Below are positions 1-34,153 of a stretch of 34,153 nt of DNA, piece after piece. Below the pieces are notes generated by a model. It worked only from the letters and a program-made list of their open reading frames with translations. It made no database searches and had not been told where the DNA came from. A program made the translations under genes and the position numbers. The DNA is from a virus, in the IMG/VR virus record IMGVR_UViG_3300042899_000050, positions 1 to 34,153 of that record; one strand, written 5' to 3'. The stretch's first letter is position 1; each line of letters opens with the position of its first letter.

Positions 1-12
1 GGGAATACTGCA
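1..12. repeat. Terminal direct repeat (copy 1), circular-closure overlap
   Basis: GGGAATACTGCA at 1-12 is identical to 34142-34153. The match falls inside a coding sequence, and removing one copy restores an unbroken frame. It is therefore best read as redundancy from opening a circular or circularly permuted assembly, not as a biological terminal repeat or cohesive end. Confidence 0.85.
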
Positions 13-59
13 CCTCGATAGATCCCACAATAAACAGAGAGCGATTAAATGCCAGTTGA
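1..59 (+). CDS. 3' end of the PP-loop (PAPS-reductase-fold) gene that starts at 33511
   Basis: This frame has no start here. It reads WEYC across the shared 12-base end repeat and then 15 further residues (12-56) to a TGA at 57-59. Joined to 33511-34153 it gives a 229-residue protein. The stop lies 11 bases inside the next gene, which starts at 49; this is the same kind of short overlap seen throughout the genome and it supports the circular join. Function is described at the 33511 entry. Confidence 0.85.
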   Translation, partial: EYCTSIDPTINRERLNAS

Positions 60-558
60 TAACCAACCATTAGCAAGCGTGGAATGGGTAAAGCCAGAAA
101 CCTTATTTGCTAACGAATACAACCCAAACCACGTAGCGCCGCCTGAGATGAAATTGTTAAAACTTTCTATCCTTGAGAACGGCTGGACTCAGCCCATTGT
201 TGCCCATCCAACTGGCGAGATCGTGGACGGATTCCATCGCTGGACTCTAGGCACTAAGGACAACGAGGTTCGCGCATTGACTGGCGGGGTAGTGCCTGTG
301 GTACGCCTGCAGGAAACATCGCCTGACGTGGCGCGTATGGCCACCATTAGGCATAACAGGGCGCGTGGCAGCCACTACGTATTAAAGATGGCTGACATAG
401 TGGAAGAACTACATAACAAGTTTGGACTGCAGGCAGACGAGATTGCAAGGCGCTTAGGTATGGATGATGAGGAAGTGGAAAGACTACTTGACAGAGGTAA
501 TAGTCTGAAACGTAATTCTCTACCAGAGTTCAACAATGGATGGGTTCCATCTGACTAG
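49..558 (+). CDS. ParB/sulfiredoxin-like domain protein with C-terminal HTH
   Basis: A 169-residue ParB-like domain protein. The ParB N-terminal fold covers about residues 8-110, with the motif DGFHRW at 60-65 matching the phosphate-binding GxHR box of ParB and IbrB-like proteins. Residues 127-147 (LQADEIARRLGMDDEEVERL) look like a helix-turn-helix. Chromosomal ParB partners and parS sites are not evident, so a partition role is unlikely. It overlaps the PP-loop gene before it and lies 8 bp before the terminase small subunit, so it closes the ParB/cupin/ALDH/PP-loop cassette. IbrB (ParB-like) and IbrA (PP-loop) are a known co-occurring pair; a joint role here is inference. A GAGAG ribosome-binding site precedes the ATG. 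Confidence 0.8.
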   Translation: MPVDNQPLASVEWVKPETLFANEYNPNHVAPPEMKLLKLSILENGWTQPIVAHPTGEIVDGFHRWTLGTKDNEVRALTGGVVPVVRLQETSPDVARMATIRHNRARGSHYVLKMADIVEELHNKFGLQADEIARRLGMDDEEVERLLDRGNSLKRNSLPEFNNGWVPSD

Positions 559-566
559 GAGTAACA

Positions 567-1013
567 ATGGCTCCAAGGGGCAGACCGCCGAAACCTATTG
601 AGCAAAAAAGACTTGCTGGAAATGTTGGGAAAAGACCACTACCTGAAAATGCAATACAACTTGTAGTCGGGCAGAAAGTAGAACCGCCTAGACCACTAGG
701 TCAGACTGGTCAAGAGTTCTGGGACAGAATCTGGGGCATGGCCAATACTTGGATCTCGCCTGAAAGCGATTTGGAACTACTACTAATGACAAGCGAGATG
801 ATTGACGAGCGCTGGAGTTTGCGAGTAAACGTATTTAGGGACAACAGGCCAGAGGATCGAAAGGCTCTAAGAAACCTAGATAAGCAACTGGTATCCAACC
901 TATCGCTACTGGGATTTAGTCCAACAGATAGAAGCAGGCTTGGTATCGCAGAAGTAAAGCGACAGACAAAGTTAGAGGAGTTGAGGACACGAATTGACGA
1001 AAGCAAAAAGTAA
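567..1013 (+). CDS. terS: Terminase small subunit, P27 family
   Basis: A 148-residue protein whose first residues, GRPPKPIEQKRLAGNVGKRP, are the hallmark opening of P27-type small terminase subunits. The subunit recognises phage DNA and hands it to the large subunit for packaging. The rest is helical and charged, as in the family. TAGGAGT sits just upstream of the ATG. It overlaps the large subunit gene by 20 bp, the usual TerS-TerL arrangement. Confidence 0.85.
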   Translation: MAPRGRPPKPIEQKRLAGNVGKRPLPENAIQLVVGQKVEPPRPLGQTGQEFWDRIWGMANTWISPESDLELLLMTSEMIDERWSLRVNVFRDNRPEDRKALRNLDKQLVSNLSLLGFSPTDRSRLGIAEVKRQTKLEELRTRIDESKK

Positions 1014-2511
1014 AATCTTTGCCCCTGCGATCGTAACCCCTGTACCTGCAGTGAGCCTTAAGAACTCACGTGGATGGGAAGTGTCACAATTCATAAATAC
1101 ATTTGCAATGCAAACAAAAGAAACCGTAGCAGGATACGCAGGCGACGCTATTCAGTTGCGGGATTGGCAGACGGAACTCCTAAACCACATCTTTGCTGTT
1201 AATCCTGATGGCTCATTAAGACACAGAACTGCCCTTGTAGGAATGGCGAGAAAGAATGGGAAGTCGGCTCTGGGTTCTGGAATAGCACTATGGTCGCTGA
1301 TCATGGGCGTTAATGGTGGAGAAGTCTATTCTTGTGCAGCCGATAAGAATCAGGCGCGCATTGTATTCGGTGACGCAAAGCGAATGATTGAAGCGGAACC
1401 AGAACTTTCTGAACTGTGCAACGTCTATCGCGACGCAATAGAAATGCCATCAACGGGATCCGTTTACAGAGTCCTTTCGAGCGAAGCGTTTTCTAAAGAA
1501 GGACTTTCACCTACCTGCGTTATCTTTGACGAATTGCACGCAACCCCAAACCGCGAACTCTTTGACGTAATGACCCTCGGTATGGGCGCAAGGCGTGAAC
1601 CGATTCTTATTGGTATTACAACAGCAGGAGTTAAATCAGACAACACTGGCCAAGACTCCATCGCATACTGGCTTTATCAGTACGGAAAGAGAATAGCCAA
1701 CGGGGAAATTGACGATTCGAGTTTCTTTATGGCTTGGTGGGAAGCACAGGCAGAATCGGATCATCACGACATAGAAACTTGGAAAGCAGCCAATCCAGCG
1801 TTTGGCGATCTTAATGATCCGAAAGATTTTGAGTCTGCAGTTAAGAGAACTACGGAGTCAGAGTTTAGAACTAAGCGTTGCAATCAGTGGGTTTCGTCAA
1901 ACATCGCATGGCTACCAAACGGGCAATGGGACAAGTTGGCCGAGCCTAGAGAGATAACACCAGATACCCCTGTAGTACTAGGGTTTGACGGATCATTCTC
2001 AGGCGATGCGAGCGTTGTCGTTGGCGTTACTGTTGAGGACAATCCCTACATCTTTATGATTAAGGCTTGGGAGAAGCAGCCCGATGACGGCGACGAATGG
2101 CGTGTAGATGCGCTAGAAGTGGAAGACGCAATCATTCAGGCCTGCCAGAAATACAACGTAAAAGAAATTGCGTGCGACCCGTTTAGATGGCAGCGCACTA
2201 TGCAGGTACTTGAGGCTCATGGACTTCCTATCGTTGAATGGCCATCAACATCAGCGGCTCGCATGGTTCCTGCTTGCGCTAAGTTCTACGATGCCGTAAC
2301 TGGTGACAAGTTAAATCATGATGGCAACCCACTACTTGCTCGACACATAGATAACGCGGTAGTTAAGACGGACAGGCTAGGACCTAGAATTGTTAAAGAG
2401 CATAGGGCTTCGCCAAGAAAGATTGACGCGGCTGTTGCAAGCGTGATCGCTTTTGACAGAGCAACCGTAAGTCGGGAAGAACAAGCGATCCCACAGTTCT
2501 ACTCATTTTAG
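994..2511 (+). CDS. terL: Terminase large subunit (ATPase-nuclease)
   Basis: A 505-residue DNA-packaging motor. Walker A is GMARKNGKS at about 83-91, and Walker B with its catalytic acid is CVIFDE at 175-180. The RNaseH-like nuclease half shows the acidic residues D332 (GFDGS), D395 (ACDPF) and D478 (KIDAA). Length and motif order are those of HK97-like phage terminases. The start is taken as TTG at 994, nested in the end of the small subunit gene; the next in-frame starts would cut into the conserved N-terminus. The gene feeds the packaging module that continues with the portal. Confidence 0.95.
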   Translation: MTKAKSKIFAPAIVTPVPAVSLKNSRGWEVSQFINTFAMQTKETVAGYAGDAIQLRDWQTELLNHIFAVNPDGSLRHRTALVGMARKNGKSALGSGIALWSLIMGVNGGEVYSCAADKNQARIVFGDAKRMIEAEPELSELCNVYRDAIEMPSTGSVYRVLSSEAFSKEGLSPTCVIFDELHATPNRELFDVMTLGMGARREPILIGITTAGVKSDNTGQDSIAYWLYQYGKRIANGEIDDSSFFMAWWEAQAESDHHDIETWKAANPAFGDLNDPKDFESAVKRTTESEFRTKRCNQWVSSNIAWLPNGQWDKLAEPREITPDTPVVLGFDGSFSGDASVVVGVTVEDNPYIFMIKAWEKQPDDGDEWRVDALEVEDAIIQACQKYNVKEIACDPFRWQRTMQVLEAHGLPIVEWPSTSAARMVPACAKFYDAVTGDKLNHDGNPLLARHIDNAVVKTDRLGPRIVKEHRASPRKIDAAVASVIAFDRATVSREEQAIPQFYSF

Positions 2512-2518
2512 GAGAATC

Positions 2519-2656
2519 ATGTTAAGTCTTGCTTTACAATTAGTTGGTGCGAGTTTAGTCGCTATTGGGTTAGGATTGATCTATCCGCCCTTAGGGGTTA
2601 TTGCAGCAGGCGTTTCCTTGTTGCTTGTAGGTATCGCTTATGAGGTTGGGGATTAA
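2519..2656 (+). CDS. Small membrane protein between terminase and portal
   Basis: A 45-residue ORF, MLSLALQLVGASLVAIG onwards, ending YEVGD. It consists of two hydrophobic stretches (about 4-20 and 26-41) around a PP turn, so it is a predicted two-pass membrane peptide. GGAGA lies directly upstream of the ATG, and the stop overlaps the portal start (TAATG). Its position, good ribosome-binding site and tight coupling argue it is real. Function unknown. Confidence 0.7.
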   Translation: MLSLALQLVGASLVAIGLGLIYPPLGVIAAGVSLLLVGIAYEVGD

Positions 2657-4011
2657 TGCTCGGCAGACTTTTACCTAGCGCATCAGAAAAGCGCGCTATC
2701 AGTTTTCAATCTATTTGGGGTGCAGGCGATACATTCGCTACCACTACACAGTCTGGCGAGAACATTGACCAGAAAAGCGCAATGCGCATTAATGCATTCT
2801 TTGCTTGTGTGCTGCTTATCTCAGATACGATCGCAACGCTTCCCATAGATTCTTTCGAGCGCACTAACGGGGAGCGCGTTCCGCTACGCCCAAGACCAAC
2901 ATGGGTTGATCAGCCAGACATTGACCTGCTACGTTCCGAGCATTACCAACAGGTACTTATCTCGCTGCTGCTTGACGGCAACGCATTTATTCGAGTATTC
3001 AGAAACGATCGCGGCGAAGTAGAGAATCTCGTAGTCCTAGATCCGATGCGCGTACACGTAAACCGCAGGGCTGGCGACAGAAAACTGCAATACATAATTG
3101 ACGGCGTAAAAGAAACACCTCTTAGCGCTTACGATGTAATGCACATTACGGAGATACGAAAGGCTGGCGCAGATCGTGGTATCAGCCGAGTCGAAGAACT
3201 TAAAGACAATCTAGGACTAAGTTCAGCACTGCAGTCATTCGCGGCGCGGTTCTTTGGCCAAGGTTCAAACACTAGCGGAATCATCGAGTATCCTGCATCG
3301 CTAAACGAGGAACAGGCCAAGAGCCTAGTAGCGTCATTTGATAACAAGCACTCTGGATTCCGAAAGTCACATAAGACGGGGCTGCTAACTGGTGGCGCTA
3401 AGTTCGTGAGAACTGGCGTTAATCCTAACGAAGCACAGATGCTTGAATCTAGAACGCTAGGCGTGGAAGAAATTGCTCGCATGTTTAGAGTTCCACCTCA
3501 CATGATTGGGGTTACAACTGCAGGCGCTATGTCTTACGCATCTGTAGAACAGAACTCAATTAACTTCGTGACGCACACACTGCGGCCATACATAGTAAAA
3601 ATTGAAGACGCTTATTCGCGACTGCTTCCACCGAGCGCATTCCTGAGAATAAATGTAGATGGATTACTAAGAGGCGACTTCCAAACACGAATACAGGGAT
3701 ACTCGGTAGGTTCGCAGGCTGGATTCTTTTCTACCAACGACATTCGGCGCTTTGAGGATTTACCTCCCGTTGCAGGTGGCGATACGTACAGGGTTCCATT
3801 GGCTAACGTAGATCTTGCAGCCGCATCACTCGTGGAAGTGGACAAGAAAGTCACTATGGCTCAGAAACTTATTAACAGTGGGTTTGCGCCTAGTGATGTG
3901 CTTCAAGCGATGGATTTGCCGAGCATGACGCATACAGGCCTACCGCCAAACGCATTGCAAGCAATAGCAGGAATAGATCCTGTAAACCCAGAATCAGTGT
4001 ACGAGGTTTAA
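2656..4011 (+). CDS. Portal protein, HK97 type
   Basis: A 451-residue portal protein: the dodecameric ring at one capsid vertex through which DNA enters and to which the tail attaches. The N-terminal segment (SAMRINAFFACVLLISDTIA), the LLLDGNAFIRVFRN region and the VEEIARMFRVPPHMIGV segment near residues 275-290 are typical of HK97 gp3-like portals, as is the length. It sits between terminase and prohead protease, the canonical order. Confidence 0.93.
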   Translation: MLGRLLPSASEKRAISFQSIWGAGDTFATTTQSGENIDQKSAMRINAFFACVLLISDTIATLPIDSFERTNGERVPLRPRPTWVDQPDIDLLRSEHYQQVLISLLLDGNAFIRVFRNDRGEVENLVVLDPMRVHVNRRAGDRKLQYIIDGVKETPLSAYDVMHITEIRKAGADRGISRVEELKDNLGLSSALQSFAARFFGQGSNTSGIIEYPASLNEEQAKSLVASFDNKHSGFRKSHKTGLLTGGAKFVRTGVNPNEAQMLESRTLGVEEIARMFRVPPHMIGVTTAGAMSYASVEQNSINFVTHTLRPYIVKIEDAYSRLLPPSAFLRINVDGLLRGDFQTRIQGYSVGSQAGFFSTNDIRRFEDLPPVAGGDTYRVPLANVDLAAASLVEVDKKVTMAQKLINSGFAPSDVLQAMDLPSMTHTGLPPNALQAIAGIDPVNPESVYEV

Positions 4012-4013
4012 TC

Positions 4014-4277
4014 ATGGCGATAACTTCGGGACAAGTAACTGTGGGATTAACGCCTGTTGGAATAAATGGCTCGTCAAGTAACCCATCGCGGCTACACATA
4101 CATAACAATGACAACACAAAAAACTTGTATCTCGGCGGCGTAGGCGTGACCGCTGGGAACGGTTTAATATTGGCTAAATTAGAAAGCATAGAACTTACTC
4201 TTAACGCTGGCGAAGCGCTTTATGCGGTAAGCGATTCTGGCGATCACTTAGTTTCTTGGTTAAGGCAGACATTCTAA
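4014..4277 (+). CDS. Small beta-rich structural-region protein
   Basis: An 87-residue protein rich in G, S, N and T with alternating hydrophobic residues (RLHIHNNDNTKNLYLGGVGV), suggesting a compact beta fold. No catalytic motif or membrane segment is seen. It lies 2 bp after the portal and just before the protease, where many actinophages carry small head-associated or decoration-like proteins. That role is positional inference only. Confidence 0.7.
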   Translation: MAITSGQVTVGLTPVGINGSSSNPSRLHIHNNDNTKNLYLGGVGVTAGNGLILAKLESIELTLNAGEALYAVSDSGDHLVSWLRQTF

Positions 4278-4279
4278 CT

Positions 4280-5854
4280 ATGCCGTATTACATTACAGAT
4301 AAATCAGAAAGTTGCTCAGGTTGGGCAACCATCAAAGAGGACGGCGAAGTCATTGGATGCCACACCACTAAGCAGGATGCAGTAGATCAAATGGTAGCGA
4401 TTTCACTCTCGGAAGACATCGAAGTAGGGGGCGAACGCGCACTCCCCGATGAATTGCAAGTAGGGGATTACGTTTCTTGGAACTCCTCAGGCGGCAGAGC
4501 AAGGGGCGAGATTTTACGGATAGCAACTTCTGGGAATCTAAATGTGCCTGAAACTGACTTTTCTATTTCCGCTACGGAAGAAGATCCTGCCGCGCTTATT
4601 CGTATCTATCAAAAGGTAGAGGGCGGCTGGGACGCAACCGAAACAATAGTTGGCCACAAGTTCTCAACACTAACAAAGATTGATGATCTCGAAGAAATAG
4701 ACGATGAATCTGACGAGGACATGGACGACGACGACATACGCGCCATTAACCAAGACGCGCCTGCTTACATGCGTGCAGCCGCTAGGCGTGGCCTTGCCTA
4801 CTACGCAGACGGACAGGGCGGCGACGGCCTAGTAGATCGCACCATCAGGGAAGCAAGACTCATGGCAGACGGCCAAGTATCTGACGATAAGTGGATCCGT
4901 ATTGCAGCATGGATTGCTCGCCACTTAGGCGACCTAGATTCCCCAAATGCTAATCCGAGTTCTGACAACTACCCAAGTGCAGGAGTAGTCGCTCACTTAT
5001 TGTGGGGTTCTGGTCCTAGTAAGTCGCAGGCACGTCGAGCATTGCAATACGCCGAGGGCGTTGTGGAAAGAATCAGAGCAGAGGAAAACTCAGCGCGCTG
5101 GGCTTCCTTGAATGTAAACTTAAATAATGACGAGAGGATACCTGTGACCAGTAAAGTAGAACGCCGCGTAAACCATGTTGAGTTTGACGTTAGAGAGTTA
5201 GACGAAACCGCGAACGGAATGACATTCAGGGGTTACGCAGCCGTATTTAATAGCCCATCTGAGCCACTACCGTTTACGGAGTTTATCCGAGAGGGCGCAT
5301 TTAAGCGATCCCTAAAATCTCGAAATGAGATTAAGTTATTTGTAAATCACAATACGGATCGCGTACTTGGATCAACACGTGCAGGAACGCTTCGGCTCAT
5401 AGAGGATTCAAGGGGACTGCTGGCCGAGGCTGACCTACCGCCAACTACAGACGGTAAAGACCTATCTATCCTTATGCAACGCGGCGATGTAAACTCTATG
5501 TCATTTGGTTTCAGCGTTCCACCTAACGGCGACAAGTGGCTTGACGACAGCACCAGAGAACTTAATCAGGTACGCCTGCACGAAGTTTCTATCGTGACTG
5601 GATTCCCTGCATACCAAGCCACTACTGCTCAGGTTCGCTCACTAGAGTTGCTATCAGAACGTACAAGAATTAATCCTGACGACCTAGCAGACGCGATCCT
5701 ACGATTAGAGTCTGGCGAGGATCTAGAGGATCAGCATGCAGCGCTGTTGACGGAAGTAGTACAAAAGTTAAGAAAAGATAACCAGCCTAACCAAGATCAG
5801 TTGCTTGAAATAAAGCGCAAGCAGTTAGAACTTATGATGAAAGCGTTTAACTAA
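4280..5854 (+). CDS. Multidomain prohead maturation protease fusion
   Basis: A 524-residue protein. The C-terminal third (about 298-450) is an HK97-family prohead protease (U35-type serine protease that trims the capsid shell): H357 in FVNHN and S407 in NSMSFGF are the likely catalytic residues. Upstream domains are unusual: residues 1-50 (a small SCSGWATIKEDG domain), 58-135 (GDYVSWNSSGG, resembling Tudor-like DUF2945 proteins), an acidic linker 138-153, and 160-265 (REARLMADGQVS through VVAHLLWG), a domain I know only as a recurring phage protease/scaffold companion. ATG 4280 is preferred over TTG 4256 because it follows the upstream stop directly. The N-terminal half may supply the scaffold function, as no separate scaffold gene is seen. 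Confidence 0.88.
   Translation: MPYYITDKSESCSGWATIKEDGEVIGCHTTKQDAVDQMVAISLSEDIEVGGERALPDELQVGDYVSWNSSGGRARGEILRIATSGNLNVPETDFSISATEEDPAALIRIYQKVEGGWDATETIVGHKFSTLTKIDDLEEIDDESDEDMDDDDIRAINQDAPAYMRAAARRGLAYYADGQGGDGLVDRTIREARLMADGQVSDDKWIRIAAWIARHLGDLDSPNANPSSDNYPSAGVVAHLLWGSGPSKSQARRALQYAEGVVERIRAEENSARWASLNVNLNNDERIPVTSKVERRVNHVEFDVRELDETANGMTFRGYAAVFNSPSEPLPFTEFIREGAFKRSLKSRNEIKLFVNHNTDRVLGSTRAGTLRLIEDSRGLLAEADLPPTTDGKDLSILMQRGDVNSMSFGFSVPPNGDKWLDDSTRELNQVRLHEVSIVTGFPAYQATTAQVRSLELLSERTRINPDDLADAILRLESGEDLEDQHAALLTEVVQKLRKDNQPNQDQLLEIKRKQLELMMKAFN
5132..5146 (+). promoter_or_regulatory. Candidate internal ribosome-binding site and GTG start for a free protease
   Basis: GAGAGG at 5132-5137 is followed six bases later by an in-frame GTG at 5144, codon 289 of the fusion and exactly at the border of the protease domain (MTSKVERR onwards). 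A second, shorter product starting here would be a free-standing protease of normal HK97 size. This is inference from spacing and domain position. Confidence 0.4.
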
Positions 5855-6012
5855 TGAATCAGGAATCAGTAAAGAAAGCCTTGCTAGAAGCCGCAGGTAA
5901 TCCATCATCAGGAGTAATTTTTGAGATGGCAGCAGATCTAGCAACAGCGATTGTTAAGGCTCATTCGCCTAAGCACGAAGAACGGGTTATTAAGCCGCAG
6001 GAAACTCGTTAA
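5854..6012 (+). CDS. Small helical protein before the capsid gene
   Basis: A 52-residue ORF (MNQESVKKALLEAAG onwards, ending PQETR) whose ATG overlaps the stop of the protease gene (TAATG). It is predicted helical and amphipathic in the middle (IFEMAADLATAIVKAH). Family not recognised. Coupled translation and its place between protease and capsid suggest an assembly role, but nothing in the sequence proves it. Confidence 0.6.
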   Translation: MNQESVKKALLEAAGNPSSGVIFEMAADLATAIVKAHSPKHEERVIKPQETR

Positions 6013-6063
6013 GCCACAATAATTCTGTGGCATAATAATTATTGGTACGAGGAGCCTCTACCA
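6013..6063 (+). promoter_or_regulatory. Two tandem hairpins in the major capsid leader
   Basis: GCCACA (6013-6018) pairs with TGTGGC (6026-6031) across a 7-base loop. TGGTA-C-GAG (6043-6051) pairs with CTC-TACCA (6056-6063) across a 4-base loop with one bulge. They occupy the only sizeable gap in the terminase-to-capsid block, directly before the gene needing the most product. They may process or stabilise capsid mRNA. No good sigma-70-type promoter is obvious between them and the capsid RBS (AGGAGA). Confidence 0.5.
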
Positions 6064-6118
6064 ACACCGTTGAGCGGAGCCGTCGCGGATTCCATAAACC
6101 ACAACAGTAGGAGAAGCC

Positions 6119-7312
6119 ATGTCGGCTGAATACATTAAGGCGCAACTAGAAGCACGCGCCACTGCTTGGGAACAAGCAAAAGCACTTCTTGATAGTGCAG
6201 CAGAAGAAAAGCGCGATCTAAGCGCAGAAGAAAACCAGACTTACGATCGCATCATGGAAGACCTTGATAAGCGTTCCGCAGTTATCGAACAGATGAAGGA
6301 AGTTTCTGAACGCGAAGAACGCGCCGCAGAAGCCATGAAAGGCTTTGAAGCGCAGGCTCGCCCAGAGGCCGCACTTTCCGCATCAACCGATGCTGACACA
6401 ATTCGTGCAATGGCACGTGGAGAGATCCGCTCATTCGATTTCGAGAAGCGCGATGTCTTAAAGACAAGCACAGGTTCCCCTGTACCAACCTCGTTCTACG
6501 ATCAGGTTCTGATGCTTGCTCGCCACGTAGGTCCAATGCTTGAAACTTCAACAATTCTTAACACCTCTGGTGGAGAGAACTTGCAGATTCCAAGTCTTGC
6601 AACCTACAGTTCGGGAACCGCATTTGCTGAGGGAAGCGCAATCGGTGAATCTGATCCAACTTTCAACGCATTTGTAACTCTTGGTGCATACAAGTATTCA
6701 TTCCTAACTCAGTTGTCACGTGAGTTAATCGAAGATGCTGGTGTTGATGTGCTTGGATTCCTTGCAGAACAAACAGGTAACGCACTTGGTTACTCAGTAA
6801 ACGCTGCATTGACAACTGGAACTGGAACTGTTCAGCCTAACGGTCTTATGACTCGCACAAGCGCTGGCGTAACTGGTGGAACTGGCGTTGCTGGTGCATT
6901 CACCGCTGACAACCTAATTGACTTGGTTTACAGCGTTGATGTTGCAGGCCGCCGTCTAGCAGGAACTGGTTGGCAGATGAACGGCGCAAGCATTGGTAAG
7001 GTTCGCAAGTTGAAAGACTCTGCAGGCCAATACCTATTCAGCCCGTCACTATCGGCTGAGGCACGCGACCTATTGCTTGGATACCCAATCTTTGAGAACC
7101 CTGCAATGGCTGATACCGCTACGTCTGCTAAGTCAGTTGCATTCGGACACTTGCCGTCATACTACGTTCGTACCGTAGGCGGCATTCGTCTTGATCGCTC
7201 TGATGATTTCGCTTTCTCAAACGACTTGGTTACATTCCGTGCAACCATCCGCGTTGATGGAAACCTAATCCAGACAAGCCACATCAAGCACTTCGTTGGT
7301 GCTGCTTCCTAA
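6119..7312 (+). CDS. Major capsid protein, HK97 fold
   Basis: A 397-residue major capsid protein forming the icosahedral shell. The first ~95 residues are charged and helical (delta/scaffold-like domain, cleaved in HK97 relatives), followed by the shell domain from about residue 110 (STGSPVPTSFYDQVL, LNTSGGENLQIPS, GYPIFENPAM, GGIRLDRSDDFAFS). These segments match HK97-like capsids of actinophages. AGGAGA lies upstream of the ATG. The gene ends the rightward packaging/head block at a strong terminator. Its protease neighbour is consistent with maturation cleavage. Confidence 0.95.
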   Translation: MSAEYIKAQLEARATAWEQAKALLDSAAEEKRDLSAEENQTYDRIMEDLDKRSAVIEQMKEVSEREERAAEAMKGFEAQARPEAALSASTDADTIRAMARGEIRSFDFEKRDVLKTSTGSPVPTSFYDQVLMLARHVGPMLETSTILNTSGGENLQIPSLATYSSGTAFAEGSAIGESDPTFNAFVTLGAYKYSFLTQLSRELIEDAGVDVLGFLAEQTGNALGYSVNAALTTGTGTVQPNGLMTRTSAGVTGGTGVAGAFTADNLIDLVYSVDVAGRRLAGTGWQMNGASIGKVRKLKDSAGQYLFSPSLSAEARDLLLGYPIFENPAMADTATSAKSVAFGHLPSYYVRTVGGIRLDRSDDFAFSNDLVTFRATIRVDGNLIQTSHIKHFVGAAS

Positions 7313-7331
7313 TAACTAATTAGGGCAAAAC

Positions 7332-7369
7332 GTAAAACCCCGTAGGAGCGCAGGCCTACGGGGTTTTAC
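7332..7369. terminator. Strong bidirectional terminator
   Basis: A perfect 15-bp stem (GTAAAACCCCGTAGG, 7332-7346, with its complement at 7355-7369) closes an 8-base loop. A-rich and T-rich stem ends give U-tracts in both directions. It lies between the rightward capsid gene and the convergent leftward operon, so it would end both. Confidence 0.92.
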
Positions 7370-7377
7370 TTTGCTAT

Positions 7378-7611
7378 TTAGAGTTCGCGCATCATTTCGT
7401 CCAATGCTTTCGCGTCTATTAATGGGTCATTGTAGAGTTCCCCATCAGGGGTGCTGATCAGGCCGTAGGCATCCACAAATGCTTGGTAGGGTGTCTGGCC
7501 TACGTAATCCACCATGAAGCCTCTGGCCTGCTCATAGCGCTCAGCGTCATTGTTAATCCAAAGCGCCACGTTCCAAGTGGCTCGATTCTTCCAGCCGTTG
7601 TAATCGCTCAT
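7378..7611 (-). CDS. Conserved small phage protein (NGWKNRATWNVALWI motif)
   Basis: A 77-residue protein starting MSDYNGWKNRATWNVAL. The NGWKNxATWNVALWI block recurs in small phage proteins of unknown function. It is the last gene of the leftward operon; its start overlaps the upstream stop (TAATG). The family is widespread in phages with diverse hosts, which suggests an accessory early function. Confidence 0.75.
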   Translation of the reverse strand: MSDYNGWKNRATWNVALWINNDAERYEQARGFMVDYVGQTPYQAFVDAYGLISTPDGELYNDPLIDAKALDEMMREL

Positions 7612-7820
7612 TAGTTTCCCTCACCCTCTGTGTCCCACTGGGTGCAACTTCTACAAAACGGAGTGCAATCCATTGTGCAGCAGTTGCAGAACTGAGTTGT
7701 GTCTGGGAACTCGCCAGATACCATGTGTTCCTCAATCCAATTCATCGGATGTTCTGGACAGGCGAGTACCTTTTTCACTGGGCTTAAATGTCTAGGTGCT
7801 GTTAGCAGACGTGGTTTCAT
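7611..7820 (-). CDS. Small cysteine-rich protein, possible zinc binder
   Basis: A 69-residue protein starting MKPRLLTAPRH. The C-terminal half holds several Cys (CNCCTMDCTPFCRSC), suggesting one or two zinc sites. The start is taken at 7820, two bases after the stop of the preceding gene, rather than at an upstream TTG inside it. Function not recognised. It is the middle gene of the leftward three-gene operon. Confidence 0.65.
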   Translation of the reverse strand: MKPRLLTAPRHLSPVKKVLACPEHPMNWIEEHMVSGEFPDTTQFCNCCTMDCTPFCRSCTQWDTEGEGN

Positions 7821-7822
7821 TG

Positions 7823-8215
7823 TTAAACACCAACCCTTAGGCAGTCGTTGCAAACTACCATGCCATCAATTAGGTTGAAGTCTTTGCAGCCGCAGTTATC
7901 GCAGGTTGGAACTATCGGACCATCGCAGGCTGGTATGTGGCGAGTTGTATTCGCAACCCGAGTTAGTTTCTTAGCCGATACTAGGTGCTTAACTACTGAA
8001 AGCAGTTCGTAAGGTGCTTCCGAGAACTTGCCATAGGAATCTGTAGCGCTCTCGTTCCAGCGCACGACTAGATTGCTGAAGTCAACTTTTACGTTGTGGT
8101 ATTCGCATAGGTTCATGAACATGCCGCCGCTAATAACGTCAGCAAAGCCCTTGCCTTTAAGTTCGAAGAACAAGTCGAACGCTGCTGCTTTTTGATCTTG
8201 AGTTAGTTCTTTCAT
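7823..8215 (-). CDS. Leftward operon leader gene with C-terminal zinc ribbon
   Basis: A 130-residue protein starting MKELTQDQKAAAFDLFFELK. The C-terminus is a C4 zinc-ribbon pattern (CDNCGCKDFNL, then CNDC). The start at 8215 is fixed by a perfect Shine-Dalgarno in AAAGGAGGCCAAAATG, the leader shared with early rightward genes. It is the first gene of the leftward operon, transcribed from the promoter at 8259-8287. Family not recognised; early regulation or host interaction is inference from promoter sharing. Confidence 0.75.
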   Translation of the reverse strand: MKELTQDQKAAAFDLFFELKGKGFADVISGGMFMNLCEYHNVKVDFSNLVVRWNESATDSYGKFSEAPYELLSVVKHLVSAKKLTRVANTTRHIPACDGPIVPTCDNCGCKDFNLIDGMVVCNDCLRVGV

Positions 8216-8250
8216 TTTGGCCTCCTTTGACCTAGCCCCTATCTGGGGCA
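8216..8250 (-). promoter_or_regulatory. Conserved early leader with mini-hairpin and strong RBS
   Basis: Read leftward, GCCCC (8249-8245) pairs with GGGGC (8239-8235) around a 5-base loop, then CTAGGTCAAAGGAGGCC leads to the ATG. The same leader, with a varying hairpin, precedes genes at 20152, 23198 and 24338, and its RBS half precedes 23527. Confidence 0.75.
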
Positions 8251-8258
8251 TGTCCTAA

Positions 8259-8287
8259 GTATTACACATGGCCGTAATACATGTCAA
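8259..8287 (-). promoter_or_regulatory. Leftward early promoter with inverted-repeat operator
   Basis: On the minus strand TTGACA (8287-8282) and TAATAC (8264-8259) are separated by 17 bases, a textbook sigma-70-type promoter. Between them, GTATTAC and GTAATAC (8259-8265 and 8274-8280) form a perfect 7-bp inverted repeat with an 8-base spacer overlapping the -10. It is likely an operator for a dimeric regulator. Confidence 0.8.
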
Positions 8288-8357
8288 CCACCTAATAACC
8301 CCTGCAGTTACTGAGGATTTAGCATAGGATGTTGGCATACTGCGAGAGGACAAAACA

Positions 8358-9551
8358 ATGGCTATGACGATCGGCTGGGCTTCCAATGCCCCTTGGGCTA
8401 CTACTGGGTACGGCACACAAACCGCTCAAGTATTAAGCAGGCTTAAGCAAGCAGGTCATGATGTAGCAGCCATAACCAACTATGGGCTTGAGGGTTGCAA
8501 CTTAACTTGGAACGATACGCCCGTTTACTCAAGAGGTTCTGATCCTTACTCTAATGACGTAATCCCTGCTCACATGTCTGATTGGATAACAAAGAACCCA
8601 CTTGATCAGCCGCACGCGCTCATCACTCTCTACGACACTTGGGTGTTTAAGGGAAAGCAGTGGGCTGACTTTAACATCGCTTCGTGGGTTCCGATAGATC
8701 ACACACCTGCACCTCCTGCAGTTGCTGCTTGGTGCAGGCAAGAGTTTGTTACCCCTATTGCAATGAGCAAGTATGGAAAGGCCATGTTAGAAAACGTGGA
8801 CATAGAAAGCCTCTACGCGCCGCACGCAATCGAATCAGTCTTTAAGCCAACGCAGTTAGTAAAGTTAGCCGACGGCACATCTACGCTGACAAGAGATTAC
8901 CTGCAGATCCCAGAGGACGCATTTGTCGTCGGAATGAACGCAGCCAATAAAGGCGTTTATCCAAATCGAAAAGCCTTTGGAGAGAACCTGCTTGCGTTTT
9001 CTATGTTCGCCCAAAAGCACGACGATGTGATCCTGTACCTGCACACAGATGCGAGAGGGTCAGCAGGCGGCATTAAACTGCACGATTTAATACTTTCGTG
9101 TGGAATACCTGAGAGCAAGGTACGGCTGGTTGAGCCTTACTCATACGCCACTGGGATTGACCAAAAGACTCTGGCCGCTATCTACAGTTCGATGGACGTG
9201 CTGCTGGCCACTTCCTACGGCGAGGGATTTGGCGTTCCTACTATTGAAGCGCAAGCCTGCGGAACACCTGTTATTGTTTCCGACTTTGCCGCATCAAAAG
9301 AACTAGTTGGCGATGGCTGGCTCATTGGTGGACAGCCGCTATGGGACGCGCCGCAACAGTCTTGGTTCCATGTGCCGTCAGTGCCAGAGATCATTGACGC
9401 GCTGGATGCGGCCTACGACAGGGGCGTTGGCAGATCAAAGCAGGCAATAGATTTTGCTAAAGATTACAACGCAGATGCAGTCTTCAACACCCACTGGAAA
9501 CCCATCATGGAAACACTTGCCGAAAAGTATCAGGCACGAGTTGTAGAATAG
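8358..9551 (+). CDS. Glycosyltransferase, GT-B fold, GT4-like
   Basis: A 397-residue retaining glycosyltransferase of the GT4-like group. The N-terminal Rossmann half begins IGWASNAPWATTGYGTQTAQ (glycine-rich acceptor loop). The C-terminal donor site holds the EX7E motif, E289 and E297 in GEGFGVPTIEAQACGTP, which binds the nucleotide sugar. GAGAGGA precedes the ATG. It opens the second rightward unit between the capsid and head-tail connector genes. It could glycosylate virion protein, phage DNA or a host surface polymer; the sequence does not decide. An intact active site argues for function. Confidence 0.88.
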   Translation: MAMTIGWASNAPWATTGYGTQTAQVLSRLKQAGHDVAAITNYGLEGCNLTWNDTPVYSRGSDPYSNDVIPAHMSDWITKNPLDQPHALITLYDTWVFKGKQWADFNIASWVPIDHTPAPPAVAAWCRQEFVTPIAMSKYGKAMLENVDIESLYAPHAIESVFKPTQLVKLADGTSTLTRDYLQIPEDAFVVGMNAANKGVYPNRKAFGENLLAFSMFAQKHDDVILYLHTDARGSAGGIKLHDLILSCGIPESKVRLVEPYSYATGIDQKTLAAIYSSMDVLLATSYGEGFGVPTIEAQACGTPVIVSDFAASKELVGDGWLIGGQPLWDAPQQSWFHVPSVPEIIDALDAAYDRGVGRSKQAIDFAKDYNADAVFNTHWKPIMETLAEKYQARVVE

Positions 9552-9572
9552 GGAAAGACTTTAGGAGTTCTC

Positions 9573-10178
9573 TTGGCAATCACAAACGGTTACGCCACTT
9601 TGGCACAGGTTAAGGCCGCACTTCGTATCAGCGACAACGTAGATGACGCGCTATTAGAGATGGCTATTGAATCTGCATCGCGTGCTATTGATGGGCATGC
9701 TGGCCGATACTTCTATTCAAGCGGAACCGCCACTAGATACTTCTCGGCAGAAGACGATTACGTGGTGCAGGTAGATGATTTGGCTAATTCCACAATCACT
9801 CTGCAGACTGCTAATAACAGCGACGGAAACTTCGTTTACACGTGGGGAACAGCCGACTACCAACTAGAGCCGCTAAACGGGAGCGCTGATGGCATAACAA
9901 CGCCCTACACGCGCATAAGGGCAGTGGGTCAATACATCTTCCCCATAGACGGTGGCGAGGCGCTGATTAAGGTAACAGGGGCGTATGGCTGGCCTGCAGT
10001 GCCTATCGCGATAACTCAAGCCTGCGTGGTGCAATCGTCAAGATTATTTAAGCGGCTTGATAGTCCACTAGGAATCGCTGGCTTCGGGGACTTAGGGGTT
10101 GTAAGAGTTGGACGCGCATTAGATCCTGACGTAGAGCAGTTGGTTTCTCCTTATCGCAGAATGAGGGGCTTTGCTTAA
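9573..10178 (+). CDS. Head-tail connector (gp6-like adaptor)
   Basis: A 201-residue protein. The N-terminal segment YATLAQVKAALRISDNVDDA, followed by the AIESASRAIDGHAGRYF helix, is characteristic of phage gp6-like head-tail connectors that form a ring below the portal. The start is a TTG at 9573 with AGGAG seven bases upstream. The next gene overlaps its stop (TAATG). The position after capsid and before the tail genes agrees. Confidence 0.8.
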   Translation: MAITNGYATLAQVKAALRISDNVDDALLEMAIESASRAIDGHAGRYFYSSGTATRYFSAEDDYVVQVDDLANSTITLQTANNSDGNFVYTWGTADYQLEPLNGSADGITTPYTRIRAVGQYIFPIDGGEALIKVTGAYGWPAVPIAITQACVVQSSRLFKRLDSPLGIAGFGDLGVVRVGRALDPDVEQLVSPYRRMRGFA

Positions 10179-10585
10179 TGGCTAGTATCGCTACTCTTAG
10201 GACGCGCCTAGCCGCAAATGCAGCGACCATAACAGGACTTCGCACAGCCGCCACTATCCCCGACAACCCCAATCCTCCGCTTGCCGTAGTGATCCCATCA
10301 AGCCTTACGTTTAACGAAGCCTTTCATTCTGGCATGAATACCTACACGTTTAACGTGCTTCTCATGGTTGGAAAGGTATCCGAGAGATCAGGCCAGAACA
10401 GCCTAGATGCCTACTGCTCAAGCACTGGCGCATCGTCTATGAAACTGGCACTAGAAAGTGATAAAACGCTTGGCGGCAACGCCTATGATGTTAGAGTTAG
10501 TGAGATCAGAAATTACGGTGAGATAGCCGTAGGTGATGTAAACTATTTATCAGCAGAGTTCGTAGTTCTCTGTTACGCAGACTAG
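10178..10585 (+). CDS. Putative tail completion / tail terminator protein
   Basis: A 135-residue protein (MASIATLRTRLAANAATITG). It has alternating beta segments (TYTFNVLLMVGKVSERSGQN), and its position between connector and tail tube matches small tail terminator or head-tail joining proteins of siphoviruses. No hallmark residue motif is visible, so the call leans on gene order. Confidence 0.6.
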   Translation: MASIATLRTRLAANAATITGLRTAATIPDNPNPPLAVVIPSSLTFNEAFHSGMNTYTFNVLLMVGKVSERSGQNSLDAYCSSTGASSMKLALESDKTLGGNAYDVRVSEIRNYGEIAVGDVNYLSAEFVVLCYAD

Positions 10586-10594
10586 GAGTTATTA

Positions 10595-11008
10595 ATGGCA
10601 AAGTTCGCCGCAACAGATTACAAGGTAATGCTTAATGCCGTAAATCTGTCCACATCTTTACAGAGTGTTGAAGTAAGTTTCGAGGCAGACGACCTAGAAA
10701 CAACAGCGTTCGGCGCAACATGGCGCGACAGAATCGCAGGCCTAAAGGCTGGATCAGTAACCCTGTCTTTCTTCCAAGACTTTGCAGCCTCATCAGTTGA
10801 TGCAACTCTTTACCCGTTATTCGGATCAAAGGGAACTTTCGTAATTACACCGACTTCCACTGCAGTCAGTGCCACAAATCCTAGTTACACATTCGAAGCG
10901 CTTATCACTCAATACACCCCATTCGCGTCAAGCGTGGGCGACATTGCGACACTAAGCGTTACACTTCCAATCGCTGGAACCGTAACGAGAGCAACGGCGG
11001 CCGTCTAA
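10595..11008 (+). CDS. Major tail (tube) protein
   Basis: A 137-residue protein with the beta-rich pattern of siphovirus tail tube proteins: SLQSVEVSFEADDLETTAFG, then GLKAGSVTLSFFQDF and a C-terminal LSVTLPIAGTV. It polymerises into the tail tube. AGGAG lies upstream of the ATG. It is immediately followed by the frameshifted tail chaperone gene, the canonical order. Confidence 0.85.
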   Translation: MAKFAATDYKVMLNAVNLSTSLQSVEVSFEADDLETTAFGATWRDRIAGLKAGSVTLSFFQDFAASSVDATLYPLFGSKGTFVITPTSTAVSATNPSYTFEALITQYTPFASSVGDIATLSVTLPIAGTVTRATAAV

Positions 11009-11009
11009 C

Positions 11010-11261
11010 ATGAAGATGAACCTGCGAGTTACTGACAATAACGGAACTGTCGAAGAGGTCGAATGCAACATCAGGGATTTTGTAGCGTTCGAATCTCACT
11101 GGAATAGAAGCATTGCCCGACTAGAAGAAGAAATGAAAATCACAGATCTAGTCTGGCTGGCTTGGCACTCTATCTCAAGGCGCAAACTTACGAAAGATGA
11201 TTTCGAGAACTGGCTAGATACTATTGACGGCGTTGAAGCGAGCGAAGAAAGCCCAAAATAA
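11010..11261 (+). CDS. Tail assembly chaperone, short form (G-like)
   Basis: An 83-residue acidic protein (MKMNLRVTDNNGTVEEVECN) equivalent to lambda gpG, which coats the tape measure during tail assembly. It ends SPK at a TAA (11259-11261) immediately after a slippery heptamer. Most ribosomes would stop here. Two bases after the tail tube gene and before the tape measure is its expected place. Confidence 0.85.
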   Translation: MKMNLRVTDNNGTVEEVECNIRDFVAFESHWNRSIARLEEEMKITDLVWLAWHSISRRKLTKDDFENWLDTIDGVEASEESPK

Positions 11262-11410
11262 TTCCGCTTGGTGAATCAAGTTATCACTGGATGATTGCAA
11301 ATCTTTCTCTGGAAACTGGAATAGCACCAAGCGCGCTACTTCAAGAATCAGACCGCATGATCTTTACGCTCATAATGGCTCTGCGCTCAAGGAATAGCAG
11401 GAATCAATGA
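11010..11410 (+). CDS. Tail assembly chaperone, -1 frameshift fusion (GT-like)
   Basis: After the -1 slip at 11252-11258 the frame continues from 11258 to a TGA at 11408-11410, giving a fusion of about 133 residues. The added part includes WMIANLSLETGIAPSALLQE, the typical T-domain pattern (LETGIxPxxLL) of actinophage tail chaperones. This segment has no start codon of its own. The stop overlaps the next gene (ATGA). The fusion binds tape measure and tube proteins in lambda-like phages. Strong confidence because heptamer, frame and T-domain motif all agree. Confidence 0.88.
11252..11258 (+). promoter_or_regulatory. -1 programmed frameshift slippery site
   Basis: CCCAAAA read as C-CCA-AAA in the zero frame is a canonical X-XXY-YYZ heptamer directly before the TAA stop. 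Slipping back one base continues ATA ATT CCG and opens 50 more codons. No strong pseudoknot is obvious just downstream; the adjacent stop may itself aid slippage. Confidence 0.85.
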
Positions 11411-11994
11411 CATCAACAAAGGTCACTGGGATAAAAGAAACCATCGAGGTACTGCATCAACTTGATAAGAAGATTATCAGGAACGCTCGTAGGGACATTA
11501 GAAGCGCGGCTGAGCCTATGCGCGCTGGTATCGCTTCGGCCATTCCAAGCGAAGCGCCCCTGAGGGGAATGCGACACAGAGGGCGCACTGGTTGGCAACC
11601 TGAAATGACCAAGGTTGTTATTAAGACAAGTTTCTCTCGCAAGGCCATAGCAGGGCGCGTATCAATAGTTTCTATTGTGGTTGGGGGCAAGACTGGAAGT
11701 GCTGGGACTGCAGCACTGATGATCGCTGACATGGCTGGAATACGCGGCAAATACAGCCGAGGTCAGAGCAGGTCATACAGGACTGGATTTTCTGCAGAGC
11801 GAAGCCACAGACTTAACGGTCAGGGCAGGGCTATGGTTAGGGCTTTGAACTCTAAAGATGGTTCACCGTCCCGATACGTATGGCGCGAAGCCAAGAGGCA
11901 CTTGCCAGAAATTAACACTCAGTTATCAAATACAATAGTTAAGACCAGCAAAGAGATTAGCGAAAATCTAAAGCGCAAACAGATGGTGAGATAG
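11407..11994 (+). CDS. Tail-region protein, gp10-like / minor tail candidate
   Basis: A 195-residue very basic protein (MTSTKVTGIKETIEVLHQLD, then IRSAAEPMRAGIASAIP). The start resembles HK97 gp10-like joining proteins (a GIKE helix followed by an AAEP helix). It lies between the tail chaperone and tape measure, an uncommon place for gp10, so it may be a displaced head-tail joining protein or a tail protein. The C-terminal half is Arg/Lys-rich. No enzyme motif seen. Confidence 0.55.
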   Translation: MTSTKVTGIKETIEVLHQLDKKIIRNARRDIRSAAEPMRAGIASAIPSEAPLRGMRHRGRTGWQPEMTKVVIKTSFSRKAIAGRVSIVSIVVGGKTGSAGTAALMIADMAGIRGKYSRGQSRSYRTGFSAERSHRLNGQGRAMVRALNSKDGSPSRYVWREAKRHLPEINTQLSNTIVKTSKEISENLKRKQMVR

Positions 11995-11996
11995 CA

Positions 11997-14150
11997 ATGG
12001 CAATTATTGTTCCTATCGTTACTAAGTATTTTGGCGCTGGCGTATCTCAAGCCACTAAGTCTTTCGCTGGATTGCAGAATCAGTCAAAAGCGACAACCAG
12101 AGGCTTAAGCACAGTTTCTAAAGTTGGTATTGCATCCTTTGCGGCGCTAGGTGCTGCCGCTAGCAGGTTTGGGCAGAATGCAGTTAAAGCCGCCGCCGCA
12201 GATCAGCAGTCGCAGGTAAGACTAGCCAAGACTCTGCAGAACGTCACTAAAGCAACGGAAGCCCAAACTGCTGCTGTTGAAAGTTTCATTACCACTCAAC
12301 AGTTTGCAACTGGCATTTCCGATAATCAGTTAAGGCCTGCGTTAGCAACGCTGGTACGGGCAACAGGTGACGTAACTAAAGCACAAGACTTGCTAAAACT
12401 TGGACTCGATGTTAGTGCAGGTTCTGGGCGCGACCTAACTGGCATAACTCTAGCGTTAGCAAGAGCGCAAGGTGGTCAGTTTACAGGCCTACAACGCTTG
12501 GGAATTGTAATCCCAGAGAACATTAAGAAATCCAAAGACTTCGCAAAGGTGCAGGAATACTTAAACACCTTGTTCGGTGGTCAGGCTGCCGTTGCTGCTG
12601 GAACCTATCAGGGCAAATTAGCAATTTTGCGCGAAAGGTTTGGTGAAGTTCAAGAGTCCATAGGCGCGGTTTTGCTACCCGCTTTAACTAAGTTAGTTGG
12701 TTACATAAGCACAAACATTATGCCCAACCTCGAAGTATTTATTAACGCGCTGACTGGAAAAGAAAGTCTGGGAAGTTCTTTCACCAGAACGCAAGAGCAG
12801 GCATTTATCTTTGGAAACGTGGTTCGAGCAGTAGTCCAAACCATCGTTAGTTACATCCCCTACATCGCAGCCTTTGGGGCGGCACTGCTTGCTACATTCG
12901 TAGTCGCTAAAATTGCTGCTGCTGCTGCTGCAATTATTAAAATTATTAAAGGCATTATCTTTATTTACGAGGGACTGATCCTTGTTGCTAGTGGTGCGTC
13001 CATCGCAACCGCATTTGCGACAGGTGGAACTTCTGTTGCTGCTGGCGCATTAGGTGCGGCCGCCGCCGTTGCTGCTTTAGGTGTTGCGTTCGTTGCAATT
13101 AATGCCGCAGTTAGTAAATACAAAAAGAACGTGGCTGACTTACCTGCAGTAAATGTAGCCCCTGATGGCGTTGCTAGTGGGAGCGATGCTTATAAAGACA
13201 TAGAACTTCCAGCCGTTGATGATGACGGAAAACCTAAAGGCAAGCAGAGCAAGTCTCAAAAGGCCGCTGCTAAGGCTGCAAAAGAAGCCGCCGCTATGGC
13301 TAAGGTGGTCGCTGCCGCATCTAAGGCTGCCGCTTCCGCACTAGGGAAGATGAACGATAAACTTGCTGCCGCTAGGGAAAGACTTGCTGCCGCCAAGGAA
13401 GCATTCGCAGAGTTTCGCGATGGGGTTCGTGACTCTATTATCGGCCTGATGGATTTTGGCAAGGCGGCTGACGCTGAATCTGGAACTTTCCTAGAAAACT
13501 TCCGTAAGCAAGCCACTGGTATCGTGCAGTTTGCTGAAAAGATTAAAAAACTTATTTCAATGGGATTATCTGAGGCTGGTATCCAACAGGTATTATCTGC
13601 AGGCGCGGAGGCTGGAACAAAAATAGCCGACGAACTTATCGCTGGTGGTGCAGGTGCGATTTCAGAAACTAATAAACTTCTAGTAAGCGTTAATGCCGCC
13701 GCTGAGCAACTTGGGGAATCGGGCGCTAAAGCATTTTATCAAGCAGGAATAACCCAAGGCCAAGCAATGGTTAATGGAATGCTAGCCGCGATTAAAAAGT
13801 CGGGCTTCCGAATTGTCGGTGGATTTGCTGCGCTTCCTGCTAATTTACAGAAAGCATTAAACGCTGGGAAACTTACTGAGAAAGAAGTTACTCAGTTAAA
13901 TAACTTGCTCAGGGGAGTTCCTGCACTGGCTGAGGGTGGAATTGTCAATAAGCCCACTCTCGCACTTATTGGCGAGGCTGGACCAGAAGCAGTAATACCA
14001 CTTTCAGGCCGAAACTCATCGATGGGCAACACCTACAACGTGACTGTAAATGCAGGTATGGGTTCTAATGGCGCACAAATAGGTCGCGAAATTGTAGATG
14101 CGATTAAAAAGTTTGAGCGCGCAAGTGGACCAGTTTTTGCGAGTGCGTAA
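11997..14150 (+). CDS. Tape measure protein
   Basis: A 717-residue protein that sets tail length and passes into the host membrane during infection. It is Ala-rich and helical. Residues about 275-372 form a cluster of hydrophobic segments, and 410-475 is a Lys/Ala coiled-coil stretch. The end carries the signature LAEGGIVNKPTLALIGEAGP, found at the C-terminus of many tape measures. At roughly 0.15 nm per residue a tail near 100 nm would be expected. It follows the tail chaperones and precedes the baseplate gene. Confidence 0.93.
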   Translation: MAIIVPIVTKYFGAGVSQATKSFAGLQNQSKATTRGLSTVSKVGIASFAALGAAASRFGQNAVKAAAADQQSQVRLAKTLQNVTKATEAQTAAVESFITTQQFATGISDNQLRPALATLVRATGDVTKAQDLLKLGLDVSAGSGRDLTGITLALARAQGGQFTGLQRLGIVIPENIKKSKDFAKVQEYLNTLFGGQAAVAAGTYQGKLAILRERFGEVQESIGAVLLPALTKLVGYISTNIMPNLEVFINALTGKESLGSSFTRTQEQAFIFGNVVRAVVQTIVSYIPYIAAFGAALLATFVVAKIAAAAAAIIKIIKGIIFIYEGLILVASGASIATAFATGGTSVAAGALGAAAAVAALGVAFVAINAAVSKYKKNVADLPAVNVAPDGVASGSDAYKDIELPAVDDDGKPKGKQSKSQKAAAKAAKEAAAMAKVVAAASKAAASALGKMNDKLAAARERLAAAKEAFAEFRDGVRDSIIGLMDFGKAADAESGTFLENFRKQATGIVQFAEKIKKLISMGLSEAGIQQVLSAGAEAGTKIADELIAGGAGAISETNKLLVSVNAAAEQLGESGAKAFYQAGITQGQAMVNGMLAAIKKSGFRIVGGFAALPANLQKALNAGKLTEKEVTQLNNLLRGVPALAEGGIVNKPTLALIGEAGPEAVIPLSGRNSSMGNTYNVTVNAGMGSNGAQIGREIVDAIKKFERASGPVFASA

Positions 14151-15464
14151 ATGGCCGTTCCAACCACGCAAGTATTTATCGGTTTTGATCTCAGCGCTTC
14201 TGGTGATTATTACTTTACGTTAGATGACCCTATTAAGGGAGCATTAAACTCCGACTTTGTTCTAGGTGGCGGAGACATTTTAGTTGATGTAACGCAGTAT
14301 GTAGAAAGTGTTTCTATAAGTAGAGGCAAGTCACGTGAGTTAGATAGATTTGCTGCAGGAAGTGCAAGAGTTGTTTTGCACAATGACACAAGAATCTTTG
14401 ATCCATTTTATGCGGCTGGACCTTACTACCGTCAAATACTTCCTCGCAAGCAAGTGGTCATAAAGTCGAATGGCGTTACGCAATACACAGGATTTATTGA
14501 CGACTGGGATCTGTCTTACCAATTAGGGAACAAGTCCTACGCAAGCATTTCTTGCGTAGATGCATTCTTGCAACTATCGGCTAAGCAATTAACGGGATTT
14601 ACTAATTCTGTTCAGTTCTCAGGACAAAGAGTCGAATCGATCTTAAATAGGCCAGAAGTTGCTTGGTCAACTTTTGCGCGAAACGTCAGCACTGGAAAGC
14701 AGAGTTTACAGGCCGACACTGTTGAGGCTGGTACTAACGTACTGCAGTATTTGCAGGACGTGGAAACTACTGAGTCTGGCGCATTGTTTATTAACAAATC
14801 AGGAGCAGTAACTTTTAAGGATCGAACTTCGAATATTCCGCCTGCAACAGACACGTTAATTTTTGCTGACGATGGGCGCGCTCAATCTGTTCCGTACACT
14901 CAGATACAAGTTATTTATGGCTCAGAATTGCTGCACAATAGAATTATCTTGACACGTGAGGGGGGTACGCCTCAAACGGCAGAAGACTTAGAGTCGCAAG
15001 AAACTTTTGGCATTCAATCGCTTACGATAGACGGGCTGCTAACAGACAATGACACAAATGTAAGAACGCTCGCTGGCTACCTAGCCAATATTTACTCTAA
15101 GCCAGAATTGAGATTTGCTAACTTAACAGTGACTCTCCATGACAAGTCTGTTTCTGACCAACTAGAACTTCTGGGCGTTGAAATAAACGACGTATTACGG
15201 ATCGTATTTAAGCCAAATGGGATTGGCTCTGCGATAGATGATTACGGCCTAGTGACTGGTATTCAACATGACGTAACAACAGATTCTCATTATGTGACTT
15301 TTGAATTTGGTTATGCACAAGATCTGCCGATTATTCTAAACCACCCTACTTACGGCCGACTAGGTGGCTCATTCCCTGTCTATGATGACGCTGCTACCAC
15401 TTATGATGATCCTGATGTAAAGTATGATGGAACGGTACAGTTCGGTTATGTTCTCGCTTTCTAA
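14151..15464 (+). CDS. Minor tail / baseplate hub protein
   Basis: A 437-residue beta-rich protein directly after the tape measure, the position of distal-tail or baseplate hub proteins. Residues about 40-120 (VESVSISRGKSRELDRFAAG, then ARVVLHNDTRIFDP) match the start of siphovirus minor tail proteins of actinophages, which form the tail tip and hold the fibres. No peptidase motif is visible. The 1-bp spacing to the tape measure suggests coupled translation. Confidence 0.8.
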   Translation: MAVPTTQVFIGFDLSASGDYYFTLDDPIKGALNSDFVLGGGDILVDVTQYVESVSISRGKSRELDRFAAGSARVVLHNDTRIFDPFYAAGPYYRQILPRKQVVIKSNGVTQYTGFIDDWDLSYQLGNKSYASISCVDAFLQLSAKQLTGFTNSVQFSGQRVESILNRPEVAWSTFARNVSTGKQSLQADTVEAGTNVLQYLQDVETTESGALFINKSGAVTFKDRTSNIPPATDTLIFADDGRAQSVPYTQIQVIYGSELLHNRIILTREGGTPQTAEDLESQETFGIQSLTIDGLLTDNDTNVRTLAGYLANIYSKPELRFANLTVTLHDKSVSDQLELLGVEINDVLRIVFKPNGIGSAIDDYGLVTGIQHDVTTDSHYVTFEFGYAQDLPIILNHPTYGRLGGSFPVYDDAATTYDDPDVKYDGTVQFGYVLAF

Positions 15465-15473
15465 GGATTCTTA

Positions 15474-16130
15474 ATGCCAAGTAATTTTCCTGCATCGGCA
15501 GACAGTTTTTCTAACCCTAATCCATTAAGTTCGCTCGACTCGCCAAGCCACGCTTTGCAACACACGAACGCTAATGATGCAATCGAGGCCGTTGAAACTT
15601 ATTTAATTAACAACACATTCACTTCGCCAACCTTTCTTGAAACTCCAGTTGCACCTACTGCCCCTGCAGATACCAACACAACGCAAATTGCAACTACTGC
15701 ATTCGTCATTGGACAAAAATCAACAACAACACCCGTAGCCGCAGACGTTACAGGAACAGTTGGTACAGGTTCAAAGTTTGCACTTTCAAATCATCGACAC
15801 CCGTTCGATACCGATCATCAGACAATCGACAACTTTACAACACTCGCTAATGGCACGACGGCAATGACCTTTGGTACAAATAGAAATATTCAAGTTACGC
15901 CAACTGCAACGGCAACTTTTACTGTATCGACTGGTGTAAACGAGGGAATATTGACATTTCTTAGAATTTTAACTTCTGGTACGACGAGTTATACAATTAC
16001 ATTTGGTTCTGGATTTAGAACACAGGGAACACTCGCAACTGGAACTACGACTGGCAGGACTTTTATGCTGACGTTTATTACAATCGATGGAACTATGACA
16101 GAAATATCACGAACAGCAACGATGGCTTAG
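15474..16130 (+). CDS. Tail fibre-like minor tail protein
   Basis: A 218-residue Thr/Ala/Ser-rich protein. Its N-terminus has SLDSPSHALQHTNANDAIEA, a motif common at the start of actinophage tail fibre or minor tail proteins, followed by a collar-like FALSNHRHPFDTDHQ segment and low-complexity beta repeats. It is likely a host-recognition appendage. Codon use is clearly more A+T-rich than the head genes, consistent with fast exchange of receptor-binding modules. Confidence 0.7.
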   Translation: MPSNFPASADSFSNPNPLSSLDSPSHALQHTNANDAIEAVETYLINNTFTSPTFLETPVAPTAPADTNTTQIATTAFVIGQKSTTTPVAADVTGTVGTGSKFALSNHRHPFDTDHQTIDNFTTLANGTTAMTFGTNRNIQVTPTATATFTVSTGVNEGILTFLRILTSGTTSYTITFGSGFRTQGTLATGTTTGRTFMLTFITIDGTMTEISRTATMA

Positions 16131-16138
16131 GAGTAAAA

Positions 16139-16780
16139 ATGGCAGGTAAAAAAACTTTTACAGCAGGTGAAGTCTTAACGGCTGGTGACGTAAATGATTA
16201 TTTGATGGATCAAACCATTATGGTTTTCAGTGGAACTGCCGTCCGCGCAACTGCAATTCCTTTTCCATCTGAGGGAATGTTTGCATTAACCACTGACAAT
16301 GATGAAGTGGATTATTACAATGGTTCCACTTGGGTAAGCGCATTACCGCTTGGATCTTGGACTGCATACACTCCAACTTTTGGTGGTGCTGGATTCTCAA
16401 TAGGAAATGCAACTATTGATTTTGTTTTTTGCCAAATTGGAAAAACAGTTTTTGTAAGAGGTTCTGTTACTTGGGGTTCATCAACATCAACAACAGGGTG
16501 GACTTCAGGAATGACTATCAGCGTTCCAGCAACTATGGCTACAAGTCAAGCGACAACTGGAAATGCATTAGGAACTGCGTCACTGCGCGATGTCAGCGTT
16601 CCCAGAAGTTATGCAGGAACTTGTTTGACAACTGGAAGCACAACAACATTGCAACCGAATATTCATTTGGCTAGTTTCACACCTGATGAAATAGAATTAA
16701 CTCCGATCAGACCGAATGTTCCAATGACATTTGCAACTGGAGATCAAATCTTTTTCAATTTCAATTATGAAGCGGCATAA
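16139..16780 (+). CDS. Second tail fibre / receptor-binding candidate
   Basis: A 213-residue protein opening KTFTAGEVLTAGDVNDYLMD, the usual start of actinophage minor tail proteins that attach to the baseplate. It is then beta-rich (DNDEVDYYNGSTWVSALPLG) with a Gly/Thr-rich C-terminal domain. It is likely a small fibre or receptor-binding protein. GGAG lies upstream. Like its neighbour it is AT-rich compared with the rest of the genome. Confidence 0.7.
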   Translation: MAGKKTFTAGEVLTAGDVNDYLMDQTIMVFSGTAVRATAIPFPSEGMFALTTDNDEVDYYNGSTWVSALPLGSWTAYTPTFGGAGFSIGNATIDFVFCQIGKTVFVRGSVTWGSSTSTTGWTSGMTISVPATMATSQATTGNALGTASLRDVSVPRSYAGTCLTTGSTTTLQPNIHLASFTPDEIELTPIRPNVPMTFATGDQIFFNFNYEAA

Positions 16781-16783
16781 ATA

Positions 16784-16951
16784 ATGATTACTTTCAAATG
16801 TCTAAAAGATAACTGTGACAACAAAGATGTTGAATACAACTTCACAACTGATTACGAATACGCGATGTGCGGTGGATGTAAAGCGCGTTTAACGGGCTAC
16901 AACTTGCGGCCGAACCCAGAACCAGAACTAGAGGAATTGCCTGCCGAATAG
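16784..16951 (+). CDS. Small four-cysteine protein
   Basis: A 55-residue ORF (MITFKCLKDNCDNKDVEYNF) with a CxxxxxC pair and a CGGC pair, suggesting a small zinc ribbon, and an acidic tail (PEPELEELPAE). It fills the gap between the fibre gene and the holin candidate exactly. No clear Shine-Dalgarno is seen. Function unknown. Confidence 0.55.
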   Translation: MITFKCLKDNCDNKDVEYNFTTDYEYAMCGGCKARLTGYNLRPNPEPELEELPAE

Positions 16952-16965
16952 GTTAAACTGTTGCA

Positions 16966-17181
16966 ATGATTCAGTTTCTTATTTGGTTCGCTAATTCACC
17001 CATTGCATCTTTTTTGCGAGTATTCGGCGCTGGCGTTTTGGGTTGGGTGATCATAAACGCCAATGATCTTAACCTGCACCCTGCTGTTGCTATCGCGCTT
17101 GCGTCAGCGCTACCCGTCCTAGTTTCGTGGCTTAATCCTGCAGACGAAAGATTTGGTAGCGGTACAGGAGTTAGAGATTAA
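16966..17181 (+). CDS. Holin candidate, two membrane segments
   Basis: A 71-residue protein with two hydrophobic stretches (about 4-28 and 36-58) separated by a short polar turn and followed by a charged C-terminus (PADERFGSGTGVRD). Size, topology and placement 1 bp before the endolysin gene fit a holin that releases the endolysin into the wall. Experimental proof would be needed, as another membrane protein lies downstream. Confidence 0.65.
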   Translation: MIQFLIWFANSPIASFLRVFGAGVLGWVIINANDLNLHPAVAIALASALPVLVSWLNPADERFGSGTGVRD

Positions 17182-17606
17182 TGGCGTACCCACTAAAGGC
17201 TTGGCGCACTACTTTCCCTTATGGCGTTAAATACAAAGACGGAAAAATCCACAAGGGCATTGATGGCCGAGCAAAAATTGGTACTCCTGTTTACGCAGCC
17301 GTAAATGGCGTAGTTGTTCACTCAGGCGTTCACAAGTTCCGCAAGGGCTGGGGTTCCGCGTTTGGAATACATGTGATCGTTGATAACGATAAGTTTAAGA
17401 ATGGCGACGCAGGACTCTGGGCTGGTTACTGCCACTTATCTAAGGTTGCTGTTTCCGTAAACAATCGCGTTCATAAGGGGGACTTGATTGGTTGGTCTGG
17501 TAATACAGGTAATAGCACTGGTCCGCACTTGCACTTTCAGATCCTTTCAAGTCGTCACTGGAATCCGCGCAAGCACATCAATCCCGAAAGGTGGCTAAAA
17601 GCATGA
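17181..17606 (+). CDS. M23 (LytM-type) endolysin
   Basis: A 141-residue zinc metallopeptidase that cuts peptidoglycan cross-bridges. Zinc ligands are H24 and D28 (HKGID) and H118 in GPHLHF at 114-119; H85 (YCHLS) and H116 are the usual catalytic pair. There is no cell-wall-binding domain and no signal peptide, so it is a minimal single-domain lysin dependent on a holin. It overlaps the holin candidate and the next gene. Confidence 0.88.
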   Translation: MAYPLKAWRTTFPYGVKYKDGKIHKGIDGRAKIGTPVYAAVNGVVVHSGVHKFRKGWGSAFGIHVIVDNDKFKNGDAGLWAGYCHLSKVAVSVNNRVHKGDLIGWSGNTGNSTGPHLHFQILSSRHWNPRKHINPERWLKA

Positions 17607-17998
17607 GTCAATACATAAGCCGTAAGTCAGATGCAAAAAGCAAGCCGCCAACGCAGGTGTTAGTTCCTAACGTATGGACTCCCATTGAGGCATCAGGGAA
17701 AATCCCGTTAGTTCCAACCGAGTCAAGCAAGACTGGCGCTTTTTGGTCTGCATACCTAAACATTGACACGCCTAAAATTGGTGGTGCTACTGAGTTAGTA
17801 ATTCGATGGGTTCGGGATCCTGCAGGTATTAGAGATTCAACGGGTTACGAAACAAAGTCACTTAAAAGGGGCGGCACTACTTTCGTAAAAGATACTTGGA
17901 TGTTTCAGGCCATTAAAGGCCAGCCCGTAGTATTTATGGTTAAGGCGAACGGCAAGGCTACTGTCACTACTAGAGAAACTAAGTTAGCGATTCCATAA
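17603..17998 (+). CDS. Unknown protein in the lysis block
   Basis: A 131-residue protein (MSQYISRKSDAKSKPPTQVL). The ATG at 17603 overlaps the endolysin stop (ATGA) and is preferred over a GTG 12 bases upstream. It is predicted mostly beta (TELVIRWVRDPAG, QPVVFMVKANGKATV), with no membrane segment or enzyme motif. The beta-sandwich character could suit a carbohydrate- or wall-binding partner for the single-domain lysin, but this is inference from position. Confidence 0.65.
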   Translation: MSQYISRKSDAKSKPPTQVLVPNVWTPIEASGKIPLVPTESSKTGAFWSAYLNIDTPKIGGATELVIRWVRDPAGIRDSTGYETKSLKRGGTTFVKDTWMFQAIKGQPVVFMVKANGKATVTTRETKLAIP

Positions 17999-18276
17999 TG
18001 GGCTTAATCGAAATCGGCCAATACGCAGGCGCTATTACTGCCATCGCCGTCCTGTTTGGTATGACTATCAAGTGGTTAATAGTTAAACCCATAAAGGCCT
18101 ACATAGACACCATGACTTACGCCATCCAGCCGCACGCCAATGGCGGCAGAGCGCTCCCAGACGTAGCAAAAGCAGTCAGCAGGATTGAATCTAAGATGTG
18201 CGACTTAGACACAAGGCTTGTGTCTATTGAGGAATTAGTAACAAAACCAACACGCGCAAAGAAATCTGCGCATTAG
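17998..18276 (+). CDS. Membrane protein, second holin candidate
   Basis: A 92-residue protein with one strong membrane segment (about 8-32, GAITAIAVLFGMTIKWLIVK) followed by a heptad-like helical tail (VAKAVSRIESKMCDLDTRLV) and a basic end. This design matches phage holin-like proteins with one transmembrane helix plus coiled coil. It overlaps the preceding stop. It may act with the 16966 protein as a holin/antiholin or spanin-like pair. Confidence 0.6.
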   Translation: MGLIEIGQYAGAITAIAVLFGMTIKWLIVKPIKAYIDTMTYAIQPHANGGRALPDVAKAVSRIESKMCDLDTRLVSIEELVTKPTRAKKSAH

Positions 18277-18317
18277 CCTACTCTTGGCTAGACTTACCTA
18301 GACGAAAGGTGGTCACA

Positions 18318-18560
18318 GTGGCCTTACTAGACGATCTGCAAAACGTGGGAAAGAATCTATCCGAATGCACAATCTCACGACTACTAAAATCCTTAAACGC
18401 TAAAGAGGCGTCAGCCGTAATCGCGGCCATAGATGATCCCGATACGAGTCCTACCAGCCTTGCCCGTATCTTAAACGCTAATGGCTTTCCAGTCAGCCGC
18501 CAGACAATAAATAGACACCGTAATAGGGGCAAGAAAGATAGCGGGTGTACCTGCGAATGA
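18318..18560 (+). CDS. Small helix-turn-helix DNA-binding protein
   Basis: An 80-residue protein (MALLDDLQNVGKNL). The C-terminal half (SLARILNANGFPVSRQTINR) is a clear helix-turn-helix with a basic end (HRNRGKK). GTG 18318 is preferred because AAAGGTGG sits five bases upstream; GTG 18309 would be 3 codons longer. The stop overlaps the phosphoesterase gene (ATGA). Small HTH proteins of this form often precede the phosphoesterase in actinophages. It may regulate transcription or bind DNA for the nuclease. Confidence 0.7.
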   Translation: MALLDDLQNVGKNLSECTISRLLKSLNAKEASAVIAAIDDPDTSPTSLARILNANGFPVSRQTINRHRNRGKKDSGCTCE

Positions 18561-19735
18561 GTCTGGCTGATGATTTATCAAAATTAGGGAATGACGAGCA
18601 GCGCAAGCGCATTGCTAGGGACATTCCAAAAGGCTGGGAGCCATCAGTTGAATACGATGCTGCAGGCGGCATTCTAACTTCCGTCCCTCGTACTGCAGGA
18701 GATGAACCCGACCACGCAGAACTGCTCGCTGAGTTTGAACTGGATCCTACGAAGTGGCGCATTACTGGCTTACGTCGTAGCAAGTGGCAGCGCTGGGATG
18801 GCGAGTGGTTGGAATCATTCCGAGCAAACTTTATTCCGCAAACGGGCGGCCTAGCAGTCCCATCAGACGACTTGCTGGACATAGTGGCTAGGTGGAAACC
18901 CATAAGGGGCTTTTCTAGCCCCGTAGCGGCACGCTCAGAGCCGTTGGCCTATGTGGTGGTACTAGCGGACACCCAGATTGGCAAGATGGACGGTGGCGGC
19001 TCTCAGGTCATAATCGAAAACGTAATGACCAAGATAGACGCAGCCGTATTAAGGCTCAAAGAGTTGCGGAAACTTGGGCGCACGATAGGCGAAATCTACC
19101 TGCCGCAACTTGGTGACTGCATTGAGGGATTTAACAGTCAAGGCGGCCGAAATGCTTGGCGCAACGATCTTGACTTAACGCAGCAGATTCGTGTTTACCG
19201 AAGATTACTGCTGCACATGGTTAAGACTTTCGCCCCACTTGCCGAGAGGGTGATCGTTCCATCGGTAGGTGGGAACCACGACGAGGCTGTTAGGGCTGGG
19301 AATGCTATGGCGACCACTTACACAGACTCATTCGCTCTTGACGCAGCCTCAGCCGTAGCCGATGCGCTAGCCGATCATCCAAGTTACCAACATGTGAGTT
19401 TCGTGTTTCCCAAGTATGACACTCTAACTGTTACGTTAGACATTTGCGGCACTGTCGTTGGCTTGGCTCATGGCCATCAATGCAGGGGTAAAGCGGTTGA
19501 TTGGTGGTCAAAGCAAGCGCATGGCCAACAGGAGATTGGCGAGGCAACCCTATTGCTAACTGGTCACTACCATCACTTAAAGGTTGAGCAAACTGGCGCG
19601 AAGACTTGGATCCAAAGTCCTGCATTAGACGGCGGTAGCACTTGGTTTTCAAACTCAACTGGACAGTCTGCACCTGCAGGTATGCTCACTTTAACTGTTG
19701 GACAAAATAGATGGGGTGACTTACAAGTATTATGA
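18557..19735 (+). CDS. Calcineurin-like metallophosphoesterase, Mre11/SbcD-like
   Basis: A 392-residue protein. The dimetal motifs are in order: ADTQIGK at about 137-143 (Gln replaces the usual His), GDCIE 186-190, GNHDE 239-243, then AHGHQ and TGHYHH near the C-terminus. The N-terminal ~130 residues are a family-specific extension with a WRITGLRRSKWQRWDG segment. It is probably a nuclease acting on DNA ends or a phosphodiesterase; relatives are widespread in actinophages. ATG 18557 overlaps the HTH stop. No SbcC-like partner is present. Confidence 0.82.
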   Translation: MSLADDLSKLGNDEQRKRIARDIPKGWEPSVEYDAAGGILTSVPRTAGDEPDHAELLAEFELDPTKWRITGLRRSKWQRWDGEWLESFRANFIPQTGGLAVPSDDLLDIVARWKPIRGFSSPVAARSEPLAYVVVLADTQIGKMDGGGSQVIIENVMTKIDAAVLRLKELRKLGRTIGEIYLPQLGDCIEGFNSQGGRNAWRNDLDLTQQIRVYRRLLLHMVKTFAPLAERVIVPSVGGNHDEAVRAGNAMATTYTDSFALDAASAVADALADHPSYQHVSFVFPKYDTLTVTLDICGTVVGLAHGHQCRGKAVDWWSKQAHGQQEIGEATLLLTGHYHHLKVEQTGAKTWIQSPALDGGSTWFSNSTGQSAPAGMLTLTVGQNRWGDLQVL

Positions 19736-19980
19736 CGAGCGAGGAACTTGCGGATGGCGTGACTGATTGTGTATTGTCACTACAGGAACGCATACTAGGA
19801 ATCGGCGCTAGAGAATACGACTCTGCACAAGCAACAACACAGCCGATAGAAACTAAAAGCATCGAGGAGTTAATCCTAGATGCGCTGCAAGAGATAGATG
19901 ACATGATAGTTTACGCTTCCGTTCTGCGAATGCGGATAAGTAACTTGAGTGCTACTATCGAAATCGCCGCTAGGATTTGA
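19732..19980 (+). CDS. Small acidic helical protein, possibly MazG-like
   Basis: An 82-residue protein (MTSEELADGVTDCVLSLQER). The segment SIEELILDALQEIDDMIVYA has spaced acidic residues (EE, E, DD) as in short all-alpha NTP pyrophosphohydrolase-like phage proteins, but it is too short for a full MazG. Its start overlaps the phosphoesterase stop. It is the last gene of the 8358-19980 unit. Assignment is tentative. Confidence 0.55.
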   Translation: MTSEELADGVTDCVLSLQERILGIGAREYDSAQATTQPIETKSIEELILDALQEIDDMIVYASVLRMRISNLSATIEIAARI

Positions 19981-19996
19981 GCCTCCTTTCACCTAG
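19981..19996 (+). other. Antisense match to the conserved early leader in the late 3' UTR
   Basis: GCCTCCTTTCACCTAG, directly after the stop at 19978-19980, is complementary at 15 of 16 positions to the leader CTAGGTCAAAGGAGGC before the gene at 8215. It also resembles the 16S rRNA anti-Shine-Dalgarno tail. It is either a decayed leftward leader, with the ATG position now ATC, or a trans-acting antisense element. Confidence 0.45.
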
Positions 19997-20005
19997 TGGC
20001 AACAT

Positions 20006-20041
20006 GTAAGCCCCTTAGCATTCACTTGCCGAGGGGCTTAC
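20006..20041 (+). terminator. Hairpin terminator ending the tail/lysis unit
   Basis: GTAAGCCCCT (20006-20015) and AGGGGCTTAC (20032-20041) form a perfect 10-bp stem with a 16-base loop, 25 bases after the last gene of the unit. There is no U-tract after it, so termination may be weak or factor-assisted, or the hairpin may protect mRNA ends. Confidence 0.65.
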
Positions 20042-20083
20042 GTATGCCCTGAAACAGCCCGTAGTTGCAGGGGCATTTCCTGC

Positions 20084-20151
20084 TTGACATGTAATACAGA
20101 TTATGGGAGCATTAAGTATGCCCAAACGGGGCTAGGCAAAAGGAGGCCAAA
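20084..20151 (+). promoter_or_regulatory. Rightward early promoter region and conserved leader
   Basis: TTGACATGTAATACAG at 20084-20099 closely matches the promoter/operator blocks at 23131 and 8287. The -10 is weaker here (GAGCAT at 17-base spacing), so this copy may need an activator. The leader GCCCAAACGGGGC then AAAGGAGGCCAAAATG fixes the start of the 20152 gene. Confidence 0.65.
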
Positions 20152-20349
20152 ATGATCTACGAAACAACACGTTCAATTACTTTCGGAATGACGAACCGCG
20201 ACAAGGTACGTACTAACCAGCAGACGCTTCCTGCAGGTACCTTGGTCTACGCAGAAGTAACCGACTACCGCGATCAAATTAAGTTGCGTGTGGCTGGAAC
20301 TTTACTTACACAAATCGTTGAGCGCTCAGCAATCAAAGTTGGTGCGTAA
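20152..20349 (+). CDS. Small early protein of unknown function
   Basis: A 65-residue protein (MIYETTRSITFGMTNRDKV) with alternating hydrophobic residues (AGTLVYAEVTDYRDQIKLRV), suggesting a small beta barrel. The start follows a perfect Shine-Dalgarno leader. It is the first gene of the long rightward unit and its stop overlaps the next ATG. Its position right after an early promoter suggests early expression. Family not recognised. Confidence 0.7.
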   Translation: MIYETTRSITFGMTNRDKVRTNQQTLPAGTLVYAEVTDYRDQIKLRVAGTLLTQIVERSAIKVGA

Positions 20350-20699
20350 TGAGAACTCCAATTAAAACCACAAAGAAAACGCTTGACGACCTTGGAGGCG
20401 CGCTAGACACTTATTGGGCAGAGGTTTCCAGTGGCGAATACAAGGACGAACTCTGGGACATGGATCACGCAACCAATACTATCTTGCTTGACCATGCTGA
20501 GGGTGCAGCCATGTTTCTGAATTGCCTAAACGGCGAGATTGACAACGTGGAGGAAACGATGTGCGAGGAACCAGAAATCTACAATCGCCTTTACAGAATC
20601 CGCAAGCGTTTGAGAACGCTAGAAGCAAAGGTGCTAGAAAGATTTGCTGACCAGATTTATCAAGATGGATACGGCTGCTGGAAAGAGGGGCAGGCATGA
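20349..20699 (+). CDS. Helical early protein of unknown function
   Basis: A 116-residue acidic helical protein (MRTPIKTTKKTLDDLGGALD). No catalytic or metal motif is evident; scattered Cys (C58 and C70 by rough count) are not paired. Both ends overlap neighbouring genes by a few bases, so it is translated as part of the early operon. Not recognised. Confidence 0.65.
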   Translation: MRTPIKTTKKTLDDLGGALDTYWAEVSSGEYKDELWDMDHATNTILLDHAEGAAMFLNCLNGEIDNVEETMCEEPEIYNRLYRIRKRLRTLEAKVLERFADQIYQDGYGCWKEGQA

Positions 20700-21241
20700 T
20701 GAACAAGGTTGAGCATTGCTTCTGCGATCAGTTAAGTGCCGAACTAATACTCGCTGGCAGATTCTGTCAGTGGTGCAAGCAGGCCGACTTGAAAGCCAAG
20801 GGTCTGATTAAGTACGTCGAATACATACCAACACGAGAAAAGGAAAGTGAAATGGGAACAAAACCTGCGTTCTTACGCAAGATGGAACAGGCATTGCAAA
20901 GTGAGTTCAATGCCATTATCGAAGAAATAGAAATGGAGTCAGAAATGGTAAAAGAGAAAGAGATCGGATCAGAGTTTCTACGGATCTCAACGTCATTCAC
21001 AGGTTCGCAGAATGTGCTTGATTGGCTTGTGGCAAATAAGTCCGAAGCCACTCCAGCCGTTGCATCGCTGATGGAAAAACTATCAGATGTAAGTCGCATT
21101 CAAAAGGCGGGCAAGGGAAATGCTTGGAAGTCAAATCTCAGCCCTGCGGAACTAGATGTGTTTGAGCAGGCAGCCGAACAGGTTGGCCTTAAGAAGACAT
21201 TGCAGCGCATCCGCAGGCAGAGATTGGTTGCTGGTATCTAA
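20696..21241 (+). CDS. Unknown protein with N-terminal Cys pairs and coiled coil
   Basis: A 181-residue protein. The N-terminus has CFC and CQWC (MMNKVEHCFCDQLSA, FCQWCKQAD), a possible zinc site. The middle (FNAIIEEIEMESEMVKEKEI) is a strongly acidic helix likely to form a coiled coil, and the end is basic (LKKTLQRIRRQRL). It overlaps genes on both sides. Possibly DNA- or RNA-associated given the basic tail, but no family is recognised. Confidence 0.65.
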   Translation: MMNKVEHCFCDQLSAELILAGRFCQWCKQADLKAKGLIKYVEYIPTREKESEMGTKPAFLRKMEQALQSEFNAIIEEIEMESEMVKEKEIGSEFLRISTSFTGSQNVLDWLVANKSEATPAVASLMEKLSDVSRIQKAGKGNAWKSNLSPAELDVFEQAAEQVGLKKTLQRIRRQRLVAGI

Positions 21242-21384
21242 TGAGCGAATTAGCGAACATGCTTAACGTGAGAGTGAGTGACGAACAGATGCAGGCGCTG
21301 CAGGTTTATGCCCTGCAGCATGACGCAAGCGTTTCCGAAGTTGTACGGGCGGCCATTGAGGTGCTGACAGGGGCTAAGCAATGA
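21241..21384 (+). CDS. Ribbon-helix-helix (CopG/Arc-like) regulator
   Basis: A 47-residue ORF with the classic RHH layout: strand LNVRVSDEQMQALQVYALQH, then SVSEVVRAAIEVL as helix B. Such proteins bind DNA as dimers or higher multimers on inverted or direct repeats. ATG overlaps the upstream stop and its own stop overlaps the next ATG (ATGA). It is a candidate to bind the GTATTAC/GTAATAC operators seen at 8259 and 23138; that pairing is inference. Confidence 0.78.
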   Translation: MSELANMLNVRVSDEQMQALQVYALQHDASVSEVVRAAIEVLTGAKQ

Positions 21385-21683
21385 TTATCTCAAAGTCTGC
21401 TGACACCCTGCATCGCCTAACTTGGCTATCACTGAATCATCACTTCATGTCCCCAGAAAACATTAACGAGAAAGAGTGGGACTTCCTAGGCGATCTGATC
21501 AACGAGGATTACTTCACTGACGATCAGATTACAATTATCAGCGTATTTGCTTTCTTGCTGGGGCGGCCGCATGCCGACGTGAAACTGTCCCAGATCGCTA
21601 GGTTGCCTGATGACGAAAGAGGTGCTTGTATCGAAGCCCTAAAGTTTCATTGGCAGCCGAGCAAAGTACAAGAGGATCTATGA
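21381..21683 (+). CDS. Unknown helical early protein
   Basis: A 100-residue protein (MIISKSADTLHRLTWLSLNH) rich in Asp, Glu, Leu and Ile, with an all-helical pattern and no recognised motif. It overlaps the RHH gene and the replication initiator-like gene (ATGA), so it belongs to the replication segment of the early operon by position only. Confidence 0.6.
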   Translation: MIISKSADTLHRLTWLSLNHHFMSPENINEKEWDFLGDLINEDYFTDDQITIISVFAFLLGRPHADVKLSQIARLPDDERGACIEALKFHWQPSKVQEDL

Positions 21684-22417
21684 GCATTGAGTCGCTAGCA
21701 ATCTGTCTGAATCACAGTGTCGCTACAGGTACGGACAAACTGATTCTGCTGGGCATAGCAAATCACGATGGCGATGGAGGCGCGTATCCGTCAGTGGCAA
21801 CTCTGGCGCGATACGCGAACTCTAGCGAGCGTACAGTGCAGCGCAGTATCCAGACACTGATTGAACTAGGAGAGATCCGAGTGGATCGCAACGGCGGCGG
21901 ATCTGCTAATCAACGGCGCGACAGGCGGCCTAACAGGTATCACATTTTAGTTTCGTGTCCCGCTAGGTGCGACAAGACTAGCCAGCATCGGAATCGTGAC
22001 GGGGTGACACTGCTGACACAACGGGGTGACACTCCTGACGTGTACGGGGTGACGCAGGTGACACCCGAACCGTACTTAGAACCAGCCTTAGAACCAGAGA
22101 TTATGACAGCGCCAAAATTGACACCAACAGCAGCGACAATCACTGCTCGCTACGTTGACGCATTTCGTGATCTACACCAACTGGAACCACCTAAGAGCAA
22201 CATCGGTCGGATAGCAAAAGCAGCCAAGGAATTAGTGGACGCTTATCCATTAGAACTGCTACTGGAAGCGGCCGAGTCATGTGCCGCGTCTGGGCATGCA
22301 AATCTAAGTTCGGCTGTCAGTTGGGCAATGGCGGAAAACACAAGGCAGCAACAGAAAAGCAGTAAGGGCGCAGCCGCGTTCTTGCGACTAGCAGAACAAC
22401 AACTCATTGAACTTTAG
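21680..22417 (+). CDS. Winged-HTH replication initiator-like protein
   Basis: A 245-residue protein. Residues about 1-90 are a winged helix: GIANHDGDGGAYPSVATLAR, then NSSERTVQRSIQTLIELGEI and the wing GGGSANQRRDRR. This is the HTH_36-type fold of phage replication initiators or primosome proteins. A flexible Thr/Pro/Glu-rich linker with repeated GVT(Q/L) segments leads to a helical C-terminal domain (about 160-240) resembling a DnaD-type partner domain. ATG 21680 overlaps the upstream stop; the frame extends further upstream but inside another gene. It probably melts or marks the phage origin and recruits the host helicase. Confidence 0.7.
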   Translation: MSIESLAICLNHSVATGTDKLILLGIANHDGDGGAYPSVATLARYANSSERTVQRSIQTLIELGEIRVDRNGGGSANQRRDRRPNRYHILVSCPARCDKTSQHRNRDGVTLLTQRGDTPDVYGVTQVTPEPYLEPALEPEIMTAPKLTPTAATITARYVDAFRDLHQLEPPKSNIGRIAKAAKELVDAYPLELLLEAAESCAASGHANLSSAVSWAMAENTRQQQKSSKGAAAFLRLAEQQLIEL

Positions 22418-22425
22418 GAGGGGCA

Positions 22426-22782
22426 ATGACACAACAAGAAGTATTAGTCATTCTGGCTATGGCCGCGACATTTGACGCAAGGCTGACAGCAGGTGACGAT
22501 ACCGAGAAACTGAATCGAAGTAGGGCTTGGCATGCAGCGCTAGACAAGGATCTTACGTTTGCAGACGCAAAGCAATTCGTGATTGAGCATTACGCAGAAC
22601 ACAAGACAGCGATAATGCCTGCTGACGTCAACTTGCGTTGGCGCAAGGTTAGGGCGCACAATAAACCTATTGAACAAACCAAACAATTAGTGCGGCAGAT
22701 AGAAGCAGATAGGAGTAGAGCGACTGGGATGCCCGAAAGCGTAAGGGTACAACTTGACGAACTACTCAAACGAAAGTCATGA
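22426..22782 (+). CDS. Putative helicase loader-like protein
   Basis: A 118-residue helical protein. RAWHAALDKDLTFADAKQFV and IMPADVNLRWRKVR resemble small actinophage proteins placed beside wHTH initiators, where a replicative-helicase loader or adaptor role is suspected. AGGAGG precedes the ATG. Its 3' end overlaps the WhiB gene. No ATPase motif is present, so it is not a DnaC-type loader. Confidence 0.55.
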   Translation: MTQQEVLVILAMAATFDARLTAGDDTEKLNRSRAWHAALDKDLTFADAKQFVIEHYAEHKTAIMPADVNLRWRKVRAHNKPIEQTKQLVRQIEADRSRATGMPESVRVQLDELLKRKS

Positions 22783-23098
22783 CTGCGTAACCAGCGTTTG
22801 TGATCACGATCCGCCTGAGCATTGGAAGCAACTTGCTTTGTGCGGAAAGTTAAAAGACAAAGACATTATGTTTCCAGACGAACCTGATGATCTCGTTGGT
22901 ATTACTGTTGCAAAATCAGTTTGCCAATCCTGCACTGTCAAACACTTTTGTTTAGAACTTGGTTGGGCAGACGAGTTTGGAATCTGGGGCGGTTATTCTG
23001 CAGCCGACAGAATCAGGCTTAAGCGATGGCTAAGACTGCCAGCCAAGGCATCCCCAATCAGGCGGCTGGTGCGGACGCTAGCCCTTATTGAGCGCTGA
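22754..23098 (+). CDS. WhiB-family iron-sulfur transcription factor 1
   Basis: A 114-residue WhiB-like protein. The four cluster cysteines are C30, C57, C60 and C66 (CxxC plus a fourth five residues on), followed by the GIWGG turn at 76-80 and a basic tail (RLKRWLRLPAK). In the family a [4Fe-4S] cluster is bound and the protein contacts sigma factor region 4 to redirect promoters. Start is TTG 22754, the only usable start in frame, overlapping the loader gene by 29 bp. Phage WhiBs can dominate host WhiB2-type functions. It lies just before the early promoter at 23131. Confidence 0.92.
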   Translation: MTNYSNESHDCVTSVCDHDPPEHWKQLALCGKLKDKDIMFPDEPDDLVGITVAKSVCQSCTVKHFCLELGWADEFGIWGGYSAADRIRLKRWLRLPAKASPIRRLVRTLALIER

Positions 23099-23130
23099 GA
23101 ATCCCTGTAACTACGCGGATTATTCGGTAG

Positions 23131-23159
23131 TTGACATGTATTACGGTCGTGTGTAACAC
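23131..23159 (+). promoter_or_regulatory. Early promoter with inverted-repeat operator
   Basis: TTGACA (23131-23136), a 17-base spacer and TAACAC (23154-23159). GTATTAC (23138-23144) and GTAACAC (23153-23159) form an operator-like repeat with one mismatch. The first 16 bases are identical to the leftward promoter at 8287. The leader that follows (23160-23197) ends AAAGGAGGCCAAAATG. Confidence 0.8.
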
Positions 23160-23197
23160 TTAACACATGCCACAGGGGCAGGTCAAAGGAGGCCAAA

Positions 23198-23446
23198 ATG
23201 AACGCAGTAGTAGAAGTAACAGTAGAAGAAACAGGCGAAGCAATCTTGCACGCGAAGGGTTGCAGCCACATCCTACGCGACAAGAACCGCTTGCAAACGC
23301 AGTACGGAATTAAAGCAACAGTCACAACCTACTCAAGCCTAGAGGAATACGCCGACGAAGTTTGGTTCGACATTGCATCTGACAATGACGAGGACGTAAT
23401 GATGGTCATGTTCCAAAACACTGATGTGAATCCTTGCGCCAAGTAA
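23198..23446 (+). CDS. Small acidic early protein
   Basis: An 82-residue acidic protein (MNAVVEVTVEETGEAILHAK) ending NPCAK, with an alpha/beta pattern and no known motif. It starts after a perfect Shine-Dalgarno and a strong promoter, so it is likely abundant early. Its stop codon (23444-23446) directly abuts the first hammerhead element. Its strong negative charge could suit a DNA-mimic or inhibitor, but that is speculation. Confidence 0.7.
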   Translation: MNAVVEVTVEETGEAILHAKGCSHILRDKNRLQTQYGIKATVTTYSSLEEYADEVWFDIASDNDEDVMMVMFQNTDVNPCAK

Positions 23447-23501
23447 GTCGAAACTCCCACTAGGGAGTCTTGCAGAACTGATCACCTGCAACTGATGAGA
23501 T
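23447..23501 (+). ncRNA. Hammerhead ribozyme-like element 1 (type II)
   Basis: Core in order: C-GAA at 23449-23452; stem III ACTCCC/GGGAGT (23453-23458 with 23463-23468); cleavage triplet GTC ending at 23469; stem I TTGCAG/CTGCAA (23470-23475 with 23486-23491); CTGATGA at 23492-23498. Stem II is the open stem (GTC 23447-23449 with GAT 23499-23501, one GU pair). Predicted cut is between 23469 and 23470. All invariant core bases are present. The short stem II is the weakest point. It sits between two early genes, right after a stop codon. Confidence 0.85.
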
Positions 23502-23526
23502 AGATCAAAGGTCAAAGGAGGCCAAA

Positions 23527-24189
23527 ATGAGCAAGTTAGATTACGAAGTAAAGACAATCACGTGGGCTGGTCAAAAGTTCGACGTGGTTCTAAGAACCCA
23601 CGCAACGCATTCAAGCAAAACACATTCAACAATTTCAGTTAAGCAGTTCGCAACCGACAAGTGGGAGCCACTAGGGGACATCGCTATTAACGGAAACCCT
23701 GCAGCAAGAAAGTTCATTCAATTCGCGGCAGGCCTATTTGACGTGAATGTTGAAAAGCCAACAGTCACCAAGTGGCGCAAGATCGCAAACGGTTACAAGT
23801 TCATTGATAGCGAACCAAAAGGCTACTCATTAGAACTATGGCCAGTGGGCGGCAAGCAGGAACAAGAGGCTCGCAACGCAGAGTTAGTGGCTGAGTACGA
23901 CAGGGCATACGAAAACGAGGTACGCATTGAAGCCGAGGCGAAAGCCAAGGCACTGCAGATCATTGCAGACAATGCCGATCTTCGCATCATGCAGTTAGAA
24001 GTGGAAGTCGAAGGCCACGTGTTTGAGTTCAAGCGCAGCCTATGGAGCGATGGTAGCGAATACACAAACATCTCTAAGTTGGTTTGTAACTGCGAGAGCA
24101 ACAGAATGCGCCAATACAACAGTAAGACCACATTTCCAACAGATGCAGAACGCGCGCTTGCAGGATTTGATGCCAGCGTAATGTGCTAA
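23527..24189 (+). CDS. Unknown early protein between two ribozyme elements
   Basis: A 220-residue protein (MSKLDYEVKTITWAGQKFDV). The N-terminal ~115 residues look beta-rich. Residues about 120-155 form an Ala/Glu coiled coil (EVRIEAEAKAKALQIIADNA). A C-terminal beta region contains CNCE. Start fixed by AAAGGAGGCCAAAATG 3' of ribozyme 1. The last stop codon (24187-24189) is part of stem II of ribozyme 2. Family not recognised. Confidence 0.7.
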   Translation: MSKLDYEVKTITWAGQKFDVVLRTHATHSSKTHSTISVKQFATDKWEPLGDIAINGNPAARKFIQFAAGLFDVNVEKPTVTKWRKIANGYKFIDSEPKGYSLELWPVGGKQEQEARNAELVAEYDRAYENEVRIEAEAKAKALQIIADNADLRIMQLEVEVEGHVFEFKRSLWSDGSEYTNISKLVCNCESNRMRQYNSKTTFPTDAERALAGFDASVMC

Positions 24190-24247
24190 TCGAAACTCCC
24201 CTAGGGGAGTCTGGCAGGGCTGGCCGCTTGCCACTGACGAGATAGGC
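24185..24247 (+). ncRNA. Hammerhead ribozyme-like element 2 (type II)
   Basis: C-GAA at 24191-24194; stem III ACTCCC/GGGAGT with CTAG loop (24195-24210); cleavage base C24211; stem I TGGCAGG/CTTGCCA (24212-24218 with 24227-24233, 8-base loop); CTGACGA 24234-24240 (position 7 of this core box is variable). Open stem II pairs ATC (24189-24191) with GAT (24241-24243), then after one A-A mismatch GCT with GGC. Predicted cut is 24211/24212. Compared with element 1, paired positions in stems I and II change together. Confidence 0.88.
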
Positions 24248-24270
24248 CAAAAGATAAAACTGAATAACGC

Positions 24271-24337
24271 TTGACAAATAAAACGAGTTACCTAATCATT
24301 AACTAAGCCCACAGTGGGCAGGTCAAAGGAGGCCAAA
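24271..24337 (+). promoter_or_regulatory. Promoter and early leader for the DUF932 gene
   Basis: TTGACA (24271-24276), 16-base spacer, TAATCA (24293-24298). This copy lacks the GTATTAC operator, so it may be regulated differently. The leader holds a small hairpin, GCCCAC/GTGGGC, then AGGTCAAAGGAGGCC before the ATG at 24338. Confidence 0.7.
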
Positions 24338-25267
24338 ATGAATACAGTTATGAAAGCAGAAACATCTTTCCGAGTTCCTGCGTTTGAGAAAGTCGGCAAG
24401 CCAGTTGGCGAGTGCCTAACGATTGACGAAGCACTAGCGGCTGGAGGACTTGACTGGAACGTAGAGTCAATGCCACTGCAGGCCGTAACGCCTCAAGGCG
24501 TGCTTGAGATAAATAACCGAGTAGCCAATGTCAGAAATCGTGACGGTCAATACGACCTGCTAGGAGTCGTTGGCAAGGAATACCAGATCGTGCAGAATGC
24601 GGAAGCGTTCAAAGTCCTAGACGACATTGTGGATCAGTCAGGCGCGCACTTCAACGCCGCTGGTTCGTACAAGAAAGGCAAGGGGCAATTCATCTCAATG
24701 AAAATCCCACAGCACATCGAGTTCAGCAACGGCGATACCACTGACCTGTATCTGTTCTGCACTAACAGCCATGACGGCAAATCAGCGATGCGTATTTCAG
24801 TCACGCCTATCCGAGTAGCCTGCACCAATCAAATCGGCGCAATTACTACGTCAGCGCTAAGCACGTTCTCAATTCGCCACACCATGAATGCATTAAACCG
24901 AGTACAGGAAGCACGCGAAACCCTGAAACTCACATTCACCTACATTGATGCTTTCCAGATGGAAGTCGAAGAACTTATTAACTCAGAGTTCAGTGGCAAG
25001 CAGTACGAGAATCTAGTCAAGAGCGCCTTTGACTACGACCCACGTGATGCCAGCCCAAGAGAAACGGAACGGTTCAGCAGCCTGATGAATCTATGGACTG
25101 CTCCAACCCAGCAGAACATCAAGAATACAAAATGGGCAGCGTACAACGCGGTAGTCGAGTACTTGGACTGGTATGCCCCTGCACCCAGCGCCGCTATCAA
25201 AGCAGAGCGCGTACTGAGCAGCGCCCAGTTGCAAGCGCAAAAGGGTCGGGTACTCCAGATGCTATAA
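24338..25267 (+). CDS. DUF932 phage/plasmid-like protein
   Basis: A 309-residue protein of the DUF932 (phage/plasmid-related, TIGR03299-like) family. Features: LLGVVGKEYQIVQNAEAFKV near residue 75, then GQFISMKIP, LFCTNSHDGKSAMRISVTPI and VACTNQIG, and a helical C-terminus. The biochemical role of the family is unsettled; it is common beside phage and plasmid replication or recombination genes. Start 24338 is fixed by the leader. Its stop lies immediately before ribozyme element 3. Confidence 0.85.
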   Translation: MNTVMKAETSFRVPAFEKVGKPVGECLTIDEALAAGGLDWNVESMPLQAVTPQGVLEINNRVANVRNRDGQYDLLGVVGKEYQIVQNAEAFKVLDDIVDQSGAHFNAAGSYKKGKGQFISMKIPQHIEFSNGDTTDLYLFCTNSHDGKSAMRISVTPIRVACTNQIGAITTSALSTFSIRHTMNALNRVQEARETLKLTFTYIDAFQMEVEELINSEFSGKQYENLVKSAFDYDPRDASPRETERFSSLMNLWTAPTQQNIKNTKWAAYNAVVEYLDWYAPAPSAAIKAERVLSSAQLQAQKGRVLQML

Positions 25268-25330
25268 GCGCCGAAACTCCCCCTCAGGGGAGTCTGGCAG
25301 GTGTGATGGCCTGCTACTGACGAGGCAGTC
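25268..25330 (+). ncRNA. Hammerhead ribozyme-like element 3 (type II)
   Basis: C-GAA at 25272-25275; stem III ACTCCCC/GGGGAGT (25276-25282 with 25287-25293); cleavage base C25294; stem I TGGCAGG/CCTGCTA (25295-25301 with 25310-25316, one GU pair); CTGACGA 25317-25323. Stem II pairs GCC (25270-25272) with GGC (25324-25326), then after a bulged A two more pairs. Predicted cut is 25294/25295. It separates the DUF932 gene from a tiny membrane-protein gene. Confidence 0.87.
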
Positions 25331-25350
25331 AGCAAACAAAGGAGAGCAAA

Positions 25351-25443
25351 ATGAAAGAACCGATAGTTCTAACAAGACGCGGCAACATTGGATTCGTACT
25401 GTTGCTGGTATTAGTAATGGTATTTGTCGGAACAGTTGAGTAG
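25351..25443 (+). CDS. Tiny single-pass membrane peptide
   Basis: A 30-residue ORF: a basic N-terminus (MKEPIVLTRRG) followed by an uninterrupted hydrophobic helix (FVLLLVLVMVFVG) and a short TVE tail. AAAGGAG lies eight bases before the ATG. It lies just downstream of ribozyme 3, so the cleaved RNA would begin with the stem I hairpin and carry this gene first. Function unknown; too small for family assignment. Confidence 0.6.
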   Translation: MKEPIVLTRRGNIGFVLLLVLVMVFVGTVE

Positions 25444-25515
25444 CGGCACGCCGATACCCAAATAAATAAATTGTCAGAGGGTAGCAGTATCCTCAAAACT
25501 ACAAAGGAGGCAAAA

Positions 25516-26034
25516 ATGCCAACACTGAAAGAACTCGCTATGGACTTAGCGATAGCAACTCTGGTTGCTGATGTAATAAAAGAACGGCGCGACATGTTGC
25601 GCGAATCACTGCAAGCACTGCTGATGGAAACGGGCAGCGATAGCACTAGGGCAACGATCGCTAACGAGGTTGGCGAAACGCGCATTGCTAAAGTTTCGCT
25701 GGTATCAGGATCGCCAAAGGCTTACGTCTTAGACGAGCATGCGTTCCTGCAAATGGTAAAAGCGGATTACCCAACTGAGGTAACTGAAACTGTAAGGGAC
25801 ACGTTTAAGACGATCTTGCTATCTCAGGCAACGCCTACATCAGACGGCCAAGCAGTCAATACCGAAACGGGCGCGATCATGGACGGCGTTGCATTTAGAA
25901 CTGGCAACCCATACGTGACAACACGCTTTGACAAAGACGGCCGCATGGAACTAGCACGCGCCATCGCAAGCGGAGATGTGATAGCCGCACTCCCTGCACT
26001 GATGGATCTAAATCAACTGGAAGCAGGTAACTAA
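25516..26034 (+). CDS. Unknown protein upstream of the recombinase-like gene
   Basis: A 172-residue protein (MPTLKELAMDLAIATLVADV). The segment NEVGETRIAKVSLVSGSPKA, then EHAFLQMVKADYPTEV, recurs in actinophage proteins next to recombination genes, but I know no biochemical role. Start fixed by AAAGGAGGCAAAAATG. It lies 1 bp before the ERF-like gene, so the two are probably co-translated and may act together, as accessory nuclease or partner proteins do with annealing proteins. Confidence 0.7.
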   Translation: MPTLKELAMDLAIATLVADVIKERRDMLRESLQALLMETGSDSTRATIANEVGETRIAKVSLVSGSPKAYVLDEHAFLQMVKADYPTEVTETVRDTFKTILLSQATPTSDGQAVNTETGAIMDGVAFRTGNPYVTTRFDKDGRMELARAIASGDVIAALPALMDLNQLEAGN

Positions 26035-26035
26035 A

Positions 26036-26554
26036 ATGGCTTGGCAAAACGACTACGTTGATGTAGCAACACGACTTCAACTATTTTACGAAAAGCACCC
26101 AGACGGCGTTATCCAATGCATGCCTGCAGAAATTAAAACAGTGGGTGATAAGCAATTCATCGCGGTCATGGCCTACGGCTACAAGACACCAGACGATGCG
26201 ATGCCGTACATGGCTCAAGCATGGGAGCCTGCAGTCGGCTCAACTAACTTCACAAGAAACAGCGAGTGCATGAACGCGGAAACATCTGCAGTCGGCAGAA
26301 TGCTGGGCATGATGGGGATTGCGGCTAAGAAGTCAATCGCCTCAAGAGATGAAGTTAGTAACAGGGTTAACGAAACAGATCCGCAACCTGAGTCAAAAGC
26401 GTTTACAGCGTTAATGGAAATAATTAACAAAGCGGAAACGCAAGCAGACTTAGAAGCGGCCGCAAAGTTAATTAAAACCTCTAACTGCAGCGAGGCGAAC
26501 TTAAAGGAACTGCGAAACACGTATTGGCTCAAGATGAAACACGTGCAGCAATGA
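26036..26554 (+). CDS. ERF/Rad52-like single-strand annealing protein candidate
   Basis: A 172-residue protein. The conserved part is MNAETSAVGRMLGMMGIA at about 80-97, which matches the NAETSAxGRALxxLGI signature of ERF/Rad52-like actinophage proteins, preceded by beta strands (FIAVMAYGYKTPDDA). Such proteins anneal single strands during recombination-dependent replication. It is followed by RusA and SSB within 2 kb, a coherent recombination module. The C-terminal ~60 residues are a helical tail. ERF-like assignment is moderate. Confidence 0.6.
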   Translation: MAWQNDYVDVATRLQLFYEKHPDGVIQCMPAEIKTVGDKQFIAVMAYGYKTPDDAMPYMAQAWEPAVGSTNFTRNSECMNAETSAVGRMLGMMGIAAKKSIASRDEVSNRVNETDPQPESKAFTALMEIINKAETQADLEAAAKLIKTSNCSEANLKELRNTYWLKMKHVQQ

Positions 26555-27072
26555 CGATTCCAGAATTGCCATACAATGGCACATCGGGCTGGTCAGGTTC
26601 TGAGGCTAGCCGTCAACGGGCTACACAGGCCGACTCAGGCGGTTTAACGGCGCGTAGGCAGTCAGATACCCTAAATCTGATAGAGCGCGCTGAGGCCGCT
26701 GGTATCACGTGGCAGGAGTTAGCGTTCCATTACGGCTGGCATCATGGCCAAGCAAGCGGAGCGCTCAGCAACCTGCACAAAGGCGGCCACATCGAGCGCC
26801 TAGAGGAAATGCGAAACAAGTGTCACGTTTACGTATTGCCTGAGTGGGTTATGTTTCGACCTACACAATCGTTCGGCAGAAAGCATCCGCACGAAGTTAT
26901 TAAAATAGATCACACCACGATGGGTAATCAGTACGTCTATGAAACCCCCGATGGCGGCCAGATACTTGTGACCGTATTTCTTTCAGGTATGGTTCGTGTT
27001 GCAACGAGAACTGACAGCCTTGCTTCATGGGAGCCGCCGCTTGAATGCATCAAGACTGAGATCCTGTTATGA
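26551..27072 (+). CDS. Winged-helix-like DNA-binding protein
   Basis: A 173-residue protein. Residues about 45-90 (AAGITWQELAFHYGWHHGQA, then ALSNLHKGGHIERLE) look like a winged helix with a following wing. The C-terminus is beta-rich (GGQILVTVFLSGMVRVATRT). ATG 26551 overlaps the previous stop (ATGA) and is preferred over an upstream TTG. It overlaps RusA by 4 bp. It probably regulates or assists the recombination module. Confidence 0.65.
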   Translation: MTIPELPYNGTSGWSGSEASRQRATQADSGGLTARRQSDTLNLIERAEAAGITWQELAFHYGWHHGQASGALSNLHKGGHIERLEEMRNKCHVYVLPEWVMFRPTQSFGRKHPHEVIKIDHTTMGNQYVYETPDGGQILVTVFLSGMVRVATRTDSLASWEPPLECIKTEILL

Positions 27073-27467
27073 CGCAGATGTTTTACGTCAAGGGCGTACC
27101 GATTCCACAAGGCAGCAAGACAGCGCGTGTTGTTAATGGCCGCGTGGTCATGTGGGAATCAAACAAGAAACTTAAGGCATGGCGCGACACGATCACTAAA
27201 CAGGTAGAAACAGACATGATCGAAACGTATTCAGACGGAACGCCCATCAAGATGGTTTTAACATTTGAGTTCGTAAAGCCAAAGAGTTCCAGCAGGGTCC
27301 ATCCAACAGTGAAGCCTGATGTAGATAAGTTAGTCAGAGCAGTTCTGGACGCGCTCACTAAAGCAGGCATCTACCATGACGACTGCCAAGTAGTAAGTCT
27401 GAGGGCGCGCAAAAGTTACACAGTGCAGTCTGGCGTTTCAATACTGATTGACGCGATTCATGTTTAA
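27069..27467 (+). CDS. rusA: RusA-like Holliday junction resolvase
   Basis: A 132-residue endonuclease that cuts four-way junctions before packaging. The metal-binding acids sit in KPDVDKLVRAVLDALT: D84, D86 and D94, with K87; HDD at 103-105 follows. The N-terminal GVPIPQGSKTAR segment is also typical. Length fits the family. It lies in the recombination module with the annealing-like protein and SSB and overlaps WhiB 2. Confidence 0.92.
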   Translation: MTQMFYVKGVPIPQGSKTARVVNGRVVMWESNKKLKAWRDTITKQVETDMIETYSDGTPIKMVLTFEFVKPKSSSRVHPTVKPDVDKLVRAVLDALTKAGIYHDDCQVVSLRARKSYTVQSGVSILIDAIHV

Positions 27468-27786
27468 CTTGGCAAACATTGACTGGATGGCTGACGGCGC
27501 ATGTAGGAATGTGTGGCCTGAGTTATTCTTTCCTGATTCCCCTAAGGAAACAGAGCAGGTAAGACTGGCTCGGGAAGTGTGCGCTGGTTGCAGCGTGCTT
27601 ACAGAATGCTATTCCTACGCGATGCACATTAACGTGCAGGGAGTTTGGGCAGGCACAACGCCTGAACAAAGAAAGGTGTCACGAAAGATACTCAAGATCG
27701 TGCCACTACAGATAGAAGAAACCTATCGCCACTTAAAACAAACAGAAAGGAAGCAAAATGCTACCCCTAGTAATAATGAGCGGTAA
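27460..27786 (+). CDS. WhiB-family iron-sulfur transcription factor 2
   Basis: A 108-residue WhiB-like protein. Cluster cysteines are C15, C41, C44 and C50 (CAGCSVLTEC), then GVWAGTTPEQR at 61-71, the family G(V/I)W(A/G)G turn. The C-terminus is short and mildly basic, unlike WhiB 1, so the two probably contact different promoters. ATG 27460 is preferred over TTG 27448; the gene overlaps rusA by 8 bp and SSB by 29 bp. Two WhiB genes in one small phage suggest staged reprogramming of host transcription. Confidence 0.92.
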   Translation: MFNLANIDWMADGACRNVWPELFFPDSPKETEQVRLAREVCAGCSVLTECYSYAMHINVQGVWAGTTPEQRKVSRKILKIVPLQIEETYRHLKQTERKQNATPSNNER

Positions 27787-28144
27787 TTTGGTCGCAGACC
27801 CAGAGCCGTTCTTCACTGAAAATGGAACTGCAGGCGCACGAATCAGAGTTGCTTGCAATGAAAGCAAAAAGGATAAAGACGGAAACTGGATTGACGGTGA
27901 AGTCGTTTACATCAAGGCCACTTGCTGGAACAGTATGGCAGAGTCCGTTATTAACAACGCCAAAAAGGGAACCAAGGTAAATCTCACTGGTCGCCTATCA
28001 ATGGACACCTACACTGACAAGGCTGGTGTAGAGCGATCAACGCCGCAGGTAACGGTTGATTCTATCGGCGCGTACCCATACAAGACCAAGGACTCAATCA
28101 CAACAGCCGTTGATCCTTGGGGCGAAAACCAAAGCCCGTTCTAG
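27758..28144 (+). CDS. ssb: Single-stranded DNA-binding protein
   Basis: A 128-residue OB-fold SSB. MSGNLVADPEPFFTENGTAG, then VYIKATCWNSMAESVIN and GTKVNLTGRLSMDTY are family hallmarks. The C-terminal tip WGENQSPF is a weakened version of the acidic DDIPF tail, so partner recruitment may differ from the host SSB. AGGAAG lies upstream of the ATG. It works with the annealing-like protein and RusA in replication and recombination. Confidence 0.92.
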   Translation: MLPLVIMSGNLVADPEPFFTENGTAGARIRVACNESKKDKDGNWIDGEVVYIKATCWNSMAESVINNAKKGTKVNLTGRLSMDTYTDKAGVERSTPQVTVDSIGAYPYKTKDSITTAVDPWGENQSPF

Positions 28145-28152
28145 GAGGACAA

Positions 28153-28356
28153 ATGTTAGAAGCAGCAATCATAATCGTTCTAGTATCAGCACTCACTGGA
28201 ATAGCAGTACGCATTGGCTTTAATGTGGGTGAACGCAAAGCCTACATTGTCGTTGCTAACGAACTACTGGAGGCCACTGAGCAGCGCAGGCGTGACAACG
28301 CTACTGGTACGCCCATTGGAGAGCAGGTAGCAAGACAGATTGGTATTCAGCCATGA
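28153..28356 (+). CDS. Small single-pass membrane protein
   Basis: A 67-residue protein with one N-terminal membrane segment (MLEAAIIIVLVSALTGIAVR) and a charged cytoplasmic helix (LLEATEQRRRDNAT). AGGAGG precedes ATG 28153; the longer frame upstream lies within ssb. Its stop overlaps the next ATG. Function not recognised; the topology resembles small phage membrane proteins that modify host envelope functions. Confidence 0.65.
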   Translation: MLEAAIIIVLVSALTGIAVRIGFNVGERKAYIVVANELLEATEQRRRDNATGTPIGEQVARQIGIQP

Positions 28357-28640
28357 CACAGCCTGATGAAAGAAAGTTTGTCTGGATGATCACGTTTGAC
28401 GAGTTTCTAGACATGATCACGTCAATGGTCGCTTGCAAGATGCACCACAGCCCTCAGAAGTATTACCACATGGAGAACCTGACTGAGGCCTTTCAGGATG
28501 CGGCAGAGAGCCTTGGTATTGCTTTCAACGTGTTTAAGGACTACAACGTAGTGAGCAACACTGGCTACAATGAAAAGCATGAGGCCACGATCAAAGAAAC
28601 GACAAGCCCTCTATGCGAGTGCAAGGATTCCCTTAGTTAA
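28353..28640 (+). CDS. Unknown protein overlapping the HNH gene
   Basis: A 95-residue protein (MTQPDERKFVWMITFDEFLD) with a helical centre and His/Lys-rich stretch (KMHHSPQKYYHMEN) and a CEC near the end. Its ATG overlaps the previous stop (ATGA), supporting expression. Its last 71 bases are shared, in another frame, with the start of the HNH gene, an unusually long overlap here. Family not recognised. Confidence 0.6.
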   Translation: MTQPDERKFVWMITFDEFLDMITSMVACKMHHSPQKYYHMENLTEAFQDAAESLGIAFNVFKDYNVVSNTGYNEKHEATIKETTSPLCECKDSLS

Positions 28641-28845
28641 AGAATTGCTAAGGGACAACCCAACATGCGAGAAGTGCCACGCTAGGTACGCGGTTGATGT
28701 CCACGAACTAAAGAGTAGAGCGAGAGGCGGCAGCATCACTGACAGGGATAACCTTGTGGTGGTCTGCCGTCCTTGCCATACATGGATCACTCAGAATCCA
28801 AAGGAAGCCTTAGAGCAGGGCTGGTCAAAGAATAGTTGGGATTAG
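28570..28845 (+). CDS. HNH nuclease 1 (zinc-ribbon type)
   Basis: A 91-residue HNH protein. RSKKRQALYASARIPLVKEL, then CEKCHARYAVDVHELKSRAR, GGSITDRDNLVVVC and RPCHTWIT give the C-C/H-N-H layout with HELKSRA as the first His and CHTW as the last. Start may be 28570 or 28579 (MRPRSKK). Single-domain HNH proteins of this kind help terminases or act as homing-type nucleases; here an early accessory role is possible. Confidence 0.82.
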   Translation: MKSMRPRSKKRQALYASARIPLVKELLRDNPTCEKCHARYAVDVHELKSRARGGSITDRDNLVVVCRPCHTWITQNPKEALEQGWSKNSWD

Positions 28846-28847
28846 CG

Positions 28848-29141
28848 ATGCTAAACGAATGGGCTGACACCATAGGCCAGAACATACATGCCGTATTGCT
28901 GGATCAGATTATGTATCACTCACCACATGTCCAACGGGCAGAGGCGGAGCGCGCAATACATGGAATGACAAAGACAGTAAGCGTAATACGCACGTCAATC
29001 TCAGATGTGCTTGATGGAGAGATAGAAACGCTCGCCTTTCGCAGAAGCCTCGGTGACGATAGCATCGGGATAGAGTTTCTTGCAGGCATGCTGGCAGCAC
29101 TAGAACTAGTTCGTGACGGCACACACTTAAAAGAGGACTGA
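28848..29141 (+). CDS. Unknown helical protein
   Basis: A 97-residue protein (MLNEWADTIGQNIHAVLLDQ), helical throughout, with several His near residues 23-26 and an ALELVRDGTHLKED end. ATG 28848, two bases after the HNH stop, is chosen over TTG 28836. The stop overlaps the next ATG. Not recognised. Confidence 0.6.
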   Translation: MLNEWADTIGQNIHAVLLDQIMYHSPHVQRAEAERAIHGMTKTVSVIRTSISDVLDGEIETLAFRRSLGDDSIGIEFLAGMLAALELVRDGTHLKED

Positions 29142-29329
29142 TGAAGCGGCGCATTGTCTTACGTTTAATGGGAGAAGAAGTCCTCGACCTAACCATTGAC
29201 GAAGATGATTACGATGACGAAGCCATAGAACCAGAAGCAGGCGCGCTAGGTGCATCAGCAGACGCGCAAGCACGCAACATAGGATTCGGAACTCCTTGGT
29301 CTGTTGAGTACTGGGACGATGAGGACTGA
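29141..29329 (+). CDS. Small acidic protein
   Basis: A 62-residue protein with a basic start (MKRRIVLRLMGEEVL) and a very acidic remainder (LTIDEDDYDDEAIEPEAGAL, ending WDDED). Start and stop overlap both neighbours. A disordered acidic tail could mimic nucleic acid or bind basic partners; that is inference. Not recognised. Confidence 0.6.
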   Translation: MKRRIVLRLMGEEVLDLTIDEDDYDDEAIEPEAGALGASADAQARNIGFGTPWSVEYWDDED

Positions 29330-29655
29330 TGGGATTCGCTAGGCCATGCCTTGATTGCGGCACACTAACCAGAACAGGATCTCGATGTGAGCGGCATCAG
29401 GCCATAGTGAACGCAAACATAGACGCACGTAAGGCTCAACGCACTCACTACTCTGGCAGTTACAGATCAAAGGCAAAGCAGGTACGTGACAACGCGGTCG
29501 TGTGTTGGCTATGTGGGGACGGCGCTAGAGTTAATGATCCTTGGACAGCCGATCATTACATACCAAGGGATCCGACAAGCCCACTGCTACCAGCCCACAG
29601 GTCCTGCAACAGTTCGAGGCAAAATACCCCTGCAAACGGGACTAGGGGTGGGTAA
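29329..29655 (+). CDS. HNH nuclease 2
   Basis: A 108-residue HNH protein. N-terminal zinc-like pair (CLDCGTL, then RCERH), then VCWLCGDGARVNDPWTADHY and LLPAHRSCNSSR, giving DH and HRSCN as the catalytic HNH core. In many HK97-like phages such a gene sits directly before terS and boosts terminase cutting. Here the ParB/ALDH/PP-loop cassette separates the two by about 5 kb, which suggests the cassette was inserted between them. Confidence 0.85.
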   Translation: MGFARPCLDCGTLTRTGSRCERHQAIVNANIDARKAQRTHYSGSYRSKAKQVRDNAVVCWLCGDGARVNDPWTADHYIPRDPTSPLLPAHRSCNSSRQNTPANGTRGG

Positions 29656-29871
29656 TTTTCTCAGCAACATCAGGGGGTCGTACCCCAAGCCGATGCCAAC
29701 GCGCATTGCCGCGTAATTCGCAATTTCTGAATAAGCCAATCTCAGGCCGTTTGGGGCAGTCTGGGGCTGGACTACCCCTGCAGCGAGAAACTGGCTGAGC
29801 GTGCCGCTCAGGGCGCTTAGTTGCCAGATAGCCGACTTGCCACTGGGCAGCCGTAATGGCATGATGTCAGC
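29656..29871. other. Non-coding gap with several hairpins before the cassette
   Basis: The largest gap in the window. It holds GGGG-TCGTA-CCCC, a GGGG...CCCC element with an inner GTC/GAC pairing, and a perfect 7-bp hairpin CTGAGCG/CGCTCAG (29795-29811, 3-base loop). TTGCCA and CATGAT at 17-base spacing just before 29872 could be a weak promoter. No convincing gene is seen. Candidates are a terminator for the early unit, a cassette promoter, or a DNA-processing site. Confidence 0.45.
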
Positions 29872-30510
29872 ATGACTGACATGGTAGTTGAGCAGGCAGC
29901 GATTAACTCGCTTAAGCCAGATCCTCAGAATGCTCGTATTCATAACACCACTAACCTGAAAGCCATTAGAGGAAGTCTTGAAACTTTTGGTTTCGTTAAG
30001 CCTTTAATTGTTTGGGGCGAAAACGTGGTGATTGCTGGAAACGGAACGCTGGAAGCAGCCAAGCAAATTGGCTTAAAAACAATTCCAATCCGAAGAGTTC
30101 CGAAAGACTGGACATGGGAAAAGGCTCAAGCGTTCGCGCTCGCTGATAATCGTACTGGGGAACTAGCAGATTGGGATCCACAAATCCTGAAAGACACGCT
30201 AATAGAACTTGACGCTAACGGCTGGGCTGTTGACGATTTCGGATTTAACGCGCTGCAGCCGCCAACTAATCCCGAACCACGCGACATGTCTTGGCTAGAT
30301 AACTTACAAGAAACAAGTCCCGTTACCCCATCAGTGGAATTAGATCCTACATTCGCAGGCGGCCACGCTTACGGCTTGTCTTGGGCGTTTACTGCCGAGC
30401 AGCGCCGAGTAATTGTAGAGGCCACAAATACGTACAAATCTGTTAATGGTACGCTTGATTCACCCGAAGCACTTTTCGAGATTTGCAAACTTTACTTGGA
30501 GCCACAATGA
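29872..30510 (+). CDS. ParB-like nuclease-fold protein opening the cassette
   Basis: A 212-residue protein. The ParB-like domain (about 8-115) has the box GNGTLEA at 56-62 and a FALADNRTGELADWDPQIL segment at about 88-106, as in ParB-like domains of IbrB-type and methyltransferase-linked phage proteins. No methyltransferase is fused or adjacent. The C-terminal ~70 residues (FAGGHAYGLSWAFTAEQRRV) are not recognised. ATG 29881 is an alternative start. It overlaps the cupin gene (ATGA). It differs clearly from the ParB-like protein at 49, so the two are not recent duplicates. Confidence 0.8.
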   Translation: MTDMVVEQAAINSLKPDPQNARIHNTTNLKAIRGSLETFGFVKPLIVWGENVVIAGNGTLEAAKQIGLKTIPIRRVPKDWTWEKAQAFALADNRTGELADWDPQILKDTLIELDANGWAVDDFGFNALQPPTNPEPRDMSWLDNLQETSPVTPSVELDPTFAGGHAYGLSWAFTAEQRRVIVEATNTYKSVNGTLDSPEALFEICKLYLEPQ

Positions 30511-30938
30511 GCATTATGGATAACGAACTAGTTGTCACCAATCTACTCGACCTACGACACCGTATTCTGGAATTAGGAATTGACGTAGTCGGCGCTAAGG
30601 CTAAAGGCGTACCCGTACACACCAATGGACACTTGGGCGTTGATGTGTTACGAGTGGAAGCAGGCGACAGTTTCCCTATCCATACCCATGAGGGCGATCA
30701 CCTGCTTTTATGTCTTGAGGGCAAAGGTACGATCTCGATTGCAGGCAAGACCTACCACGTTGTAGAGGGCGACATTTACATGGTCGCTGGAATGACCCCA
30801 CATGCCGTTGGGGCAGCAAGCGATTCGTACCACGTATTGGCCGCTATCGGCGCACCACACAAAGCAATAGACTCACCAAACCGAATGACTGCGACAGACT
30901 GGGATGGAAACATTGTTGAATCGGCGATCTACCTCTAG
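30507..30938 (+). CDS. Cupin-fold metal-binding protein
   Basis: A 143-residue single-domain cupin. Motif 1 is HTHEGDHLLLCLEGKG with ligands H59, H61 and probably D64 or H65. Motif 2 is GDIYMVAGMTPHAV with H99. Small cupins serve as dioxygenases, isomerases or sensors; residues alone do not tell which. ATG 30507 overlaps the ParB-like stop and is chosen over TTG 30483. It overlaps the aldehyde dehydrogenase gene by 35 bp. A cupin-ALDH pair suggests metabolism of a small molecule. Confidence 0.8.
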   Translation: MSIMDNELVVTNLLDLRHRILELGIDVVGAKAKGVPVHTNGHLGVDVLRVEAGDSFPIHTHEGDHLLLCLEGKGTISIAGKTYHVVEGDIYMVAGMTPHAVGAASDSYHVLAAIGAPHKAIDSPNRMTATDWDGNIVESAIYL

Positions 30939-32310
30939 CAAACACTTTGACAGCGTACTAAGCGGAGTGCGAAAGCAAGACAAAGTAATACTGCATTTAA
31001 TAAGTCCCGTAACTGGTTACGACCGCGCCACTGTTAGCAACGCTGATAGCGAAACTGTAAAGCAGGCAATACGAGAGGCGTGCGCTGGGTTTCAGGTATG
31101 GAAAGATTTAACACCTGCAGTGCGCTCTAAGTTTCTTTTGGCCTTTGTAAGCGAACTGGAAAAAGAATCAGTCAATCTAGCAAAGGCAGAATCTGATTCC
31201 ACTGGCAAGCCACTAAGTCAAAGCATTAGCGAAGTAGCAGGCGCTATTGACGTGTTTAGATTTTACGCAGGCGCGGCTCGCACAATGCAAACGCAGAGCG
31301 CAGGCACTTACATTCCAGATACCTACTCAATGGTTATGCACGAACCCGTTGGTTGCTGGGGAGTGATCTTGCCTTGGAACTATCCCCTAATGATGCTTGC
31401 TTGGAGAGTAGCGCCGATACTGGCGGCTGGAAACACAGCCATAGTCAAGCCTGCTTTAAGCACTCCCGACACTGCAGTCATGGTCGCTGAAATCGCATCG
31501 CGTGTTTTGCCAAACCTGATACAAGTAATTACTGGCGACGAAACAGTTGGCAAGGCTTTAGTGGTTTCCGAGATTGATGGCATTGCATTTACTGGAAGTG
31601 TTTCGGCCGGTCACGAAATAGCAAGGACAAGACCAGACATTCCTGTTTCTCTGGAACTAGGTGGAAACGGCGCTTGTGTAGTATTACCAGACGCGCCTTG
31701 GTTTACTGCACGCCGCTTAGTGGAAGCACTGGTTTATAACGCTGGCCAATCTTGCGCCGCGCCATCAAGGATTATTACCGTTGGGGATTGCTCAGACTTT
31801 GAGAATAAGTTAAGGCACGAAATAGGTAATACCAGAAGTAGTAAGTTTGGTCCACTAAACAACATAGATCAGGTCGCAAGACTTGAGTCAATAATGGCTC
31901 ACTCAAAATGGAACGACCACTGCAAGGGAGTCCTTGACGCAGAGGGATACCACGTAGCCGCCCAAGCCTATTGGGTTAGTGGCAATGACCAACCGATTGT
32001 GCAAGAAGAATTGTTTGCGCCTGTATTCACAATACAAAGAGTTGCAACGGTCGCGGAAGCAATAGCGCTGGCCAACAGTACCGAGCAGGCCTTAAGCAAT
32101 TCAGTTTGGACTACCAACGTTGAGGCTGGCCTTAAAGTAGCGCAAGCCCTAGTGGGCGGAGAGTCTTGGATAAATTGCCACTTGTCACAATCACCAGAAC
32201 TACCACATAGCGGCAGAAAAAACTCAGGCAACGGAATTGACTTAAGCGCCCAAGCACTAATGGAATACACAAAGATTAAAACGATAACAGTGGGATTTGA
32301 GAATGGCTAA
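30904..32310 (+). CDS. Aldehyde dehydrogenase, NAD(P)-dependent, complete active site
   Basis: A 468-residue ALDH superfamily enzyme oxidising an aldehyde to the acid. Visible: PWNYP at 157-161 (oxyanion Asn159), VKP at 181-183 (Lys182 for cofactor), FTGS 229-232, general base E251 in ELGGN, nucleophile C284 in NAGQSC, and EELFAPVF near residue 360. The end (SGRKNSGNGIDLSAQALMEY) matches betaine/succinate-semialdehyde-type members. It is full length. ALDHs are rare in small phages; its overlap with cupin and PP-loop genes places it in one operon. Substrate unknown; the next gene overlaps its stop. Confidence 0.92.
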   Translation: METLLNRRSTSSKHFDSVLSGVRKQDKVILHLISPVTGYDRATVSNADSETVKQAIREACAGFQVWKDLTPAVRSKFLLAFVSELEKESVNLAKAESDSTGKPLSQSISEVAGAIDVFRFYAGAARTMQTQSAGTYIPDTYSMVMHEPVGCWGVILPWNYPLMMLAWRVAPILAAGNTAIVKPALSTPDTAVMVAEIASRVLPNLIQVITGDETVGKALVVSEIDGIAFTGSVSAGHEIARTRPDIPVSLELGGNGACVVLPDAPWFTARRLVEALVYNAGQSCAAPSRIITVGDCSDFENKLRHEIGNTRSSKFGPLNNIDQVARLESIMAHSKWNDHCKGVLDAEGYHVAAQAYWVSGNDQPIVQEELFAPVFTIQRVATVAEAIALANSTEQALSNSVWTTNVEAGLKVAQALVGGESWINCHLSQSPELPHSGRKNSGNGIDLSAQALMEYTKIKTITVGFENG

Positions 32311-33514
32311 GATTCGCAAGGCGCAACCGATAGACGAGAACGTATGGGACTTAACCATGCAGCGGCTTAACTACATTTTCGACATGTTTGATGAAGTTGT
32401 AGTTTCTTTCTCGGGTGGGAAAGACAGCACGGCAGTTCTAAATACCGCACTAATGGTTGCCGAGGAAAGAGGCAGACTTCCACTAAGAGTCGTGTTCTAT
32501 GACGAGGAAGCGATCCCGTTCCAAACAGAGCAATACGTAAGGCGAGTAGCGGAAGATCCTAGAGTTTTATTAGAGTGGTACTGCCTGCCGCTAGAACTGC
32601 GTAATGCCTGCTCACGTAAATACCCAACTTGGTATTCATGGGATAAAGACGATGAAGACTTATGGGTTAGGCCACTGCCGCCAGAAGCCATTACATCACA
32701 TCCAAACGTGGATGGAGTTCCTAGAGAAAAGCGTATGGGTTGGGCAGACTTTGCGCCAACACTTGCCACTGGAAATAACACAGCGTTTCTCATGGGTATT
32801 CGTGCGTCAGAATCTATGACACGACGCAGAGCCGTAACAATGAAAAAGATTGACAACTACATAATTAACTTCGGTAAAGGGCTTGCTAAGTGTTATCCAA
32901 TTTACGATTGGCAGACTGCTGATGTGTGGACTGCCCCGCACAAGTTTGGCTGGGACTACAACCGCGCTTATGACCACATGGAGATGCTAGGTATCGGACC
33001 TGATGTGCAGCGTTGCGCTCCTCCGTTTGGAGAGGAACCTCTAGGTGGACTATGGGTATTCTCTCAAGCGTTCCCCGACATCTGGGACAAGATGATTTAC
33101 AGAGCGCATGGGGTTGCAGCCGCCGCACGTTACGCAAGAACAGAACTCTATGGTTTTGGTGGAACGCCAGAAAAGCCACAAGGGGATACTTGGCCTGAGT
33201 ACATTAAGTGGCTTCTAATGAAACACCCTCCCGAAGTTCGCAAGCATGCGGCACATTCCGTTGCCCATTTGATAGAGATGCATTTCCAAAGAGTGGATAC
33301 GCCTATCGCTGAAAAAACCAAGCACCCACTAACTGGTATTTCATGGGGACGCATTTCGAGCATAGCAATGCGTGGCGATACCAAGTCGCGTAGAACCCAA
33401 ACCACGATTTACTTAAATCAGGGAACGGTTGAGTTTGAGAGAAAACTGGCGGCGTACAACACAGAGATAGATTTGATCACACAACAAGGCCGACTAAAGG
33501 AGTTGCAGCCATGA
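32303..33514 (+). CDS. PP-loop (PAPS-reductase-fold) protein, IbrA/DUF3440-like
   Basis: A 403-residue protein with the PP-loop SFSGGKDS at 35-42, which binds the diphosphate of ATP. Length and the long C-terminal domain (KCYPIYDWQTADVWTAPHKF, then GWDYNRAYDHMEMLGIGP) match IbrA/DUF3440-type proteins. The ECGLH catalytic motif of true sulfate-assimilation reductases is not seen. So this is more likely an adenylating or sulfur-transfer enzyme, like DndC or IbrA, than CysH. ATG 32303 overlaps the ALDH gene; the stop overlaps the next gene (ATGA). Confidence 0.85.
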   Translation: MAKIRKAQPIDENVWDLTMQRLNYIFDMFDEVVVSFSGGKDSTAVLNTALMVAEERGRLPLRVVFYDEEAIPFQTEQYVRRVAEDPRVLLEWYCLPLELRNACSRKYPTWYSWDKDDEDLWVRPLPPEAITSHPNVDGVPREKRMGWADFAPTLATGNNTAFLMGIRASESMTRRRAVTMKKIDNYIINFGKGLAKCYPIYDWQTADVWTAPHKFGWDYNRAYDHMEMLGIGPDVQRCAPPFGEEPLGGLWVFSQAFPDIWDKMIYRAHGVAAAARYARTELYGFGGTPEKPQGDTWPEYIKWLLMKHPPEVRKHAAHSVAHLIEMHFQRVDTPIAEKTKHPLTGISWGRISSIAMRGDTKSRRTQTTIYLNQGTVEFERKLAAYNTEIDLITQQGRLKELQP

Positions 33515-34153
33515 GCAATCAGTATTCGGAAAGACTCACGAAGTTAATTGACATAGCGCGCCACGACATTGAGGCAGCCCTAGTTGGTAAAGTAAATCCG
33601 CTAGTGGCCTACTCAGGAGGCAAAGACGGAAACGTAGTAATGCACCTTGTCAATACAATGACCAAGGTGAAAGGCGTATGCGAAATGTCTTTCTACTACG
33701 AAAAGCAAAAACAGGACATTGAGGACAGCGCGGCCAGATTAAACTACGAACTAGAAGTTAAAGAATCCTTAGACTGGAATTGGCTATCTAGACACAGCCG
33801 CTTCGTGTTTGCGGAAGACGTAAAACTGCGAGCAGACAGATGCAGACTGAGGCAGCAAACCTCGGTGAAGAAACAGGGGCTACTAAACAAGAGCGACATT
33901 GTAATCTTTGGCCGTCGCACGCAAGAGAATAGCGTTAAGTCAAAACTCTACGAGGCAAACGGATTACTAAACTTTCACCCGATCAGGGAATGGCGGCACG
34001 AAGATGTTTGGGAATACATTGACAGAACTCCCGAACTAGAAGTACCTTGGATCTATTCTCAGTATCATGGCCAGAAAGCAGGCAACTCACCTTTCTACAG
34101 TTTGCGGCTTAAGCATTTTGATAACAGTTACGACAAGGCTTGGGAATACTGCA
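33511..34153 (+). CDS. Second PP-loop (PAPS-reductase-fold) protein, continues at 1-59
   Basis: 214 residues in this window plus 15 across the join give 229. The PP-loop is AYSGGKDGN at about 33-41. IVIFGRRTQENSVK and HPIREWRHEDVWEYID match the phosphoadenosine phosphosulfate reductase fold (RxxES-like and W-x-x-x-D-V-W boxes). No ECGLH motif is visible before or after the join. It differs from the 32303 protein in size and motif, so the phage has two distinct PP-loop enzymes in tandem. The ATG overlaps the previous stop. It has no stop inside the window end. Confidence 0.85.
   Translation, partial: MSNQYSERLTKLIDIARHDIEAALVGKVNPLVAYSGGKDGNVVMHLVNTMTKVKGVCEMSFYYEKQKQDIEDSAARLNYELEVKESLDWNWLSRHSRFVFAEDVKLRADRCRLRQQTSVKKQGLLNKSDIVIFGRRTQENSVKSKLYEANGLLNFHPIREWRHEDVWEYIDRTPELEVPWIYSQYHGQKAGNSPFYSLRLKHFDNSYDKAWEYC
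34142..34153. repeat. Terminal direct repeat (copy 2)
   Basis: GGGAATACTGCA, identical to positions 1-12. It falls inside codons of the PP-loop gene, and the reading frame runs on without a break when the two ends are merged. Confidence 0.85.

Follow-up and report, generated by a model that had tools for sequence, protein, structure and literature searches.

Three type II hammerhead ribozymes stand at consecutive gene boundaries of a viral genome, and their most probable role (probability about 0.75) is RNA punctuation of a phage operon, in which genes or gene pairs would be given their own mRNAs with structured ends. The window analysed here is a 34,153-base IMG/VR virus record, whose left part carries terminase, portal, capsid protease, major capsid and tail genes and whose right part carries exonuclease, replication-initiator-like, RusA and ParB-like genes. 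A Microbacteriaceae-type actinobacterium is the probable host, because the record's terminase is nearest to that of Pontimonas phage phiPsal1 (57% identity) and next to those of Streptomyces phages; the virus is probably a phage of aquatic actinobacteria.

Three Hammerhead Elements in the Window

A cmscan search of the window against all Rfam 15 families returned exactly three matches above the gathering cut-off, all to RF02276 (Hammerhead_II; cut-off 37 bits) and all on the + strand; a permissive search (E<=5) gave no further Rfam match anywhere in the window. The elements separate four consecutive + strand ORFs of 82, 220, 309 and 30 aa, and the features of the block are as follows.

23198..23446, + strand: gene 1, 82 aa, weak match to phrog_12580; its stop TAA (23444-23446) abuts ribozyme 1
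23446..23509, + strand: ribozyme copy 1, type II hammerhead (RF02276, 40.0 bits; also found by the descriptor); C11.1 at 23449; stem II 23447-23449/23499-23501; stem III 23453-23458/23463-23468; stem I 23470-23475/23486-23491; CUGAUGA 23492-23498; predicted cut 23469/23470; pseudoknot 23479-23483 with 23503-23507
23527..24189, + strand: gene 2, 220 aa, between ribozymes 1 and 2; no family and no relative found
24188..24251, + strand: ribozyme copy 2, type II hammerhead (RF02276, 49.4 bits; descriptor); C11.1 at 24191; CUGACGA 24234-24240; predicted cut 24211/24212; pseudoknot 24221-24225 with 24245-24249
24271..24299, + strand: promoter-like TTGACA-17-AATCAT between ribozyme 2 and the DUF932 gene; chance matches are also expected
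24338..25267, + strand: gene 3, 309 aa, DUF932 / phrog_1221, between ribozymes 2 and 3
25269..25334, + strand: ribozyme copy 3, type II hammerhead (RF02276, 57.2 bits; descriptor); C11.1 at 25272; CUGACGA 25317-25323; predicted cut 25294/25295; short pseudoknot 25304-25307 with 25328-25331, including one G.U pair
25352..25444, + strand: 30-aa hydrophobic ORF directly 3' of ribozyme 3, with a Shine-Dalgarno leader
23184, 23513, 24324, 25337 and 25502 (span 23184..25518), + strand: near-identical Shine-Dalgarno leader CAAAGGAGGCCAAAATG

Each cmscan alignment spans positions 1-66 of 66 in the type II arrangement, with loops closing stems I and III and with stem II left open; the core (CUGANGA, GAAA and the NUH triplet, here GUC) is intact in 3/3 copies. 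G.U pairs occur once in stem II of copy 1 and also in stem I of copies 2 and 3. An earlier note on this DNA, made from the letters alone, had described three tandem type II hammerhead-like elements, and the Rfam covariance-model search that it proposed bears this out; the order that it gave (CGAAAC, stem III, GTC, stem I, CTGANGA, open stem II) is correct in every copy, and its stems and cut positions, which are those listed above, agree with the sequence and with a descriptor that combines sequence and pairing. Stem III is followed by CUNGCAG, so that the elements lack the U tract that together with a GC-rich hairpin defines an intrinsic terminator.

The note had overlooked a pseudoknot between loop I and the 3' tail, which comprises 5, 5, and 4 pairs in copies 1, 2, and 3 (UGAUC/GAUCA, UGGCC/GGCCA and UGAU/GUCA, the last being the weakest); the differences between the pseudoknots of copies 1 and 2 are compensatory. 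Folding also suggested an alternative partner for the tail, the core in place of loop I; this candidate switch was dropped because copy 2 is unable to form it.

Conservation of the Structure

A covariance model built from 57 phage copies scores the three elements at 61-70 bits, a figure that is not independent because the window copies belong to the training set. Across the 57 copies the structure is paired in 91.6% of cells, both sides have changed in 294 cells (85.6 when shuffled), and the covariation score is 0.651, compared with 0.211 for shuffled and at most 0.127 for slid alignments. The pairing of the stems is partly by construction, since the descriptor demanded them; the pseudoknot, which the descriptor did not require, is free of this bias. 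Its helix is paired in 76% of cases, with compensatory variation in all five pairs, and its longest Watson-Crick run averages 3.83 pairs vs. 2.76 +- 0.07 after the copies have exchanged their tails. Rfam, covariation and a pseudoknot that lay outside the selection criteria thus all support identity as type II hammerheads.

Chance matches are rare: the strict descriptor found none in three shuffles (about 1.07 Mb) and the relaxed descriptor one in 1.6 Mb of shuffled sequence. An exact pattern scan gave 90 stretches in viral contigs vs. five in 257 Gb of bacterial and archaeal genomes, and the elements are therefore mainly phage elements. The loop of stem III is a UNCG or GNRA tetraloop in 79/169 copies, a class that makes up 12/256 of the possible four-base loops. 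The public Rfam model undercounts phage type II hammerheads; in the DUF932 loci L143-L162 it finds four at the gathering cut-off vs. 25 for the phage-trained covariance model.

Genes and Setting of the Block

All four ORFs around the ribozymes are preceded by the nearly identical leader, and the copy that lies 3' of the promoter-like site resembles the leader of gene 1 (TTGACA 23131-23136). Given this site ahead of the DUF932 gene, more than one transcript may cover the block. Gene 2 has no family match, and neither its product nor the DUF932 protein retrieved relatives as a single-protein query; the relatives of the latter came from the DUF932 alignment, and elsewhere they likewise adjoin hammerheads. 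The block is flanked by a replication-initiation-like gene and the RusA resolvase gene, and its description as "early genes" in the earlier note is plausible.

Two further features of the record were observed outside the block. A 22-nt direct repeat, CGTGACGGGGTGACACTCCTGA, occurs in 2.6 copies at 21995-22053, within the replication-initiator-O-like gene, which is what origin iterons would look like. The right end of the record carries a full-length aldehyde dehydrogenase gene (PF00171, 30904-32310), followed by a gene for a PAPS-reductase/DUF3440 protein (32297-33514); both are possible auxiliary metabolic genes.

Placement at Stop Codons

Each element of the window starts at a stop codon, a point that the earlier note had missed. 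Copy 1 begins at the base after the TAA of gene 1, stem II of copy 2 takes in the last A (24189) of the TAA of the 220-aa gene, and copy 3 begins two bases further from the stop codon of the DUF932 gene. The same placement is found in environmental phages: among distinct copies with enough flank, C11.1 lies 0-5 nt after the stop codon of a same-strand ORF of at least 40 aa in 98/133, compared with 1.8% at random nearby positions and 6/132 on the other strand. The mode is 2, and stop codon and ribozyme therefore abut exactly, because a 3-bp stem II takes up C11.1 and two further bases. The next start codon is mostly within about 60 nt downstream of the ribozyme.

This placement was also examined in 80 DUF932 loci that were gathered by protein alone, avoiding selection by the ribozyme pattern; here 18 of 28 ribozymes lie 0-5 nt behind a stop codon (2.1% at random). 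Closeness to stop codons may partly reflect the compactness of phage genomes. In MW202801.1 (locus L395) a hammerhead at 5995-6063 follows a stop codon at a distance of 3 nt, and two genes upstream of it an annotated antirestriction protein is encoded; ardA beside hammerheads has been reported earlier too (Perreault et al., PMC3088659).

Arrays in Other Viruses

Rfam matches in the records behind the pattern hits number up to 14 (G073), nine (G023) and seven (G060); the descriptor places 13 hammerheads in the fetched region of G073. Of 83 inter-ribozyme intervals, 75 have a terminal ORF whose stop lies 1-16 nt ahead of the following ribozyme; under a simple ORF rule 44 of the intervals contain a single gene, and a further 31 close with a gene but contain at least two. 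In the window each of the two intervals holds one gene. The suggestion in the earlier note that one early transcript would be cut into monocistronic pieces is well supported by this anatomy, although with the possible internal promoter the transcript may not be a single one.

The first ribozyme of an array often lacks an ORF of at least 40 aa close upstream (11/27 first copies vs. 4/76 internal copies, p=4e-5), although short unseen ORFs could lower the count of 11. Because such leader copies open arrays, 5' ends appear to matter as well as 3' ends.

The longest series lies on the minus strand of a 95 kb phage record (L094, G073:C1:1-16500), with 13-14 hammerheads; the sequence before its first copy resembles a terminator hairpin with a T tract. 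The DNA of the long arrays L095 and L094 had no match in INPHARED. Roseobacter phage CRP-7 (MK613349.1), whose record names the host strain, has one high-scoring copy at 567-637; most of the remaining, low-scoring matches of a ribozyme query to INPHARED cover the stem III hairpin alone.

DUF932 Loci and Sister Phages

A covariance model trained without the 80 DUF932 loci found 28 ribozymes in 13 of them, 11 of these loci being among the 20 closest; all 28 ribozymes share the strand of the DUF932 gene. Control loci carried a ribozyme in 0/80 (terminase) and 2/80 (exonuclease) cases; the Fisher p values of 1e-4 and 0.005, respectively, serve only as a guide, as the families sample different phages. 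In locus L146, whose DUF932 protein is about 41% identical, the ribozyme is kept between the preceding stop codon and DUF932, as in the window. A more distant homologue (about 24% identical; L034:3350-4288) has a hammerhead on both sides in L034, L115 and L138, again as in the window. No hammerhead was found in the DUF932 regions of five cultured actinophages (L389-L393) or in the whole phiPsal1 genome (L388).

Sister phages of the window were represented by 35 loci (exonuclease 73-79% identical), in which neither descriptor nor model found the ribozymes and from which genes 1-3 are absent. The distance from the gene at 22754 to RusA is 1355-2619 nt (median 1977) in the 29 sister loci that span it and 3971 nt here. 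Since sister phages have neither ribozymes nor genes and have the shorter interval, the ribozymes appear to have been gained or lost with a block of about 2.2 kb, and ribozymes and three linked genes look like a mobile unit. Relatives that retain the flanking genes but have lost the core, which the earlier note had named as evidence against ribozymes, were not seen. The ribozymes are apparently not essential to this type of phage, because about 35 sister phages have none. INPHARED holds no near-identical relative of window positions 22000-34000.

Proposed Mechanism and Alternatives

In the favored reading, punctuation of the operon, each ribozyme would fold while RNA polymerase passes and would cut 22-27 nt past the stop codon of the gene that has just been transcribed, so that the coding sequence stays whole after the predicted cut. 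The upstream mRNA would have the stem III hairpin and a 2',3'-cyclic phosphate at its 3' end, and the downstream mRNA would open with the stem I hairpin, bearing a 5'-hydroxyl, ahead of the standard Shine-Dalgarno leader. A designer of independent, stable messages would choose such an arrangement. Hairpins and 5'-hydroxyl groups protect RNA ends. Each gene or gene pair would thus become a separate message with ends that should guard against end-dependent decay, its lifetime and dose uncoupled from those of its neighbors, and the ribozymes would move together with the genes as a module. The analysis shows the sequence, structure, covariation, placement and recurrence of the elements, while cleavage of the window copies, protection from decay and uncoupled dosage are what we infer. 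The chances are about even that many tailed phages use such punctuation operon-wide, fusing a hammerhead to the stop codons of nearly all genes in an operon and frequently placing another in the leader. Both mRNA ends would then be set by RNA catalysis instead of by promoters, terminators or RNases, and the module would pass between phages.

The ribozymes might instead serve only to form 3' ends, each acting as a terminator substitute for the upstream gene with the downstream end as a by-product. The tight linkage to stop codons and the stable tetraloops of stem III would fit such a role, as would the promoter-like site downstream of ribozyme 2, from which the DUF932 mRNA may start independently, and the finding of no terminator-like site on the + strand between 20 and 28.5 kb of the window. 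Cleavage does not stop polymerase, however, and the 11/27 arrays that open with a ribozyme lacking an upstream ORF would merely have a 5' leader trimmed by it; we consider 3'-end formation alone improbable. It is also hardly credible that the elements are degenerate or coincidental hairpins without cleavage: copy 1 exceeds the Rfam cut-off by only 3 bits, but the core bases are intact in all three copies, and both the covariation and the 0-1 descriptor matches in shuffled controls argue against coincidence.

Units between two ribozymes would bear 5'-hydroxyl and 2',3'-cyclic phosphate ends suited to an RtcB-type ligase, and could be re-ligated into circular mRNAs. The host may encode RtcB, as a control actinobacterium does, but no RtcB was found among 16 records, namely the window and 15 further array records of which several are fragments, and Perreault et al. 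sought spliced or circular products and detected none (PMC3088659), making circularization very unlikely. Similarly slight is the chance that the ribozymes are carried along as passengers by a mobile gene block, or are selfish, and bring the phage no benefit; the block is missing from sister phages and the genes that flank hammerheads vary widely between phages, but the structure is kept by compensatory changes over large divergence, the placement at stop codons is exact, and L146 has a copy in the same place beside DUF932 despite the divergence of that protein.

Comparison with Known Systems

The window is a further instance of the known clustered phage hammerheads, in which several hammerheads flank single genes or short blocks, the arrangement found both in the window and in the 83 intervals elsewhere. 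The basic idea is already known, since clustered phage hammerheads that process polycistronic RNA were published in 2011, together with a triple phage array active in vitro and in E. coli (Perreault et al., PMC3088659). The statement in the earlier note that phage hammerheads occur mostly as single copies thus understates what had been described. Self-cleavage is established for the type II family (PMC3088659), and the window copies share its core, open-stem-II permutation, loop I/tail pseudoknot and phage setting; the ribozyme itself is no different, while many of its relatives fall under the Rfam cut-off. In the triple array around ardA in an Agrobacterium tumefaciens prophage (PMC3088659), hammerheads likewise flank single genes or short blocks, whereas the present array lies in a free phage record, probably actinobacterial, and adjoins other genes (DUF932).

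In the literature searched, which included few subscription papers, nothing on phage hammerhead arrays was found beyond PMC3088659 and a 2023 paper that still called the reason why bacterial hammerheads lie near phage genes and near each other unknown (PMC10085705). The words "stop codon" do not occur in PMC3088659, and neither the series of 13-14 nor the stop-codon rule was found there; the same literature yielded no earlier report of the rule, the series, the leader copies, the DUF932 link, or the UNCG/GNRA-capped stem III of such copies.

Together, the stop-codon rule, the series of 13-14, the leader copies and the stable stem III loops yield a concrete, testable claim, that natural ribozymes define phage mRNA ends gene by gene; CRP-7 provides a laboratory entry point. 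In bacteria, ribozyme insulators of the RiboJ type are self-cleaving leaders that standardize the mRNA 5' end. RiboJ is engineered and used once per cassette, whereas the elements of the window are natural, serial and tied to stop codons, and such copies offer natural, diverse insulator parts for expression work.
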